A stretch of DNA of 64,000 nt from Bifidobacterium asteroides (GTDB lineage: Bacteria > Actinomycetota > Actinomycetes > Actinomycetales > Bifidobacteriaceae): NCBI RefSeq assembly GCF_003202755.1, contig NZ_QGLK01000001.1, forward strand, positions 310,001-374,000, read 5' to 3'. Positions 1-64,000 of this stretch are shown piece after piece. The notes beneath the pieces are model-generated. The model was not told where the DNA came from and ran no database searches. It worked only from the letters and a program-made list of their open reading frames with translations. The position numbers were made by a program, and so were the translations under genes. How positions within the stretch are numbered: the first letter of the stretch is position 1; every line of letters begins with the position of its first letter.

Positions 1-173
1 TGGCCCCTTTGGTTGGCGCTGAGTGGGACCACCATCGTCAGGAGGTGCTCTGGGACCCCGAGGAGGCCAAGCGCAAGGCCAAGGAGGACGATGAGCGTAA
101 GAGCCGCGAGGCCCTGCAGGCCAAGTTTGCCCATGTGCCTGAGGACCCCAACAAGCCTCCTGTGGAGCTTTAA
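1..173 (+). CDS. C-terminal end of an unrecognised protein (5' partial)
   Basis: An open frame runs from the window edge (first full codon at base 3) to a TAA at 171-173, giving the last 56 residues of a protein whose start lies outside. The tail is very hydrophilic, rich in Glu, Lys and Arg (a likely charged helix around EEAKRKAKEDDERKS) and ends in Pro-rich PNKPPVEL. I do not recognise the family from this fragment. It is followed directly by a 10-bp inverted repeat and by a convergent DUF805 gene, so this is the true end of a rightward transcription unit. Confidence 0.6.
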   Translation, partial: APLVGAEWDHHRQEVLWDPEEAKRKAKEDDERKSREALQAKFAHVPEDPNKPPVEL

Positions 174-179
174 GACCTT

Positions 180-217
180 CTGCCCTTCGCCTCGGCATCG
201 GTCAAGACGAAGGGCAG
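180..217. terminator. Bidirectional terminator-like hairpin between convergent genes
   Basis: A perfect 10-bp inverted repeat (CTGCCCTTCG at 180-189 and CGAAGGGCAG at 208-217) with an 18-nt loop lies between the two convergent stop codons (TAA ending at 173, and 225 on the other strand). There is no clear T-run, so this is a hairpin-type or Rho-assisted terminator by position. Confidence 0.5.
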
Positions 218-224
218 GGTGAAC

Positions 225-1262
225 TCAGCGGTCGAAACGGGCTCCTCGTGGATCACTGGGTCGGGCCAGCAGAATGATCCCGGCGACGGCTCCGGCGATC
301 ATGATCAATGCGCCCAAGCCAAGCAGGGAGAGCGAGGATCCTGGATGCCCGTCGATAATAGCCACAATGGCGAAGACCAGAGGAATGCCGCCCACCAGCT
401 CACTTACGAAGGGCAGGAGTATCCAGAAGCCGGACATGTTGGTGTCGTGAAGTCGCCGTATGCCCACGGCCAGATTCGGTATGAAAAGTCCAAGGGCGAC
501 CAAGAAGGATAGGATCCGTCCCACAAAGACGGATCCTGAGGTGATGATCGAAACCGCAAAGTCGATGAGGAAGATCATGAGAAAAACCCACCAGAATTCC
601 CCACGGGAGGCCCTCCCGGAGAAGACGGAATATTTGACGAAGAAACGTTTGCAAGCGTTTACGAAGTCAATGCCGTACCAGGGTGCGTTCAGTGGCGGCT
701 CGCCGTTGAAACCGGCGTTCGCATAGGGGTAGGCCGGATACTGCGGGACCTGGGGTCCGGGCTGGTACCCTGCCTGATATCCCGATTGGTAGCCTGCCTG
801 CGACCAACCTTCAGGCGATTGATAAGAGTTGTCCGATGCATAGCCAGACGGCGGGGTTGTGCCATTGGGCTGGCCATTGGCCTGGCCGGGATTCGGATTT
901 TGACCGTAGGGCGCCTGCTGCTGTCCGTAGTACTGCTGTTCATTGGACTGTTGACCATAGGGCTGTTGCTGGTTGTAGCCTAACTGTTGACCCTGCGGCT
1001 GTTGACCGTATGGCTGCCCTTGGTATGACTGTTCCCGCTGGTAATCGACAGCAGGTTTTTGGGCTTCGTTGATCGGATGGTAGACGTCGCTCTGGTCAGA
1101 AGCTGCTTGTGCATAGCCGGGTTGGTCTGGTTGCGGCTGATTCGGGTAGGTTGCGGGCCCTGAACCGGTTCCATCTGTGTGACTGTTCTGGGACCAGCCG
1201 TTGGCGGAGCCCTGGTCATTGGGGGTCTGGTTCCCGTCGTTCGTATCATCTGGATGGCTCAT
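225..1262 (-). CDS. DUF805 membrane protein with Q/N/P/G-rich N-terminus
   Basis: A two-part protein of about 345 residues. Residues 1-190 are low-complexity and hydrophilic, dominated by Gln, Asn, Pro, Gly and Tyr with repeated QPYGQQ-like units, and are probably disordered and cytoplasmic. The C-terminal part is a DUF805 domain with the typical SGRASRGEFWW entry, about four hydrophobic segments, and the IRRLHDTNMSGFW motif. The function of DUF805 proteins is not established. I prefer the ATG at 1262 over an ATG 18 bases upstream because GAGGGA lies about 9 nt before it, whereas the upstream ATG has its purine tract too close. It is transcribed in the same direction as the ABC permease but 180 bp away. 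Confidence 0.8.
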   Translation of the reverse strand: MSHPDDTNDGNQTPNDQGSANGWSQNSHTDGTGSGPATYPNQPQPDQPGYAQAASDQSDVYHPINEAQKPAVDYQREQSYQGQPYGQQPQGQQLGYNQQQPYGQQSNEQQYYGQQQAPYGQNPNPGQANGQPNGTTPPSGYASDNSYQSPEGWSQAGYQSGYQAGYQPGPQVPQYPAYPYANAGFNGEPPLNAPWYGIDFVNACKRFFVKYSVFSGRASRGEFWWVFLMIFLIDFAVSIITSGSVFVGRILSFLVALGLFIPNLAVGIRRLHDTNMSGFWILLPFVSELVGGIPLVFAIVAIIDGHPGSSLSLLGLGALIMIAGAVAGIILLARPSDPRGARFDR

Positions 1263-1441
1263 GGATATCGTCCCTCTCATCTTCTCTTGATAATCCTGAA
1301 TCTGACTTTTCCGTACATCCCTATTATGGCAGGCCGGTTCTTCTGCCTGCTAGTCCTGGCTAATGCAGTGGATAGGGGACTCGTCACGCTTACTTGGGCC
1401 AGTCTGTCAGATTCGGTAGGTGATTGCTGCTGCGGGACTCT

Positions 1442-2230
1442 TCACTCGTCGTCCGGATTGACCATGTGATCATCGCCGGCATCGCCGAGCAGTAGCCGCT
1501 CGGTTAGGGTGATCAGGCCCAGCAGGAGGGCGGTCAGCAGGATGATGACCAGGGTGGCCGAGAAGATCAGCGGAGTTCTAAAGGAGTTGAAGGCCGACTG
1601 CAGCCATATGCCCAGGCCGTTCCTGGCACCCAGATACTCCGAGGTGGCCGCGGTGGCGAAGACATAGGCGGCGCTGATGCGCAGACCGCCGAAGATCTGC
1701 CCAGCAGCCACTCTCAGCTTGACGTGCCAGAGGGTCCAAGTCCGGGTTGCCCCGCAATTCAGCGCTACATCCTGGTAGAAGCGCGGCACGGACTTGAGGC
1801 CTCGGTAGGTCTGGACCACGATGGGGAAGAGGGCAAAGACGGCCACGATGACCACCTTGCCCAGGGGCTCGAATCCGAACCAGATCACGAACAAGGGTGC
1901 GATGGTGATCAGCGGAATCATCTGAGCGCCGGCGATCAGGGGGTAGAGGGCATCATGCAGGGTGCGCCAGCTGTAGAGGGCCAGGCCGATCACTATTCCC
2001 AGGACCGAAGCCAAGAGGAAGCCCAGGAGACCCTCAAGAGCGGTGATGGTGGTGGCGGGCAGCAGGTCTTCCCGGGACTGCACTGTGGCAGCCAGGATTC
2101 GGCTGGGCGCCGGCAGAACCTGTTCGCTGACTCCGCCCAAGCGGGCAGCCAGTTCCCAGATGATGAGCAGCGCCAGCAGGGTGATGGTCGGAGGCAGCGC
2201 CCGGGTTCTACTCTGCTTCCGCGACCTCAT
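1442..2230 (-). CDS. ABC transporter permease, NMT1/THI5-type importer (ThiX/SsuC-like)
   Basis: An integral membrane permease of the BPD_transp_1 superfamily with about six hydrophobic segments. The EAA-type loop that contacts the ATPase is seen near ALNCGATRTWTLWHVKLR, typical of the nitrate/sulfonate/pyrimidine-precursor group. The ATG at 2230 overlaps the stop of the binding-protein gene as ATGA, indicating translational coupling; an in-frame start 36 bases upstream exists but lies inside the neighbour. It partners the binding protein at 2227-3339. No ATPase gene is present on either side, so the energy-coupling subunit must be encoded elsewhere or shared. Confidence 0.85.
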   Translation of the reverse strand: MRSRKQSRTRALPPTITLLALLIIWELAARLGGVSEQVLPAPSRILAATVQSREDLLPATTITALEGLLGFLLASVLGIVIGLALYSWRTLHDALYPLIAGAQMIPLITIAPLFVIWFGFEPLGKVVIVAVFALFPIVVQTYRGLKSVPRFYQDVALNCGATRTWTLWHVKLRVAAGQIFGGLRISAAYVFATAATSEYLGARNGLGIWLQSAFNSFRTPLIFSATLVIILLTALLLGLITLTERLLLGDAGDDHMVNPDDE

Positions 2231-3339
2231 TGACCGGCTGCTTCCCGAACATACCGATCGGTCCACAGATCCGTGGCCTGAGGGGCCTTGTTGGGGTCGC
2301 CCTTCTTGGCATCCCGGTAGGTGCCTGCCTTGAACTGGAAATCCAGATAGTCCTGGGCGTCCTTGACATTGATCAGTCCGGTGATGCTTTTTTGATCTGG
2401 ACTATCGACCCAGTAGCCCTCCTTGACGATGCTCTCCATGGAGCGCTTGGCCAGAGTCGGGTCGATGGCCGATCCTTTGGTTTCCTTAACCAGGATGTCC
2501 GCCGCCTGATCGGGATGGCTCAGGGCGTAGTCGTATCCCTTCAGGCAGGCCTTGACGAATGCTGTCAGGGCGCGACGGTGACCGGCCTGCTGCAACCAGG
2601 AATTCTTGACCACGAAGCCCAGCTGATCGGGGTTGCCGGGCACTCCCCAGTCGGCCTGTGTGAAGCAGTGCAGTGCTGGGCCCTTGAGCTCGCTCTCCAC
2701 GCCCTCCCAGTTTGCGTAGAAGCCGGCGAAGTCGCCCTTGCCGCTGGTCAAGGTGGCGAAGGTGTTGGTGCCGCTGGTTACCCGCTTGAAGTCGCCCTTG
2801 CCGCCTGCATAGCGGATCATCTGCTTGACCACGGCCGTCTGTTCGGCTGATCCGAAGCTGACGAAGGTCTTGCCGTCGAAATCCTTGGGGGTCTGAATGT
2901 CGGTGCGCGAGGCCAGCGAGCACCAACGTGCCACGGAATGCTGGCCTATGTTGAAGACCTGCCGCAGGTCGGATCCCTGGGAGTTGAAGGTGGCCAGGTT
3001 GCTCAGCTTGGAGAAGCCTACATCGGCGACCCCGTTCTGGACGGAGGTCTCGGCTCCCGCCTGGGCCGTCGGCAGGATGGTCAGCTTCAGGCCGGCCTTG
3101 TCGAAGTAGCCCAGATGCCGGGCCACGTAGATGCCCACATGATTGGTGTTGGGCGTCCAATCCAGCATGAAGGAGAGCTTGGAGCCGTCATCGGCCTTGT
3201 CATCTGCCCCCTTGGCCCCGCAGGCTGCGCTCGTAGCTGCCATGCAGAGCGCAGCTGCCAGGGCGAGCGCCCGTACAATCAGTCTGTGGCCGGGAGTTCT
3301 CCTGAAGCCACTATTCTCCGACATGCTCATCACTGTCAC
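2227..3339 (-). CDS. Lipoprotein substrate-binding protein, NMT1/THI5 family
   Basis: An extracytoplasmic binding lipoprotein of 370 residues. A basic N-terminus and hydrophobic stretch end in a lipobox-like TSAAC. The mature protein starts with LDWTPNTNHVGIYVA, a hallmark of the THI5/ThiY branch that binds hydroxymethylpyrimidine-type or related small heterocycles; the exact ligand cannot be read from sequence. GGAGAGG lies about 9 nt before the ATG at 3339; in-frame ATGs at +3 and +5 codons are alternatives. It is co-transcribed with the permease (ATGA overlap) and divergent from a LacI-type gene across 305 bp, which suggests local control. A sulfonate or riboflavin-precursor ligand is also possible. 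Confidence 0.85.
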   Translation of the reverse strand: MTVMSMSENSGFRRTPGHRLIVRALALAAALCMAATSAACGAKGADDKADDGSKLSFMLDWTPNTNHVGIYVARHLGYFDKAGLKLTILPTAQAGAETSVQNGVADVGFSKLSNLATFNSQGSDLRQVFNIGQHSVARWCSLASRTDIQTPKDFDGKTFVSFGSAEQTAVVKQMIRYAGGKGDFKRVTSGTNTFATLTSGKGDFAGFYANWEGVESELKGPALHCFTQADWGVPGNPDQLGFVVKNSWLQQAGHRRALTAFVKACLKGYDYALSHPDQAADILVKETKGSAIDPTLAKRSMESIVKEGYWVDSPDQKSITGLINVKDAQDYLDFQFKAGTYRDAKKGDPNKAPQATDLWTDRYVREAAGQ

Positions 3340-3644
3340 CTTGCCTCTCCGGCACCTCTGGTGCCCATCCGCATCGGGGCCGCTACGGGAAGGTGAGGAG
3401 CCCGCGCGACGATCCGGTACGGTCTTGACCGATGGAATTCTGCGATGTGTGCCGCGGCTGCTGCCACCAGCCGCGCGAACAAGACCACTCTAGTCCAACC
3501 CAGGTGGTTCTGCCTCGCCGTGGTGAAAGGTTGCATCATTTGCACTTATACTGGAAACTCACGAGAGGTCTGTGCGGGCCGACCGCGGTCGGCCTCGTCC
3601 AGAACAAGACATCCGATTTTGGTAGGGTTCGACGGAGGGTTCCC
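3340..3644. promoter_or_regulatory. Divergent control region with an 18-bp perfect palindrome
   Basis: The 305-bp spacer between the binding-protein gene and the LacI-type gene holds the perfect palindrome GGCCGACCGCGGTCGGCC at 3577-3594, about 50 bp before the regulator start. This is a candidate operator for autoregulation and for the transporter. A -10-like TATACT sits at 3547-3552 (plus strand) without a convincing -35. The palindrome is centred on G|C rather than the C|G centre common in LacI-family sites, so assignment to this regulator is inference. Confidence 0.5.
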
Positions 3645-4649
3645 ATGTCGGTGACCATCAATGATGTGGCCAAGCAGGCGGGCATGTCCGTATCCACGGT
3701 CTCCCAGGCGCTCAACGACAAGGGGCGCATCTCTCCACCCACCAAGGACAGGGTCCGCAGGGCGGCCATGGAGCTGGGCTACATCCCCGACAGCCGAGCC
3801 CGTTCCATGCGATCCTCGCGCTCGCATGCCGTAGGTCTGCTGGTCCCCGATATTCGCAACCCTTATTTCTCCGAGTTGGTCTACGCCGTCCAGGACCAGC
3901 TCTACTCGGCAGGCTACGCGCCCCTGATTGGCGTGTCCTCTTGCCAGGCCAGCAGAGAGGAGGACTATTACCGGATCCTTCTGTCTCGGCATATGGACGG
4001 TGTTCTGGTCGTGCCTGATGGGCCCACATCGCCCATGCTGCGCACCATGTTGGCAAGGGAATTCCCTGTGGTCTTCGTGGATCGTCCTGACCGGGCTCTG
4101 CCTGGTGTCCCTCTAGTGGATTCTGACCCGGTGCCCGGCCTGGATGCGGCCCTGGACGCTCTGGCAACAAGGGGATGCAGACGAGTGGCCTTCGTTCCGG
4201 GCCCCGAGAGCCGCTCCTATACCTTCCGCGAGCGCGAGCAGGCTTTTCTGGACGGCGTGGATGCCCGTCAGGGGCTGACGGGATTGGTGGTCCGCCAAGG
4301 GTTCGAGGATCGCCACCGGGCAGCCGCGACCATGCGTCGCCTGCTCGGCCAAGGGGTGGACGCCGTTATCTTCGGATACTCGGCCGATGCCATCAAGGCC
4401 CTCGCCATGGAGTGGGACGGTGACCAGCGCTCGCGTGTGCCCCTGGTCTCCTTCGACGATCTGGAGGTCTTTCAGCTGATCAGTCCCCAGGTTTCGGTCA
4501 TCTCCCAGCAGGTGGATCGCATGGGCCGCCAGGGCGTTGACATGCTCCTGTCCATGATTGAGCCGGGGCGGCAGGCTCCAGAGGGCATGAGCGTGGATCG
4601 CCGTCTGCGCACCCAAACCCTCTTTGTGCCCCGGGGTCTGTTGGCTTAG
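3645..4649 (+). CDS. LacI/GalR-family transcriptional regulator
   Basis: A DNA-binding repressor-type protein of 334 residues. The N-terminal helix-turn-helix is clear (TINDVAKQAGMSVSTVSQALN, then a hinge helix near SRARSMRSSRSHAVGLLVPD), followed by a periplasmic-binding-like sensor domain to the C-terminus. The ATG at 3645 has GGAGGG five bases upstream; the open frame extends 71 codons further 5' but that part lacks family similarity. It stands divergent to the NMT1-type importer, so it probably controls that operon, which is unusual because LacI proteins usually sense sugars. The effector is unknown. It is followed by a large hairpin region and nrdD. Confidence 0.88.
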   Translation: MSVTINDVAKQAGMSVSTVSQALNDKGRISPPTKDRVRRAAMELGYIPDSRARSMRSSRSHAVGLLVPDIRNPYFSELVYAVQDQLYSAGYAPLIGVSSCQASREEDYYRILLSRHMDGVLVVPDGPTSPMLRTMLAREFPVVFVDRPDRALPGVPLVDSDPVPGLDAALDALATRGCRRVAFVPGPESRSYTFREREQAFLDGVDARQGLTGLVVRQGFEDRHRAAATMRRLLGQGVDAVIFGYSADAIKALAMEWDGDQRSRVPLVSFDDLEVFQLISPQVSVISQQVDRMGRQGVDMLLSMIEPGRQAPEGMSVDRRLRTQTLFVPRGLLA

Positions 4650-4668
4650 GTCTGTTTTGTTTGATGCA

Positions 4669-4771
4669 GGGGTCGGGGCTAGACAAAATCTGCGCGTGTC
4701 GGGCGGCTGTGCCATCCGTGTAAATGACCTCTACTGGTCTTTCGGCCATTTGCCGCCCTTGTCCAGACCCC
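4669..4771. terminator. Nested inverted repeats after the LacI-type gene
   Basis: Three pairs of arms nest in order: GGGGTC 4669-4674 with GACCCC 4766-4771, GACAA 4682-4686 with TTGTC 4759-4763, and GGGCGGC 4701-4707 with GCCGCCC 4752-4758. A smaller GACC/GGTC hairpin lies inside. The left side carries 14 extra bases. The structure sits right after the regulator stop, so termination is the simplest reading, but it has no T-run and could be part of a longer structured RNA leading into nrdD. No known riboswitch core is recognised. Confidence 0.4.
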
Positions 4772-4775
4772 ACTA

Positions 4776-4795
4776 TTTGTGACTCAGCTCACAAA
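4776..4795. promoter_or_regulatory. Rex or CRP/FNR-type operator upstream of nrdD
   Basis: TTTGTGA (4776-4782), six bases, then TCACAAA (4789-4795) form a perfect 7-bp inverted repeat. It fits the CRP/FNR/GlxR core TGTGA-N6-TCACA exactly and also the outer arms of the Rex consensus TTGTGA-N6-TCACAA. It lies about 177 bp before the nrdD start and just upstream of the NrdR boxes, as expected for redox or energy control of anaerobic nucleotide reduction. A weaker relative lies before lutA at 48426-48441. Confidence 0.6.
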
Positions 4796-4804
4796 ACACG
4801 GGAA

Positions 4805-4851
4805 TAACTAAATGTAGGAAACGAATCATCCTCAGGCACTACATATGGTGG
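4805..4851. promoter_or_regulatory. Tandem NrdR-box-like sites upstream of nrdD
   Basis: Two sites resembling the NrdR box (ACACWATATATWGTGT) are present: core CTAAATGTAG at 4808-4817 and CTACATATGG at 4839-4848, the latter in a wider GCACTACATATGGTGG. The cores start exactly 31 bp apart, which is three DNA helical turns and the classical spacing of paired NrdR boxes. NrdR is the universal repressor of ribonucleotide reductase genes, so this places nrdDG in its regulon. The first box is the more degenerate of the two. Confidence 0.72.
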
Positions 4852-4971
4852 TCACGACGTGATAGAGTGAGTCCTGTCAGCAAGAATGACATCCATGTGA
4901 TTCGCCGTTCCCAATATGGAATTTGGGAACGCCAAAGCAACTGCACATGAACAACCGTATGAGGAGTGACG

Positions 4972-7383
4972 ATGGATACTGAGGTCATGACCGATAGCGT
5001 GAAGGAGCGTGGCATTTCGGATCGCGATGCTGTCGATGGCATTCTGGTCGAGAAGCGCGACGGCCGGATCGTCGATTTTGATCCCGTCAACATCATGAAC
5101 GCCATCGAAGCCGCCTTCAAGGACGTCAAGCACGAGGTCAGCCCTGAGGACCGCCAGCAGATCCGGGGTATGGCCATGACCGTTCAGTCCGAGATCACCG
5201 ATCGTTACACCAACCCGGTCAAGATCGAAGACATCCAGACCCTGGTTGAGCACGCGCTGGTCAATGCTCATCTTTACGAGATCGCTCGCTCCTATACCTC
5301 CTACCGTCTCGACCGTGACATTCAGCGGGCCAAGGCCACTGATGTCAACGAGGCTGTTCACCGTCTGACCAGCAAGGACGAGACCCTGGTGCGCGAGAAC
5401 GCCAACAAGGATGCCAACGTCTACGCAACTCAGCGTGATCTGCTGGCCGGCGCAGTCTCCAAGGCCTCGGCCTTCGCCATGCTGCCCAAGGATGTCTCCA
5501 ATGCCCACATGAAGGGCGACATCCACTTCCACGACGCGGACTACTCGCCCTTTACGGCCGAGACCAACTGCTCCCTGCCTGACTTCGGCGACATGCTGGC
5601 CCACGGCTTTGAGCTGGGTAACGCCATGATGGACTCGCCCAAGTCCATCGGCACGGCCGCCACGCAGATAACCCAGATCATCAAGGACATCGCCGGCTCC
5701 CAGTACGGCGGCCAGACGGTCAATCGTTGCGATGAGATGTTGGACAAGTACGCGCGTCTGGACTACAAGAAGAACTATTCCATGGCTGAGGCCGTCCTGC
5801 CGGACGAGGAGCCCATCGATGTGGCCAAGGATGTCGTCCGAGGACTCAAGGCCAGGGAGGCCGATTGGCTCCACCTGGACGATCGTGCCCCTATCGGCGA
5901 GGATGCCCCCTTTGATCTGGATGCTCCGGAGATCGTTCGGCTGCGTCAGGTCTATGCCAAGATCCTGACCCGCAAGAACATCTACGACGCCATGCAGACC
6001 ATGGAGTACCAGATCAACTCCAACCGTGTCTCCAACGGCCAAACCCCCTTCGTCACTGTGGGCTTCGGCCTGGGCACCTCCTGGTTCGCCCGGGAGATCC
6101 AGCGGGCCATCTTCCTGATTCGTATCCGCGGACTGGGCAAGGACCGTCACACCGCTATCTTCCCCAAGCTTGTCTTCACCATCAAGCATGGTCTGAACGC
6201 AGACGAGGGCGATCCCAACTACGACATGAAGCAGCTGGCCTTGGAGTGTTCGACCAAGCGCATGTACCCTGACGTGGTCTTCTACGAGAACCTGATTAAG
6301 ATCACCGGCTCCTTCAAGGCCCCCATGGGTTGCCGCTCCTTCCTGCAGGCCTGGACCAACCCCGAGACGGGCGAGGATGAAGAGGACGGCCGCATGAACC
6401 TGGGCGTTGTCACCGTCAACATCCCCCGCATTGCTCTGGAGTCCCGCGGCGATAAGGATCGCTTCTGGAAGATATTCGACCAGCGCATGGAGGTGGCCCA
6501 TCACGCCCTGCAGTTCCGCATCATGCGCTGCAAGCAGGCCACGCCCATCAACGCTCCCACCCTCTACCAGTACGGCGCCTTCGGCAGGCTGAAGCCGACC
6601 GACAGCGTGGACACCCTCTTCCGCAACAGTCGCGCCACCGTTTCGCTGGGTTACATCGGCCTCTATGAGGCCACCAGCGTCTTCTACGGCAAGGACTGGA
6701 TGAAGGACCACAGCTGGGATCCGGATGGCAAGGAATTCGCCCTGAGCATTGTTCGCCGGATGAACCAGCTCTGCAAGCAGTGGGAGAAGGCTGAGGGATA
6801 CCACTACTCGGTCTACTCCACCCCGGCCGAGTCGCTGACTGACCGTTTTGCCCGGATGGACAAGGAGAAGTTTGGTGTAGTCGACGGCGTGACAGACCAC
6901 GACTTCTACACCAACAGCTTCCACTACCCGGTTTGGCTGCGGCCCACGCCCATGGAAAAGCTCAGCTACGAGCGGGACTTCCCTTACCTGGCCTCAGGCG
7001 GGTTCATCAACTACTGCGAGTTCCCCTCTATGCAGCAGAATCCCAAGGCTCTTGAGGCGGTCTGGGACTATGCCTACGACATCGGCATCGGTTACCTGGG
7101 CACCAACACCCCCATCGATCACTGCTTCGTCTGCGGATACGAGGGCGACTTCGAGCCCACCGAGGAGGGCTTCAAGTGCCCCGAATGCGGCAACGACGAC
7201 CCTGACAAGTGCAACGTGACCAAGCGCACCTGCGGATACCTGGGCAACCCCGTCCAGCGGCCCATGGTCCACGGCAGGCACGAGGAGATCGCCCACCGCG
7301 TCAAGCACATGGAGGGCGAGACCGGCCACGTGGTCCTCAAGGACGGATCCACCAAGGAGTGGTTCGACGACAAGGCCGAATAG
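4972..7383 (+). CDS. nrdD: Anaerobic ribonucleoside-triphosphate reductase
   Basis: Reduces ribonucleoside triphosphates to deoxyribonucleotides without oxygen, using a glycyl radical made by NrdG. The protein of 803 residues has an N-terminal ATP-cone regulatory domain (about residues 20-110, ILVEKRDGRIVDFDPVNI...), the large catalytic barrel, then a C-terminal zinc site with two CxxC pairs (CFVCGYEG and CPECGNDD) and the glycyl-radical motif TCGYLGNP about 50 residues from the end. AGGAG lies five bases before the ATG at 4972; a GTG six bases upstream overlaps this Shine-Dalgarno sequence and is rejected. Upstream are NrdR-like and Rex/CRP-like sites; nrdG follows after a hairpin. All key motifs appear intact. 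Confidence 0.95.
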   Translation: MDTEVMTDSVKERGISDRDAVDGILVEKRDGRIVDFDPVNIMNAIEAAFKDVKHEVSPEDRQQIRGMAMTVQSEITDRYTNPVKIEDIQTLVEHALVNAHLYEIARSYTSYRLDRDIQRAKATDVNEAVHRLTSKDETLVRENANKDANVYATQRDLLAGAVSKASAFAMLPKDVSNAHMKGDIHFHDADYSPFTAETNCSLPDFGDMLAHGFELGNAMMDSPKSIGTAATQITQIIKDIAGSQYGGQTVNRCDEMLDKYARLDYKKNYSMAEAVLPDEEPIDVAKDVVRGLKAREADWLHLDDRAPIGEDAPFDLDAPEIVRLRQVYAKILTRKNIYDAMQTMEYQINSNRVSNGQTPFVTVGFGLGTSWFAREIQRAIFLIRIRGLGKDRHTAIFPKLVFTIKHGLNADEGDPNYDMKQLALECSTKRMYPDVVFYENLIKITGSFKAPMGCRSFLQAWTNPETGEDEEDGRMNLGVVTVNIPRIALESRGDKDRFWKIFDQRMEVAHHALQFRIMRCKQATPINAPTLYQYGAFGRLKPTDSVDTLFRNSRATVSLGYIGLYEATSVFYGKDWMKDHSWDPDGKEFALSIVRRMNQLCKQWEKAEGYHYSVYSTPAESLTDRFARMDKEKFGVVDGVTDHDFYTNSFHYPVWLRPTPMEKLSYERDFPYLASGGFINYCEFPSMQQNPKALEAVWDYAYDIGIGYLGTNTPIDHCFVCGYEGDFEPTEEGFKCPECGNDDPDKCNVTKRTCGYLGNPVQRPMVHGRHEEIAHRVKHMEGETGHVVLKDGSTKEWFDDKAE

Positions 7384-7402
7384 GCTCTGAAAAGACGCAG
7401 TT

Positions 7403-7435
7403 AATGGCGGGCCGGGTAGTTTGCGGCCCGCCATT
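7403..7435 (+). terminator. Intercistronic hairpin between nrdD and nrdG
   Basis: An 11-bp perfect inverted repeat, AATGGCGGGCC (7403-7413) and GGCCCGCCATT (7425-7435) with an 11-nt loop, lies in the 69-bp gap. It is GC-rich and followed by TGTCAT rather than a T-run, so it is more likely a partial terminator or mRNA-stabilising element that lowers nrdG output relative to nrdD than a full stop. Confidence 0.5.
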
Positions 7436-7452
7436 GTCATGAGGAGGACCAG

Positions 7453-8175
7453 ATGACGGACATACAGGGAGCCATGAGGAAGACAGGCGGCCACCGTGAC
7501 TTCGCTGCTGATGAGCAGGGGCGCGGGCCGGGGGTTCCCTCTGCGCTGACCAATAATCCCAAGGCCGGCCAGTGGGACGGCCGTCGACTCAGTCGGGGAA
7601 TCGTGGCGGACTATAAGCGTCTGGTCATGACCGACGGTGAGGGGATCCGCTGCTCCCTCTACGTCAGCGGCTGCCCCTTCCGCTGCCAGGGATGCTACAA
7701 CGCCTCTATCTGGGACTTCGGCGCCGGGCATCCCTATACCCGGGAGCTTGAGGACCAGATCATCAAGGACCTGTCGCTGTCCTACGTGCAGGGCATCACC
7801 TACCTGGGCGGGGAGCCTCTGCTCAACACCCCCATGCTGCTCGGCCTTTCAGCGCGAATCCGGCGCGAGTTCGGTCATGAGAAGGACATCTGGTGCTGGA
7901 CCGGCTACACCTGGGAGGAGCTGAACCGGCCGGGGGAGACCCCGGACAAGGCCCAGCTGATTTCCTACCTTGATGTGCTGGTGGACGGACGCTACTTGGA
8001 GAATCGGAAGAACAGCCTGCTTCAGTTCCGAGGCTCGGACAACCAGCGGATCATCGACGTGCCACGGTCCTTGGAGCAGGGCCAGGTGGTCATCTGGCCC
8101 AAGCTGCATGACCAGACCAGGTTCATTCCGGAGACCTACAGCAAGGACAGGCAGCAGGAGCAGCAGCGAGGCTGA
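7453..8175 (+). CDS. nrdG: Anaerobic ribonucleoside-triphosphate reductase activating enzyme (radical SAM)
   Basis: Generates the glycyl radical on NrdD by reductive cleavage of S-adenosylmethionine. The radical-SAM cluster motif CxxxCxxC is seen as CPFRCQGC near residue 75, followed by the glycine-rich TYLGGEP. At 240 residues it is longer than many NrdG proteins because of an N-terminal extension of about 40 residues (rich in Gly, Arg and Asp) and a charged C-terminal tail ([10 protein letters not shown]). GAGGAGG sits about 6 nt before the ATG. It lies downstream of nrdD in the same orientation, so the two form an operon. Confidence 0.93.
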
Positions 8176-8222
8176 TACCGGCTCCTGCCCTGAATTGGTC
8201 TACGTCGCCTTGCCGGGGCACA

Positions 8223-9758
8223 ATGGGTGTCATGACTGATGAGCATGATCACGACGCCAAACCCGACCTGCCTAAGGATCTGAGGGTCCGCTTCTGCCCC
8301 TCGCCGACCGGCACCCCGCATGTAGGCATGGTTCGAACCGCACTCTTCAACTGGGCCCAGGCCCGGCACTCCCATGGCACCTTTGTCTTCCGCATTGAAG
8401 ACACCGATGCCCAGCGCGACAGCGAGGAGAGCTACCAGCAGATTCTGGAGGCCCTCAAGTGGCTGGGACTGGACTGGGACGAGGGTGTTGAGGTCGGCGG
8501 CCCGGACGGCCCCTACCGGCAGTCCGAGCGCGGCGATATCTACCGCGATGTGGCCCGGCAGCTGCTGGATGCCGGCTACGCCTACGAGTCCTACTCCACC
8601 GCTGAGGAGATCAAGGAGCGCAACCTGGCCGCCGGCCGTCCGGCCGCTTTCGGCTATGACGGCTACGACCGCGACCTGAGCGACGAACAGCGCCAGGCCT
8701 TCCGCGATCAGGGTCGCCGTCCTGCCCTGCGCATCCGCATGCCCGACGAGGACATCGCCTTCGACGACCTGATCCGCGGGCATATCGAGTTCAAGGCCGG
8801 GTCTGTGCCCGACTATGTGATCGTGCGCCCCAACGGCGATCCACTCTACACTCTGACCAATCCGGTGGATGATGCCTTGATGCGCATCAACGTGGTTCTG
8901 CGCGGCGAGGATCTGCTCAGCTCCACTCCTCGGCAGATCGTCCTCTACCGGTATCTGATGAAGCTGGGCATAGCCCGAGCCATGCCCCTGTTTGGACACC
9001 TGCCCTACGTCATGGGCCAGGGCAAGAAGAAGCTGTCCAAGCGCGACCCCGAATCCAACCTCTTCCTGCACCGGGAACATGGCTTCATTCCCGAGGGGCT
9101 GCTCAACTATCTGGCCCTGCTGGGCTGGTCCATCGGCCCCGACCGCGATGTCTTCTCCATGGAGGAGATGGTTGAGCACTTCGACATCCGCGACGTCAAG
9201 GCCAATCCGGCCCACTTCGACATCGACAAGGCTGTGGCCATCAATGCCGAGCACATCCGCATGCTGGAACCGCAGGACTTCCTGAACCGGTCCCTGCCTT
9301 ACCTCAAGCGCGACGGGCTGGTGAGTGCCGAGCGCTGGCAGGACCTGAGTGATCGGGAGCAGCGGGTTCTGACCGCTGCCGCCCCCCTGGTCCAGCCTCG
9401 CGTGCGCCTGCTGGGCGAGGTCTCCGGTATGGTAGGCAGTCTGCTCAGCCAAGAGGAGTACCTGGAGCCCGAGCCGGATGCCCGCAAACAGCTCAAGGAC
9501 TCGGCTGGACAGGTCCTCGACCTGGCAATTTCAGCCCTGCAGGATGTGTCAGACCAGGACTGGAAGACCGATCACCTGCACGACCTGCTCACTCGGGCAC
9601 TGGTGGATGAGGGCGGCTATAAGCCCCGTCTGGCCTTCGGCCCGGTCAGGGTGGCGGTTTCGGGAAGGCGGGTCTCGCCGCCCCTGTTCGAGTCCCTGGA
9701 AATTCTGGGCAAGAACACAACACTCCGAAGGTTGGCCAACTTGCGCCAAAACCTCTGA
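8223..9758 (+). CDS. gltX: Glutamyl-tRNA synthetase
   Basis: Class I aminoacyl-tRNA synthetase that charges tRNA-Glu. The HIGH-type motif is [10 protein letters not shown] near residue 26 and the KMSKS-type motif is KKLSKRD near residue 270. The length of 511 residues is normal for a bacterial GltX. The C-terminal all-helical anticodon-binding region is present. There are two possible starts, ATG at 8223 or ATG at 8232, and neither has a strong Shine-Dalgarno sequence. Notably the gene is followed within 70 bp by a tRNA-Glu(CTC) gene and then tRNA-Gln(CTG). In bacteria with GatCAB the same enzyme may also charge tRNA-Gln, but this cannot be decided here. Confidence 0.95.
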
Positions 9759-9826
9759 ACGGGTATATTTCTTTTTTGTTGTGCTACTGACCTGCTGAAC
9801 CGGGTTCGTACGCGGCGAAAAGTGAA

Positions 9827-9899
9827 GCCCCCGTCGTCTAGCGGTCTAGGACTACGCCCTCTCACGGCGCCAACACCGGTCCAAATCCGGTCGGGGGTA
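9827..9899 (+). tRNA. tRNA-Glu (CTC)
   Basis: A cloverleaf folds with acceptor GCCCCCG/CGGGGGT, D-arm GTCTAGCGGTCTAGGAC, anticodon loop CTCTCAC with anticodon CTC, and T-arm ACCGG-TCCAAAT-CCGGT. No CCA is encoded. Two features are odd: the T-loop reads TCCAAAT, so the normally invariant T55 of TTC is C, and the anticodon stem has an A27-C43 mismatch. It directly follows gltX. Confidence 0.9.
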
Positions 9900-9941
9900 C
9901 GACAATGTGGCAACCGTCCAAGCGGTTGTCGCACAGCCAAT

Positions 9942-10013
9942 TGGGGTATGGTGTAATTGGCAACACAGGTGATTCTGGTTCATCCATTCTTGGTTCGAGT
10001 CCAGGTACCCCAG
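9942..10013 (+). tRNA. tRNA-Gln (CTG)
   Basis: A cloverleaf with acceptor TGGGGTA/TACCCCA, D-loop TAATTGGCAA, anticodon stem GGTGA/TCATC (one G-T wobble), loop TTCTGGT with anticodon CTG, and a standard T-loop TTCGAGT. No CCA is encoded. It lies 42 bp after tRNA-Glu; the spacer has a partial hairpin (CAACCG/CGGTTG), so the two are probably one transcript. Confidence 0.93.
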
Positions 10014-10038
10014 CGATAGAGACGCAGAGTCCCAAGGG

Positions 10039-10076
10039 GCGGAATACCGACACGGTGTTCCGCTCTTCTTATTTAC
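10039..10076 (+). terminator. Intrinsic terminator after the tRNA pair
   Basis: GCGGAATACCG pairs with CGGTGTTCCGC (one T-G wobble) around a short loop and is followed by the T-rich tail TCTTCTTATTT. Its position just after tRNA-Gln suits a rightward intrinsic terminator. Confidence 0.7.
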
Positions 10077-10328
10077 GCATTACCATGGATTCTAGGAATG
10101 CTTCTGGTTTGCAAAGCGGCGGCCGGCGGTATCCACGAGTGTTGTTCACGGTGTGAGCAAGCAAACAAAAAGAGGAGGCCCGGCGGACTGCTATGTCAGA
10201 GTTTCCGATGATGGAATCTGATACTTTGAGCATAGAAGCTTGAGTGATGAACCCAATCATCGGCTGATCGGGCAACATTACCCGGTATATGAATCATTGT
10301 ACGATTTTTTCGGTAAAGGTGTGTGATT
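10077..10328. other. Gene-free spacer before ndh
   Basis: About 250 bp with no supported gene. It contains an 8-bp inverted repeat CCGATGAT (10205-10212) and ATCATCGG (10256-10263) of unknown role, and AT-rich sequence just before ndh (GGTATATGAATC) that could carry a promoter, although no consensus -35 is seen. A short minus-strand frame across it shows no recognisable features and is not called. Confidence 0.4.
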
Positions 10329-11504
10329 ATGACGACAATCATGGTGTTGGGAGCTGGTTATGCGGGTCTTCGGGTGGTCAAGAAGCTGGCTCATGCAAAG
10401 ACTGATGCCCATATAGTCCTGGTCAATCAGAACGAGTACCACTACGAGTCCACCCAGCTGCATCAGGTGGCGGCTGGAACCAAGGAGCCGGCGGACGTGG
10501 TATTCGACCTGCGCAAGTCCCTGCCCGATTCGGTGGAGCTGATCGTCGACAAGGTGGTCGGCATCGATCAGGACAACCGCCGGGTCAGCCTGGAGCATCA
10601 CGATCCTCTGTCCTATGATTACCTGGTCAACGCCCTGGGCTTCGAGTCCGAGACCTTCGGCATCAAGGGTGCCGATGAATACGGATGGCCGCTCGTTGAC
10701 GTGGACACCGCTCTGGCGGCCCGCAAGAAGCTGGAACAGACGCTGGCCCGGTACCAGACCAGCCACGATCCGCTGGATCTGAGCATCGTGGTCTGTGGCG
10801 CAGGTTTTACCAGCATCGAGTACCTGGGTGAGCTGGTCTACCGGCTGCCTCAGCTCTCAAAGCGTCTGGGCTTCCCCATGGATCAGGTCAAGGTGGACTG
10901 CATAGAGGCCTCGCCCAAGATCCTGCCCATGTTCAGCCAGGACCTGGTCGACTGGGCTGTGGATTACCTGCGCAAGCGGGGAGTCAACTTCCACACCTCG
11001 ACTCCCATCACCGAGGTCAGGCAGGATGCCGTGGTCTCCAATGACCAGGAGTTCAAGGCCCATACGATCATTTGGACAACGGGTGTGCGTGGCAGCCACG
11101 TTATTGCCGATTCCGGGTATAATCAGAAGCGTAACCGTGTAGTGGTCAGGGATGATCTTTCGGTCGAGCAGCATCCAGAGGAATTCCTGGTGGGTGATGT
11201 CAGTGCCGTTCCCGACCCCCAATCAGGTCGGCTCTACCCAACCACCGCACAGATTTCGATGGCCCAGGCTGATACCGCGGCCGCCAATGTCCTTGCCAGA
11301 ATGCGGGGGCAGGAGCCCCAGCGGTTCACTTTCCGGAGCCTAGGGACCGTGTGCTCTCTCGGTCCCCACGACGGGGTTGCCGAAATCGACCGAATGGGAA
11401 CGCTGAAGCTCAAGGGCAAGGTGGTCTCGGTACTGAAGTGGATCGTCAACGAGCGGTCGGTCCTGGAGTTGGCCGACGTGCGTACCATGTTGGAGAGCAA
11501 CTGA
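10329..11504 (+). CDS. ndh: Type II NADH:quinone oxidoreductase (NDH-2)
   Basis: Single-subunit, non-proton-pumping flavoprotein that oxidises NADH and passes electrons to quinone on the inner face of the membrane. At 391 residues it shows the FAD-binding GxGxxG at the N-terminus (VLGAGYAGLR), the NADH-binding GxGxxS motif (VVCGAGFTSIEYLGEL, about residue 155), and the second FAD motif near LVGDVSAVP followed by the quinone-site-like YPTTAQISMAQ. The ATG at 10329 has AAAGG 10 nt upstream; a GTG at 10323 is too close to it. It heads a block with cydB, cydD, cydC and cydA, giving a minimal NADH-to-oxygen chain, rare in bifidobacteria outside insect-associated species. Confidence 0.9.
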   Translation: MTTIMVLGAGYAGLRVVKKLAHAKTDAHIVLVNQNEYHYESTQLHQVAAGTKEPADVVFDLRKSLPDSVELIVDKVVGIDQDNRRVSLEHHDPLSYDYLVNALGFESETFGIKGADEYGWPLVDVDTALAARKKLEQTLARYQTSHDPLDLSIVVCGAGFTSIEYLGELVYRLPQLSKRLGFPMDQVKVDCIEASPKILPMFSQDLVDWAVDYLRKRGVNFHTSTPITEVRQDAVVSNDQEFKAHTIIWTTGVRGSHVIADSGYNQKRNRVVVRDDLSVEQHPEEFLVGDVSAVPDPQSGRLYPTTAQISMAQADTAAANVLARMRGQEPQRFTFRSLGTVCSLGPHDGVAEIDRMGTLKLKGKVVSVLKWIVNERSVLELADVRTMLESN

Positions 11505-11549
11505 ACCAGCGTCTCAATGGACGTAGGGGCTAGACGACGAGGAAGAAGA

Positions 11550-11594
11550 GGACGAACATGATTCAGGTCATGAGAACGCAGCGCATGTTCGTCC
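11550..11594. repeat. 11-bp inverted repeat in the ndh-cydB spacer
   Basis: GGACGAACATG (11550-11560) and CATGTTCGTCC (11584-11594) are perfect inverted arms around 23 nt. They lie 46 bp after the ndh stop and about 190 bp before cydB. There is no T-run. It may be a weak terminator, an mRNA processing hairpin, or an operator for the cyd genes. Confidence 0.5.
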
Positions 11595-11784
11595 CTATCC
11601 AACTTCGGATTCGATCGTTTTGGGAGACGACGTCCATCGGCTCTGTGTTCATCGACATCATTGACTACCTCCTGCTCCTCCTCGTTCCGGCGGAAACTGT
11701 GGTCGATTTTGGCCTCCGCCAGAATTGTGGAGATCCCCGTGCCCGTGCGCGGATCGGCAGGAGCGAGAGGAGAGTGGCATTAGC

Positions 11785-12837
11785 ATGAGTTTTCTACAAG
11801 GTTTGTGGTTCTTTGTCATCGGCCTGCTTTTTGCAGGATTCCTTCTGCTTGAAGGGTTCGACTTCGGCGTTGGCATGGCTACCAGGTTCGTGGCCCGCGA
11901 CGGTGATGAGCGCGCCACATTCATGAGGGCCATTGGTCCCCACTGGGATGGTAACGAGGTCTGGCTGATCACTGCCGGCGGCGCTATGTTCGCCGCTTTC
12001 CCGCTCTGGTATGCTTCCCTCTTCTCGGGGTATTACATCCTGCTCTTCCTGGTGCTGGTCTCTCTGATTCTGCGTGGCGTCTCATTCGAGTTCGCCTCCC
12101 ACGCACTGACTAGCCGTGAGCGCGGTGTCTGGCAGTGGGCCAACTTCATCGGTTCGCTTTTCGCGCCATTCTTCCTGGGCATGATGCTGACCAGCCTGAT
12201 CCAGGGCATTCCCATGGATAAGAACGGCGATGCCTGGCCCGGGTTCTTCGACGTGTTCAACTGGCTGTCCGTGGTCGGCGGCATTGCTGTCGTCTTCTTC
12301 AGCTTCGTTCATGGCCTGCACTTCCTGAGCCTGAAGCTGGGTGTCATGGATTCCCGCCGGATGCTCAACGTGAGCGAGAAGGCCTACTGGATCGCCTATC
12401 CGGCCCTGGTCGTCTTCGTGCTCCTGGCCATCTTCAACACCGACTTCTACAAGGCACGCCCCCTGTCCACCTGGCTGATCACCGTAATCATCCTGGCATC
12501 TGTCATTGGAGGCCACGTCGCCGTCTTCAAGAAGCACGGCGGCTACGCCTTCACCTGCTCGGGCATCACCCTGATGGCCATCATCGCCTTTATCTTCAAC
12601 GGGCTCTTCCCGCGTGTGATGATCTCTGATGATCCGGCCTACAACCTGCTGATCCAGGATGCCTCGGCTTCACCGCTGACCATGAAGATTATGACCGTGG
12701 TGCTTTGCATCTTCCTGCCCATCATGCTGGCCTACTTCATCTGGAGCTACTTCATCCAGCGCAAGCGGCTGGACACCGATGGTGGCCATCTGACCTCGCC
12801 TGTGGCCCCTTCGGCCACCGTGGCTGAGACCGTCTGA
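11785..12837 (+). CDS. cydB: Cytochrome bd ubiquinol/menaquinol oxidase subunit II
   Basis: Membrane subunit of cytochrome bd oxidase, which reduces oxygen to water with quinol. The protein of 350 residues has about nine hydrophobic helices and the family start (FVIGLLFAGFLLLEGFDFGVGM) followed by GPHWDGNEVWLI, the conserved segment of CydB. The ATG at 11785 has AGGAGAG about 10 nt upstream; the frame continues 20 codons further 5' with no family similarity. In most genomes cydA lies directly before cydB. Here ndh is upstream and cydA lies after cydC, so the canonical order is broken. Confidence 0.92.
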   Translation: MSFLQGLWFFVIGLLFAGFLLLEGFDFGVGMATRFVARDGDERATFMRAIGPHWDGNEVWLITAGGAMFAAFPLWYASLFSGYYILLFLVLVSLILRGVSFEFASHALTSRERGVWQWANFIGSLFAPFFLGMMLTSLIQGIPMDKNGDAWPGFFDVFNWLSVVGGIAVVFFSFVHGLHFLSLKLGVMDSRRMLNVSEKAYWIAYPALVVFVLLAIFNTDFYKARPLSTWLITVIILASVIGGHVAVFKKHGGYAFTCSGITLMAIIAFIFNGLFPRVMISDDPAYNLLIQDASASPLTMKIMTVVLCIFLPIMLAYFIWSYFIQRKRLDTDGGHLTSPVAPSATVAETV

Positions 12838-12897
12838 AAGTTAAAGGAGGCAGGGGGGCAGTGCTGGCAGGACCGGAGCGCATCCGGAGGATATGCA

Positions 12898-14868
12898 TTG
12901 ATTGACAAAAATCTCTTCCGTTTCGACGGAGTCCGGTCCACCTTGGGCCTGCTGGCTGCCCTGTCCCTGGTCCAGGGAATAGGTGTGGTGGCCCAGGCCT
13001 ATGGGTTGACCCTGGCTCTGGTGCGTATTTGGCACCTTCAGAACCTGAATGTTCTGGTGGTGCCAGTGCTGATTTTTCTGGCCGCCTACACCTGTCGACA
13101 GCTCTGCGACGTGGCCAAGGATCGTATTGCCACGGATCGTGCCGATGCCATCGTGGCTGAGTTGCGGCCCCATATTCAGGACAAGGTCTTTTCGCTGGGA
13201 CCATCAGCTCTGGCTCGGCGTGGCACGGGCTCAGCTGTCACCATGCTGGTGGATGGTCTTGATCAGGTGCGCACCTACGTGCTGACGGTCCTGCCCAAGA
13301 TGATGGACCTCATCTTCATTCCCTTGATCGTCTTGGTGGTTGTCTGGACCCAGGATGCAGGTTCCGGGCTCATCCTCCTGCTCATGCTGCCCCTGCTTAT
13401 CTTCTTCATGGTCATCCTGGGCCTGGCAGCCAGGGATCGCTCAAGTCGGCAGTACGCTCAGTTCCGCAAGCTCAACACCAGGTTCATGGATACGGTCCTT
13501 GGCCTGCCAACCCTGAAGATGCTGGGCATTGACAAGGAGTACGAGGACGAGATCTATTCGGTCTCGGATCGCTTCCGCAAGAGGACCATGAGCGTTATCA
13601 GGGTAGCCATGACCTCCACCTTTGCTCTGGACTTCTTTGCCACCTTGGCTATTGCCATCATGGCCGTCTTCCTGGGCAACAATCTGATCAATGCCAAGGT
13701 GGAACTGTTCCCAGCCCTCCTTGCCCTGATTCTGGCCCCTGAGTACTTCATGCCCATTCGCCAGTTCGGCGACGACTTCCACGCTACTCTGAACGGTAAG
13801 AACGCCTTGGACGACATCGCGGATATGCTGGACCAGCCAGAGCCCAAGCGTTTGGAGGAACTGGACTGGTCCGGGTGGAAGGAAGACAGCCACCTGCGTC
13901 TGGAAGGAATCGACTTCGCTTATCCTGGTCCCAAGCCGGTGGAGAGCACTGCCTCAGCCGGGGCGCAGATGGATGCCATGGCCAAGTCCGAGAGTCAAAA
14001 GACCAGCAAGAAGAGCCGCAAGCCCAAGGCATCCAAGGTTCGCGACAGTGATGGGAGGCCGTCCTCGGTAAAGTCCGGTTCCACGGCATCGCAAGGAACC
14101 GGAGCCGAAGCTGTTGCAGATTCGCAGATCAATGGATCCGCCGGGAGTTTGGAGGAGCAGCCTCTGGCTTTGAGCGGTTTGAACTTCAACCTGCACGGTT
14201 TTTCCAAGGTGGCCGTTGTCGGTCGTTCGGGAGCAGGCAAGTCTACGCTGATGGATCTGCTGGCGGGTTTTGACCAGCCCAAGGCAGGCGCTATCGACCT
14301 GGATGGTCATCAGCTGGAGCACTGCAACGTGGCTGCCTGGCAACGGCACATCAGCTACATTCCCCAGAACCCCTTCATCTTCCACGGCACTGTGGCCGAC
14401 AATATCCGCTTTTACAACCAAGAGGCAGATGATGCTGAGGTGGCCCGTGCTGCCGATCGGGCTGGACTGACCGACTGGCTGAAAACATTGCCCGACGGTA
14501 TGAACACTCAAATTGGGGAGGGCAACCGCGGCATCAGCGGCGGCCAGGCCCAGCGAATCGCCCTGGCCAGGGGCATCCTTGACCCCTCACGCGAGATCCT
14601 GTTCTTTGACGAGCCCACAGCCCACCTGGACATCGAGACGGAATACGACCTGAAGCAGACCCTGCTGCCCATTATGGACGGGCACCTGGTCGTCCTGGCC
14701 ACCCACCGGTTGCACTGGCTGGCCAACATGGATTGGGTGATCATGCTGGAGCATGGACGAATTGTGGCCCAGGGCGATCCGCATAAGCTGATCGGTCAGG
14801 GCGGACCCTTGGATGCGCTGATCGATGAGATGGGAGGGAACCAGATTGCCGACTACCAGCAGGACTGA
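12898..14868 (+). CDS. cydD: ABC transporter ATP-binding/permease CydD (cytochrome bd assembly)
   Basis: Half of the CydDC exporter of thiol compounds, needed for cytochrome bd assembly. The N-terminal membrane domain (residues 15-290) is followed by an ATPase with Walker A GRSGAGKST, signature ISGGQAQR and Walker B ILFFDEPTAHLD. The start is a TTG at 12898 with GGAGG seven bases upstream; the only nearby ATG (12893) hits a stop after two codons. A striking oddity is an insertion of about 75 residues (residues 345-420) rich in Lys, Ser and Ala placed between the A-loop (FAYPGP) and Walker A of the nucleotide-binding domain. Length is 656 residues against about 550-590 for usual CydD. Confidence 0.9.
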   Translation: MIDKNLFRFDGVRSTLGLLAALSLVQGIGVVAQAYGLTLALVRIWHLQNLNVLVVPVLIFLAAYTCRQLCDVAKDRIATDRADAIVAELRPHIQDKVFSLGPSALARRGTGSAVTMLVDGLDQVRTYVLTVLPKMMDLIFIPLIVLVVVWTQDAGSGLILLLMLPLLIFFMVILGLAARDRSSRQYAQFRKLNTRFMDTVLGLPTLKMLGIDKEYEDEIYSVSDRFRKRTMSVIRVAMTSTFALDFFATLAIAIMAVFLGNNLINAKVELFPALLALILAPEYFMPIRQFGDDFHATLNGKNALDDIADMLDQPEPKRLEELDWSGWKEDSHLRLEGIDFAYPGPKPVESTASAGAQMDAMAKSESQKTSKKSRKPKASKVRDSDGRPSSVKSGSTASQGTGAEAVADSQINGSAGSLEEQPLALSGLNFNLHGFSKVAVVGRSGAGKSTLMDLLAGFDQPKAGAIDLDGHQLEHCNVAAWQRHISYIPQNPFIFHGTVADNIRFYNQEADDAEVARAADRAGLTDWLKTLPDGMNTQIGEGNRGISGGQAQRIALARGILDPSREILFFDEPTAHLDIETEYDLKQTLLPIMDGHLVVLATHRLHWLANMDWVIMLEHGRIVAQGDPHKLIGQGGPLDALIDEMGGNQIADYQQD

Positions 14869-14887
14869 AACCGCCGGAAGAGACGGC

Positions 14888-16747
14888 ATGGGATCGTTGA
14901 AGGCCTCCCGACGCGGCCGCGGTCTGTCGGGCTATATGCATATTTGGCACAAGGATCATTGGTTCTGGCCATACCTTCGTCAAAACAAGGGGCTGCTTGC
15001 CCTGATCTTCTTCCTGGGAACCATCACCTTCGTGTGCGCAGCTGGACTCATGTTCACCTCGGGCTTCCTGATCAGCAGGTCGGCCCGCCATCCCTTCAAT
15101 ATCTTCGCCGTATATGTGCCGGTGGTTCTGACCAGGGCCTTCGGCATTGGACGGCCCACGTTCAAGTACATGGAGCGCATCAAGAGCCATGACTGGGTGC
15201 TGCGCGTGGTTTCCAAGCTGCGGGTTCAGCTTTACCGCACCCTCTCGCAGGACGCAGCCTTCCTGAATGAGCATGAGCGCACGGGCACGGTCCTGGGCAT
15301 GCTCTCGGACGACCTGGACCATCTGGAGAACTTCTACCTGCGCACCATCTTCCCCACGGTTGTGGCCTACATGATGTGGGTGGTGGTCACCATCGCCGTA
15401 GGCGTCTTCTCCTGGCTGACCTCGCTCCTGCTTTTCCTGCTTTTCGCCCTGATCCTGATTCTGGTCCCGCTGGTCTCGCTGGCTTATTCAGACGGGCGTT
15501 ACGACATGGAGAAGGCGCGGCGGCAGGACCAGTACACTGCAGTGACCGAGAGCTACATGGGCTTGGGGGATTGGGTGATCACCCACCGTCGGCGGCGCTT
15601 CGTGGATACAGCGTCCGGCGACTTCAACGACATCGCCGCCGGTCGCAGAGAGCAGAAGCGGTTCGAACGTTGGCGCAACTGCGGCATCCAGATGATTTTC
15701 GCCCTCATGGTGGTGGCTTTGATTGTTGGAGCGGATCTGCGTATGACCAGCTCCACCTCCATTGCAGACTTCGCGGCAGCCGTGGTCCTGGCGGTTTTCC
15801 CCCTGGTCGACTGCTTCATCGTGGTCTCCCAGGCTGTGGCTGAGGTTCCCCTCTACACGGACTCGCTGGACCATCTGAACGATCTGACCGAGCGCGTCGA
15901 GTCTCGGCGAATTGAGCCGAGTGTCCAGACCAAGCTGGAGGGGCCGATCAAGTCAATCGTCTTCGATCACGTCAGCTTCTCCTATGGTCCTGATGACCCC
16001 ATGCTGCTGGACGACTTCAGCCTGAGGATTGAAGGTGGGCAGCGGGTGGCCCTGCTCGGTCCCAGCGGCGAAGGCAAGACGACTGTCCTTCAGCTGCTCC
16101 TGGGCGACTTGCGTCCCACGAGTGGCCGCATCCTGATCAATGGAATACCGGTCGATGCCTTGCAGGATCAGCGTCCTGAGCTTTTCGGCTACCTGAACCA
16201 GCAGGCCTTCCTCTTCAACACCACCATCGCCTCCAATGTGCGTCTGGGCGCTCCTCAGGCTGATGACGATCAGGTTCGCCAGGCCTTGAAGGCTGTACAG
16301 CTGGATCAGGTTGTGGCTGACATGCCCCAAGGAATCGACACGCCGGTGGATGAGGCCGGCGGCCGTCTTTCAGGTGGGCAGCGCCAGCGTCTGGCCCTGG
16401 CCAGGATTGTGCTCAAGCGCACCCCGATCATCCTTCTGGACGAGCCCACCATCGGTTTGGATCCCATAACCGAGCGGCGGCTCATGGCCATGATCTTCAA
16501 AGTCAGCCAGGATCGCACACTTCTTTGGGTGACCCACCACCTTCAGGGGCTGGAGGAGGCCGATCAGGTCATCTTTATGCAGGACGGGCACATCGCCATG
16601 CAGGGGCGCCCGGTCGATCTGTATCGGGAGAACGCCCGTTTCCGTGAACTTTATCGCATGGATGTCTCGGACGTGGACAAGGGTGCCTCTCAAGGGATAT
16701 ACTCAAAGAAGCAGTCAGATTCAGATGGACGGAACCCTGTTGAATGA
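14888..16747 (+). CDS. cydC: ABC transporter ATP-binding/permease CydC (cytochrome bd assembly)
   Basis: Partner of CydD in the heterodimeric exporter. It has about 619 residues with six hydrophobic segments in the first 320 residues (AAGLMFTSGFLISRSA is characteristic of CydC), then an ATPase domain with Walker A GPSGEGKTT, signature LSGGQRQR and Walker B IILLDEPTIGLD. The ATG at 14888 has GGAAGAGA eight bases upstream. An in-frame ATG at 14825 would overlap cydD and an internal ATG at 14936 lacks a Shine-Dalgarno sequence. The ATPase domain lacks the insertion found in CydD. It lies 20 bp downstream of cydD, so translation is probably coupled. Confidence 0.9.
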   Translation: MGSLKASRRGRGLSGYMHIWHKDHWFWPYLRQNKGLLALIFFLGTITFVCAAGLMFTSGFLISRSARHPFNIFAVYVPVVLTRAFGIGRPTFKYMERIKSHDWVLRVVSKLRVQLYRTLSQDAAFLNEHERTGTVLGMLSDDLDHLENFYLRTIFPTVVAYMMWVVVTIAVGVFSWLTSLLLFLLFALILILVPLVSLAYSDGRYDMEKARRQDQYTAVTESYMGLGDWVITHRRRRFVDTASGDFNDIAAGRREQKRFERWRNCGIQMIFALMVVALIVGADLRMTSSTSIADFAAAVVLAVFPLVDCFIVVSQAVAEVPLYTDSLDHLNDLTERVESRRIEPSVQTKLEGPIKSIVFDHVSFSYGPDDPMLLDDFSLRIEGGQRVALLGPSGEGKTTVLQLLLGDLRPTSGRILINGIPVDALQDQRPELFGYLNQQAFLFNTTIASNVRLGAPQADDDQVRQALKAVQLDQVVADMPQGIDTPVDEAGGRLSGGQRQRLALARIVLKRTPIILLDEPTIGLDPITERRLMAMIFKVSQDRTLLWVTHHLQGLEEADQVIFMQDGHIAMQGRPVDLYRENARFRELYRMDVSDVDKGASQGIYSKKQSDSDGRNPVE

Positions 16748-17008
16748 CCATCAGGCTGTTTCCCGAGCAATGAATTTTGCACGGTTGTCGGGTCGCCGAT
16801 CTTGTCGGATGGCTTCCCGACCGGTCACCGTGCGCCGTCAGTTCATGGACTGGACGGTATGGAAACCTGAGCCCGTGGAAGCGACCAGGTCGCGAAGTCG
16901 GGGAGAGCTGAAAGGTTCTTGTAGGCACAAGCCCGGTCATATCTGAATTTGTCCGGATTCGACCCGTGTACCCGCGCCCGACGAACCCTGCAGAGATTGG
17001 GAGGAACG

Positions 17009-18502
17009 ATGTTCACTGTATTGGGATTGTCAAGATTCCAGTTCGCCATGACGACGATATTCCACTTCTTCTATGTCCCTATGACCATCGGTCTGGCCCT
17101 GGCGGTCGCCATCATGGAGACTATTTATGTGGTGACCAAGAAGGATGTCTACAAGAAGATGACCATGTTCTGGTCCAAGATCTTCCTGCTCTCCTTTGCG
17201 GTCGGTGTGGTCACCGGTATCATCCAGGAGTTCCAATTTGGCATGAACTGGTCCAACTACTCCAGGTTCATGGGTGACATCTTCGGAGCCCCCCTGGCCA
17301 TCGAGGCTCTGCTGGCATTCTTCCTAGAATCAACTTTCATCGGTGTGTGGATGTTCACCTGGAATAGGTTCAAGCCGGCCGTGCATGCGGTCTTCATCTG
17401 GCTGACCTTCCTGGGTTCCTCCATGTCGGCCATCTGGATTCTGGCTGCCAACAGCTTTATGCAGCACCCGGTCGGATTTGAGATCAACCAGGCCACCGGC
17501 CATGTGCGGCTGCGCAGTTTTGGTGACGTCATATCCAATCCTCAGCTGTGGATTGAGTTCCCCCACGTCTTCTTTGCCGCCGTCTGCACAGGGGCCTTCG
17601 TGGTCATGGGTTGCAGTGCCTTCAGCCTGCTGAGGATGCATATGGGAAACAAGGACAAGGCCGTGGCCGCTGTCGAGGCCGACTCCGAGAAGCAGGCCAA
17701 GGTCAACCTGTTCACCAAGTCCATCCGTCTGGCCGCCCTGATCGGGCTTATCGGCTCAATCTGCGTGATTACCTATGGCGATCTGCAGGGCAAGTTCATC
17801 GTGACCGATCAGCCTATGAAACTGGCTGCCACCGAGGCAATCTATGAGGACACGGGTGATCCCGCCCCTTGGAATGCCGTGGCTCTGATCAATGAGAAGG
17901 ACCATAAGATTGAGGGGTCCATCGAGATTCCTGGAGCCATGTCACAGCTGGCTTACGGCAAGAAAACAGGCGCCGTCAAGGGCATGAACACCGTCAACAA
18001 GGAGCTGCACGAGAAGTACGATGCCAAGTACGGCAAGGACATGAACTACTACGTGCCTGTCACCACCCTATTCTGGGTCTTCCGCCTGATGGTCGGGATC
18101 GGGTTCGCCTTTGCCCTGATATCTGCACTGGTGCTGTGGTTCACACGTAAGAAGAAGAACACGCTCTTCACCACGCGCTGGAAGCTCTGGATTATGGGCA
18201 TCTTCACCTTTGCCCCCTTCGCTGCGACGACCAGTGGCTGGCTGGTGACCGAGCTGGGACGCTATCCATGGCTGGTCTACGGTTATCAGACCATCGCTGA
18301 TGGAGTTTCGCCCACAAGCACGGTGCCGAACCTGCTCTTCACCTGCATTGTCTACTTCCTGCTCTTCCTGGTTCTGGGCGGAGTCATGGTCTTCTACACC
18401 AGGAGGACCCTGCACCAGGGGCCCTTCTACAAGCCGGATGATGGCAATGGGCCGCAACCTGCCAAGGTGCATGGCGCACCGGCTCGGGTAGCTCTGGCCT
18501 GA
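17009..18502 (+). CDS. cydA: Cytochrome bd oxidase subunit I
   Basis: Heme-bearing subunit that oxidises quinol and reduces oxygen. The protein of 497 residues has the N-terminal FAMTTIFHFFYVPMTIGLA (axial His of heme b595), WFPHV-type His region as IEFPHVFFAA near residue 190, and the quinol-site motif near residue 413 as GRYPW instead of the usual GRQPW. The Q-loop is short, so this is the S subfamily. GGGAGGA lies just before the ATG at 17009; the open frame extends 20 codons 5' without similarity. It is unusual that cydA is last in the block, 261 bp after cydC, and it may have its own promoter there. Confidence 0.93.
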   Translation: MFTVLGLSRFQFAMTTIFHFFYVPMTIGLALAVAIMETIYVVTKKDVYKKMTMFWSKIFLLSFAVGVVTGIIQEFQFGMNWSNYSRFMGDIFGAPLAIEALLAFFLESTFIGVWMFTWNRFKPAVHAVFIWLTFLGSSMSAIWILAANSFMQHPVGFEINQATGHVRLRSFGDVISNPQLWIEFPHVFFAAVCTGAFVVMGCSAFSLLRMHMGNKDKAVAAVEADSEKQAKVNLFTKSIRLAALIGLIGSICVITYGDLQGKFIVTDQPMKLAATEAIYEDTGDPAPWNAVALINEKDHKIEGSIEIPGAMSQLAYGKKTGAVKGMNTVNKELHEKYDAKYGKDMNYYVPVTTLFWVFRLMVGIGFAFALISALVLWFTRKKKNTLFTTRWKLWIMGIFTFAPFAATTSGWLVTELGRYPWLVYGYQTIADGVSPTSTVPNLLFTCIVYFLLFLVLGGVMVFYTRRTLHQGPFYKPDDGNGPQPAKVHGAPARVALA

Positions 18503-18539
18503 TGCTCGACTAACCTTAAACACTTCCTTCCCCTTCGGT

Positions 18540-18590
18540 AAATCCCCCGCTTCGGACTGCATGGTTCGGAACGGGGGATTTGCTGTCTTA
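18540..18590 (+). terminator. Intrinsic terminator after cydA
   Basis: AAATCCCCCG (18540-18549) and CGGGGGATTT (18572-18581) are perfect arms with a 22-nt loop, followed by TGCTGTCTTA. It closes the rightward respiratory block; the next gene is convergent. Confidence 0.7.
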
Positions 18591-18719
18591 AGGGTTTGCC
18601 ATCAGCGGTGGACAGCGGTGAGATTCGGAAAAGAGAGCAATGCCGAGCATGAAGCAACAGACGCGATGCAGGTTCGGCGTATGCCTGATACCGGACTGGC
18701 CTCACTCGTTCAGGTTCGT

Positions 18720-19679
18720 TCAGACTTGGGAGGTCAGCTTGACTGTGATCCGCTGCAACAGGTCGCGCACGCCTTTGTCGATGTGGGAATCCTCTAAGCT
18801 GTCTGAAGCCCGTTTTAAATAGTCCTTGGCGGTTTGCCGGCTGCTCTCCATCAGCTGTGGGTGGGCTCTGAGATAGTCGACCACGCGGTCAGGATCGTCC
18901 TGCTGGACCAAGGCTCTGAAGTTTTCATCCTCCTGGAACCCCAGCAGAACCGGCAGAGTGTAAATCCCGTCGCGAATATCCTCCAGCTTGGGCTTGCCGG
19001 TGTCGCGATCCAGATCGAAGTCGTTGATGTCATCGATGATCTGGAAGGCCATGCCTAGATTGCTGCCGAAGTCTCTGGCGGTCTGTTCCAAAGCGGGATC
19101 GGTTGGCTGATCATCAAGACGGATCCCAGTCAGGCAGGCAAGGCGGAAGAGGGCTGCGGTCTTGCCGGAGATGGCTCGGTCGTAATCGTCGATGGTTATA
19201 TGGGTGTGGTGGCGGTCTGACTCCTGGTAGAGCTCGCCGCCTACGATCTCGCAGACCGTGCCGGCTTGCTCACGGATAAAGGCTGTGTCAGGGGCGATGG
19301 AGGCTATGATCTCCATATAGCGCGAAAGGATCAGATCTCCCAGATAGATTGCGGCCTTGTTGCCCCGGATGGTGTGGACCGTGGGTTTGTTGCGGCGGAT
19401 GGGGGCATTGTCCAGAACGTCGTCGTGGACCAAAGTAGCCAGGTGAAGCATCTCGATGGCGGCGGCACCGGTGATGACGGTGTCGTCCAGGCGCCCTCGG
19501 GTTCGTGCTCCGGCACGGGCAAAGAGGACCACCATGGCAGCGCGGATCATCTTGCCATGATTATCCAGCAGTCGACGGTAATCCTCTTGATAGGGAGCCA
19601 CATGAGTACGCTCCTGGTGCAGACGGTCGACAACCCGCTCAAGATCCTTGCGCAACAGGAGCTCTTGTCCTTCTGCCAT
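18720..19679 (-). CDS. Long-chain polyprenyl diphosphate synthase (hexa/heptaprenyl type)
   Basis: Chain-elongating trans-prenyltransferase of 319 residues that condenses isopentenyl diphosphate onto allylic substrates. The first aspartate-rich motif is DDVLD (in ATLVHDDVLD, near residue 86) and the second is DDIND (near residue 215). The residues before the first motif (EMLHLATLVH) are small rather than aromatic, which in this family goes with long chains as used for quinone side chains. GAGGGAG lies nine bases before the ATG. It is convergent with cydA across the terminator. Supply of the quinone tail for NDH-2 and cytochrome bd is a reasonable inference, but no menaquinone head-group gene is seen here. 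Confidence 0.87.
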   Translation of the reverse strand: MAEGQELLLRKDLERVVDRLHQERTHVAPYQEDYRRLLDNHGKMIRAAMVVLFARAGARTRGRLDDTVITGAAAIEMLHLATLVHDDVLDNAPIRRNKPTVHTIRGNKAAIYLGDLILSRYMEIIASIAPDTAFIREQAGTVCEIVGGELYQESDRHHTHITIDDYDRAISGKTAALFRLACLTGIRLDDQPTDPALEQTARDFGSNLGMAFQIIDDINDFDLDRDTGKPKLEDIRDGIYTLPVLLGFQEDENFRALVQQDDPDRVVDYLRAHPQLMESSRQTAKDYLKRASDSLEDSHIDKGVRDLLQRITVKLTSQV

Positions 19680-19906
19680 GGAGGTACGCTCCCTCTATCT
19701 CGTTAAGAACCGCAACGTATCCAATATACCAAGACCGGGGCCAGGCCTGAAGATTGTCGGCCTGGTCCTGGCTGTCGCCGTAATCACTGTGGTCAAGCTA
19801 ACATCAGGTGTCGCTTTGCCGCCATGGCGTTCCGGCCTGGATCCCATTCGTAAGAGGGCTGCACATATCGACCTAGGAGCGAAGCCGGGTGAAGTAGGCT
19901 AGACAT

Positions 19907-21361
19907 ATGAGTCAGCATTACCACGCGGATCAGGTCTCCCCACAAGGGAGCGAGGGAGAACATGATCGACCGCTGTCCGTTTCGGCCCGGCTGGGGCGAC
20001 TTCAGTTCCATTACTCGGGCAAGTTCAGACTTCTGCAGCTGGCCGATGTTCAGGAGGGTCCAAAGGTCTCTCCGGACACAATCAGGCTCATAGCCGCGGC
20101 TTGTGATGCGGCAAGGCCTGATCTAGTGGTTTTCTCGGGTAACCAAGTGGCCGGTTACGACACGGCCTACGAGCGCACCTTCCGCAAGAGGCGTTGGAGC
20201 ACCCCCCTGGACGGCATCTACTCTGCTGGTCTGAGCATGGGTGGCGCCCTGGGGCTTGGGGGAGCCTCCCTGAAGCGCTCATCCAAGCCCCAGGAGAACC
20301 AAGCTGCTACGGACCGCCGGGAACCAGACCGTAGGGATGCCGAGCGTGTACGTCAGCAGAACATCAAGCACACCGAGGATCTGGTCCGTAGAACCGTTGG
20401 CCTGATCACCGGCCCACTGGTTGAGCGCGGGATTCCCTTCGTCGTCACCTATGGCAACCACGACTTCCAGTGCGGCCTGGACACCGATCAAATGGATGCC
20501 ATCTATCGGGAGGTGCCCGGCTGCCTGAACCCGGAGGCTACAGTTGCCCATCCTGATCGGGTTCATGCGCTGATCGGATCGGCCCTGCCTTCCCAGACCG
20601 CATTCGTCTGTGCTCCGGGCACCTTTGCCCTGCCTGTGGCAGATCGCGACGGTCACGGGGTGGTCATGGGCCTTGTTCTGTTGGACTCTGGCGACTATGC
20701 CCGTGCAGGCGGCTATGGCTCACCTTCGGCTCAGGCCCTGGATTTCCTGGCGGCCGCTCCTGATCTTCTAGGCAACAGATCCATAGTCTTCCAGCACATG
20801 CCCATTCCCCAGTTCTATAATTTGCTCAAGCCGGTGCCGGCTACCACGGCCTATGCGGTCCAGGGCTACCGAAGTTTCGACTCCCGTTGCTACATCCTGG
20901 ACGAGTCGCGCACCTACCCGGGCTCATACCTGGGTGAAGGCGTCTCCTGTCCGGACGAGGACAGTGGCGAGTATGACCTGCTGACCCGGAACCGGGGCTA
21001 CTTCGCTCTCTTCGCCGGCCATGACCACCGCAATGGTTTCGTCGGACGCAGCGGGGATCTGACTCTGGGGGCCACGCCCACATGCGGATTCGGTTCCTAT
21101 GGTCCAGTGCCCAGCAAGCGGGCGGCACGGCTCTTTGAATTCGACATCCGTCATCCTCACCGTCCTCGCACCCAGCTCCTGGAGTTCGGGCAATTGGTGG
21201 GGCGGCCCGGATCCCACAAGGTCTACACCTTCGCCATGAGTCATGTGCCTACATCTACTGGTGACGCAGTTAACCTCTTGCGTCGGCCTGGGTTTTTGGC
21301 GGGCGGCCTGACGGCCCTGGCAGGGCTGATAGCCTCCTGGGGATCCTCCCGGCGGCGATAA
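19907..21361 (+). CDS. Calcineurin-like metallophosphoesterase, C-terminally membrane-anchored
   Basis: A protein of 484 residues with the metallophosphoesterase fold: LLQLADVQEG (motif I, with Gln where DxH usually has His), VVFSGNQ (motif II, Asn where Asp is usual), YGNHDF (the clear GNHD motif, about residue 183), FQHMP and AGHDH near residue 370. An insertion rich in Arg, Gln and Asp lies between motifs II and III. The extreme C-terminus has a hydrophobic helix (FLAGGLTALAGLIASW) followed by Arg residues, a probable membrane anchor. It resembles Dcr2/YkuE-like phosphatases but the substrate is unknown. It is divergent to the polyprenyl synthase. Confidence 0.82.
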   Translation: MSQHYHADQVSPQGSEGEHDRPLSVSARLGRLQFHYSGKFRLLQLADVQEGPKVSPDTIRLIAAACDAARPDLVVFSGNQVAGYDTAYERTFRKRRWSTPLDGIYSAGLSMGGALGLGGASLKRSSKPQENQAATDRREPDRRDAERVRQQNIKHTEDLVRRTVGLITGPLVERGIPFVVTYGNHDFQCGLDTDQMDAIYREVPGCLNPEATVAHPDRVHALIGSALPSQTAFVCAPGTFALPVADRDGHGVVMGLVLLDSGDYARAGGYGSPSAQALDFLAAAPDLLGNRSIVFQHMPIPQFYNLLKPVPATTAYAVQGYRSFDSRCYILDESRTYPGSYLGEGVSCPDEDSGEYDLLTRNRGYFALFAGHDHRNGFVGRSGDLTLGATPTCGFGSYGPVPSKRAARLFEFDIRHPHRPRTQLLEFGQLVGRPGSHKVYTFAMSHVPTSTGDAVNLLRRPGFLAGGLTALAGLIASWGSSRRR

Positions 21362-21377
21362 GGATCGGGATTACTGC

Positions 21378-22181
21378 TCAGACCCTGCGACGGGCAGGGG
21401 ATGAGGCTCGCAACAGGGCTTCGGTCAGATATTTGCCGGCGGCCATGACCAGGGGGGCGTAGCGCCTTCCAGGCGTGGTGGACATGCGGTTGACCGGTCC
21501 GGAAATGGATATGGCGGCCATGACCTGCCCGGATCCGTTGCGGATGGGGGCGGAGATGGAACAGACGCCCTCCTCGCGCTCGTTGATGGACTCGGCCCAG
21601 CCGCGCTTGCGGACCGTGGCCAGGGTCGCTGCGTTGAACTTGGCGTGTCGCAGGCCTTGGTGGAGGCGCTCAGGTTCCTCCCAGGCCAGCAGAATCTGTG
21701 CAGCCGACCCGGCCTCCATGGACAGCAGGGCGCCTACAGGGATGGAGTCACGTAGGCCGGAGGCGCGTTCCACCGCAGCGATGCAGACCCGGACCTCGCC
21801 CTGGCGGCGGAAAATCTGAGCTGACTCGCCCGAACGGTTGAGCAGTGTATGCAGGATGGGCCCCGAGGCGGTCAGCAGTCGATCCTCGCCGGCGGCAGCA
21901 GCCAGTTCGGCGAAACGGGAGCCCAGGACGAAGCGGCCATGCGCGTCCCGCAGGACGAAGCGGTGGCGCTCCAAGGCGATGGCCAGTCGGTGGGCCGTGG
22001 GTCGAGCCAACCCGGTGGCGTTGACCAGCTGGCCCAGGGTCATGGGTCCGGTCTCCAGGGTGTCCAGAATTCGCACCGTCTTGTCAAGAACGCCGACGCC
22101 CGAATGAATCTCCTCCTGATGCATGTTCTTATCGTTTACGGAGGGGTATCTGTCGTCGTCGTTCATAGAAGGTGTGTCCAT
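21378..22181 (-). CDS. IclR-family regulator divergent from leuCD (LtbR/NdgR-like)
   Basis: Transcription factor of 267 residues with an N-terminal winged helix (MTLGQLVNATGLARPTAHRLAIAL) and a C-terminal IclR effector domain (SGESAQIFRRQGEVRVCIAAVE...). In Actinobacteria an IclR protein next to leuCD (LtbR, NdgR) represses leucine and related amino-acid genes, so the same role is inferred. The ATG at 22181 has no Shine-Dalgarno sequence, but a CATAAT box sits six bases before it with a TTGCAT 17 bp further up, so the mRNA may be leaderless. Later ATGs at 22166 and 22124 are also without ribosome-binding sites. Confidence 0.87.
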   Translation of the reverse strand: MDTPSMNDDDRYPSVNDKNMHQEEIHSGVGVLDKTVRILDTLETGPMTLGQLVNATGLARPTAHRLAIALERHRFVLRDAHGRFVLGSRFAELAAAAGEDRLLTASGPILHTLLNRSGESAQIFRRQGEVRVCIAAVERASGLRDSIPVGALLSMEAGSAAQILLAWEEPERLHQGLRHAKFNAATLATVRKRGWAESINEREEGVCSISAPIRNGSGQVMAAISISGPVNRMSTTPGRRYAPLVMAAGKYLTEALLRASSPARRRV

Positions 22182-22225
22182 GGTTGAATTATGCCATCTC
22201 AGTATATGAAATGCAAAAGTTCATA
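22182..22225. promoter_or_regulatory. Putative leaderless promoter and inverted repeat between the IclR gene and leuC
   Basis: On the minus strand TTGCAT, 17 bp, CATAAT and then six bases lead straight into the IclR-gene ATG, which fits a leaderless actinobacterial promoter. Within it TATGAA (22205-22210) and TTCATA (22220-22225) form an inverted repeat, a plausible autoregulatory operator that could also act on leuCD. Confidence 0.45.
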
Positions 22226-22317
22226 ACGGTTGGGCAGTTCCATACTCGGTGGTAAGAGGCCGGCGGGGTGTCGATGAGGTTGGCGCCCCGGCCGGTCGTA
22301 GATTTTCAGGAGGCGAT

Positions 22318-23721
22318 ATGGGACGCACAATGGCGGAAAAGGTCTGGGCCGATCATTTGGTCAGAAAGGGCCAGGGAGGCGAGCCCGATCTGATCTACAT
22401 CGATTTGCAGCTTATGCACGAGGTGACCAGTCCACAGGCCTTCGAGGGTTTGCGACTGGCAGGTCGAAAGATCCGTCACCTGGACCAGGTCATCGCCACT
22501 GAGGACCACAACACCCCCACCATCGACATCGATCGGCCCATTGCCGACAAGGTTTCGGCCCTGCAGATCTCCACCCTGGAACGCAATTGCCGTGAGTTCG
22601 GCGTCCGTCTGCATCCATTGGGGGACGCGGACCAGGGTATCGTCCATGCTTTTGCACCCGTCCTGGGGCTGACCCAGCCCGGCATGACCATCGTCTGCGG
22701 CGATTCGCATACCTCGACGCACGGGGCCTTTGGGGCCCTGGCTTTCGGCATCGGCACTTCCGAGGTGGAGCATGTTCTGGCCACCCAGACCCTGAGCCTG
22801 AAGCCTTTCAAGACCATGGCCATCACCGTCCGCGGCCAGCTCAAGCCCGGCGTGGGCGCCAAAGACGTCATCCTTGCCGTCATCGCCAAGATCGGCACGG
22901 GCGGGGGTCAAGGGCACGTTCTTGAGTACCGGGGCGATGCCATTCGACGCATGTCCATGGATGCGCGCATGACCATTTGCAACATGTCCATCGAGGCCGG
23001 GGCGAGGGCCGGGATGATTGCGCCTGACGAAACCACCTTCGCATACCTGGAAGGCCGGCCGCATGCCCCCAAGGGAGCCATGTGGGATCAGGCTCTGGAC
23101 TACTGGCGGACTCTGCCCACCGATCCGGATGCGGTCTTCGACAAGGAGGTTATCCTGGATGCCGACCAGCTGACCCCCTACGTGACCTGGGGCACTAACC
23201 CCGGACAGGGTCTGCCCATAGGCGCTGATGTGCCTGTGCCGGAAAAGATCGCCGACCCAGCCAAGCGCCAGGCGGCCCAGGAAGCCATCGACTACATGGG
23301 TCTGAAGCCTGGGATGCCCATCCGGGACATCGCCGTGGACACCGTCTTCATCGGTTCCTGCACCAACGGGCGCATCGAGGATCTGCGCGCAGCGGCGGCC
23401 ATCATGAAGGGGCACCACAAGGCCAAGAACCTGCATCGCGTCCTGGTAGTGCCGGCCTCTTCACGAGTTCGCATCCAGGCCGAAAAGGAGGGGCTGGATC
23501 GCATCTTCGAGGATTTCGGAGCCGAATGGCGCAACGCAGGCTGCTCCATGTGCCTGGGAATGAATCCCGACCAGCTAGTGCCGGGGGAGCGTTCCATTTC
23601 CACATCCAACCGCAACTTCCAGGGCCGTCAGGGCAAGGGCGGCAGGACGCATCTGGCCTCGCCCGAGGTAGCCGCTGCGACGGCCATCAGGGGAACCATC
23701 TGCTCACCGGCCGATCTGTAG
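22318..23721 (+). CDS. leuC: 3-isopropylmalate dehydratase large subunit
   Basis: Aconitase-family enzyme of leucine biosynthesis, isomerising 2- to 3-isopropylmalate with LeuD. The protein of 467 residues has the substrate and cluster motifs [22 protein letters not shown] and [11 protein letters not shown], which supply the three Cys ligands of the 4Fe-4S cluster. AGGAGG lies about six bases before the ATG at 22318; the frame is open 23 codons further upstream but without family similarity. It forms an operon with leuD and is divergent from the IclR regulator. Confidence 0.96.
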
Positions 23722-23766
23722 GCCATCAATCATTCGTAATCGCCATCCAGAAGGCAGGAGGTCATC

Positions 23767-24453
23767 ATGGAGCCACTTTCCGTTGTAACCGGGGTTGGAG
23801 TGCCCTTGCGCCGCTCCAACGTCGATACCGATCAGATCATCCCCGCCGTATTCCTGAAGCGGGTGAAGAAGACCGGCTTCGAGGATGCACTCTTCTATGC
23901 CTGGCGAAGGGATCCGAATTTCGTGCTCAACCGGCCTGAATATTCAGGTGCTCGCATCCTGGTGGCCGGGCCGGACTTCGGCATCGGCTCCTCGCGCGAG
24001 CATGCGGTCTGGGCTCTGCGAGATTATGGCTTCCGCGTGGTCATTGCCCCCCGCTTCGCTGATATCTTCTATGGGAACACCGCCAAGAACGGGGTTCTGG
24101 CCGCCATCATGCCCCAGGAATCAGTGGAGTTGCTCTGGAAGCTCCTGGAGGAGGATCCTGGCACTGAGATGACTGTGGACCTGGGCGCTCGCACAGTCAC
24201 TTGCGCGGATGTGACTCTGCCCTTCCAAGTGGACGACTACGTGCGATGGCGGCTCATGAATGGCTATGACGACATCGATCTGACCCTGCAGCACGAGGAT
24301 GATATCCGTGCCTATGAGCGCATGAGGGCTGAGCGCTTCCCCTTCAAGCCGCGTACCCTGCCGGCACAGCATATGCCCGAAGAGCCGGTCACTTCAGCCA
24401 GGGAGGGCCAAATCGATTGGCCTGGGCCCCTGGCTGATCGCGGCATCATCTGA
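23767..24453 (+). CDS. leuD: 3-isopropylmalate dehydratase small subunit
   Basis: Swivelling-domain partner of LeuC. The protein of 228 residues shows [15 protein letters not shown] near the start and the active-site loop [17 protein letters not shown], both diagnostic for LeuD. GGAGG is placed before the ATG at 23767, 45 bp after leuC. The C-terminal tail (about 25 residues after [12 protein letters not shown]) is slightly longer than in enterobacterial LeuD, as is common in Actinobacteria. Confidence 0.96.
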
Positions 24454-24486
24454 CCGACGGGCCGTGCGCCCTCATATGAAAGTCCT

Positions 24487-24562
24487 CCGCCCCTTTTTCG
24501 CTTACCATGGAAAGTGGCAGTCATTGGTCGACTGTGACCGGTTGGCAAACGAAGAGGGGCGG
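24487..24562 (+). promoter_or_regulatory. Possible Shine-Dalgarno-sequestering repeat before the first CPBP gene
   Basis: CCGCCCCT at 24487-24494 is perfectly complementary to AGGGGCGG at 24555-24562, and the second arm includes the GAGGGG ribosome-binding site of the gene starting at 24568. If transcription starts upstream, the mRNA could mask its own ribosome site. No ligand or leader peptide is recognised. Confidence 0.35.
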
Positions 24563-24567
24563 TTATC

Positions 24568-25527
24568 ATGAGGCACAGCAGCGGCGATGTGCACGACTGG
24601 GACGTTAGGCGGGCAGTGAATGCCCTGAGTGCTTTTGCCTTCATCTACGTGGCCATCGAGACCCTGGCAGGCCTTTTGGGAGGCAAGGTTGTGCTGCCCG
24701 CACTCTTCCCGCATGCTTCCAAAGCGCAGCTCAACGGTCCTTTGGGGGACTGGACAGTGGTCACCTCCGTGGTGCTGGCCTTGCTATTTGCCTTGATCAG
24801 TCAATGGCCGGTCATTGTAGGCCATGAACGGCATGGCCAGGACCAGGTGCGCTGGGTTACTGCGCGTCGATTCAGCCTGTTGGCGTTGATCGTCGCCCTG
24901 GCCTGCTTCTTCCTTAGTCAGCTGGTGGCCAGTGCGGCTGATTCTGGTCTAAGTGCTATTCTGTCCGATACTGGGCTGCACCCGCCGACCTCACCTGACG
25001 ACGGCGGCATGGAAACGCCGATCATGCTCTTCTATGGCATTCTTTTGGGACCTTTTGCCGAAGAGCTGGTCTTTCGCGGGGTCATCATGAACGGCTTGCG
25101 CCGCTTTGGTCGAGTCTTTGCCATTATTACCTCTTCTTTGCTTTTCGGCTTCATGCATGGCTCCTTGGTCCAGGGTCTGTTCGGTTTCATTTCCGGCCTG
25201 GTCCTGGGCTATCTGGCCATGGAATACGGGCTGGTCTGGTCCCTGCTGGTGCACATGCTCAACAATGCGTTCTCTTCAGGTCTGCTGGCCAAGTACATGC
25301 CCCTGGCACCCGAGGTGGTTCGCATCGGTCTGGGCCTGCTCATGATCCTGGTGTTGCTGGTCGGTGTCGTCGGGCTGCTGTTCAAGATTCGGACTCTCCG
25401 TGATTACTGCCGCAGCAATCGCGCTCCCAAGGGAATCTACGCTTCTTGGAGGGCGCCCTGGTTCCTGCTCTTCTGCCTGGCGTGCCTGCTGATGGCCCTG
25501 AGCGAATTCGTACCAGGGCTGGCCTGA
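24568..25527 (+). CDS. CPBP-family intramembrane metalloprotease (first of three)
   Basis: A polytopic membrane protein of 319 residues with about eight hydrophobic helices. The CPBP (Abi/CAAX protease) motifs are complete: EELVFRG near residue 165 (motif 1, Glu-Glu and Arg), FGFMHG (motif 2 His) and HMLNN (motif 3 His and Asn). Bacterial members act as intramembrane glutamic/metallo proteases, or in bacteriocin self-immunity and protein processing; the substrate is unknown. GAGGGG lies eight bases before the ATG. It shares a C-terminal signature (RAPKGIYASWRAPWF) with the next gene, so the two are recent paralogues. Confidence 0.88.
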   Translation: MRHSSGDVHDWDVRRAVNALSAFAFIYVAIETLAGLLGGKVVLPALFPHASKAQLNGPLGDWTVVTSVVLALLFALISQWPVIVGHERHGQDQVRWVTARRFSLLALIVALACFFLSQLVASAADSGLSAILSDTGLHPPTSPDDGGMETPIMLFYGILLGPFAEELVFRGVIMNGLRRFGRVFAIITSSLLFGFMHGSLVQGLFGFISGLVLGYLAMEYGLVWSLLVHMLNNAFSSGLLAKYMPLAPEVVRIGLGLLMILVLLVGVVGLLFKIRTLRDYCRSNRAPKGIYASWRAPWFLLFCLACLLMALSEFVPGLA

Positions 25528-25671
25528 CCAGACAGCCTATGGCACCGGCTCATTGTTGGGATTCTGTCGAGGAAGGGCGAGGTCGGGCTAGACTCGGATA
25601 TGTAGTGTCATGATATGAACGCGGGGAAAGGTTCGTGTCGCTGGACGCCCTTGACGGTCGTACGGTAGTGC

Positions 25672-27984
25672 ATGAAGGGGAAGGATCATCGACGGATGAG
25701 GGATGATGAGGTTCGGGACAGCGGCAGCGAGTCTGCCGATGCCCAAGATGAGCAGGGGCGCTGGAAGGCCTCGCGTTCCTCTCTTGCCCTCGTGACCGCA
25801 ACCCATACCGCCGGCAAGGACTACGCCCGCCACTGGGACTACCAGGAGGGGTCCATCGATCTGCCGCCGCTCAGCCTGCCGGGCCAGGCCGTGGATGATG
25901 GCCTGGCCTACCCGGGACGAATCGCCCATAGAAAGATTGTGCTTCCGGGCGCTGAAGGGGCTGGCCATCGTGGACGCACGGGGTCTATGCCTGTCGGTGA
26001 ACGTCCCTCGGTGCTTCCTGGATCCGATGATTTTTTGACATCGGTCACTATAGCCAGTCAACCGGCTGTTCCAGCATTTCCTCCGGCGGATCTGTCTGCC
26101 GACGGGCACGAAGAGAAGGGGTCCGGCGAGGGGTCTGTACCCAGGCGCGTGGTGATTCGTCGGGATCTGGAGGCCCCCAAAGTTGCTAAGGCTCCGAAGC
26201 AGCAGGATCATTCTTCGGCCAAGGTTGTCTGGTCCTGGACCAAGCCGGAGGTCAGCAATGCTCCGGTTTTCTCCTGGAATATGGGCAAAGGCCGCAAGTC
26301 GGCAGCAAAGACCCGTGTAAGCAAGCCCAAAGCCCCTGCTGCCAAGGCTTCGTCTCTTGCCGCATCTGTTCCTGCCTCGCCAAGCAAGGCTACAGGTTCT
26401 GCCGTTTCAACAGCATCTGCCCCCGGTTCTTCGTCCGCCGAACAGGCTGAGTCCAAGCCGACGGCTGCCGCTTCGGCGGATTCGACGTCTGCCAAGCCGA
26501 ATACAGCGGCTTCCGCACCCGCAAAAGTGTATGTTCAGCAGTCTCCGACCCCAGTTGTATTCACTGATCGACCGGTCGTCGTTCGCCGTTCAAATGCCGA
26601 CTGGGATTCGCTTATCGCTGGTTCATCGGCTTCAGGTCAGGGCGTCGCCGCTGCACAATCCGTTGCCAGTGGTGCCAAACATCAGGGGCGCCAGGTCTGT
26701 TCGACTCCACGGGTGGTTGATCAGCTGGCCGAGGTCGTCGGCATCAGCACAGGCGGTCGGACCGTTTCGTCATCACCGAGGACTCCGGCCGCTCAGGCGG
26801 ATCATGCCGTTCAGCCTGTGCAGGCCGTCCAGACAGTCGGTGAAGTTCAATCCGCCGGCGCCCAATCTGCTCCGTCTGATTCCTCCAAGGTCGCGAATAC
26901 ATCCGCTCCAGCCGCGCAGCAAGTTGTCGTCTCAAGCGAGCTGGATGAGGGCACGCCGAATGCTTCGGCAGCGGTCAAGGTCCAGGCGAAACCACAGACG
27001 GCCACCAAGTCGGCATCCTCTGGCAAGCCCGTCTCCTACAGGGCCAGTTCGGGGGTTCTTCACGCCGTCAACGGCCAGGCCGCCTTCGCCTTCGTTTACC
27101 TTGCCATATCCGTTCTGATGCTCATGGTCGGTTCGGGTATGATCCTGCCGGTCATCATGGAGCGGGTCAAGGACCCAAGAGCCATTGCCTTCCTATCCGA
27201 TGGGATTACCCTCCTGTCGGTCCTGCTGGCGCTGGCCTATGCCTTTATTTCAGAGTGGAGCGTTATTCGAGGTAAGGATCAGCGAGAACAGGACGCCGTC
27301 CATTGGCGAACAGATAGAAGAATGACACTGACGGCTCTGCTGGCCCTTGTGACGGTGCTCCTGTTGAGCCAAGGGATGGTCCATGAACTGAACAAGTTCT
27401 TCAACCACTTCTGTCTGCTTCTGCACATCCCCTCCCTGGCCTCGCGCAGTCTGCTGGTCACCGGAACTTCCTCACCGATGATGGCCGTGTATGCCCTGTT
27501 GGCGGTTCCCTTGGCCGAGGAGCTGGTTTTCCGCGGCATCATCCTCAACGGGCTGCGCCGGTTCGGCAGGGTCTTTGCCATCCTGACCGCGTCCCTGCTC
27601 TGTGCACTCTTGCAGTGTGATCCGGTCTCTGGGCTCTGGATCTTCCTGCTGGGGGTGGCACTGGGGTATTGCTCCCTTGAGTATGGCCTTATCTGGGCCA
27701 TCGGAGCACGTATGGTCGGCGATTTGCTCTTTAGTGGCCTGCCCAACCGTTACCTGATGAGCGCTCCGCGAGCTGCTCGTATGTCGATTTCGGCAGTGGC
27801 GTTGGTCTTGGTTCTGGCTGGGTTGGTCATGTTCTTCCTGCACCGCGCCAGTCTGTTTGACTACCGGCGGCGCTATCGAGCCCCTAAAGGAACCTACGCT
27901 TCCTGGAGGCAGCCTTGGTTCCTCCTCTATTTGCTGCTCTGCCTGTTGCTGACAGTCTTCAAGTTCGTCCCCGGTCTGCTCTAG
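25672..27984 (+). CDS. CPBP-like membrane protein with long low-complexity N-terminus, probably catalytically dead
   Basis: A protein of 770 residues in two parts. Residues 1-455 are low complexity, rich in Ala, Ser, Pro, Val, Gln and Lys, without hydrophobic segments, and therefore probably a disordered cytoplasmic arm. Residues 460-770 are a CPBP domain very like the upstream protein, including EELVFRGIILNGLRRFGRVFAI and the C-terminal RAPKGTYASWRQPWF. The catalytic second motif reads CALLQCD instead of FGFMHG and the third reads ARMVGD instead of HMLNN, so both His and the Asn are lost while Glu-Glu-Arg remains. Start choice is uncertain: ATG 25672 has a weak site, ATG 25696 has AAGGA about 10 nt before it. 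Confidence 0.82.
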   Translation: MKGKDHRRMRDDEVRDSGSESADAQDEQGRWKASRSSLALVTATHTAGKDYARHWDYQEGSIDLPPLSLPGQAVDDGLAYPGRIAHRKIVLPGAEGAGHRGRTGSMPVGERPSVLPGSDDFLTSVTIASQPAVPAFPPADLSADGHEEKGSGEGSVPRRVVIRRDLEAPKVAKAPKQQDHSSAKVVWSWTKPEVSNAPVFSWNMGKGRKSAAKTRVSKPKAPAAKASSLAASVPASPSKATGSAVSTASAPGSSSAEQAESKPTAAASADSTSAKPNTAASAPAKVYVQQSPTPVVFTDRPVVVRRSNADWDSLIAGSSASGQGVAAAQSVASGAKHQGRQVCSTPRVVDQLAEVVGISTGGRTVSSSPRTPAAQADHAVQPVQAVQTVGEVQSAGAQSAPSDSSKVANTSAPAAQQVVVSSELDEGTPNASAAVKVQAKPQTATKSASSGKPVSYRASSGVLHAVNGQAAFAFVYLAISVLMLMVGSGMILPVIMERVKDPRAIAFLSDGITLLSVLLALAYAFISEWSVIRGKDQREQDAVHWRTDRRMTLTALLALVTVLLLSQGMVHELNKFFNHFCLLLHIPSLASRSLLVTGTSSPMMAVYALLAVPLAEELVFRGIILNGLRRFGRVFAILTASLLCALLQCDPVSGLWIFLLGVALGYCSLEYGLIWAIGARMVGDLLFSGLPNRYLMSAPRAARMSISAVALVLVLAGLVMFFLHRASLFDYRRRYRAPKGTYASWRQPWFLLYLLLCLLLTVFKFVPGLL

Positions 27985-28087
27985 AGCATGACGCATTGGC
28001 GCTGCCAGTGGTGGCGTAGACTTGGACCAGTTGGAGGTCAATGCCGGGTGGCCAAACCTGCAAAGGATCATGAAAGGGCATGGTGAC

Positions 28088-29140
28088 ATGGGGCAGACAG
28101 CGACGGCAGCCGACGCGTCAGGGACTGGGCAGATTCAAAAGCCCAGACGAGGCATGGCGGATCGCGCATGGATGAGTGCGGCCAGGGGTATGCTCAACCG
28201 TCAGGCCGCCCTGCTGCTGGTCTATCTGCTTATCATCAATAGCGTCGGCCTTCTGTTCGGTGTTCTGGCTCAGATGGAGTGGAATGCCGTGTTTGATCCG
28301 GTGCCTGCCCACTCGGGATTCATATATGTGATCAGCCATGCCGACAAGGAGTATGGGGGCATCATCAATCTGGTCGCCGCCTGCACGGGTCTCTGCTTCC
28401 TGGTCTTCACACGACGTCGGCAGATCTGCGATTCCGGCCCCATGGGCATCTTCCACACTGATCTGCACCCCATGACCTGGCAGGTTCTGCTGGGATGCTT
28501 TGCGTTGACGTTGACCGGGCAGACCCTGGCCGACTGGTATCAGTCAGGCATGGACTGGACCACGGCGCGTTTGGGAGTGCAGCAGTCCTGGACCACGACT
28601 GAGCAGATCCAGCAGGCTTCGGGTACCATTCCCATGTTCATCTACGTCAGCCTGCTGGCCCCCGTCATCGAGGAGCTGGTCTTCAGAGGGGCTATCCTGC
28701 ACGCGCTGAAGCCCTACGGCCACGTCTTCGCTATCGTCACCTCCGCTGTTATGTTCGGCTTCTTCCACGGCGATTTGGATCAAGGATTCTTCGCTTTCAT
28801 TATGGGTCTGCTCCTGGGCTATCTTGCCTGCGAGTACTCCATCTTCTGGTCCATAGCCCTGCACGTGTTCAACAACCTGGTCGTCAGCGACGGGCTGGAA
28901 CTCCTGCTCGGGTTTATGAGCGACAATATGTCTTCTTACGTCAACGTGCTCATGATGTTGGCAGGCATGCTGGCAGCCGTGCTGGTCCTTTACTTGGGCC
29001 GCCATCGGATCGTCGCTTTTCTGCGGGAAAACCGCACGTATACGAACGTCTATGGTGCCTGGGCCTGCCCGTTCTTCATTATGCTGCTGCTGATCATGGG
29101 CTTCACGATGCTGACCCCCTTCGTTTCGACCGGTGCTTGA
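28088..29140 (+). CDS. CPBP-family intramembrane metalloprotease (third of three)
   Basis: A protein of about 350 residues with eight or so hydrophobic segments and intact CPBP motifs: EELVFRG near residue 195, FGFFHGD and HVFNN. It is more diverged from the first two genes, and its C-terminus (YTNVYGAWACPFF) keeps only the outline of their shared tail. AAAGGG lies nine bases before the ATG at 28088; a TTG at 28022 and an ATG at 28070 are in frame, but the latter has its purine tract only two bases away. It completes a tandem of three same-strand CPBP genes between leuD and murA. Confidence 0.85.
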   Translation: MGQTATAADASGTGQIQKPRRGMADRAWMSAARGMLNRQAALLLVYLLIINSVGLLFGVLAQMEWNAVFDPVPAHSGFIYVISHADKEYGGIINLVAACTGLCFLVFTRRRQICDSGPMGIFHTDLHPMTWQVLLGCFALTLTGQTLADWYQSGMDWTTARLGVQQSWTTTEQIQQASGTIPMFIYVSLLAPVIEELVFRGAILHALKPYGHVFAIVTSAVMFGFFHGDLDQGFFAFIMGLLLGYLACEYSIFWSIALHVFNNLVVSDGLELLLGFMSDNMSSYVNVLMMLAGMLAAVLVLYLGRHRIVAFLRENRTYTNVYGAWACPFFIMLLLIMGFTMLTPFVSTGA

Positions 29141-29280
29141 CCAGTATCTGACTGGGTGGACGCTCTATGCCGGAGGCGACAATTCACGGTGTCCCCACAC
29201 CCCCTGTGGCAGACTTGCAAATAGGGGCCGATGATGCGCCAAAGCCCGGCTCTGAGCGGATACGAGAAAGAAGCCGATGT

Positions 29281-30612
29281 ATGGCCAAGATGAATACACA
29301 GAATGATGTGCTGCATGTGGTGGGCGGCAGGCCCCTGCATGGCACCATACAGGTCCGCGGGGCCAAGAACTTCGTCAGCAAGGCCATGGTGGCTGCCCTG
29401 CTGGCTCCCGATGTCTCGGTGCTCAAGAACGTGCCTGAAATCCGTGATGTCCAGGTGGTCTCGGACCTGCTGAGATTGCACGGCGTCAAGGTTGATGTCC
29501 GTCCGCAGGAGGGCGTGGTCACCATTGATGCCAGCCATGTAGAGCTGGCTGATGTGGCTGATGTGGACACCCTGTCGGGCTCTTCCCGCATTCCCATCCT
29601 CTTCTCCGGGCCGCTTCTGCATCGGATGGGAGAGGCTTTCATTCCTGTTCTGGGCGGATGCCGCATCGGTAGCAGACCCATCGACTTCCATTTGGAGACC
29701 CTGCGCAAGCTGGGGGCCAATGTCGACAAGGAGCATGAGGCCGGCATCCACATCACAGCGCCCGACGGCCTGCACGGAGCCAAGATCCACCTGCCCTACC
29801 CTTCGGTAGGTGCGACGGAGCAGACCCTGCTGGCGGCCGTTCTGGCCGAGGGGCGTACCGAATTGTCAGGGGCGGCTACCGAGCCCGAGATTATGGATCT
29901 AGTGGCGGTCTTACAGAAGATGGGTGCACAGATATCCGTGGACGTGGACCGGACCATCCGTATTGAGGGGGTGCCCTCCCTGAAAGGCTTCACCCATACT
30001 TCTTTGCCCGACCGAATCGAAGCCGCCTCCTGGGCTTCAGCCGCCCTGGCCACCCACGGCGACATCATGGTCAAGGGCGCCCACCAGCCCGACATGATGA
30101 CCTACCTGAATGTCTTCCGCAAGATCGGCGGCCAGTTCGATGTGCGCGACGACGGCATCCGCTTCTGGCATCCGGGCGGCGATCTGCGGCCCGTGGCCAT
30201 CGAGACCGACGTGCACCCCGGGTTCATGACCGATTGGCAGCAGCCTCTAGTAGTCGCTCTGACCCAGGCCAAGGGTCTTTCCATCGTTCATGAGACCGTC
30301 TACGAGAACCGCTTCGGCTTCACCAAGCCGCTGATTCAGATGGGCGCCACCATCCAGCTCTACAAGGAGTGCCTGGGATCCCTGCCCTGCCGCTTCCAGC
30401 AGCGCAACTTCAACCACTCGGCGGTCATTTTCGGACCTACTCCGTTGACCGGTCAGGACATCGATGTGCCCGACTTGCGTGGCGGTTTCAGCCACCTGAT
30501 TGCGGCACTGACAGCCTCTGGCCCCTCCACTGTCCACGGCATCTCCCTGATTGACCGCGGCTACGAGGACTTCCGCGATAAGCTGCTAGCCCTGGACGCG
30601 CAGATCGACTGA
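29281..30612 (+). CDS. murA: UDP-N-acetylglucosamine 1-carboxyvinyltransferase
   Basis: First committed enzyme of peptidoglycan synthesis, adding enolpyruvate to UDP-GlcNAc in the cytoplasm. The EPSP-synthase fold covers residues 10-440. The active-site loop reads LGGCRIGSRPIDFH, with the catalytic Cys that is alkylated by fosfomycin present rather than the resistant Asp. The ATG at 29281 starts next to the conserved domain; the frame stays open to an ATG at 29167, giving a 38-residue extension rich in charged residues that I consider non-native. It is followed at 15 bp by plsC, so murA-plsC are likely co-transcribed. Confidence 0.92.
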   Translation: MAKMNTQNDVLHVVGGRPLHGTIQVRGAKNFVSKAMVAALLAPDVSVLKNVPEIRDVQVVSDLLRLHGVKVDVRPQEGVVTIDASHVELADVADVDTLSGSSRIPILFSGPLLHRMGEAFIPVLGGCRIGSRPIDFHLETLRKLGANVDKEHEAGIHITAPDGLHGAKIHLPYPSVGATEQTLLAAVLAEGRTELSGAATEPEIMDLVAVLQKMGAQISVDVDRTIRIEGVPSLKGFTHTSLPDRIEAASWASAALATHGDIMVKGAHQPDMMTYLNVFRKIGGQFDVRDDGIRFWHPGGDLRPVAIETDVHPGFMTDWQQPLVVALTQAKGLSIVHETVYENRFGFTKPLIQMGATIQLYKECLGSLPCRFQQRNFNHSAVIFGPTPLTGQDIDVPDLRGGFSHLIAALTASGPSTVHGISLIDRGYEDFRDKLLALDAQID

Positions 30613-30627
30613 TCCGGTAGGCAATAG

Positions 30628-31521
30628 ATGGCTTCCAAAGGCAAACCCTCCCCCCGGTCTGCGGTACCAGCCCTGCCCGACCAGCAGGTGGCTCTGCTGG
30701 CCCAGCGGCACAGGCTGGTGGATCCGACACGCTACTATCCCACTGGACACCGCACGCCGGCCCTGGACGAGATAGATGGTCAGCACCCTGTGGGGACCAC
30801 TCGTCTATTGCGTGGGGTTTCTCAGGTGGTGCGTGGCTCTTGCCGGGTCTATGCCTGGGGGTTGGAGCGGGTGCCGCAGACCGGTCCTTTTATCACCGCA
30901 GCCACCCATGTGACCCAGTTCGATGTTTTCATTCCTATGATGGCCCTCTTCCACCAGGGTCGGCGTCCTCGCTACATGGCCAAGGCCGAGATGGCCCATT
31001 GGCCCCTGATTGGCAGCTGGTTCCGCATGGTGGGCATGCAGCCGGTGGAACGCAAGTCCGGCAAGGCCAGGTCGATTGAGGAGGAGTCGATCAGCATCCT
31101 CACTTCGGGCAGGCCGCTGACCATCTGGCCTGAAGGGACCGTGACCCGTGACCCCCTGAAGTGGCCAATGTCGCTCAAGCCCGGGGTCGGATTCATCGCC
31201 TTGGAAGCCTCGCGGCAGCTGGGCCGCATGGTCCCTCTCTATCCCAGCATCACCTGGGGAGCGGCATCGATCAACCACAAGTGGCCTTGGCCTCGCAAGA
31301 ACGTAGTCATGTGCTATGACCGGCTCCTTGACTATTCAGATCTGCTTGAAGATGTGAATCAGTGGGGCGAGGAACCCCCCAAGCAGTCCGTGCATGCCCT
31401 CTGTGTCCGTCTACGCAATCGAATGGAAGCGGTTATGGCTGAGATTCGTGGTGAAGAGCCCCCGGCGGCTGGATACTTCGACTACGTGACCATGACCCGT
31501 CGGCCTAGAAGTGAGCAATAA
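30628..31521 (+). CDS. plsC: 1-acyl-sn-glycerol-3-phosphate acyltransferase family protein
   Basis: Membrane-associated acyltransferase of phospholipid synthesis, 297 residues. The HxxxxD catalytic motif is seen as HVTQFD near residue 94, followed by the glycerophosphate-binding FRMVGMQPVER and the IWPEGTVTRD block (motif III, EGT). An N-terminal extension of about 60 hydrophilic residues precedes the domain. It lies between murA and gpsA, and gpsA makes its glycerol-3-phosphate precursor, which supports a role in phosphatidic acid formation; the acyl chain preference is not readable. Confidence 0.88.
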   Translation: MASKGKPSPRSAVPALPDQQVALLAQRHRLVDPTRYYPTGHRTPALDEIDGQHPVGTTRLLRGVSQVVRGSCRVYAWGLERVPQTGPFITAATHVTQFDVFIPMMALFHQGRRPRYMAKAEMAHWPLIGSWFRMVGMQPVERKSGKARSIEEESISILTSGRPLTIWPEGTVTRDPLKWPMSLKPGVGFIALEASRQLGRMVPLYPSITWGAASINHKWPWPRKNVVMCYDRLLDYSDLLEDVNQWGEEPPKQSVHALCVRLRNRMEAVMAEIRGEEPPAAGYFDYVTMTRRPRSEQ

Positions 31522-31637
31522 GGCCGGAACCCACCTCTAATTCCTCCTGCCTGGCGTTGGTGTCATAGGATGGTAGAGACAAGAATGAGGCTGCTGGTCG
31601 GCGTTCCCGTGCGCACGGCATTATGCAAAGGAGAATG

Positions 31638-32636
31638 ATGACGAAGATCGCGGTATTAGGCGCAGGCGCATGGGGAACCGCTTTTGCCCAGGTACTGGCT
31701 GATGCTGGCAACCAGGTGGTCATGTGGGACATCGATCCGGATGTCGTAGAGGAAATCAACAGCCAACATTCGAATACTCGCCGCCTGCCAACAGTGGAGA
31801 GGCTGCCCGACGCCATCATCGCTGAGGGTGACCGGGCCAAGGCCGTCTCGGGGGCTGAAATCGTGGTCGTGGCCATAGCCGCTCAGCACGCCTGTGAGGC
31901 CTTGACGGAATTCAAGAGTCTATTGGATCATGATGCTATTGCAGTTTCCCTGATGAAGGGGATTGAACGGGGCACCGACAGGCGGATGGACCAGGTGGTC
32001 TGCGGGACGCTGGATCTGGACCCGGTCAGGTTTGCGGCCGTCTCCGGTCCCAACCTGAGCAAGGAAGTGGCCGCCCGCGAGCCAAGTGCCACCGTGGTCG
32101 CCAGCGCTGATGCCGATACCGCCATGAGAGTAGCCCGTGCTTGTACGACCGACTATTTCAAGGCCTTCGTCTCGGACGATGTGATCGGCCTGGAGATGTG
32201 TGGGTCGCTGAAGAACGTCACTGCACTGGCTGTAGGGATGTCACGCGGGGCTGGATTCGGGGAGAACACGGCCGCCATGATCCAGGCCAGGGGGCTGGCT
32301 GAGCTCACTGCCCTGGGGGAGGCCTGCGGGGCCAAGTCCAAGACCTTCGCCGGTCTTGCTGGGGTCGGCGACCTGGTGGCCACCTGCGGGTCGTCCCTGA
32401 GCAGGAACTACACTTTTGGTTTTAATTTGGGCCAGGGCAAAAGCATCGAAGAAGCCACTCGCGTCAGCAAGGGTGTCGCCGAAGGCGTACCCACCACCGA
32501 TGCTGTCGTCGCTCTGGGCAAGCGCTACCAGGTGGCGACTCCGCTGGCTACGGCCATGAGCCATGTGCTGGATCAGGGTCTGAGCTGCCGGGGCATGATC
32601 GACGAGCTGTTCGGTGGGCAAATCACTGCAGAGTAA
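31638..32636 (+). CDS. gpsA: NAD(P)H-dependent glycerol-3-phosphate dehydrogenase
   Basis: Reduces dihydroxyacetone phosphate to sn-glycerol-3-phosphate for phospholipid synthesis. The N-terminal Rossmann motif GAGAWGTA follows directly after the start. The catalytic Lys region and the GLAGVGDL segment in the C-terminal helical domain are present, as is the ENTAAMI stretch. I prefer the second of two adjacent ATGs (31638) because AGGAG is then four bases away instead of one. The length of 333 residues is standard. It is followed by a terminator and ddl. Confidence 0.94.
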   Translation: MTKIAVLGAGAWGTAFAQVLADAGNQVVMWDIDPDVVEEINSQHSNTRRLPTVERLPDAIIAEGDRAKAVSGAEIVVVAIAAQHACEALTEFKSLLDHDAIAVSLMKGIERGTDRRMDQVVCGTLDLDPVRFAAVSGPNLSKEVAAREPSATVVASADADTAMRVARACTTDYFKAFVSDDVIGLEMCGSLKNVTALAVGMSRGAGFGENTAAMIQARGLAELTALGEACGAKSKTFAGLAGVGDLVATCGSSLSRNYTFGFNLGQGKSIEEATRVSKGVAEGVPTTDAVVALGKRYQVATPLATAMSHVLDQGLSCRGMIDELFGGQITAE

Positions 32637-32661
32637 GTCTGCCTACTATCAGAAAATCCTG

Positions 32662-32709
32662 AAGGTTATAGGGGTACAAAGGCTTTGAAGCCAGCGCTAT
32701 TAACCTTTT
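32662..32709 (+). terminator. Intrinsic terminator after gpsA
   Basis: AAGGTTATAG pairs with CTATTAACCTT (one bulged base), with an inner GGCTT/AAGCC hairpin, and is followed by TTTT. It separates gpsA from ddl; the rest of the spacer to 32926 shows nothing I can identify. Confidence 0.65.
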
Positions 32710-32926
32710 GATTGAAGATGTGCGGTTTTCGGAATCGGTCAGCAAGTCTAGCTTGTCTAGTGCCTGCATAAGCTCCACCATGGCTGTTCGTGCCAAGCTT
32801 GTGGATGAGCGGCTCCGACCAGGTCTTGCTGCCTGCCGAGGGGATATTCTGCTGTCTTGAATGATGTATCTGCTCGGGCAGGTGCGTGAGGTTGAAAATC
32901 ATGTCCAGGATGAGGAAAGCCGAGGG

Positions 32927-34078
32927 ATGATGGTCAGGAAACGTGTTGTAGTGCTTTATGGCGGGCGTGCCGACGAACATTCCATATCCTGCGTGTCGGC
33001 GGCCGGTGTGCTCAACGCCATCGATACCGACCGATATGAGCCCATCCCCATTGGCATCACCAAGGACGGTCGATGGACCATCGGCGATCAGGATCCCAAG
33101 CAGTGGGGTCTAGGCGATGCCAGTCTGCCAACCGTGCAGATAACCGAAGGCAGCCGTCCGGTCATTCTCGACATGGCCCGCGGTAGGGAGGGTTTTCTGA
33201 TCGGCGATCATGCTGATCTGGTCTCTGGAGCCGAGCCTTCCGGGACCGTTGGTTCTTTGGAGTCTTTGGGTCATGTTGACGCGGTTTTTCCGGTTCTCCA
33301 CGGCCCTTACGGTGAGGACGGCACCCTGCAGGGTTTGCTTGAAATGATGGGCCTGCCCTACGTCGGATGCGGGGTCTTCGCTTCTGCTGCATGCATGGAC
33401 AAGCACTACACCAAGATTCTGCTCAGCCAAGCCGGCATACCTGTGGCTCCTGGCATCACCATTGACTCCCGTGAACAGCGGTCCGGAGCCGACCTGATGG
33501 CCGCAGTGGAGAAGGCGGAGCTGCATTACCCGCTCTTCGTCAAGCCCTCCCGCGCAGGATCCAGCTTTGGTGTGGTCAAGGTAGAAGAGCCTCAAGCTGA
33601 GGTCCTGGTTGCCGCGATCGCCGAGGCTGCGAAGCATGACTGGCGGGTCCTGATAGAGGAGGGCATTGAGGGGCGGGAGATCGAGTGCGCCGTGCTCGCC
33701 TCCAGCAAGGACAGACAGCCCCGTACAGCTTGGCCAGGCGAGGTGGTGCTGGACAAGGCTGATCAGGACGAGGCCTTCTACGATTTCGACAGCAAGTATG
33801 TGGACTCCTCCGCTTCCCACGTGGAGGTCCCTGCCGACCTGCCAGAGGAGACTCTTCAGAAGGTTCGCGACCTGGCTGCCAAGGCTTTCAAAACCGTGGA
33901 CGGCGCCGGTCTGAGTCGTGTCGACTGCTTTGTGACGCCCGAGGGCAGGGTCATCGTCAACGAGATCAACACCATGCCTGGTTTCACGCCCATCTCCATG
34001 TATGCCAAGGCCTGGGAGGCCACTGGAATCACCTACACCGATTTGATTACTGAACTGATCGAGGGTGTATCGGCCTGA
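32927..34078 (+). CDS. ddl: D-alanine--D-alanine ligase
   Basis: ATP-grasp enzyme joining two D-alanines for the peptidoglycan stem peptide. The protein of 383 residues has the N-terminal VLYGGRADEHSIS, the HGPYGEDGT substrate segment, the ATP-binding lid KPSRAGSSFGV and the metal-binding EINTMPGFT near the C-terminus. The region between residues 55 and 100 is longer than in the E. coli enzyme, as in many Actinobacteria. ATG at 32927 has GAGGAAAG seven bases upstream; an ATG three bases later is also possible. The upstream in-frame start at 32861 has no family similarity. Confidence 0.93.
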   Translation: MMVRKRVVVLYGGRADEHSISCVSAAGVLNAIDTDRYEPIPIGITKDGRWTIGDQDPKQWGLGDASLPTVQITEGSRPVILDMARGREGFLIGDHADLVSGAEPSGTVGSLESLGHVDAVFPVLHGPYGEDGTLQGLLEMMGLPYVGCGVFASAACMDKHYTKILLSQAGIPVAPGITIDSREQRSGADLMAAVEKAELHYPLFVKPSRAGSSFGVVKVEEPQAEVLVAAIAEAAKHDWRVLIEEGIEGREIECAVLASSKDRQPRTAWPGEVVLDKADQDEAFYDFDSKYVDSSASHVEVPADLPEETLQKVRDLAAKAFKTVDGAGLSRVDCFVTPEGRVIVNEINTMPGFTPISMYAKAWEATGITYTDLITELIEGVSA

Positions 34079-34147
34079 CTGTGGCAGTGGGTGCTTCCTA
34101 TAATGGGAGCGTCCGCCGAAGTACTCGCTGGTAAGGCAAGGTTCCTC

Positions 34148-36676
34148 ATGGATGCTGGTCCCGTTAAGCTGCTGAGTCTCATTGCCGATAAGAGCAAGCG
34201 TTTTATTGTCCCTGTATATCAGCGCCCCTATTCGTGGGATAAGGAACAATGCGAGCAGCTTTGGAACGATGTGCTCGCTATTGAGCGTTTACACGAGAGC
34301 GCCCATTTCATGGGTTCGCTGGTCTGGATTCAAGAGGGCACCATGGGCGCCGATGGGGTGACGCCAGCCCTCATTATCGATGGTCAGCAGAGAATTACAA
34401 CTGTCAATCTTCTCTTAGCGGCACTTGCTGACTATGCAGACAGCCACCAAAGCCAGGCCAATGAGTTGCAGTTTTCCTGCGAAGAACTCACAAGAGAATA
34501 TCTGATTGATTTTTCTCGTGAAGGCGAGGGGCATTATCGTTTATGCCTATCGCAGGGTGATTGTGACACATACGAGTCCATCATTCACCATTTGGAAAAT
34601 TCTAAAGTTCCGATTACGGGTAAGTCCCGTAGACTTATCGATAACTTCCATTGGTTTAGTCATCAATTGAAGGGTATGAAGGATCCAAACAGTGTGTGGT
34701 CTGGGCTCAGATCCTTGGAGGTAGTGTCGATCTCCTTGACGCAGGGTCAGGATGATCCACAGGCCATCTTCGAGTCCATGAATTCAACTGGTAAGGACCT
34801 GTCGACTGCAGATCTGGTTCGTAATTATGTGCTCATGCGGCAGCCTTTGGAGACTCAAGGGATGTTGTATGAAGATCATTGGAGAAGAATTGAAATAGCG
34901 CTAGGCGTGGACGTCTACGATGACGTTTTTGATGATTTTCTCTATGATTGGCTTGCCATCATCAACGCCCCCAGACCAGTGCCTACACGAGACGTATATC
35001 GGTTCTTTAAAGACTACGTGACCAACAATGGCTACGATAACCATGGTCAAATAGTCGGGCTTCTTGATCAGATGAGCAAGTTTGCCGGGTACTATTCGCG
35101 CATTACTTCGAGCTCGGTGGATGATCCTGAAATAGATCGATTGTTTGATCGTATCCGTGCTCTGAATATGTCTGTCATCAACCCCTTGCTCATGACCCTT
35201 TTGGATGATTACCAGGAGGGGGATGACCTCTTCAGCCGCAGTGATTTTGTATCCATGTTGAAGTTGTTGGAGAGTTATCTCTTCCGCCGCATTGCCTGCC
35301 AGATGTCCAACAACGGGCTGAACCGGTTTTCGCTTTCGGTCATAGCACGTCTCAGACAGATAAAGGAAGACGGGTCACCCGACTATCGGCAGGCTTTTGA
35401 AGCAGCCTTGCTGGGCGGTGCCGGTACAAGTCATCGGATGCCTGATGATAATGAATTTCGTCAGACCCTTCTTTCGCGCGACTTCTATCCCTTTTCGCGT
35501 TGTTATTACATGTTGACAACACTGGAGAACGCGTACCATCCTAAGAACCCGATCGACTTCTCCTCCAGGAATTACACCATTGAGCATATTCTGCCCCAGA
35601 ATGCGCTCGCTCATGAGCAGTGGCGGCAAATGTTGGGTGCTGATTGCGAACGGGTTTTTGCGGAGCATGTCAACAAGCTGGGTAATTTAACTCTGACCGC
35701 TTATAACTCGGAACTCTCAGATGGGCTGTTTAAGCAGAAGAGGGATCGAATTGTCGGTGGGTATCAGGATGAATACCTGTCTATTTCACGTGAGTTGCGT
35801 GGTGCGGAGACATGGAACGCTGAGTCCATCGAGGCTAGGACGCGTCGGCTAGCCGATGAGGCTTTGCAAGTCTGGTCTATGCCGAAGATCGATCGTGCGA
35901 TTATCGACAAGTACCAGGCTGATAAGCAGGCGAAGATTCCGGCAAAGACGGTTTCTTTGCACATGTTGGGTGCCAGTGGCCTGCTGAAGCCCGGCGATCA
36001 ACTCGAAAGCCTTTCCCGTAAGTATGAAGCTAGTGCTCTGATTACTGAAGAGATGATGATTAGGGTTTCGGACGGGCGTGAATTTGAGAGTCCCTCGTCG
36101 GCAGCTTCGCATGTTCTCAAATTGGCTGGGGCGAGCAGCAGCTCAATCAATGGCTGGACGTTCTGGGGGCATGGAGGCATCAGCCTTGACGAGTTTCGTT
36201 CTCGTTACCGGGTTTCGCAAGGTGATATGGAGTCTCTGGACCGCTCGAAGGTGAGGGCCATGTTCTGGGATGGGTTCGTCGACTTCTGCAAAGCTAGGAA
36301 TGACTTCATGTCCGCTTTCGGCTCGGCCTTTGCCAGAACCGACCATACGAAGTACCGGCTGAGTTTTGGCTCGCCCGTTTCTGGCTGCAATCTGGCAGGC
36401 CTCATCGGCATCAGGGACGGGTATGCCACCGTTGAATTCCTCTTTCATGATCCTGCGCGATATGCGGACTTCCTTGAGCAAAAGTCTCAGGTCGAGAGCG
36501 ACCTGTCAGGCCAGGAGGGTGATTTGGGCTGGGATGATAAGGATGTAGACAAGAAGTCACGCCACCTGACTCTGACTAGGCGTACTGATTACAAACAAGA
36601 CCAATGGGATGATATCTATCGCTGGCTGGCCGACGCTTTGCTCAAGATGAAAAGCGTCAGCAAATACGTCCGCTAG
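34148..36676 (+). CDS. DUF262-DUF1524-DUF4357-DUF4268 protein, GmrSD-like candidate defence nuclease
   Basis: A single-chain protein of about 842 residues. The DUF262 (GmrS-type NTP-dependent) part has VPVYQRPYSW near residue 25 and DGQQRITT near residue 78. The DUF1524 (GmrD-type HNH nuclease) part has IEHILPQN near residue 477 and KLGNLTLTAYN near residue 512, with the expected His and Asn residues. A DUF4357-like module follows (residues 615-675, FESPSSAASHVL...NGWTFW) and then a DUF4268-like C-terminus (residues 700-842). GmrSD relatives are type IV restriction enzymes acting on modified phage DNA, so a similar role is likely. Codon use is AT-richer than in flanking ddl and mscS, suggesting acquisition. 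ATG 34148 has AAGG five bases upstream. Confidence 0.85.
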   Translation: MDAGPVKLLSLIADKSKRFIVPVYQRPYSWDKEQCEQLWNDVLAIERLHESAHFMGSLVWIQEGTMGADGVTPALIIDGQQRITTVNLLLAALADYADSHQSQANELQFSCEELTREYLIDFSREGEGHYRLCLSQGDCDTYESIIHHLENSKVPITGKSRRLIDNFHWFSHQLKGMKDPNSVWSGLRSLEVVSISLTQGQDDPQAIFESMNSTGKDLSTADLVRNYVLMRQPLETQGMLYEDHWRRIEIALGVDVYDDVFDDFLYDWLAIINAPRPVPTRDVYRFFKDYVTNNGYDNHGQIVGLLDQMSKFAGYYSRITSSSVDDPEIDRLFDRIRALNMSVINPLLMTLLDDYQEGDDLFSRSDFVSMLKLLESYLFRRIACQMSNNGLNRFSLSVIARLRQIKEDGSPDYRQAFEAALLGGAGTSHRMPDDNEFRQTLLSRDFYPFSRCYYMLTTLENAYHPKNPIDFSSRNYTIEHILPQNALAHEQWRQMLGADCERVFAEHVNKLGNLTLTAYNSELSDGLFKQKRDRIVGGYQDEYLSISRELRGAETWNAESIEARTRRLADEALQVWSMPKIDRAIIDKYQADKQAKIPAKTVSLHMLGASGLLKPGDQLESLSRKYEASALITEEMMIRVSDGREFESPSSAASHVLKLAGASSSSINGWTFWGHGGISLDEFRSRYRVSQGDMESLDRSKVRAMFWDGFVDFCKARNDFMSAFGSAFARTDHTKYRLSFGSPVSGCNLAGLIGIRDGYATVEFLFHDPARYADFLEQKSQVESDLSGQEGDLGWDDKDVDKKSRHLTLTRRTDYKQDQWDDIYRWLADALLKMKSVSKYVR

Positions 36677-36702
36677 TGATTTGGGGCCCAAACCTAAAGC
36701 AA

Positions 36703-37608
36703 TCAGTTGGCTTGGTCTACATCGTTCTCTGATTGGAGCTCGGCCTCCTGGACCAGATAGTCCTGGCCGGCAAGAGCGCGGGTGGCGGCATCCTGCATAT
36801 CGGCGGCGATGACGCCCTGCTTGGCGAACATGACCACTTGGCCCTTGATGCCATAAGGGGTGAAGCCCTGGAGCTGGACAATGGGCGGGTTGGATGGCAT
36901 GGCCATGCCCTTGGTTGTCTGAGCCACCACCTGTGCAATGGAGTGGGAGGACTTGGCTATATCGGCATCTCCTCGCAGGGTGAAGGGAACCGTAGTGGCG
37001 GCTTCGCCGGCCTCGGTGATTTTCTCAAGCGCCGTGGTGTTGAGGATGGAGTTGGGGATCAGCAGCTGGTTGCCGGTCCTGTCGATGACGATGGTATGAC
37101 GCCAGGTCACATCGCGGACGGTTCCGGTGGTGCCCTGGATGGTGATGATGTCGCCGGGCTGGACCACCTTGCTGACCATCAGTCCGAAGCCGCCGACGAT
37201 GTTGGCAATTGTATCCTTCAATCCGAAGGAGAGCGCCAGGCCGCTGACGCCCAGGGCGGCGACCACTGTGGATGGGTTGATCCCGAAGACGGGTTGCAGG
37301 ACTGTGGCAGCAGCGAAGATCCAGATCAGGGCGCGGACGATGTTGACGAAGATGGAAGCACTGGGCAGGTTGGTCCGTTCCAGGGCACGTCGCATGGCCG
37401 CCGCTACGATCTTGGAGATCAAGGCAGCGCAGACAGCCACGACGATCAGAAGGACGATCTTTCCGAAATTCTGGCGGAACCAGTAGATGACGGCATCGCT
37501 GAAGCTGGAGATGGCCTGTTCGGACCTTCCCATGGGATCCTTGTTCGTAGCGATGATTGTGCTGGTTAGGGCTGGAATTTCACTGGCAAAATTGGCGGTC
37601 AGATTCAT
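36703..37608 (-). CDS. mscS: MscS-family small-conductance mechanosensitive channel
   Basis: A membrane channel that releases solutes on hypo-osmotic shock. The protein of 301 residues has three hydrophobic segments: a loosely defined first one, the second at IVLLIVVAVCAALI, and the pore helix near residue 120 with the Ala/Gly-rich VVAALGVSGLALSFGLKDTIANIVGG. The cytoplasmic beta domain follows (PGDIITIQGTTGTVRDVTWRHTIV, IPNS). The ATG at 37608 overlaps the stop of the GNAT gene as ATGA, so the two are translationally coupled; the 23-codon upstream extension is the neighbour's sequence. Confidence 0.9.
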   Translation of the reverse strand: MNLTANFASEIPALTSTIIATNKDPMGRSEQAISSFSDAVIYWFRQNFGKIVLLIVVAVCAALISKIVAAAMRRALERTNLPSASIFVNIVRALIWIFAAATVLQPVFGINPSTVVAALGVSGLALSFGLKDTIANIVGGFGLMVSKVVQPGDIITIQGTTGTVRDVTWRHTIVIDRTGNQLLIPNSILNTTALEKITEAGEAATTVPFTLRGDADIAKSSHSIAQVVAQTTKGMAMPSNPPIVQLQGFTPYGIKGQVVMFAKQGVIAADMQDAATRALAGQDYLVQEAELQSENDVDQAN

Positions 37609-38057
37609 GAGGCCTGGTCCTCTGGCTCGTTTCCGGTGCTGACTGTCAGGGGCTTGTCCATCCAGATGTGCGGGCATCCCTCGTCCTGGTCATGAATGCC
37701 CATGTCCCTATAGCCTAAAGACTTATAGAAGCCCGCCACCCGTTCCTGGGCGTGAAGCGTGAGCCGGTCGGCCCCGCGGCTCCGAGCGGTTTCCTCAGCC
37801 TTGCCTACCAAATTGGCGCCCAGGTGCTGACCGCGGTAGGGCTTAAGAACGGCCAAGCGGCCAAGGGTCCATGCCTTGCCACGGTCGGGAAAGATTCGGC
37901 ATACACCGACGGGATCATCCCCATCGTAGGCCACGATGTGAAGACTGACATCGTCGGTTGGGTCGAACTCGTTGTGAAAGCCCTGCTCCTCCACGAATAC
38001 GGTCGTACGGATGGCCTTGGCATCCTCGGGAATGGCCTTGTTCACCTCATACCGCAT
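37605..38057 (-). CDS. GNAT-family N-acetyltransferase (ElaA-like)
   Basis: A protein of 150 residues with the GNAT fold. The acetyl-CoA loop R/QxxGxG/A is seen as YRGQHLGANLV near residue 77, with the preceding beta strand GRLAVLKP, and the ending HAQERVAGFYKSLGYRDMG is typical of ElaA-type members. GAGGAGG lies before the ATG at 38057. The acceptor is unknown. It is the first gene of a two-gene operon with mscS (ATGA overlap). Confidence 0.88.
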   Translation of the reverse strand: MRYEVNKAIPEDAKAIRTTVFVEEQGFHNEFDPTDDVSLHIVAYDGDDPVGVCRIFPDRGKAWTLGRLAVLKPYRGQHLGANLVGKAEETARSRGADRLTLHAQERVAGFYKSLGYRDMGIHDQDEGCPHIWMDKPLTVSTGNEPEDQAS

Positions 38058-38252
38058 GCTTCCTCCTCGCCACAGTCCTATGCTGCCTCCAATCTACCAA
38101 GCCAGACCCTTGGCGTGAACGGATGTCCGCAACAGGTTGACGAATGGTACGTATGGCTGCAGGCTGTCTGACCCAGACGATTACATGGACAGGGACTCTG
38201 TAAGCAGTGTGAGCTTGCAGAAGTGACAGTGAAGTGACACAGGAACGATGGG

Positions 38253-38930
38253 ATGGCCATGGACAAGGACTCAAAACTGACAAGTGCGACTGGCGGAGCT
38301 GGTAAAGGGAATTGGCGCTCGCAGAAGGAGCGGATGCTTGCTGGCGAGCTTTATGACGCATCGGATCCCGACCTGAGCCAGCTGCGGGTCAAAGCCCACG
38401 AACTTTGCCGTCTTTTCAACGCGTCTTCCGAGCAGGAGCGGGAACTGCGCAGTCGGCTTCTGGACGATCTAGTGCCCGAACATGGTCAGGACGTGGACTT
38501 TATGGGGCCTATCTACTTCGACTATGGGTGCTTCACCAAGCTCGGCTCGCGCATCTTCGCCAATTTCAACTTCACTGTTCTGGATACTTGCCCTGTGCAG
38601 ATTGGCGACGATGTGATGATCGGCCCCAACGTCACCCTGGCAACCCCCCTGCATCCCCTGCGGTGGCAGGAGCGGAATCTGAGACGCCATGAGGATGGCA
38701 CCCTCTACGACTACGAGTTGGGCGCCCCGATCACCATCGGATCCAACTGCTGGCTGGCATCAAACGTGACTGTGGCCGGGGGAGTGACCATCTGCGATGG
38801 GGCGGTCATCGGGGCTGGATCCGTGGTCACCCATGACATCGCGCCTGACTCCCTGGCCGTAGGCGTGCCCTGCCGAGTAATTCGGACCATCACCGAGGCT
38901 GATCGGATGGAACTGCCAGGGGAGGGCTGA
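38253..38930 (+). CDS. Maltose/galactoside O-acetyltransferase family protein (LacA/Maa-like)
   Basis: Left-handed beta-helix acetyltransferase of about 225 residues that transfers acetyl groups from CoA to sugars. The N-terminal Mac domain (SQKERMLAGELYDASDPDL...) precedes hexapeptide repeats; the catalytic His is in ATPLHPL near residue 131, and the C-terminal turns read GSNCWLASNVTVAGGVTI, GAVIGAGSVVTHDI. A 20-residue Ser/Gly/Lys-rich N-terminal extension is unusual. The 3' end overlaps the convergent ABC ATPase gene by 41 bp, so no terminator separates them. Confidence 0.9.
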   Translation: MAMDKDSKLTSATGGAGKGNWRSQKERMLAGELYDASDPDLSQLRVKAHELCRLFNASSEQERELRSRLLDDLVPEHGQDVDFMGPIYFDYGCFTKLGSRIFANFNFTVLDTCPVQIGDDVMIGPNVTLATPLHPLRWQERNLRRHEDGTLYDYELGAPITIGSNCWLASNVTVAGGVTICDGAVIGAGSVVTHDIAPDSLAVGVPCRVIRTITEADRMELPGEG

Positions 38931-39702
38931 AGGCTTCCTGGTCTGGAACAGCATCCATGCTGGCCAGCTGCTGGGCTATGGTCTGCGGGTTTCCGCCCGG
39001 GCATGCCGCCTGAATGCGCCCGTCCTGGAGAAAGATGACGCGGTGGGCCCGGGCGGCGACGTTGGGGTCGTGGGTCACCATGAGGATGGTCTGGCCGCTG
39101 CGGACGGCCAGGTCGAAGAGGTCCATGACCTCCCGCGAGCTATGGGTGTCCAGGGCGCCGGTGGGCTCGTCAGCCATGATGATCTCCGGGCTGGCGGCGA
39201 GAGACCTGGCGATGGCCACGCGCTGCTGCTGGCCACCGCTCATGTCGGCCGGATAGGTGTTGGCGTACCCTTCCAACCCGACGTTCGACAGGGCAGACAG
39301 GGCCGCTTGGGCGGAGATTCTTCTGCCGCCGAAGAGGCTGGACAGCATGGTGTTCTGTAGGCAGGTGAAGGCGTTGACCAGGTTATAGTCCTGGAAGACG
39401 AAGCCGATATGGTCGCGCCGAAGCCTGGTCAACTCCCTCTCTTTCATTCGTGTCAGATCCTCCCCGGCGATGGCTACCTTGCCCTGCCTAACTTGGAGCA
39501 GTCCTGCGGCGCAATAGAGGAGGGTCGACTTACCGGCGCCTGAAGGACCCATGATGGCTGTCCAAGTCCCCGCCGGACATTCCAGGCTGATTTCGTCCAA
39601 CACTCTTGTGCCTTGCTTCTGCCGGGTTCCGTAGTCGTAGCAGACCTTGTCCAGAGTGAGCGGAATCTGTGCGTATGGATCCTTAGCCATTCGATGCTGC
39701 AT
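38890..39702 (-). CDS. ABC transporter ATP-binding protein (MacB/LolD type), orphan
   Basis: An ATPase of 270 residues with Walker A GPSGAGKST, Q-loop VFQDYNLV, signature MSGGQQQR, Walker B IIMADEPTGALD and the switch THDP. The FQDYNLVNAFT and DEPTGALD forms are characteristic of exporters that pair with FtsX-like permeases, often for antimicrobial peptides or lipoproteins. AAGGAAGG lies six bases before ATG 39702. No FtsX-like permease is found on either side, so it is an orphan. Its C-terminal 30 residues (Pro- and Gln-rich) overlap the convergent acetyltransferase gene. Confidence 0.87.
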   Translation of the reverse strand: MQHRMAKDPYAQIPLTLDKVCYDYGTRQKQGTRVLDEISLECPAGTWTAIMGPSGAGKSTLLYCAAGLLQVRQGKVAIAGEDLTRMKERELTRLRRDHIGFVFQDYNLVNAFTCLQNTMLSSLFGGRRISAQAALSALSNVGLEGYANTYPADMSGGQQQRVAIARSLAASPEIIMADEPTGALDTHSSREVMDLFDLAVRSGQTILMVTHDPNVAARAHRVIFLQDGRIQAACPGGNPQTIAQQLASMDAVPDQEAFSPPLAVPSDQPR

Positions 39703-40098
39703 CGTTGCCTTCCTTTCGGTCGTCGCCTGCCAGGTCTCTTCTTCTATGAGACCATGGCGAGAGCTCCTGTCAGGGTGTTTTCAGGGTCGAATCGGGGACA
39801 GTTCAGGGTGGAATCCGCAGGATTCGCATTTGCTCCTGAAGGGTATGTATCGTGAACGTAGAGGGGTCGCACCTCTTGCCAGAAGGGGGGATTGATGGGC
39901 GAATCGTCATCAGGATGCCAGGGATCTAGTAATTGCTTATTTCCTTGGAATTGCAAGGATGCAACCGTCGGTTGACAGCAAATATCGGTGTCTTCGCCGG
40001 GTGCAACCCAAAGCTGGTGGCGGTCGGAGCCCTGCACGTTTCATCATGGTCTCGTTGCTGGTTGAATCGGCATTCTGTCGATCGGGAGAAAGAACATT
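39703..40098. other. Gene-free spacer between the orphan ATPase and an XRE regulator
   Basis: Nearly 400 bp between divergent genes without a supported reading frame. It contains small inverted repeats: GAATCC-GCA-GGATTC (39811-39825), TCCTTG-N6-CAAGGA (39942-39959) and the odd palindrome CAACCG-T-CGGTTG (39962-39974). The last overlaps a TTGACA, so it is the best operator candidate for the downstream XRE gene. No remnant of an FtsX permease was recognised. Confidence 0.4.
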
Positions 40099-41124
40099 AT
40101 GAGTTTCAGAACCAACGTGCAGTATCTGCGTTCGCAACGCAATATGACTCAGGAGCAGCTGGCCATGCTGGTGGGGGTGTCTCGTCAGGCGGTATCCAAG
40201 TGGGAGTCGGACAAGGCATATCCTGAGATGGACAAGCTTCTGGCCATCTGTGACCTCTTCGGCTGCACCCTTGATGACCTGGTCCTGGGCGATGTTCGGC
40301 ATCCGGGTTCAGGGCAGCGTGCGTCCAAGCCTGACCATCAGGATGCCGCCCAGGCGACTTCGACAACCCATGCGACTGTGCCTGTTCAGTCTGCTATGGA
40401 AGACGTGACCGGCTACGCATCCTTCAGCAATGCTTACAGTCTTCGGATGGCTTTCGGCATCGCCCTTATCATGCTGGGACTGGCTTTCGGTGGTCTCTTT
40501 GCCGGAGTCAGCCAGCCGACCGACGCACAGAATGGTCTGGCCTTTCTTGCTCTGATGATCGGCATCGTCCTGGGACTGGCCTTTCTGATACCGGCGGTTT
40601 CCGCCAGGAGGGATTTCCGCCGCAGACATCCCTATGTGGCGGATTTCTATACCGATGAGGAGCGCTCGCGAGTATACCGGCAGACTACCTGGGAGCTGGT
40701 CTGTGGTTTGGCTGTCGTGCTCTTGGATGTGGGGATCAACTCTGCTGGGTTCCTGGTCTGGGGCTGGCCCCATCAGGTCAGAGGGTTTGTCTTCTTTCTT
40801 CTTCTGGCTCTGGGGATCTTCCTACTAGTCCATGCGGGAACGAGCCACAGAATGATGAACCTCCGGGCCTACAACAGGCAGATTGATTCCGTCGATGACG
40901 GTCGCTGGGACACCTATCGTTACGAGCACCGGATAAGCAATGCCATCAGCGGAGTCATCATGGGCCTTTGCACGCTGGTGGCCCTGACCATGCTCTTCTC
41001 CGGCAATTACGACAACCTTTTTGGTTGGCGCATCCCATTCTGGGCCATCTGGATCATCGGCGGGGTATTTTGCGGAGTGCTTCAGTCTCTGATTGGCATC
41101 TTCCGCAAGCCTCCTCGTGCCTGA
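40099..41124 (+). CDS. XRE-family helix-turn-helix protein with C-terminal membrane domain
   Basis: A protein of 341 residues. The N-terminal Cro/C1-type HTH (residues 5-60) reads LRSQRNMTQEQLAMLVGVSRQAVSKWESDKAYPEMDKLLAICDLFG. A polar linker (residues 70-100) is followed by about six hydrophobic segments in three pairs (residues 115-340). This architecture suits a membrane-tethered regulator that senses membrane or cell-envelope signals. GGGAGAAAG is upstream of the ATG. The neighbour on the left is a divergent MacB-type ATPase, a combination seen in antimicrobial-peptide responses, but the link is inference. Confidence 0.85.
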   Translation: MSFRTNVQYLRSQRNMTQEQLAMLVGVSRQAVSKWESDKAYPEMDKLLAICDLFGCTLDDLVLGDVRHPGSGQRASKPDHQDAAQATSTTHATVPVQSAMEDVTGYASFSNAYSLRMAFGIALIMLGLAFGGLFAGVSQPTDAQNGLAFLALMIGIVLGLAFLIPAVSARRDFRRRHPYVADFYTDEERSRVYRQTTWELVCGLAVVLLDVGINSAGFLVWGWPHQVRGFVFFLLLALGIFLLVHAGTSHRMMNLRAYNRQIDSVDDGRWDTYRYEHRISNAISGVIMGLCTLVALTMLFSGNYDNLFGWRIPFWAIWIIGGVFCGVLQSLIGIFRKPPRA

Positions 41125-41134
41125 GACCGTTAAT

Positions 41135-41163
41135 TTGCCTTACCTAACAGAATGTAGTAGTCT
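41135..41163 (+). promoter_or_regulatory. Promoter of rpmB
   Basis: TTGCCT (41135-41140), a 17-bp spacer and TAGTCT (41158-41163) form a sigma-70-like promoter about 85 bp before the rpmB start. Confidence 0.5.
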
Positions 41164-41248
41164 AACAAAGTTGTGTGTTCATCCGTAACCCTGTGCTGCG
41201 GGCAAGAACACCTGGGACGACTTGGAAAACAACGTAAAGGAAGTCATC

Positions 41249-41443
41249 ATGGCAGCTCGTTGCGCGGTGTGCGGCAAGGGCCCGCAGACCGGTTACAGTG
41301 TTTCTCATTCGCATATCCGGAACAAGCGCATCTTCCGCCCCAACCTGCAGTCGGTGCACACCACCGTTGATGGTCAGAACGTGCGTCTGCGCGTCTGCGT
41401 CAAGTGCCTCAAGGCCGGCAAGGTGCAGCGCGTCGCCGCCTGA
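41249..41443 (+). CDS. rpmB: 50S ribosomal protein L28
   Basis: A 64-residue ribosomal protein of the large subunit. The N-terminal [21 protein letters not shown] is diagnostic for L28; Cys pairs at CAVC and CVKC suggest the zinc-binding (C+) form. AAAGGAAG lies about seven bases before the ATG at 41249; the frame extends nine codons further upstream without similarity. It has its own promoter and is followed by a strong terminator, so it is monocistronic. Confidence 0.96.
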
Positions 41444-41467
41444 AGGCGGTTCATCGGTCGTATTGGG

Positions 41468-41500
41468 ACCCCCGGGGGCAAAGCTCCGGGGGTTCTTGTC
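41468..41500 (+). terminator. Intrinsic terminator after rpmB
   Basis: ACCCCCGG (41468-41475) and CCGGGGGT (41486-41493) form a perfect 8-bp GC-rich stem with a 10-nt loop, followed by TCTTGTC. It separates rpmB from recG. Confidence 0.8.
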
Positions 41501-41543
41501 ATCCTGAGGGATGATGATCGGCGCTTGCGGGAGGTGATCGGGT

Positions 41544-44021
41544 ATGTCGACAGTGGCTCATGTTGGGCTGCACAGCACGGTGGCCTCGCTGGTGGCCAAC
41601 AGGCGTCGGGTGAGCGCTCTCAAGGCTCTCGGCGTGGTCACGGTTGGGGATGCGCTGACCTATTATCCTTTCCGCATCACCGATCCCATGCAGATCACCG
41701 CTATTGCCGGCATCCGGCTGGGTGAGCCCTGTGCCTTCGCCGCCCGGGTTGATCAGGTGCGCCTGGTGCCTCTGAGCGGTCACCGGGGCTTCCGGCTGGA
41801 CGTGATGGTGGACGATGCGGCCTTCGTCAGTAGTCAGGGCGGCACCCCGCTGGCGGTCAGGCTGGTCTTCTTCTCTCATAAGAAGCCCTATATGGACTGG
41901 ATGGTCCGTCGGCTGCAGGTAGGGGCGGATCTAGTCGTGGCCGGTGAGCCCGGTGTCTACATGGACCAGCTCCAGTTCACCCATCCTGAGACCCTGGTTG
42001 TCGCCGATGCCGATCAGGAGGTTTCTGCGGACGCATCCCGGCCCGATGCGGCCAGCCTTGACGAGGCCTTGGATCGCGTCCGTCGACCACGGCCGGTGTA
42101 TCATGCCAGCTCCCGCATCTCCTCGGACCATATTCACGATGTCATTCTGGGGTTTTTGCGTTTGCTGGCGCAGGCTGGTAATTCACCTGGATCCATCCCT
42201 GCAGCCAGTGTTTCTGAAGAGGGGCAGCCCAGTGCCGATGTCCGCATCGATCCAGAAGCGCTGGGCCGTGCCATACCTGATGTGTTGCCTGAGCAGGTCC
42301 GTGCCGACCAAGGGCTGTTGCACCGTGCCCGTGCCCTCTTGGGCATGCATGCGCCCGACAGCCCCGACGACTTCGCTGCGGCGCGCAAGACTCTGCGCTA
42401 TGAGGAGGCCTTCGTCTCGCAGACAGCCCTTCTGCAGACCCGTCGCCAGACCCAGCAACAGCCCACTTATCCATGCGCTAATTCGGGCGCTGACCATCCG
42501 GACACCCTGCCTGCCCGTTTCATCGACTCCCTGCCATTCCAGCTGACTGATGGCCAGCGTCAGGTCATCAACGATATAGGCGTCGATATGGCTAAGGATC
42601 AGCCCATGCAGCGGCTTCTGCAGGGCGAGGTCGGCTCTGGTAAGACCGTAGTGGCCCTAGCGGCCATGCTCCAGGCGGTCCAGGCTGGTCACCAGGCTGT
42701 TTTGGTGGCTCCTACACAGGTGTTGGCCGAGCAGCACTATGCCTCTATCGGCGGCATGCTCAAGGCTATGGGCACCGATGTGACCGCGACTGCCGTAGAA
42801 GGCCACCATAAGCCTGTGGACAACGTCACCATGATTCGTATGACAGATCAGTTGGTCCTGCCTCTGGTGCTGCTGACAGGAGGCATGAGACTGGCCCAGC
42901 GCCGCTCTGCCCTAGCAGTCTCGGCCTCGGGTCGTCCCTGTATTGTCATCGCCACCCATGCGGCCTTCTCCAAGACCTTCCAGGCTCCCAATCTGGCCCT
43001 GACTGTCATCGACGAGCAGCATCGTTTCGGGGTTGAGCAGCGCGAGGAGTTGCGTCGCAAATCCGAGCGCGTTCCCCATCTGCTGATCATGACCGCTACG
43101 CCCATCCCGCGTACAGCTGCCATGACCTGGTTCGGCGATTTGGACATCTCCGCCCTGACCGAGCTGCCCAGCAACCGGAAACCGGTCCGCACGCACGTCA
43201 TCGCTGAATCGGATGGGGCGACCATGGGCGCCATGTTCCTGCATCTGCGCCGACGGATCGAGGCTGGGGAGCGGGCCTATGTCATCTGCGCCCGCATCGA
43301 TGAGGAGGACGACCCCTCGTCTGTCTCTGACCGGCCGAGCCAATCTGGCGGTTCCGATGCTCAGCCTGAGCTTCTTGTTGAGGAGGGCCAAGGTGATGGC
43401 CAGCGTCCGCCTCTGCACTCGGTGGTCGAAATGAGCCAGCGCCTGGCCGCTCTGCCGCAGTTCCAGGGCATTGCCGTGGCCACGTTGACCGGTCGGGACG
43501 ACGATGCCACCAAGAATGCCGTCATGATGGACTTTGCCTCGGGCCGGACACCCCTGCTTGTGGCTACCACAGTTGTGGAAGTGGGTGTAGACGTGCCCCA
43601 AGCCTCCTGCATCGTCATCTTCGATGCCGATCGGTTCGGGCTCTCCCAGCTTCATCAGCTGCGCGGCAGAGTGGGACGCGGCGGCACAGACTCCTGGGCT
43701 TTCCTGATCTCGCGTGCTCCTGCGGATTCCCCGGCTGCCGAGCGGCTTAATGTCATTCGCGACACCACTGACGGGGCCAAAATCGCCGAGGAGGACATTC
43801 GCATCAGGGGAGCTGGCGACGTGCTGGGTGATGCCCAGTCCGGCGGGCATTCCTCCCTGAAGCTTTTGCGGGTGGTCACCGATGCGCCCATGATCGCCCG
43901 TGCTCGCACCCAGGCAGGCCAACTCCTGGAGTCTGACCCCACTCTGGCCGGGCAGCCCGAGCTGGCTGGTGCTGTCCTTGACTTCATGAGGGGCAACGAA
44001 GGATTCCTGGTCTCCAGCTGA
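41544..44021 (+). CDS. recG: ATP-dependent DNA helicase RecG
   Basis: Branch-migration helicase that rescues stalled forks. The protein of 825 residues has an N-terminal wedge/OB domain, then the SF2 motor with Walker A GEVGSGKT, the DEQH-box IDEQHRFGVEQR, TATPIPRT and the C-terminal QLRGRVGRG. Two polar, low-similarity inserts are visible (residues 165-290, and an acidic Ser/Gln-rich stretch near residue 600). GGGAGG precedes the ATG. It is followed at 16 bp by rsmD, a common actinobacterial pairing. Confidence 0.95.
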   Translation: MSTVAHVGLHSTVASLVANRRRVSALKALGVVTVGDALTYYPFRITDPMQITAIAGIRLGEPCAFAARVDQVRLVPLSGHRGFRLDVMVDDAAFVSSQGGTPLAVRLVFFSHKKPYMDWMVRRLQVGADLVVAGEPGVYMDQLQFTHPETLVVADADQEVSADASRPDAASLDEALDRVRRPRPVYHASSRISSDHIHDVILGFLRLLAQAGNSPGSIPAASVSEEGQPSADVRIDPEALGRAIPDVLPEQVRADQGLLHRARALLGMHAPDSPDDFAAARKTLRYEEAFVSQTALLQTRRQTQQQPTYPCANSGADHPDTLPARFIDSLPFQLTDGQRQVINDIGVDMAKDQPMQRLLQGEVGSGKTVVALAAMLQAVQAGHQAVLVAPTQVLAEQHYASIGGMLKAMGTDVTATAVEGHHKPVDNVTMIRMTDQLVLPLVLLTGGMRLAQRRSALAVSASGRPCIVIATHAAFSKTFQAPNLALTVIDEQHRFGVEQREELRRKSERVPHLLIMTATPIPRTAAMTWFGDLDISALTELPSNRKPVRTHVIAESDGATMGAMFLHLRRRIEAGERAYVICARIDEEDDPSSVSDRPSQSGGSDAQPELLVEEGQGDGQRPPLHSVVEMSQRLAALPQFQGIAVATLTGRDDDATKNAVMMDFASGRTPLLVATTVVEVGVDVPQASCIVIFDADRFGLSQLHQLRGRVGRGGTDSWAFLISRAPADSPAAERLNVIRDTTDGAKIAEEDIRIRGAGDVLGDAQSGGHSSLKLLRVVTDAPMIARARTQAGQLLESDPTLAGQPELAGAVLDFMRGNEGFLVSS

Positions 44022-44037
44022 AAGGATAACGGACCAT

Positions 44038-44661
44038 ATGCACATTATCGCCGGCCGCTTCAAGGGATTCCTCATTCCTGCAGCCCTCAAGGGCACCCGG
44101 CCCACCACCGATCGGACCAAGGAAGCCATCTTCTCCCATCTGGAGTCCGAAGGCCTGTTGTCCGGTGCTCGGGTCCTGGACCTGTTCGCCGGTACGGGGG
44201 CCTTGGGATTCGAAGCCCTATCCCGTGGTGCCCAGAGCCTGGTGGCTGTGGAGTCTTCTGGCCGTGTCGCTGGGCTGCTGTCACGTTCAGCTGCAGGGCT
44301 GCGCCATCACCCGGCTTGGGATTCAGCCATGGACATTCGCGTCAGCAGAAATCGTGCCGAGCGCTTTGTCCGTCCCCTCTCCTCAGGTCATGAGGATGCC
44401 GGTCTGTCCGAGGCTTGCTTCGACCTGGTCTTCATGGACCCGCCTTATGATCTGTCGACTGCTGACTGCCAAAGCATTATGACCGGTCTGACTGGCCGCG
44501 GAATGGTGGACGATAGAGGCATGGTCGTTCTGGAACGATCGACACGCACCCCGCCGCCTACGGCTCCTGAAGGATGGGCCATTGATCAGGCTCGCACTTA
44601 CGGGGAAACAGCAGTCTACTATCTGAGGCCCGCTGATTATCCCCGCAAATTTGGCGGCTGA
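44038..44661 (+). CDS. rsmD: 16S rRNA (guanine966-N2)-methyltransferase
   Basis: SAM-dependent methyltransferase of 207 residues modifying G966 of 16S rRNA. The start MHIIAGRFKG and RPTTDRTKEAIFSHL are typical, the SAM motif is VLDLFAGTGALGFEALSRGA, and the catalytic motif is MDPPYD near residue 138. AAAGGA precedes the ATG. Its TGA (44659-44661) abuts the stop of the convergent trmD gene with no gap. Confidence 0.93.
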   Translation: MHIIAGRFKGFLIPAALKGTRPTTDRTKEAIFSHLESEGLLSGARVLDLFAGTGALGFEALSRGAQSLVAVESSGRVAGLLSRSAAGLRHHPAWDSAMDIRVSRNRAERFVRPLSSGHEDAGLSEACFDLVFMDPPYDLSTADCQSIMTGLTGRGMVDDRGMVVLERSTRTPPPTAPEGWAIDQARTYGETAVYYLRPADYPRKFGG

Positions 44662-45612
44662 TCAATTTGAAGGCTGGTCCAGAGGTCTCGGATGGGTTTT
44701 CCCTGTGTCCCAGCCCAGGTCTTCCAAGAGATGGCGGTCGTGCTTATCGAGAGTGGAGCAATCCAATCGGGCAATCAGGTCGGGACGGATTCGACTGGTT
44801 CTCCTGATGGCTTCGTCGCGCCGGAATCTGTCCACCTTTCCGTGGTCGCCGCTGGTCAGTATCTTGGGCACGGCCATACCCCTCCAGGTGGTGGGGCGTG
44901 TGTACTGGCGATATTCCAGCAGCGGCTCGTCCCCGGTGTAGGACTCTTGCACGATGGATTCAGGATTGCCCATGAAACCGGGCAGGAGCCGGGTGATGGC
45001 CTCCAGCATGACCGAAACGGCCACCTCGCCCCCATTGAGCACGTAGTCGCCAATGGAGTACTCCCGGACGTCGATACCCTGATTCCGGTAGTAGTCGGGG
45101 ATGCGTGCGTCATAGCCTTCGTAGCGGCCGCAGCCGAATATCAGCCTCTTCGCCCGCGACAGCTCGGTCGCATCGGCCTGGGTGAACAAGGGAGCGGATG
45201 GGTTGGGGAAGATCAGGATTGGTCCGGTAATATCAGCCTCATGGCTGTCTATAGATGGATCTGCCTTACATGCTGTGCCACAGCTTCTGTCGCTCGGACT
45301 CTTCGCTGCTTCTTTTTGTCCTTCAGCATCGGCGGTGTCAGCTGTCTGGTCCATGGGCGGCTGTTGTAGAGCTGATTCGTCCGGCAACCCCAACAGATCG
45401 TCCAGGCATTGTCCCCAGACTTCTGGTTTCATAACCATGCCAGCTCCGCCGCCTACCGGGGTATCATCCACGGAGTGATGCACGTCATGGGTCCAGTCAC
45501 GCAGATTGTAGGCGTGGATGGTTATCAGGTCTTTCTCTTGGGCCTTGCCTAGCAGGCTAAGTCCAGTTACGTCAAAATACTCGGGGAAGACGGAGACGAT
45601 ATCGATTTGCAT
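44662..45612 (-). CDS. trmD: tRNA (guanine37-N1)-methyltransferase
   Basis: SPOUT-class enzyme that methylates G37 of tRNAs to prevent frameshifting. The N-terminal MQIDIVSVFPEYF, VDDTPVGGGAGMVM and the trefoil-knot motif SIGDYVLNGGE are all present. An insertion of about 45 polar residues (roughly 77-122, rich in Asp, Ala, Gln and Ser) interrupts the region before the knot; the enzyme is 316 residues against about 250 in E. coli. The ATG at 45612 is preferred to the TTG at 45630. trmD usually follows rimM, but here it lies 6 kb away, facing rsmD. Confidence 0.94.
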   Translation of the reverse strand: MQIDIVSVFPEYFDVTGLSLLGKAQEKDLITIHAYNLRDWTHDVHHSVDDTPVGGGAGMVMKPEVWGQCLDDLLGLPDESALQQPPMDQTADTADAEGQKEAAKSPSDRSCGTACKADPSIDSHEADITGPILIFPNPSAPLFTQADATELSRAKRLIFGCGRYEGYDARIPDYYRNQGIDVREYSIGDYVLNGGEVAVSVMLEAITRLLPGFMGNPESIVQESYTGDEPLLEYRQYTRPTTWRGMAVPKILTSGDHGKVDRFRRDEAIRRTSRIRPDLIARLDCSTLDKHDRHLLEDLGWDTGKTHPRPLDQPSN

Positions 45613-45855
45613 GTCACCAACTCTACCCAAGCCTGTTTAGGTCCGTAGCGGGCGCGGATTGGTACACCTGGGGGTGTTACACTGTCTGGGTCTACAAGTC
45701 GCGTATGAATCCGGCTTGGAAGATGTCATCAACGCAGCCAGAGAGCTATAACCGTTGCGTAAACAGCAATGAGAGCGGCATCGGATGATGCCATGCCGTA
45801 CGGATCCGTGGTGATGGCTATGCGAACAGTCTGATGCGTGAGGAGCGGACGGTCC

Positions 45856-47259
45856 ATGGTCGACCATGTTGATAAGAGAACAAAACTGCTGATTACCGGC
45901 ACTGCCGGGCTTGCTTTTTGCGGGGTCCTTTTGGAGACCTCGCTCAATGTCACTTTTCCGGAGATGACCCGGTACTTCAAAACAGGGCTGGGCACAGTCC
46001 AATGGCTGACCACCGGCTATCTGTTGGTGGTGGCCTTGACGGTTCTGGCTGCCGCTTGGCTGGAACATTCATTCACGACCCGCGCCTTGATTCTGACCAG
46101 CGTGGGAATATTCCTGGGCAGCGACTTGATGTGCATCCTTGCTCCAAGCTTTCCCGTTCTTATGGCGGGGCGCCTCCTGCAGGGCATCAGCACTGGTATC
46201 GCTCTTCCCTTGGTGTTTTCGTTGATCATGAAAAAGGTTCCTCTTCACATCCAGGGTCGTTACGTGGGCAGCGCCGGCATGGCGGTGGCCCTGGCACCCT
46301 CCCTGGGCCCGACCTTTGGTGGAGCCGTTATCCAGGCCTTATCCTGGCAGTCCATCTTCCTGATTGTGTTGCCCATCGAACTGGTCTTCGGAATCATCGC
46401 ACTCATCTCAGTTGACAAGGAGAGCGCCCATGTCGGTCCCTTCGCATGGCTCCAGTTCCTTCTTCTGGGTGTCTTTCTGACCGGGCTGACTCTGGGGCTG
46501 AGCACCCTGGATGTTCATGGCCCTATTACCTGGCTGTCCTTGTTCATCGGTGTTCTGGCCCTTGCCGCAGGAGTCTGGACCCTTGTGCATCAGCGCACCA
46601 GGCTGATCAACATTGCGGTCTTCCGGAACCGTACTTTCACCCTTGCCTTGATCCTCTACTTCCTGGTCCAGTTTGTTCAGATCGGCCTGACGTTCATCCT
46701 GCCCAACATGGCCCAGTCCGTACTGGGTGAGACCTCTACCGTGTCTGGCCTCCTTCTGCTGCCGGGGAGCCTGCTCTCCGCGCTCTGCCAGCCCGTCACA
46801 GGCGGCTATCTGGACGGCCATGGCCTGCGTGGTCTGCTGGCGGTGGGAAGCGCTGCCTTCTTCCTCTCGGCCTTAGGCTTCCTGGTCCTCAGCCGGCACT
46901 TGTCCGTTCCGCTGATGGTTCTTCTCTATGCCTGCTACATGGTCGGTCAGGCCTGCGTCTTCAACAACCTGCTCACGGTTGGACTGCAGCATATCCCAGC
47001 CAAACTGGTGCCCGACGGTAATGCGCTCTTCAACACTCTTCAGCAGTATTCAGGTGCCGCCTCGACCGGCGTCCTGGCAGCCATCATCACTGGCATGCCC
47101 AAGGCCAGAGGGATTCATGCCGGCGCTCAGGCCTTCCAGTTCGGAGCCGTTTGGGCTTTCGTTTTCGTCTTTCTTATCGTCCTGGTCATCCTTCTGGTGG
47201 CCTGGTTCCTAGAACATAGCCTGGCCAGTCAGGATAAGGGTGGGGTTCAGGTTGTATGA
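45856..47259 (+). CDS. MFS transporter, DHA2 (EmrB/QacA) drug exporter family
   Basis: A polytopic transporter of 467 residues with about 12-14 hydrophobic segments. The N-terminal LNVTFPEMTRYFKTGLGTVQWLTTGYLL and the motif C-like GPTFGG are typical of the DHA2 proton-antiport multidrug exporters. The membrane-embedded Asp/Arg of the first helix is not obvious: the region reads GVLLETSLNVTFP, where many DHA2 members have Asp. ATG 45856 has GAGGAG about 10 nt before it. No local regulator is present; the upstream spacer holds a small ACACC/GGTGT repeat near 45664. The substrate is unknown. Confidence 0.88.
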   Translation: MVDHVDKRTKLLITGTAGLAFCGVLLETSLNVTFPEMTRYFKTGLGTVQWLTTGYLLVVALTVLAAAWLEHSFTTRALILTSVGIFLGSDLMCILAPSFPVLMAGRLLQGISTGIALPLVFSLIMKKVPLHIQGRYVGSAGMAVALAPSLGPTFGGAVIQALSWQSIFLIVLPIELVFGIIALISVDKESAHVGPFAWLQFLLLGVFLTGLTLGLSTLDVHGPITWLSLFIGVLALAAGVWTLVHQRTRLINIAVFRNRTFTLALILYFLVQFVQIGLTFILPNMAQSVLGETSTVSGLLLLPGSLLSALCQPVTGGYLDGHGLRGLLAVGSAAFFLSALGFLVLSRHLSVPLMVLLYACYMVGQACVFNNLLTVGLQHIPAKLVPDGNALFNTLQQYSGAASTGVLAAIITGMPKARGIHAGAQAFQFGAVWAFVFVFLIVLVILLVAWFLEHSLASQDKGGVQVV

Positions 47260-47288
47260 CCTCTGATTCCTTCTGGAAGGCAGTGGTT

Positions 47289-48305
47289 TTAATTCAGCAA
47301 TGAGATACCGACCCAGACGGCCCAGCCTAGTGCAAGAACCAGATAGGGCCACCAGTGCATGCGGGTGATGGCCACGAACTCCCGGATGAAGGCGGTCGGC
47401 CAGTAGTAGCCCTTGGTGTGTGAGCCGATTCCGTCGGCATTCAGGCCGACCTGACTGGCGTATTCGCTGGCCCGGAAGACGTGGTAGTCGCTGGTAACCA
47501 GGGCCACCCGGTAATGCTCAGGCCCGGTGCCTACCTCGTAGCGGTCATCCAGGATCTGCTTGGAGTAGCGCAGGTTCTCCAGGGTTGTGGTCGACCTGTC
47601 TTCCATGATGATGGCTTCGGCTGGCACTCCGCAGGAGCTGCGTAAATACTGAGCCATGGCCCTGGCCTCGCTGATGACCTCGTCGGGACCCTGCCCTCCG
47701 GAGACCACGAAACGCCCGCGTCGGCCCTGTCGCTTCCAGAGGTCTACAGCCTTGTCCAGCCGTCCCCGGAGCAGAGGCGTGGGCTCTTCGCCGCGCAGGC
47801 CGGCTCCATGGATGATGATGTAGTCGTAGCGACGCTTGCGGGGCAGCATCCTGTAAAAGTTGGAATAGAGCAGCAGAGCCAGGAAGGAGAAGAAGAACCA
47901 GGTGGCTTCCAGGTCGATCAGCCCGGCCAGCTTCTGCAGCCATGAGGGTGCGCCAAACCCAGCCAAGAGGGGTGAAAGAAGCATGTAGGCCACCACGGCC
48001 AGTGCAAGTAGGCCGGGCAGTAGGGTGGTCAGGGAGACCCCTTCGTGTCGGATGACGATGACCGTGTTGGCCAGCAGGAAGCAGATCACCAGCAGGGGAG
48101 CGGCGATGAGCAGGATGACCAGGGGCAGGATCAGCCAACGCATGCCGAACTGCAGAAGAAGCGCTCCGCCCAGGGTCAGCAGCAGGAGCAGCAACCAGAT
48201 GGCATTGCGGAACTGCCGTGGCTCCTTGTGCAGGTCCCAGAGGAAGAGCAGGCCGAAGATGATGGCGGGTGCATAGAGCAGGAGGAGTTGCAGGTGGTTG
48301 GACAT
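47289..48305 (-). CDS. DUF218 (YdcF/ElyC-like) membrane protein
   Basis: A protein of 338 residues with about five hydrophobic segments at the N-terminus (residues 5-155) and a DUF218 domain (residues 165-310) with YDYIIIHGAGLRGEEPTPLLRGRLDKA, VVSGGQGPDEVISEA, ED(R)STTTLENLRYSKQIL and SDYHVFRA. One more hydrophobic segment follows near the C-terminus. Members such as ElyC and SanA act in envelope biogenesis; the precise role is unknown. AAAGGGG lies nine bases before the ATG. It is convergent with the MFS gene. Confidence 0.87.
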   Translation of the reverse strand: MSNHLQLLLLYAPAIIFGLLFLWDLHKEPRQFRNAIWLLLLLLTLGGALLLQFGMRWLILPLVILLIAAPLLVICFLLANTVIVIRHEGVSLTTLLPGLLALAVVAYMLLSPLLAGFGAPSWLQKLAGLIDLEATWFFFSFLALLLYSNFYRMLPRKRRYDYIIIHGAGLRGEEPTPLLRGRLDKAVDLWKRQGRRGRFVVSGGQGPDEVISEARAMAQYLRSSCGVPAEAIIMEDRSTTTLENLRYSKQILDDRYEVGTGPEHYRVALVTSDYHVFRASEYASQVGLNADGIGSHTKGYYWPTAFIREFVAITRMHWWPYLVLALGWAVWVGISLLN

Positions 48306-48663
48306 ACGCCGATTGCCCCTTTCACGAGGATGGCCGCGCAGGGTCTGACTCCACTGTAGCGAATCGACCAGTCACCTCTCATCCTTGACATGCCAAGGAC
48401 TCCCAGACTGCCGTGGTAGCATGAGTGTGGTAAATCTCACACGTTCAAAAGCTGAGGGTGGGCGATTCCCGAAGGCGCGAATTCTAGGTCGAGACCATGA
48501 TAATGATGGGTCCTTTCAAGGATTGCGCATCGGTGCCCGCATGGGCGTGGTGGTCGCAAGGCAGCGATGCGTTGGAAGGATTAGGGGTTCAAGTGATGTT
48601 GGGTTGCTCCATGATCCGGAGATGGTTCGGACCTGGCGTGCAAGGTTGTAGAGAGGTGCGGTA
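48306..48663. promoter_or_regulatory. Leader of lutABC with CRP/Rex-like palindrome
   Basis: The 358-bp spacer before lutA carries TGTGG-TAAATC-TCACA at 48426-48441, a one-mismatch match to the TGTGA-N6-TCACA core, in an extended GTGTG-N8-CACAC repeat. It resembles the site before nrdD. A TTGACA at 48385 has no well-spaced -10. No gene is seen here. Confidence 0.5.
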
Positions 48664-49482
48664 ATGAAAGTAGTGATATTCTCCACCTGCGTGGTGGACC
48701 TCATGTTTCCGAACGTGGGGAAGGCCATGGTGGAGGTGCTGGAGCGGTTCGGATGCGACACCCATCTACCCAAGGAGCAGATCTGCTGCGCCCAACCCAC
48801 TTTCAACAGCGGGTATGTCAAGGAGAGCATGCAGGTCATGCGCAATGAGGTCGATGCCCTGCTGAGCGTGGATGCCGACTATATCGTGGGTCCGGCAGGC
48901 TCCTGCGTGAATATGCTTAAGGAGCTGCCCTTCCATTTGAGGGCCGACCCCGTCTATGCTGCCAAGGCCCAGACCATGGCCGATAAGACTTATGAGTTCT
49001 CGCAGTTCCTCTACCGGGTGCTGGGTGTGCTGGATGCGGGTGCCGAACTCGATGCTGTGGCCACCTACCATCGCTCCTGCCACATGACCCGGCTGCTGGG
49101 GGAGCGGACCAGTCCCTTCGTCCTGCTGGACCATGTCAAGGGCCTGACCATGGTCCCCCTGCCCCACATCGAGAACTGCTGCGGGTTCGGTGGCATGTTC
49201 TCCATGAAGGAGCCCGAGATCTCCAAGCAGATGGTGGATGAGAAGGTAAACGACGTGCTCAGCACCAAGGCCAGCGTCCTCATCTCCTGCGATCCGGGTT
49301 GCCTGATGAACATCGGCGGACGCTTCAACCGGCGCGGCGAGAAAATCACCATCATGCACCTGGCTGAGGTGCTCAATCACAACGTGGACATGAGCCGCGT
49401 CAAGTATGTGGAAGGCCGCTCTGCTGGCGATGGGGCTGTGGGTTCCGTCAGGGCCGCCAAGGAAGAGGGGGCTCTGGTATGA
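48664..49482 (+). CDS. lutA: L-lactate utilisation protein A (Fe-S, CCG-domain)
   Basis: Subunit of the LutABC lactate oxidase complex. The protein of 272 residues has two CCG-type cysteine-rich modules: CCAQPTFNSGY in the first, and a second with RSCHMTRLLG, ENCCGFGGMFS and SCDPGCLMN, which bind the non-cubane or 4Fe-4S cluster typical of heterodisulfide-reductase-like subunits. GAGAGG lies upstream of the ATG. The TGA overlaps the lutB start (ATGA). Bifidobacteria make lactate, so a lactate oxidation operon is notable and fits the respiratory genes at 10-18.5 kb. Confidence 0.92.
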   Translation: MKVVIFSTCVVDLMFPNVGKAMVEVLERFGCDTHLPKEQICCAQPTFNSGYVKESMQVMRNEVDALLSVDADYIVGPAGSCVNMLKELPFHLRADPVYAAKAQTMADKTYEFSQFLYRVLGVLDAGAELDAVATYHRSCHMTRLLGERTSPFVLLDHVKGLTMVPLPHIENCCGFGGMFSMKEPEISKQMVDEKVNDVLSTKASVLISCDPGCLMNIGGRFNRRGEKITIMHLAEVLNHNVDMSRVKYVEGRSAGDGAVGSVRAAKEEGALV

Positions 49483-50984
49483 GCAGCATGGTCAATGGCA
49501 AGAAGGCCGCGCAGTATCTGCGGACCAGCAAGGCTCCCTTCCTGACCAGGGTCAAAGAGTCCGAGCAGGACAAATTCGCCCAGCAGGCCGTGGCCAAGGC
49601 CCAGGATGCGCAGTGGGTCAAGCGGGAGGCCGCCCGTCAGGAACTGGGCAACTGGGAACAGTGGCGCGACCTTGGCGAGCAGATCCGCCAGCACGTCATC
49701 CGCTACCTGCCTGACTACCTGGAGGAGTTCGCTGACAACGTGGAGAAGCGCGGCGGCCATGTCTTCTTCGCTCAGACCGACGATGAGGCTGCCCAGTACA
49801 TCAAGCAGATTGCCATCGAAAAGAAGGCCAAGCACGTCGTCAAGAGCAAGTCCATGGTGACCAGCGAGATCAACCTGGATCCCACGCTGATGACTGTGCC
49901 CGGTCTGGAGGTGCTGGAGACCGACCTGGCCGAGTTCATCCTGGAGGAGGATGACTGGGATCAGCCCACGCATCTGGTCTTCCCCGCCCTGCACAAGAAC
50001 CGCGAGCAGGTTCGCCAGGTTTTCGAGAAGAAGCTGGGTTACAAGGGCGACAACGACCCCCAGCACATGGCCCGGTTCTCGCGCAAGGTTCTGCGCAAGC
50101 ACTTCCTCGAGGCGGACATGGGCATCACCGGCTGCAACTTCGCCGTGGCTGATACGGGCATGATCAACCTGGTGACCAACGAGGGCAACGCCGACCTGGC
50201 CATGTGCATCCCCAAGACCCAGGTGGTGGTCATGGGCATGGAGCGCCTGGTGCCGACCATGAAAGAGGCCGAGACCATGGACAACATGCTGGCCCGGTCC
50301 GCTGTCGGCCAGAAGCTGACCTCCTACCTGACCTACACTGCGCCGCGCACTGGTCAGGAGTCGGACGGACCGGACGATTTCTATGTGGTCATTCTGGACA
50401 ACGGGCGCTCAAACGCACTGGGAACGGTCTTCGAACCCATCCTCCAGTGCATCCGCTGCGCTTCCTGCCTGAACGTCTGCCCCATTTACCGGCACATCGG
50501 CGGTCACGGCTACGGGTCCATCTACCCCGGTCCGGTGGGCTCGGTGCTCTCGCCGGTGCTGGACGGCGGCTACGACGACTTCGGAGATCTGCCCTACGCC
50601 TGCAGCCTGTGTGCGGCATGCACAGCCACCTGTCCGGTCAAGATCCCCCTGCATCAGCTGATGATTGAACACAGGAGGATCATGATGGATGACCAGTCCA
50701 AGGCCAATCTGATCGATGACACGGTCATGAGGGTCGTAGGACTGGGAACCGGCCACTCCTCGCTCTTCCGCACTGCCTTGGGGGTGGATCACACCATGCT
50801 GACGCCCATATCCAAGAAGCAGCCGGAGACGGCCAAGAACCTCTTCGCCAGTGATCGGCATGTGGAATGGATGCCCTTCGTCTTCGGCGGATGGACCAAG
50901 GTGCGTGATCTGCCGGATCCGCCCAAGCACGGGGAGAACTTCCGCAGTTGGTTCGCTCATCACAAGAAGGAGCAGCAGGCATGA
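49479..50984 (+). CDS. lutB: L-lactate utilisation protein B (Fe-S electron transfer)
   Basis: A protein of 501 residues with an N-terminal LUD domain (KSMVTSEINLDP, TGCNFAVADTGMINLVTNEGN) and a C-terminal ferredoxin-like part with two cluster motifs, CIRCASCLNVCP and CSLCAACTATCP. It transfers electrons from lactate in complex with LutA and LutC; the physiological acceptor is not settled. The start overlaps the lutA stop, and the stop overlaps the lutC start, so the three genes are tightly coupled. Confidence 0.94.
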   Translation: MSSMVNGKKAAQYLRTSKAPFLTRVKESEQDKFAQQAVAKAQDAQWVKREAARQELGNWEQWRDLGEQIRQHVIRYLPDYLEEFADNVEKRGGHVFFAQTDDEAAQYIKQIAIEKKAKHVVKSKSMVTSEINLDPTLMTVPGLEVLETDLAEFILEEDDWDQPTHLVFPALHKNREQVRQVFEKKLGYKGDNDPQHMARFSRKVLRKHFLEADMGITGCNFAVADTGMINLVTNEGNADLAMCIPKTQVVVMGMERLVPTMKEAETMDNMLARSAVGQKLTSYLTYTAPRTGQESDGPDDFYVVILDNGRSNALGTVFEPILQCIRCASCLNVCPIYRHIGGHGYGSIYPGPVGSVLSPVLDGGYDDFGDLPYACSLCAACTATCPVKIPLHQLMIEHRRIMMDDQSKANLIDDTVMRVVGLGTGHSSLFRTALGVDHTMLTPISKKQPETAKNLFASDRHVEWMPFVFGGWTKVRDLPDPPKHGENFRSWFAHHKKEQQA

Positions 50985-51685
50985 CCGATCGTGAGGTATT
51001 CCTGGATTACCTGGCCAAGAAGAGCGGACGGCCCCGTCACCAGCTCAAGGACCACCCTCTGGTGCCGGTCAACGATTTGCCGGAGACAACCCTGTCGGGT
51101 CATACCCAGGATGAGCTGTTGGAGATCGCCCGGAAGAGCAGCGAGGCTGTCCATGTGGATTTCCGCACCTGCACCAAGGCCGGGCTGCCCACTGCCCTGA
51201 ATGAATTCATTGATTCACGCAAGGACGACAGTGACCATGTTATGCTGCCCACCTCCGACCTGTTCGCAGACTTTGGGCTGGAGGAGTGGAGGGACGGCCT
51301 GACCCCGCCCGCCACTTTCTGGAAGCCGGGGGCCAGCCGCGAGGAGAACATCAAGACCGCCGACGAGTCCGGAACGGCCATCGCCTTTGCGGACTTCCTC
51401 CTGGCCGAGTCGGGCACCATCACAGTGGCTACCACTCCTGGTCAGGGTCGCGCCTTCCACTTCCTGCCGGTTCACTATCTGAGCATCATTCGCAAGTCGA
51501 AGATTCTGCCCCGAACCCGGCAGGCCATGGACTACTATGACCCAGCCCTGGTCTCAGGCGAGCTCAAGACCTCCAACATCAACTTCATCACCGGTCCCTC
51601 CAACACGGGCGATATCGAGATGGTGATCGTGGTGGGCGTGCATGGTCCCCTGGATATGACATATCTGGTGGTTGAAGACATGTAG
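50981..51685 (+). CDS. lutC: L-lactate utilisation protein C
   Basis: A protein of 234 residues made of a LUD domain: the segment TAIAFADFLLAESGTITVAT and the C-terminal FITGPSNTGDIEM are diagnostic. The function is in the LutABC complex for L-lactate oxidation to pyruvate. The ATG at 50981 overlaps the lutB stop (ATGA); an upstream in-frame start at 50948 lies in lutB. It is followed by an exceptionally long terminator. Confidence 0.92.
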   Translation: MTDREVFLDYLAKKSGRPRHQLKDHPLVPVNDLPETTLSGHTQDELLEIARKSSEAVHVDFRTCTKAGLPTALNEFIDSRKDDSDHVMLPTSDLFADFGLEEWRDGLTPPATFWKPGASREENIKTADESGTAIAFADFLLAESGTITVATTPGQGRAFHFLPVHYLSIIRKSKILPRTRQAMDYYDPALVSGELKTSNINFITGPSNTGDIEMVIVVGVHGPLDMTYLVVEDM

Positions 51686-51720
51686 CTCGATAAAATTTCC
51701 TGCTTATGCAGGCGCATTTC

Positions 51721-51780
51721 CCGCAAGTGGGGAGTCAGTGGCTTGAAGAAAGATGCTGACTCCCCACTTGCGGTTTTTGT
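51721..51780 (+). terminator. Strong intrinsic terminator after lutC
   Basis: A perfect 18-bp stem, CCGCAAGTGGGGAGTCAG (51721-51738) with its complement at 51756-51773, a 17-nt loop and the tail TTTTTGTT. It ends the lut operon; the convergent rimM stop lies just beyond. Confidence 0.92.
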
Positions 51781-51792
51781 TAAAAGACGGAT

Positions 51793-52398
51793 TCAGCCCA
51801 GGCCAGGCAGAAGCCCCCCAGGTGGATCGATGGCCACATACCCGTTTTCAATGTCAACCTGGGGCACCAAGGCTTCGACGAAGGGTATCAGCCCCTCCGT
51901 TTCTTCATCGTTTTCTACGGTGGTCATGTGGATCTGCAGCTGCTGCTGGGCTACACCGTCCAGTACGTCGCTGACTTGGCCGATCACTCGTCCGGATGGT
52001 TCGCCTAGTGAGTTGTCCGGGGCCATGCGAACCTCGAGTCCGATCAGATCCTCGGGATACCAGGCATCCTCCTGCACCAGCTCCTCGACTGGATCAGCCT
52101 GGACATACAGTTCGATGCCGTTCAGCGCTTCGGAGGCGTTCCTGTCTTCCACTCCTTTGAAGAGGACTATCCAACGCTGTTTGAAGCGGCGTGAGGATAC
52201 TACAGTGAAAAACCGTCCGTCCTTGGTCTGCAACCTGGAGCCGGGGGCGAAGCGCCGCTCAGGCTCGTCGGTGTAGGCATAGACGTTGACCTCGCCCTTG
52301 AGTCCCTGGGCGCGGCCGATACGGCAGACCCTCAGCAACCTTCGCTGCTGAGGGTCTGGACCCTGCGGGTCGTGATTGGTGGACCGGCTGGGGCTCAC
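51793..52398 (-). CDS. rimM: Ribosome maturation factor RimM
   Basis: 16S rRNA processing factor acting on the 30S head. The protein of 201 residues has the N-terminal domain (RVCRIGRAQGLKGEVNVYAYTDEPERRF), then the PRC-barrel domain (DLIGLEVRM...GRVIGQVSDVLDGVAQQQLQI) ending near IPFVEALVPQVDIENGYVAIDPPGGL. The start is a GTG whose GTGA overlaps the khpA stop. The usual next gene, trmD, is not downstream; lutC (convergent) is there instead. Confidence 0.92.
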   Translation of the reverse strand: MSPSRSTNHDPQGPDPQQRRLLRVCRIGRAQGLKGEVNVYAYTDEPERRFAPGSRLQTKDGRFFTVVSSRRFKQRWIVLFKGVEDRNASEALNGIELYVQADPVEELVQEDAWYPEDLIGLEVRMAPDNSLGEPSGRVIGQVSDVLDGVAQQQLQIHMTTVENDEETEGLIPFVEALVPQVDIENGYVAIDPPGGLLPGLG

Positions 52399-52628
52399 CG
52401 GCGCACGTCCATGATGTCGACGCGCACCTTGTGGTCGGCCAGAGCCTGGATCACGGTGCGGATGGCGTTGGCGGTCCTGCCGCCCCTGCCGATCACGCGG
52501 CCAATGTCCTCGGGGTTGACCCGCACCCGCAGCAACTCTCCGCGAGAGTTCTCGTGGGACTTGACCGACACGTCATCGGGAAAGTCCACGATGTTCCTGA
52601 TCAGGTGCTCAACGGCCTGTGCAAGCAT
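52395..52628 (-). CDS. khpA: KH-domain RNA-binding protein KhpA
   Basis: A small RNA-binding protein of 77 residues with a single KH domain; the GxxG loop is seen as IGRGGRTANAIRT. It works with KhpB (Jag) on small RNAs and cell-division control in Gram-positives. The ATG at 52628 has GGAAGGA about nine bases upstream; an ATG 18 bases earlier overlaps that site and is rejected. It lies between rpsP and rimM, the classical order. Confidence 0.92.
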   Translation of the reverse strand: MLAQAVEHLIRNIVDFPDDVSVKSHENSRGELLRVRVNPEDIGRVIGRGGRTANAIRTVIQALADHKVRVDIMDVRR

Positions 52629-52663
52629 GATAGCCGGTCCTTCCAATCTTTAGTGAGTGTGCC

Positions 52664-53122
52664 TTACTCAGCTGCCTGCTCGGCCTGGGCGGCGTCTGCC
52701 GACTCATCGGCCTTGGGGGCTTCCTTCTCTGCCTGAGCCTTGGCCTTGGCATCAACCTCGGACTTGGCGGCCTTGAGCTTCTGAGCTTCGTTCTGTGCCT
52801 GCTCAATGCGGGCCTGGGCATCGACCTCGGCCTGCGGCACCTTAAGGGTGCCTTCCTTGCCGGGCAGATCCTTGAACTTCTGCCAGTCGCCGGTGATCTT
52901 CAGGAGGTTGAAGACAGGATCGCTGGGCTGAGCGCCCACACCCAGCCAGTACTGGGCGCGCTCGGAGTCGATCTTGATTGAAGAGGGCTGGGTGTTGGGA
53001 TCGTAGGTGCCGATCTCCTCAATGACCTTGCCATCGCGCTTCTTGCGGGAATCGACCACGACCACGCGGTAGAAGGGATAGAACTTCTTACCCATTCTCT
53101 TCAGACGAATTCTGGTTGCCAA
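52664..53122 (-). CDS. rpsP: 30S ribosomal protein S16 with long charged C-terminal tail
   Basis: A small-subunit ribosomal protein. The family start [21 protein letters not shown] follows a TTG at 53122, which has AAGGAG six bases upstream; there is no suitable ATG before the conserved sequence. The core (about 85 residues) is followed by a tail of about 65 residues rich in Ala, Lys, Glu and Gln, likely helical and charged, as seen in other bifidobacterial S16. A -10-like TATACT occurs at 53246-53251 on the minus strand. It heads the rpsP-khpA-rimM operon. Confidence 0.94.
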
Positions 53123-53312
53123 AACGGCTCTCCTTGGTACTTGGTGTGCCCGGCGGCGTCTCCATGTGGGGCATGGTGGCGCTCCTGGCGTGTTCCTCAC
53201 GGCCGTCGGAATGAGAGGGCTCCTCCGGACATGAATAACGAAAAAAGTATACCTCAACCGGAGGATAGCGCGAGAGACAAGTTATCTATCTGCATGTCTA
53301 GTCCGCAGCTCT

Positions 53313-54059
53313 TCAAAACCTGCTTCCGCGAGCCTTTTGGACAGTAAAATCGAAGTTATACCTGTCGCCGCGGTACAAACTGACAGCATACTCGATGTGT
53401 CGATCCATACTGTCTTTAACAATTCTGGTCACTCGTAGGGTAGGGGAGTGTGGGGCTGTGCCGAGAAGCTCTGATTGTCGACGGCTGAGGGTGCTCACGT
53501 CTATGATCTGCCGGGCCGCAGTCAAAGATAAATGGTACTTGGATTCCAATAGCTCATAAAGGGATCCCTCAAGATTTTGCTTAAGTAGATCTGGGGTCAA
53601 CGTTTGGGGAATCCAGACGTCCTCGATACACATGGGTTGATTATCTGCGGTACGTAGTCTCCGAAGATGGATGACTGGAGCTCCAGGCGAAAGCGACAGT
53701 TTAAAAGCCAGGGAAGAACTGGCTTCCTGAACTTCTGTAATGAGTACTTTGCAACCAGGCGTGAGACCACGTGCAGCCATGTCGTCACTAAAGGATGTCA
53801 ACTCAATCGATTTGGTGATTCTGGGCTCAGCAACATACGTACCTGAACCCTGCTTGCGGTATATGGCACCTTCAAGTTCCAATTGGTTGAGTGCATTGCG
53901 AACCGTTGCTCGGTTAATGCCATATTTTGCAGCCAAAGATCTTTCTGTCGGAAGCTTGGCGTGTGCAGGAAGCGAGTGCTTTATCAGAGAATCGAGGTAA
54001 TCGCGCAGGGCTTGAGCCTTGCCGCGGCCTTCTGCTGATGTAAGGTCTTCATTGGTCAT
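53313..54059 (-). CDS. GntR/HutC-family regulator (HTH plus UTRA)
   Basis: A transcription factor of 248 residues. The N-terminal winged helix reads LPTERSLAAKYGINRATVRNALNQLELEGAIYRKQGSGTYVAEP, followed by a UTRA effector domain (residues 85-240) that in this family binds sugar phosphates or amino-sugar phosphates (for example NagR binds GlcNAc-6-phosphate). GGGGGA precedes the ATG. It is divergent from the ABC importer and NanE, and the spacer contains four copies of a palindrome that fits GntR operators, so it is very likely the local repressor. Confidence 0.9.
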   Translation of the reverse strand: MTNEDLTSAEGRGKAQALRDYLDSLIKHSLPAHAKLPTERSLAAKYGINRATVRNALNQLELEGAIYRKQGSGTYVAEPRITKSIELTSFSDDMAARGLTPGCKVLITEVQEASSSLAFKLSLSPGAPVIHLRRLRTADNQPMCIEDVWIPQTLTPDLLKQNLEGSLYELLESKYHLSLTAARQIIDVSTLSRRQSELLGTAPHSPTLRVTRIVKDSMDRHIEYAVSLYRGDRYNFDFTVQKARGSRF

Positions 54060-54119
54060 GATGCGTCCCCCTAGATGTGAAGCCGTTCCCTTCTTTCGGT
54101 CGAATCCCTCTTGTTCCTA

Positions 54120-54204
54120 ATAGGAATATACCATTGCGGCCAAAATGGTATGAAAGATGCTGAGTGAGTCTGTTCAAGTAAGGATCTTATTGGTATATAC
54201 CGTT
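54120..54204. promoter_or_regulatory. GntR operator-like sites O1 and O2 near the regulator gene
   Basis: Two 16-bp sites related to ATTGGTATATACCAAT: ATAGGAATATACCATT at 54120-54135 (13 of 16) and ATTGGTATATACCGTT at 54189-54204 (14 of 16, core GGTATATACC perfect). They lie 61 bp and about 130 bp from the GntR start, suited to autoregulation. Confidence 0.72.
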
Positions 54205-54370
54205 GCAATAAGCATATTCAAAGGTTAATTTCAGCCTCTCCTGTTAAGTCACAGTAATAAGTTATTTTTGATATATCTAATCTAAGGTCCTGATTTTACA
54301 AGTCAGATCAAATGTGATTCTTGTATATAAAGTTCAGGAGACGCACCGTTGGATTTGAAAAAACCACTTT

Positions 54371-54411
54371 ATTGGTATATACCAATAATAACAATATTGG
54401 CTTATACCAGT
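54371..54411. promoter_or_regulatory. GntR operator-like sites O3 and O4 before the ABC importer
   Basis: A perfect palindrome ATTGGTATATACCAAT at 54371-54386 and a relative ATTGGCTTATACCAGT at 54396-54411 (13 of 16). They start 25 bp apart and end 45 bp before the binding-protein start, so they would cover its promoter or leader. Confidence 0.75.
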
Positions 54412-54456
54412 ATTGGTAATGTCCCAATGGGGGGAGTGCTAAAAAAGGAGAACGTC

Positions 54457-55481
54457 ATGAGAACAAGGAAGTTGCTCACGGCAATGACCGTATTCGCCCT
54501 GATGCTGGCAGGTGGATGCGGGTCGTCGAGCAGTGGGAAGTCAGATCCCGCATCGGCTGGTGGGAAACTGGTGGTCTATACTCCAAACAGCAAGGAAATT
54601 GTCGCAGAGATTGTTCCGGCTTTTGAAAAGAAAACCGGCGTCAAGGTGGAGGTACTGGAGGCCGGAGCAGGAGAGATTCTGACAAGAGTCAAGGCTGAAG
54701 CCAACAGCCCATCCGCGGACGTGCTGCTTGGTGCGGTACGCGATCAGTTCGATAAGTATTTCGAAAAATATGTTTCTCCCAACGACAAGTATTTGCAGAA
54801 GGCCTCCAGGAACGTCACTGGTTTGGCAACCGCATATATATCTAACGGAAGTGTGCTCCTTGTCAACGATAAGTTGGAAGGGTCACACAAGATACAGTCT
54901 TATGAGGACCTGCTTCGACCTGAGTTGAGAGGGAAGATCGCTGCAGGTGATCCGGCCACGTCAAGTTCTGCATTTGCCCAACTGACTAATCAATTAAAAG
55001 CTATGGGCGGTAACTATACATCTCGCAAGGGGTGGGATTATGTAGGTAGCTTAATAAAAAACCTTGATGGAAAGGTTGCATCCAGTTCGTCTGCGGTGGC
55101 ACGTGGGGTAGCAGATGGCGAGTATACGGTTGGAGTCACCTACGAGGAGCCTGCAGCCAATTACGTGAAAGATGGTGCTTCTGTTCATATTGTCTACCCT
55201 CGAGAAGGGGCGGTGTTCCTGGATTCTTATGTCGGTATTGTCAAGAAGGCGCCCCATCGCAAACTGGCAGAGAAATTCGTGGATTTTGTCATCAGCAAGG
55301 ATGTGCAGATCGTTTTGGCACCAAGTTAACCAACCGACCTTTGCGAAGTGATGCTTCGTTGGGGAAGGCGCTTGCTCCTATGAGCAGTATCAAATCCATC
55401 AAGGAGGATGGTGCCTATGTTGAGGCACACCGTGATGACATCGTGAGGCAGTATACCGATCTGTTCGCCAGCCTGCAGTAG
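54457..55481 (+). pseudogene. AfuA/FbpA-type substrate-binding lipoprotein, disrupted by a one-base frameshift
   Basis: The gene starts at ATG 54457 behind AAAAAAGGAG and encodes a lipoprotein (signal ending LAGGC) of the Fe3+/sugar-phosphate binding family (LVVYTPNSKEIVAEIVPAFEKKTG...). In the given frame it stops at 55329 after 290 residues. Shifting frame after base 55308 restores VQDRFGTKLTNRPLR and a conserved ending, IVRQYTDLFASLQ, that stops at 55481 just before the ATPase gene. One G is missing (CAG-GAT has become CAGAT). No adjacent Tyr pair of iron-binding members is visible, so a sugar phosphate as in AfuA is more likely than iron. The shift may be a true mutation or a sequencing error. 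Confidence 0.82.
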
Positions 55482-55497
55482 GGGATGGAGTACTATT

Positions 55498-56634
55498 ATG
55501 GCAACATCAATTGAGCTTTCTCACATTCGCAAGTCCTATGGCGATACCCTTGTTATCCCTGACCTAGATCTGCAAGTCAAAGAAGGTGAGTTCTTTACTC
55601 TTCTCGGTCCATCAGGATGTGGCAAGACGACACTGCTTCGTATGATTGCGGGTTTCAACCAGATCACATCAGGAACAATTGCTTTCGACGGAACTGTCAT
55701 TAATGATCTTGTGCCGGCGAAACGCAATATCGGTATGGTTTTTCAGAATTATGCCGTTTTCCCCAACATGACCGTCAGAGGCAATATTCTTTTTGGGTTG
55801 AAAAATCGTGGACTTAGCAAGGAGGAAATGCGCCAGAAAACTGACAGGGTCATGGATGTCGTTCAGATCCGGCAGTGGGAAAATCGTTATCCCAAGGACC
55901 TCAGCGGAGGGCAACAACAGCGGGTCGCACTGGCGCGTGCCATTGTTATTCAGCCGAGACTCTTGCTGATGGACGAGCCCTTGTCGAATTTGGATGCAAA
56001 ACTGCGTGTCGAGATGCGCAATGTCGTCAGGCACGTGCAACAAGCTGTTGGTATTACAACGGTTTACGTTACCCACGACCAGGAGGAAGCTATGGCTGTC
56101 TCCGATCGTTTGGCCGTTATGCATGCGGGTGTGATCGAGCAGGTGGATACTCCACGCCAGGTATACCTGCACCCGGCAACTAAGTTTGTTGCAGGATTCA
56201 TTGGTAGGACCAACTTTTTCCAAGCTACCGTGACCAAAGAATCCGGAGTCGTTTCCCTGGCCTTCGACCACGACCTGAGCCGTCTAGAGTTGCGCCCGGA
56301 ATTATCACAAGCGTTACTGCATCAGAAGGTTCAGCATGTCATTATGGCTGCCCGTCCGAATGAAATATCGTTCGTCAAGGCTGACCATGGAACTGCTGCC
56401 GAGGTGGTGGGCAGCACTTTTCTAGGTGAAAGCGTGCATTATCAACTGGTGCTAACTTCTGGTGAGCACATTGAAGTATCTAAGAATTCAGTAAATGCAC
56501 CTCAGCTTGTCCCGGGAGAGCAAGTTGGCCTGTCATTCAATATGGACGACATCAATATATTCGATACCGAAAGCGGGCGGAACGTGTTGATAAATGATGC
56601 AGCCAAGCGGGAGATGGAGGCGAGTCAGGTATGA
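55498..56634 (+). CDS. ABC transporter ATP-binding protein (AfuC/FbpC/PotA-like)
   Basis: An ATPase of 378 residues with Walker A GPSGCGKTT, Q-loop VFQNYAVFPNMTV, signature LSGGQQQR, Walker B LLLMDEPLSNLD and switch THDQEEA, followed by a TOBE-like C-terminal domain (residues 285-360). This form is typical of importers for iron, polyamines, phosphonates and hexose phosphates. GGGATGGAG precedes the ATG. The stop overlaps the permease start as ATGA. Confidence 0.9.
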   Translation: MATSIELSHIRKSYGDTLVIPDLDLQVKEGEFFTLLGPSGCGKTTLLRMIAGFNQITSGTIAFDGTVINDLVPAKRNIGMVFQNYAVFPNMTVRGNILFGLKNRGLSKEEMRQKTDRVMDVVQIRQWENRYPKDLSGGQQQRVALARAIVIQPRLLLMDEPLSNLDAKLRVEMRNVVRHVQQAVGITTVYVTHDQEEAMAVSDRLAVMHAGVIEQVDTPRQVYLHPATKFVAGFIGRTNFFQATVTKESGVVSLAFDHDLSRLELRPELSQALLHQKVQHVIMAARPNEISFVKADHGTAAEVVGSTFLGESVHYQLVLTSGEHIEVSKNSVNAPQLVPGEQVGLSFNMDDINIFDTESGRNVLINDAAKREMEASQV

Positions 56635-58283
56635 AGCGTCGAATTCGTCTTGACGGCTGGACCACTGTAGCCTTGGCTGTCTTCGTTTTTTATACTGTCG
56701 CTCTGCTTATTCCTCTCGGTGGTTTGTTACTGAGCGCTTTTAAAGATTCGAATAGCGGCTCCTTCACTACCAAGTATTTTGCTCGTTTCTTCGGTAAAAG
56801 CTTCTATTTGGAAACTATTTGGAACAGTCTGGCCGTAAGCGTATCGGTGACTTTGCTTTCAGTGCTCATTGCCACCCCTCTGGCCTATATCGTGGCTACC
56901 ATCAGCATCAAGGGAACGAGTGTCGTTCGTTCATTGATGTTGGTGTCTTCCATGTCAGCCCCGTTCATTGGCGCATATTCTTGGATCCTCCTGCTAGGCA
57001 ACAATGGCACGATAACAGGTTTTCTTCGCAGAATGGGCATCAGGGTTCCCAGCATATATGGATTCCCAGGCATTGTATTGGTGCTTACTTTACAGTTGTC
57101 TCCCATGGTATTCATGTACGTTCTGGGTGCCATGAAAAATGTCGATTCATCCTTGCTCGATGCGGCAGAGAGCCTGGGATATCAGGGCGTTCAGAAAGTG
57201 CTGAAAGTAGTCGCTCCCCTGATCATGCCCACGGTACTAGCTGGCGGTCTGATGGCTTTTATGCGTGCGCTTGCAGATTTTGGTACGCCAATGCTAATTG
57301 GTCAGGGGTATCGTACTGTACCAGTCCTGATATATACCGAGTTCATCAGTGAAATGGGCGGCGATACCGGGTTTGCTGCCGCAGTGAGCATCGTCATTGT
57401 TGCACTGGCAGTCATTGTTTTCTTCGCGCAGAGATATGTTTCTAACCGCATGTCTTACGAAATGAATGCCTTGCATCCAATCGTTCCTGCAAAAGCTAGA
57501 ACGGCACTTGGACGAGTGATGGCTCATGTTGCGGTTTATCTGTTTACAGCTTTCACAATGATTCCGCAGCTCTATGTGGCATACACATCATTTAAAAACA
57601 CCAGTGGTCGAGTATTTACTCGAGGCTTTTCCCTTAATAGTTATCGACAGACCTTAGATGAAGCTGGAAGTGCAATCAAAAATACTATGCTGTTTTCACT
57701 GATTGCAGTGAGCATCATCGTCGTCATCGCAGTTCTTTCGGCTTATGTGATGGTACGCCGCAGAAGTGGTTTGACCGGTTGGCTAGACGTGATCTTAATG
57801 TTGCCCTTCATTGTGCCAGGTTCTGTCATGGGTATCGCACTCTTGACGTTTTTCAATCATGGCCCCATCGTGATTGCCGGTACTTCTATTATTATCGTGC
57901 TGGCCTTTGTCATCAGACGATTGCCATACACTGTACGTTCTGCTGAAGCTACCTTGCGCAATACCAGTGTCAGTGTGGAGGAAGCAGCCATTAGTTTAGG
58001 AGCGTCGCCAGCTCGTACATTTGTACGAATAACCGTACCCATGATTCTATCGGGAATCATTTCGGGTGCCATACTCAGCTGGATCAGTATTATCACTGAA
58101 CTCAGTGCCACCGTGCTTTTGTATACCACTAAAACACGCACGATGTCAATTGCAATTTATTCGGAAGTGCTGAGTGGAAACTATGGTGTCGCTGCTGCGC
58201 TATCAACGATGCTGACAGTTTTAACAGTCTTCCTGCTTTTCCTGTTCTACAAGATTTCAGGTAGCAGGGATATCAATATCTGA
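56631..58283 (+). CDS. Two-domain ABC permease (AfuB/FbpB-like)
   Basis: A membrane permease of 550 residues made of two fused permease halves, each with about six hydrophobic segments. Two EAA loops are seen, DAAESLGYQGVQKVLKVVAP near residue 178 and EEAAISLGASPARTFVRITVP near residue 450. This fused form is typical of the FbpB/AfuB/SfuB group. The ATG overlaps the ATPase stop. With the ATPase it forms the membrane part of the importer whose binding protein is frameshifted here. Confidence 0.9.
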   Translation: MKRRIRLDGWTTVALAVFVFYTVALLIPLGGLLLSAFKDSNSGSFTTKYFARFFGKSFYLETIWNSLAVSVSVTLLSVLIATPLAYIVATISIKGTSVVRSLMLVSSMSAPFIGAYSWILLLGNNGTITGFLRRMGIRVPSIYGFPGIVLVLTLQLSPMVFMYVLGAMKNVDSSLLDAAESLGYQGVQKVLKVVAPLIMPTVLAGGLMAFMRALADFGTPMLIGQGYRTVPVLIYTEFISEMGGDTGFAAAVSIVIVALAVIVFFAQRYVSNRMSYEMNALHPIVPAKARTALGRVMAHVAVYLFTAFTMIPQLYVAYTSFKNTSGRVFTRGFSLNSYRQTLDEAGSAIKNTMLFSLIAVSIIVVIAVLSAYVMVRRRSGLTGWLDVILMLPFIVPGSVMGIALLTFFNHGPIVIAGTSIIIVLAFVIRRLPYTVRSAEATLRNTSVSVEEAAISLGASPARTFVRITVPMILSGIISGAILSWISIITELSATVLLYTTKTRTMSIAIYSEVLSGNYGVAAALSTMLTVLTVFLLFLFYKISGSRDINI

Positions 58284-58344
58284 AGCTGACTGTTTATGGA
58301 TAAATGAATGGTTCGGCGGGGTTTTGGAAAGAAGGTGATTCGTC

Positions 58345-59055
58345 ATGGATTGTTCCGTTATCAATTCTTTGCAATCAAATTTGATTGTTTCCTGCCAGTC
58401 CTATCCGGGTGAGCCTATGCGGGATTCACGAACCATGGCGCAAATAGCTGCAGCTGTTGTCAAAGGTGGGGCATCAGCGGTACGTCTACAAGGTATCAAA
58501 GACATTCAACTTGGTCGGTCCTTAGTTGGAGTACCGATCATAGGCTTAGTCAAAGTTGGCGATGAAGGAGTATATATAACGCCGACACTGGCTGATGCTC
58601 TACGTGTAGTCGAAGCCGGTGCAGACATAGTAGCCTTGGATGGAACTGACAGGCCACGACCTGATGGCTTGACACTTAAAGAGACGGTGAAAGGAATACG
58701 AGCTCATTCAAAGGCTTTGATTATGGCTGATTGCGGTTGTTTGGCTGATGCCGTCTGGTCCCAAGAGGCAGGCGTCGATTTGGTTGGAACTACCTTAAGT
58801 GGGTATACGCCTGCCAGAGTCATGAGCCACGGACCGGATTATGCGCTTATCGATGAGTTGGTGGAGACTATTTCCCTACCAGTTGTAGCAGAGGGGCGTA
58901 TTCATACACCCGACCAGGCTTATGAAGCATTAAAACACGGAGCCTTTGCCGTTTGTGTAGGTACGGCTATCACGCATCCCACTACGATAACTTCTTGGTT
59001 TGTCGCAGGTCTCCACCGTTCAGCACAGTCCGTGGAATCTTCGGTAGTCCAGTAA
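58345..59055 (+). CDS. nanE: N-acetylmannosamine-6-phosphate 2-epimerase
   Basis: TIM-barrel enzyme of 236 residues that converts ManNAc-6-phosphate to GlcNAc-6-phosphate. Family motifs are SCQSYPGEPM near the start, AVRLQGIKDI, IIGLVKV with the catalytic Lys, YITPTLADA, ALDGTDRPRP, MADCGC, GTTLSGYT and VVAEGRIHTP. AAAGAAGGTG precedes the ATG. It is the last gene of the AT-rich island and the only catabolic enzyme in it, so it gives the best clue to the transported substrate. Neither nanA nor nanK is present nearby, consistent with import of an already phosphorylated sugar. Confidence 0.93.
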   Translation: MDCSVINSLQSNLIVSCQSYPGEPMRDSRTMAQIAAAVVKGGASAVRLQGIKDIQLGRSLVGVPIIGLVKVGDEGVYITPTLADALRVVEAGADIVALDGTDRPRPDGLTLKETVKGIRAHSKALIMADCGCLADAVWSQEAGVDLVGTTLSGYTPARVMSHGPDYALIDELVETISLPVVAEGRIHTPDQAYEALKHGAFAVCVGTAITHPTTITSWFVAGLHRSAQSVESSVVQ

Positions 59056-59134
59056 GAATCTAAGTCATGCTTGTTGATACCGTATAGCTCACAGGCCTTC
59101 TTACAGTGTTAAGCAGCAGATGGCCTGCGCTCCA

Positions 59135-59169
59135 ACTGAGTATGCTGGATACGCCCAAGCATACTCAGT
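59135..59169. terminator. Hairpin between nanE and the convergent EEP gene
   Basis: A perfect 12-bp stem, ACTGAGTATGCT (59135-59146) and AGCATACTCAGT (59158-59169) with an 11-nt loop. It lies between convergent genes and has no long T-run, so it probably works as a bidirectional terminator. Confidence 0.65.
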
Positions 59170-59191
59170 GATAAAGAGCATTAACATCGGT

Positions 59192-60334
59192 TCATATGCA
59201 TAGTTCGGTCAATAAGCCATAGTGATCGGAGTCTGGAACTCCAGTTGTCTTCATTGATTTGACTCTGATACCCTGGCTGACCAGAATATGGTCAATTTCA
59301 ATCAGCGGCGGTAGAAGTGCTCGGCAATGCGGAAAGGTTGGATGCGGGCCGCAGCCCAAAGACAGCGAGGTATCCCGCAACCTGCCGGACTCCAGCATGG
59401 CACGAAAGGTTGGATGGTGCAGGTTGGCGTTGCAGTCACCCATGATGATGGTGAATGCAGGGGATTCCATGTCTGGGAGGGCCTCCATATTTTCGCTGCT
59501 TAGCTGAGCCAAGCGTTCAATGCCCAGGCCCCATTGCTTGGCACCGCGCTGGGGCGACCTGGGGTGGACCGAAGCCACTCGGATTGTTCCAGCTTGGGTA
59601 CGCAAAAGCATAAGAGGGACAGCTGATGCTTCCAAATCAAGGACTGCCGGTTGAGACCAAATGGGCTCCTGCCGAGAGAAGAGCGCGTTCCTGCCGCCAT
59701 TGTCATTCTTGGTCTGAGGGCCTTCCACGAGGTACGGCAGGGTCCGCCTCATCCCTGCTTTCTGCAGATGAGTCAGTAGAGTTGAGTTCACCTCCTGCAG
59801 GGCTAAAACGTCAACATTCTGGCTTTGAACCTGCTCCAGGATGGACGGTGCATCCGCTTTGCCATAGCGGCAGTTTAGCGTCATGACTCTCAAAGAAAGA
59901 GCTGGGTGGCTAGTGGCTGGAGCCAGGTCGTGAGGCTTTGTGTGGACCCGCGCTGAGTCATGCATGTCCTGATTGAACTGCTGTGATTCGGGACTGTCTG
60001 CATCCGTATCTGATTGATTACTAGTATCAGTGCGGTGTCTATTGTTTGACTGTAGCCCATCTCTGTGCCCAGAGCTCATAGGAGAGGGCAGGTGAAACCT
60101 GTATTGAAGTCTCCACAACGTGACCAGAGTCAACTCGATTAGGGCCAGGGCGGACTGTGGCCAGGCTTGAATCACAATTGCGCAGACCAAGATGGCCAGC
60201 AGAGGAGCGGCCAGCAAGTCAATCAGGGCGATCAGCTCTACCAGGGGTCGGTGCCAGTCAGCTCCGGCAGGCAGGAAGCGCAGGGCCATCCATAAGGCGA
60301 TAAGGCCCAGGAGAATCCAGAGAAGGGTGTTCAC
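59192..60334 (-). CDS. Endonuclease/exonuclease/phosphatase-family membrane protein
   Basis: A protein of 380 residues. Two or three N-terminal hydrophobic segments (residues 3-75) are followed by a polar linker (residues 85-145) and an EEP domain with VMTLNCRYGKAD, VDVLALQEVNST (catalytic Glu), IRVASVHP, IIMGDCNAN (GDxN motif) and IDHILVS, ending with SDHYGL. The domain faces outside or inside depending on topology; members act on nucleic acids or phospholipids. The start is a GTG at 60334 with AGGAG about 11 nt upstream. It is adjacent to ffh (30 bp). Confidence 0.87.
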   Translation of the reverse strand: MNTLLWILLGLIALWMALRFLPAGADWHRPLVELIALIDLLAAPLLAILVCAIVIQAWPQSALALIELTLVTLWRLQYRFHLPSPMSSGHRDGLQSNNRHRTDTSNQSDTDADSPESQQFNQDMHDSARVHTKPHDLAPATSHPALSLRVMTLNCRYGKADAPSILEQVQSQNVDVLALQEVNSTLLTHLQKAGMRRTLPYLVEGPQTKNDNGGRNALFSRQEPIWSQPAVLDLEASAVPLMLLRTQAGTIRVASVHPRSPQRGAKQWGLGIERLAQLSSENMEALPDMESPAFTIIMGDCNANLHHPTFRAMLESGRLRDTSLSLGCGPHPTFPHCRALLPPLIEIDHILVSQGIRVKSMKTTGVPDSDHYGLLTELCI

Positions 60335-60364
60335 GTGTCATCGTCTCCTGCGGGAGGGAGGCGT

Positions 60365-61981
60365 TTAGCGGCCGCCGAAGAGACCGCCCAGTCCACCGCC
60401 AAGGTTGGGAGGCAGGTCCGGCAGGCCCTCGGGCATCTGCGGAGTTTCGGAGCGCTTGGCGAAGGCGGAGCCGCCGGAGGATTTGCCCTTGCCAGACAGA
60501 CGCTCACGTAATGCCTTCTCTTCGGCCTCTCGCTTCATGGGATTGCCTGAACGGGAACCCTTGCGGCTTTTCTTTCCCTTTTTGCCCTTCTTGCCGCCGC
60601 CAGCGCCCATACCACCCATACCGGGGACCGTGCGGCTGCCATTGGTCATCCGCTTCATCATCTTGGCTGCTTGCTCGAAACGCTGCAGCAGGCCGTTGAC
60701 GGCCGAGACCGTAGTGCCGGCGCCATAGGCGATTCGGGCCCGTCGTGAGCCGTCGATGATGCTCGGGTCACGACGTTCCTGGGGAGTCATCGACTGGATG
60801 ATGGCTTGGGTCCGGTCCACCTCTTTTTCGTCGAACTGCTCCAGTTCTTTGCGGTGCTGGGCCATACCTGGGATCATCCCCAGAATGCTCTTGAAGGAAC
60901 CCAGCTTGCGGACCTGCTGGAGCTGCTCCAGAAAGTCATCAAGGCCGAAGCTGCCCTCGGACATCTTCCCGGCGGCCTTGCGGGCTTCCTCCTCGTCGAA
61001 CTGGCGTTGGGCCTGCTCGATCAGGGTCAGGATGTCGCCCATATCCAGAATGCGGGAGGCCATACGATCGGGGTGGAAGACCTCGAAGTCCTTGAGGCCC
61101 TCGCCGTTGGAATCGAAAAGGATGGGCTTGCCGGTCACCGAGGCAACCGACAGGGCCGCGCCGCCGCGAGCATCGCCGTCCAGCTTGGACAGCACCACGC
61201 CGGTGAAGTCAACACCTTGATCGAAGGCCTTGGCTGTGGCGACCGCGTCCTGGCCGATCATGGCATCAATGACGAAGAGGATCTCGTCGGGATGGACGGC
61301 GTCGCGGATATTGCGTGCCTGCTCCATCAGCTCCTGATCCACGCCCAGTCGACCGGCCGTATCAATAATGACCACGTCGTAGAGCTTGTCCTTGGCTACC
61401 CTGATCGAGTCGGCTGCCACCTTGACCGGGTCGCCCGTGACCTGTCCGGGGGCCGCCAGCTCGGATCCGCTGGTCTGCACGCCTGGTTCGGGTGCGTATA
61501 CCGGTACTTCGGCGCGCTCGCCGACCACCTGGAGCTGGGTGACCGCATTGGGCCGCTGCAGGTCAGCCGCCACAAGCAGGGGTGTGTGACCGGCATCCTT
61601 GAGCCAGTAGCCCAGCTTGCCGGCCAGTGTGGTCTTGCCTGCACCCTGCAAACCGGCCAGCATGATGACTGTGGGCGGGTTCTTGGCGAAATTGAGCGGC
61701 CGGTCCACTCCCGCGCCCAGGATGCTGGTCAGTTCGTCATAGACGATGGAGACCACCTGTTGGGCCGGATTCAGAGCCTTGGAGACCTCCTCGCCCAGAG
61801 CGCGTTCACGAATGCGTCCGGTAAAGGAGCGCACCACGTCCAGGGAGACATCAGCATCCAGCAGGGCGCGGCGGATCTCACGGATTGTGCCGTCGATGTC
61901 GGCCTCGGTCAGCTTCCCCTTGGAGCGCAGATGGGTGAAGGCCTGGGATAGCCGATCAGTCAAAGATGAAAATGCTGCCAT
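60365..61981 (-). CDS. ffh: Signal recognition particle protein Ffh
   Basis: GTPase that delivers nascent membrane proteins to FtsY. The protein of 538 residues has the N domain, the G domain with GLQGAGKTT, DTAGRLGVDQ, SKLDGDARGG and the M domain (GSFGLDDFLEQLQQVRKLG... SRRARIAYGAG). The C-terminus is extended by a Gly/Lys-rich stretch and a Met/Gly-rich tail (PMKREAEEKAL...GGGLGGLFGGR), as in other Actinobacteria. The ribosome-binding site is weak. In many bacteria rpsP follows ffh closely; here a 5.9-kb AT-rich island and the EEP gene lie between. Confidence 0.96.
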   Translation of the reverse strand: MAAFSSLTDRLSQAFTHLRSKGKLTEADIDGTIREIRRALLDADVSLDVVRSFTGRIRERALGEEVSKALNPAQQVVSIVYDELTSILGAGVDRPLNFAKNPPTVIMLAGLQGAGKTTLAGKLGYWLKDAGHTPLLVAADLQRPNAVTQLQVVGERAEVPVYAPEPGVQTSGSELAAPGQVTGDPVKVAADSIRVAKDKLYDVVIIDTAGRLGVDQELMEQARNIRDAVHPDEILFVIDAMIGQDAVATAKAFDQGVDFTGVVLSKLDGDARGGAALSVASVTGKPILFDSNGEGLKDFEVFHPDRMASRILDMGDILTLIEQAQRQFDEEEARKAAGKMSEGSFGLDDFLEQLQQVRKLGSFKSILGMIPGMAQHRKELEQFDEKEVDRTQAIIQSMTPQERRDPSIIDGSRRARIAYGAGTTVSAVNGLLQRFEQAAKMMKRMTNGSRTVPGMGGMGAGGGKKGKKGKKSRKGSRSGNPMKREAEEKALRERLSGKGKSSGGSAFAKRSETPQMPEGLPDLPPNLGGGLGGLFGGR

Positions 61982-62165
61982 AATGCCCCAAGTCTACCTG
62001 TCAGCCGGGAGATTGGTCGGCGGTTACTGGGAATAAGGCCACCTGCTCCAGACATTTGCTTCTGCTTGTCGCTGTCTATCGGCTACCTATTTCCGTTACA
62101 ACTCTCTTAAGAGCAGAAAATGAACGTTCTTGAACTTACAGAATCTGTTGAGCATATCGTACTTA

Positions 62166-62213
62166 TTGACACAAACCCAGTTAAGACGTTATACTAAATC
62201 GAAACGATTCGAT
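62166..62213 (+). promoter_or_regulatory. Strong sigma-70 promoter with LacI-type operator
   Basis: A perfect TTGACA (62166-62171), an 18-bp spacer and TATACT (62190-62195), followed three bases later by ATCGAAACGATTCGAT (62198-62213), with perfect 6-bp arms and a CG-containing centre as in LacI/GalR operators. An operator right behind the -10 suits repression. It reads toward the DUF2961/GH172 gene. Confidence 0.75.
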
Positions 62214-62246
62214 ATTGTCCTTGTACACCCTGAGGAGTGCTATCCC

Positions 62247-62950
62247 ATGATGCATGCCCCTCAAAAATTTGTTGGCATCTTGAATCGTAGTCGATGAATG
62301 CGAGGGAGCAGGGAGCCGGCATGAAAGCCAGAAAAAGGCCCAGAATGGCCTTGAGTTTGACCGGATTGTTCCGGAAGGAGCTCGGCCATGTGGACTTTAG
62401 AAGGTGCCGGGTTCTCTACTACGGACTTCAGATCCTACCTGGAGATGTTGTCATCAGCGTAAGCCTGCGATATCAAGTCGAATGCGGCACGGTTACTGGC
62501 ATCTTGAGCAAAATCGAACCGATGAATCTAGTCCGGAACTGCACACGGCGGAGGTTCCGTGTCATCATTCCCTCTACCATCATTTTTGAAATACGTACAG
62601 TTCCCCTCACATCATCGAGCGAGTCTGTAATGACCCTCATCCTGATTTATCTGCCGACAAACAACTGGACAATTACTTTGGTGCGGTTCCCCCTGTCCAT
62701 TTCTACAAATCGTTCATTTGGGTGCAGCGTGTGGTGTGCAGTACTGCTGGAACGACCCCCTTGACTTCTGTGTTGCTATGGCACTCAGCTGTTTTCCGCG
62801 GTATATGGGACCTCCCACCCAGATTGCCGTGGAATCGACCATTGATGCTGGTGCCTTGGTAGACTGTCGACGCTTTCTCCTTTGTATTTCCGCCATAGCT
62901 CTCGGAGGGAATAGTGGAGGGCGCTGTCAAGTAACTAATGAGCTACAAGT
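62247..62950 (+). pseudogene. Decayed or non-coding stretch between a strong promoter and the GH172 gene
   Basis: About 700 bp with no convincing gene despite good expression signals. GAGGAG is placed nine bases before ATG 62247, but that frame stops after 16 codons (MMHAPQKFVGILNRSR). A second start (ATG 62321, with GGGAG upstream) and a third (ATG 62388 with GGAAGGAG, 24 codons) give no recognisable protein. In one frame near 62635-62680 the segment SADKQLDNYFGAVPPV faintly recalls the end of sugar-binding proteins. I read this as remnants of one or more genes lost by frameshifts; plain non-coding DNA is the alternative. Confidence 0.35.
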
Positions 62951-63025
62951 ACACTGAACATGGCCATCCGCTACAAAATCAGGGGAGAAGAGCAGAAGGC
63001 CCGAATACGAAAGGCAACCACAATC

Positions 63026-64000
63026 ATGGGTATGAGCATGCCGAATATCACAAACGGTCTGGAGGCGCTGACTCGCACAACCACGGACCGAACTCGCTGT
63101 GTCAATGCTGAGAACCCTCAGGGGGGCAAGGGCAGGGCGGCTATGACGGCCAGTAAGCTGGGTACCTCCAGGAAAGGGACTCCTTGTCTCAAAAACATTC
63201 CCTCGGGACAGGACGTCGTTCTTGCTGACTTGTCAGGGGCGGGGGAAATTCGTCATATCTGGATGACTGTGACTGACGCCACCTCGCCCACCGGACCCAA
63301 CGTACTGCGCAATCTGATCCTTGAATGCTACTGGGATGGCGAACAGACACCGTCTGTTTGCGTGCCCCTTGGTGACTTCTTCTGCTGTGGCCATGCCCAG
63401 GCCTGTCGGGTGGAATCCGTTCCCGTGGCCGTTTACCCGCGCCGGGGATTCAACTGCTACTGGCCCATGCCCTTCCACAACGGGGCCCGGATCGTCCTGC
63501 GCAACCGGCACAACGAGCCCATCGAGGCTTTCTTCTATCAGATCGACTATGTGGAAAAGGATGGGCTGCCCGAGGATGTCATGACCTTCCATGCCCAGTG
63601 GCGCCGTCAGCGAGTCACCGAATTGGGCCAGGATTACGTCATTCTGGACGGAGTGCATGGTCGGGGCTCCTATGTGGGCACCTATCTGGCACTAACCGCT
63701 CTGGAGAGCCGCTGGTGGGGCGAGGGCGAGGTGAAGGTCTACCTGGACGGGGACAAGGACTATCCCACCTGGTGCTCCACAGGTAGCGAGGACTACTTCG
63801 GCGGTGCCTGGAGCTTTGCCGGGCAGGACCCGGATGGCCGAATGCACGAAACCACCTATAGCGGGGCCTACATGGGCTTTCCCTTCCATTCAAGGCAGCT
63901 GGACAACCGCGAGTCCCAGTATTGGGATGCCGACACCCCGGTGACCCGGGGGTTCTACCGCTGGCACATCCCCGACCCCATCATTTTTGCCAGCGACATC
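63026..64000 (+). CDS. DUF2961 (GH172-family) protein, 3' truncated by the window end
   Basis: 325 codons are open to the window edge. The DUF2961 fold is recognisable from RTRCVNAENPQGGKG, IRHIWMTVTD, LRNLILECYWDGE, VPLGDFFCCGH, YWPMPFHNGARI and STGSEDYFGG. The family contains difructose-anhydride and alpha-fructofuranoside/arabinofuranoside-acting enzymes (GH172), described in bifidobacteria. The start is uncertain: ATG 63026 has AAGG about 12 nt upstream; ATGs at 62960, 63032 and 63038 are alternatives. A LacI-type promoter lies 830 bp upstream, indicating sugar-controlled expression. The C-terminal part is not visible. Confidence 0.85.
   Translation, partial: MGMSMPNITNGLEALTRTTTDRTRCVNAENPQGGKGRAAMTASKLGTSRKGTPCLKNIPSGQDVVLADLSGAGEIRHIWMTVTDATSPTGPNVLRNLILECYWDGEQTPSVCVPLGDFFCCGHAQACRVESVPVAVYPRRGFNCYWPMPFHNGARIVLRNRHNEPIEAFFYQIDYVEKDGLPEDVMTFHAQWRRQRVTELGQDYVILDGVHGRGSYVGTYLALTALESRWWGEGEVKVYLDGDKDYPTWCSTGSEDYFGGAWSFAGQDPDGRMHETTYSGAYMGFPFHSRQLDNRESQYWDADTPVTRGFYRWHIPDPIIFASDI

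Follow-up and report, generated by a model that had tools for sequence, protein, structure and literature searches.

Few ABC importers take up sugar phosphates, and annotation often names them as transporters of iron or phosphonates. AfuABC of Actinobacillus pleuropneumoniae is an importer of hexose and heptose phosphates, and the characterised relatives closest to the solute-binding protein (SBP) considered here bind glucose-6-phosphate (G6P), fructose-6-phosphate (F6P) and S7P (PMC4546632); neither 'nanE' nor 'ManNAc' occurs in the text of that paper. The HptA-HptS-HptR system of Staphylococcus aureus senses G6P, and HptA is described as the sensor partner leading to UhpT activation, not as a component of an ABC importer (PMC8774646). 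Our literature search found no paper joining AfuA, NanE and related terms, and import of ManNAc-6-P was not described in the literature searched, as judged by titles and the openings of abstracts. To our knowledge, extracellular ManNAc-6-P is not commonly reported as a nutrient.

The 64-kb stretch of DNA analysed here (the window) carries an accessory island in which an importer of this general type stands beside NanE. The initial annotation had placed a GntR/UTRA regulator, an ABC importer and NanE together in one island, and Pfam matches locate all of these parts there. The features are as follows (flanking genes named by eye):

52664-53257, minus strand: rpsP-like gene, left flank
53267..59188: accessory island, between the two flanking genes
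53313-54059, minus strand: GntR/HutC-family regulator with a UTRA domain (Pfam; nearest solved relatives DasR and NagR)
54122..54133: operator-like palindrome, weak, 2 mismatches to TGGTATATACCA
54190..54203: operator-like palindrome TTGGTATATACCGT
54372..54385: operator-like palindrome TTGGTATATACCAA, perfect
54398..54409: operator-like palindrome, weak, 2 mismatches
54457..55329, plus strand: N-terminal 290 residues of a solute-binding lipoprotein of HptA/AfuA type, with a premature frame end
55332..55481, plus strand: C-terminal piece of the SBP gene in another frame, 49 residues, recognised by similarity to relatives
55498-56634, plus strand: ABC importer ATPase with a TOBE domain (Pfam)
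56631-58283, plus strand: fused permease of the ABC importer, a single chain with two transmembrane modules (two BPD_transp_1 stretches)
58345-59055, plus strand: NanE, N-acetylmannosamine-6-phosphate 2-epimerase (Pfam, NCBIfam)
59192-60334, minus strand: endonuclease/exonuclease-like gene, right flank

The regulator gene diverges from the genes for the SBP, ATPase, fused permease and NanE (53313-59055). Pfam E-values were 7.8e-42 for UTRA in the regulator, 9.5e-29 for SBP_bac_11, 1.9e-36 for ABC_tran in the ATPase, 5.9e-22 for BPD_transp_1 in the permease and 1.2e-56 for NanE. The earlier description of the importer as AfuABC-like holds for its class, whereas its nearest relatives are HptA-type and its permease is a single fused chain. 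Unlike HptA, the window SBP is encoded as part of an ABC importer, and the two-component partner of the HptA system has no counterpart in the window island.

On balance, the ABC importer encoded by the cassette probably takes up an amino sugar that reaches the cell in phosphorylated form, most likely ManNAc-6-P, and operates with no kinase step. The lipid-anchored HptA/AfuA-type SBP would capture the phosphorylated amino sugar outside the cell, and the fused permease and ATPase would carry it inward. NanE would then convert ManNAc-6-P to GlcNAc-6-P with no need of a kinase, and chromosomal NagA and NagB would take GlcNAc-6-P on to fructose-6-phosphate. If so, cells would be spared the kinase step, and we know of no earlier ABC import route dedicated, as the NanE-linked branch of these transporters would be, to an N-acetylated amino-sugar phosphate. 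It would also suggest that amino-sugar phosphates are worth scavenging; as a speculation, lysed cells or polymers of phosphate-linked ManNAc may be their source.

DNA identity with three relatives stops at 53266 and resumes at 59189-59249, and the GC content of the coding parts of the island is 0.47-0.51 vs 0.58 for the whole window. The cassette is an acquisition of this genome, and its transporter looks Bacillota-derived. No tRNA was found in 50000-64000, a scan for promoters and terminators gave output no better than chance, and viral contigs searched with the SBP and permease yielded no relatives. Conservation among bifidobacteria, which the initial annotation had named as a check, was not found: at the E cut-offs used, a close SBP match occurs in 1/27 genomes of the genus, 1/189 of the family and 1/396 of the phylum, with three further genus genomes giving matches at 25-28% identity.

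The SBP open reading frame as listed begins at TTG 54349, upstream of operator-like palindromes; the start is likely ATG 54457, from which Cys21, the putative lipid site, is invariant across the 31 rows of alignment A3. The frame stops at 55329 and is shorter than in relatives. The piece at 55332-55481 gave 58 matches at E <= 1e-3 against 90 other sequences, with none for the remaining two frames, the best being to Paenibacillus forsythiae (58% identity over 48 residues), whose 4.6-kb contig carries no NanE. Because this piece matches the C-termini of relatives from another frame, the break is either real or a sequence error; with that identity retained and the other four genes open, it would be recent if it is not an error of sequencing. 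As the SBP frame is broken, the importer is possibly inactive in this genome, unless the break is an error. It is accordingly quite conceivable, although short of an even chance, that the cassette was acquired and recently disabled, and that whatever it imported is no longer used in the strain, in keeping with the broken frame, the low GC and the rare occurrence. The preserved C-terminal piece and the four open genes speak against this; it is compatible with the other readings and bears on activity in the strain, not on the system itself.

The best fold matches of the SBP are AfuA, VcA0625, HptA and P5PA, with TM-scores that do not tell the classes apart (0.71-0.74 for AfuA; up to 0.74 for the citrate-binding MctA and an FbpA), and HptA is its closest relative by pairwise sequence search. 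Sequence and fold together place it nearest to solved sugar-phosphate binders. By its fold matches and its missing iron-tyrosine pair, the SBP falls, among the "iron" binding proteins, into the hexose-phosphate branch, yet it is no plain AfuA. The AfuA phosphate ligand T150 is retained as Ser171, a site that is Ser or Thr in 89/89 rows. S37 is replaced by Ala71; in AfuA, the same substitution costs ~40-fold in affinity, with binding reduced, not abolished (PMC4546632). The three essential sugar ligands of AfuA, H205, D206 and E229, correspond to E231, P232 and L255. Since the sugar-contacting residues are not conserved, the ligand of AfuA is not simply transferable to the window SBP.

In Haemophilus influenzae FbpA, the adjacent Y195/Y196 are iron ligands. 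The equivalent position in the window SBP is E231-P232, with Tyr at either column in 0/88 relatives, so that the iron-tyrosine pair is missing from all 88. Automatic annotation points to a ferric iron (FbpA-type) or 2-aminoethylphosphonate (PhnS-type) importer; these share the fold superfamily, and in NCBIfam the SBP and ATPase match phnS2 and PhnT2 best. However, the equivalog cut-offs of the PhnSTU 2-aminoethylphosphonate importer exceed the scores of all three components: 110.6 bits vs 392.75 for phnS2 (scored on the 290-residue piece; 125.2 for the intact SBP of L022), 369.4 vs 457.7 for PhnT2 and 182.7 vs 593.25 for PhnU2 in the permease. We know of no role for NanE in the import of iron or 2-aminoethylphosphonate. 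Given the missing tyrosine pair, the scores below cut-offs and the SBP matches, both readings were set aside as very improbable, in agreement with the earlier view that the cargo is a sugar phosphate, not iron.

The main rival, although still unlikely, is that the importer carries another organophosphate (glucose-6-phosphate, fructose-6-phosphate or similar), as AfuA does, while the neighbouring NanE serves an internally made ManNAc-6-P pool. The ligands of the closest characterised proteins are consistent with this (PMC4546632), as is the wider family: among 80 related loci most are without NanE and have a histidine kinase family nearby (65/80), and 22/80 have a HAD hydrolase family. NanE adjoins the transporter in 2/80, Clostridium asparagiforme and the spirochaete Breznakiella, and in 0/3 related plasmid-record loci (L009-L011). 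We counted all of these figures against an importer of amino-sugar phosphates. Against the organophosphate alternative, the AfuA sugar ligands are not conserved, and the pairing of NanE with the transporter occurs in two lineages or more: the C. asparagiforme/Breznakiella lineage is separate from that of the window (AU p 0.005), which bears out the expectation that the pairing would recur in other genomes. In NanE-linked loci a GntR/UTRA or RpiR regulator stands where a two-component system otherwise does.

The NanE-linked SBPs have A71 and N130 in common, residues that are rare or absent in other relatives. These positions were chosen after inspection of the alignment; a phylogenetically corrected test had 2 independent comparisons and no power (sign test median p 0.5), and no weight is to be put on the uncorrected Fisher values (8.8e-5 for A71 and 8.8e-6 for N130). 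We tentatively suggest, as something rather less than an even prospect, that hexose-phosphate importers gave rise, on two occasions or more, to a hitherto undescribed, kinase-free class of amino-sugar-phosphate importers. On every such occasion a regulator responding to internal amino-sugar phosphates (GntR/UTRA or RpiR) would have taken the place of an HptSR-type two-component system and NanE would have been recruited from a different source, while in the SBP pocket Ser/Thr gave way to Ala at 71 and to Asn at 130, in parallel, to accommodate an N-acetylated, C2-axial sugar phosphate. Loci with NanE, an HptA-type importer, no ROK gene and Ala71/Asn130 could be re-annotated by this rule.

NanE passes the curated cut-offs of both PF04131 (191.4 bits; cut-off 27) and NF002231 (276.2 bits; cut-off 189), and retains catalytic Q11, R40, K63, D124 and E180 (S. 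aureus numbering; PMC8482478). The substrate-contacting R208, which as R208A leaves the S. aureus enzyme with 3.7% of kcat (PMC8482478), is His in the window. His208 as a sign of a different substrate was dropped, the residue being common to five other actinobacterial NanE (L006, L007, L012, L013 and L014), which adjoin ROK kinases. The nagA and nagB genes are present elsewhere in the genome, and together with the NanE active site and the NagR/DasR-like regulator they uphold the amino-sugar link initially drawn.

As had been noted, neither nanA nor nanK is nearby: searched for ROK with two queries and for NanA with one, the 64-kb window showed no ROK (NanK-like) or NanA-like gene, all genome-wide matches lying outside it. 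Other NanE loci, in genus members G011, G016 and G022 and on Arthrobacter plasmids (L012, L013), combine NanE with a ROK kinase and sugar ABC importers that are CUT1-like (by eye) or oligopeptide-type (by the annotation of L013). The window NanE is 57% identical to those of G011 and G022, 38% to that of G016 and 60% to those of Arthrobacter, and the three genus loci have GntR-like regulators with the operator type of the window. Unlike these loci, the window has a single sugar-phosphate-type importer and no local kinase. ROK kinases accompany 0/3 loci with NanE and this importer vs 6/6 NanE loci without it (Fisher p 0.012), a small contrast between loci that are not independent, three of the six being top matches from 408 plasmid records.

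The kinase-bearing loci lend some plausibility to uptake of sialic acid or of an amino sugar without phosphate, NanE then receiving its ManNAc-6-P through a lyase and a ROK kinase from other loci. The genome has seven ROK matches, two of them adjacent pieces of apparently one gene beside nagB, and we counted these against a kinase-free reading. Uptake of this kind is nonetheless improbable: the nearest characterised binding proteins take phosphorylated ligands, and the residue at the AfuA T150 phosphate site is Ser or Thr throughout the alignment. No lyase in the genome scores above the curated NanA cut-off, but 13/14 control genomes also miss this strict threshold, so the result does not show that a lyase is absent.

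For the favoured importer of phosphorylated amino sugars, the GntR/UTRA protein would repress the operon at the TTGGTATATACCAA operators, and an amino-sugar phosphate of the pathway would release it. The amino-sugar repressors NagR and DasR are its closest solved relatives, with effector residues conserved, and the window operator is of the TGGT-N-ACCA type, like the NagR palindrome GTGGTCTAGACCAC (PMC4333415). Nine NagR effector-pocket positions were compared (S88, I209, R211 and E222 being left out), and 89, 90, 133, 135, 145, 165, 166, 167 and 228 are F, S, R, R, E, S, L, Y and Y in the window regulator, a NagR/DasR-type pocket, of which the RxR and Glu may be common to UTRA domains generally. 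For the 12-base core of the TTGGTATATACCAA site (<=1 mismatch), the expected number of matches in shuffled sequence was 0.00. Unlike NagR and DasR, the window protein looks to be a local regulator: one other site at <=2 mismatches was found in the genome, no more than a reversed-pattern control yields. One 12-mer with 1 mismatch lies near nagA/nagB, by the end of L104.

The initial annotation had proposed a five-gene island joining a GntR/UTRA regulator and an AfuABC-like importer to N-acetylmannosamine-6-phosphate 2-epimerase (NanE), and it is present as described. The gene for the HptA/AfuA-type solute-binding lipoprotein (SBP) is followed by those for an ATPase, a fused two-module permease and NanE; the permease start overlaps the ATPase end, and nanE begins 61 bases beyond the permease. 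The SBP frame is broken:

53313-54059, minus strand: gntR, divergent from the SBP gene
54457-55329, opposite direction to gntR: SBP gene (start most likely ATG 54457, frame stop 55329)
55332-55481, another frame: C-terminal piece of the SBP, 49 residues

This piece has 58 matches at E ≤ 1e-3 among the set's 90 other sequences, which include AfuA and HptA (top match Paenibacillus forsythiae, 58% over 48 residues), and the two remaining frames of the downstream stretch have none among the same 90. Because the piece still resembles its relatives, the break is a recent event or a sequence error, with one genome per species compared.

Coding GC is 0.47-0.51 in the island vs 0.58 in the window. Flanking DNA is 94.8-95.3% identical across about 1,267 bases to that of the three nearest genomes (L140, L141, and L142; picked by a flanking gene, 83-84% protein identity); identity stops at 53266, just beyond rpsP, and restarts at 59189-59249. 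Between the same borders these genomes carry a different sugar cassette, comprising a GH31-like alpha-glucosidase (top NCBIfam match MalA, below the MalA cut-off), an MFS-like protein (no NCBIfam match at 1e-20) and a LacI-like regulator, the last two named by eye. The rpsP-flank junction (window 53266/59189) is thus a swap site for the NanE and GH31-like/MFS-like/LacI-like cassettes; of the 26 other genus genomes, 20 have rpsP ≤1.5 kb from the same flanking gene.

Among the 27 genus genomes, one has a close SBP match and three more have matches at only 25-28% identity (loci L003, L004, and L005). The one tested (L005:1546-2499, genome G026) is closest to VcA0625, AfuA, and P5PA, which suggests, by similarity, G6P or PLP as possible cargo in other genus members. 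SBP matches at 1e-30 were found in 1/189 family genomes and 3/396 order genomes (the other two at 34%, with no NanE in their 4-kb loci), and at 1e-40 in 1/396 phylum genomes, the order and phylum sets being samples from larger groups.

The genome scan confirmed at least 346 relatives, of which the best 80 were retained as loci (56 exceeding 16 kb); the top relative among the matches listed is Paenibacillus (56%). Histidine kinase and response-regulator-like families occur in 65 and 56 of these 80 loci, respectively, and a HAD hydrolase family in 22 (Pfam check of one kinase and one HAD member; response regulators named by eye). The HAD (Hydrolase_3) protein, which accompanies the transporter in various Clostridia and Selenomonadaceae (e.g., L098:6571-7380), may dephosphorylate an imported sugar phosphate. 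NanE was detected (tblastn, E ≤ 1e-10) in two of the 80 loci, L038 ([Clostridium] asparagiforme) and L039 (Breznakiella homolactica), where the calculated chance of a single-copy gene falling in a 17-kb locus is well under 1% (contigs of 6.4 and 4.6 Mb). In both, nanE lies directly upstream of the importer in divergent orientation, next comes a gene for an RpiR-type regulator (assigned by Pfam for L038; the L039 regulator is 54% identical to it), and the kinase and response-regulator families are absent. The three related loci from plasmid records (L009-L011) showed no NanE.

The permease tree (80 rows) places the window with Paenibacillus (SH-aLRT 92) and L038/L039 in another part (98); a clade uniting all three, fixed by NanE neighbor before tree building, was rejected (p-AU 0.0047, with the caveat that the window branch is long). 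The window NanE shares 57-60% identity with its counterparts in two genus members and on two Arthrobacter plasmids and 48% with the Nonomuraea protein, but only 38-40% with L038/L039 NanE; the pairing of NanE with the importer therefore looks separately assembled, judging from these sequences.

The NanE-linked SBPs share two pocket changes. Window position 71, corresponding to the AfuA phosphate ligand S37, is Ala in 3/3 vs 2/86 others (2 more of the 86 gapped), and position 130 is Asn in 3/3 vs 0/86; both columns were picked post hoc, and the tree gives only two independent comparisons. The two other Ala71 SBPs are the distant one of L019 and that of L075. The latter, an Eubacteriales MAG locus (L075:3091-12128), has an HptA-type importer beside BtpA-family, SIS, glucosamine-isomerase-family and two GntR-like genes.

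The closest solved relatives of the gntR product are the amino-sugar repressors DasR (132.7 bits) and NagR (125.6 bits), and of nine tabulated NagR effector-pocket residues (PMC4333415), seven are identical and two conservative. The motif TGGTATATACCA at ≤1 mismatch is found at two places in the 64 kb, each of them ahead of the SBP gene (expected 0.00), and sites of this type with 1-2 mismatches precede importer genes in the three other genus NanE loci. The regulator of genome G016 is 45% identical to that of the window.

A ROK gene is present in all six NanE loci without this importer (genus L017, L020, and L021; plasmid L012, L013, and L014, the best three of 408 plasmid records), vs none of the three with it, as searched within locus DNA (Fisher p 0.012, counting loci as independent and ignoring kinship). 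A remotely encoded kinase is possible, since the window genome carries ROK genes elsewhere, one adjoining nagB, which is itself adjacent to nagA. The window NanE retains Q11, R40, K63, D124, and E180, and the R208 position is His in it and in five other actinobacterial NanE (reference positions from PMC8482478). The G016 NanE (L017:6985-7692) is more distantly related (38%); Ala occupies its R208 position, and its locus is arranged GntR-NanE-CUT1-ROK.

The findings are most simply explained by an importer of sugar phosphates with a NanE substrate as cargo. N-acetylmannosamine-6-phosphate (ManNAc-6-P) is the most likely predicted cargo, followed by a related N-acylated or 2-epimeric hexosamine phosphate. 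In S. pneumoniae, the RpiR-type regulator NanR binds ManNAc-6-P (PMC12713135), which fits the RpiR regulator at L038/L039; no report of cargo binding of this kind was found among the papers that our literature search listed.

Other importer loci vary in content. In Granulicatella seriolae (L049:5529-16241), the importer and a two-component system are directly followed by a DHDPS-family lyase, ROK kinase, RpiR-like regulator and sugar-type SBP. The permease match of Caloramator sp. mosi_1 (L077:9071-13218) is in separate pieces with an internal gap of ~1.5 kb. The Haliovirga abyssi plasmid (L010:1-14750) encodes an HptA-like SBP with a kinase and regulator and a second SBP-permease-ATPase set, and has nagA and nagB close by.
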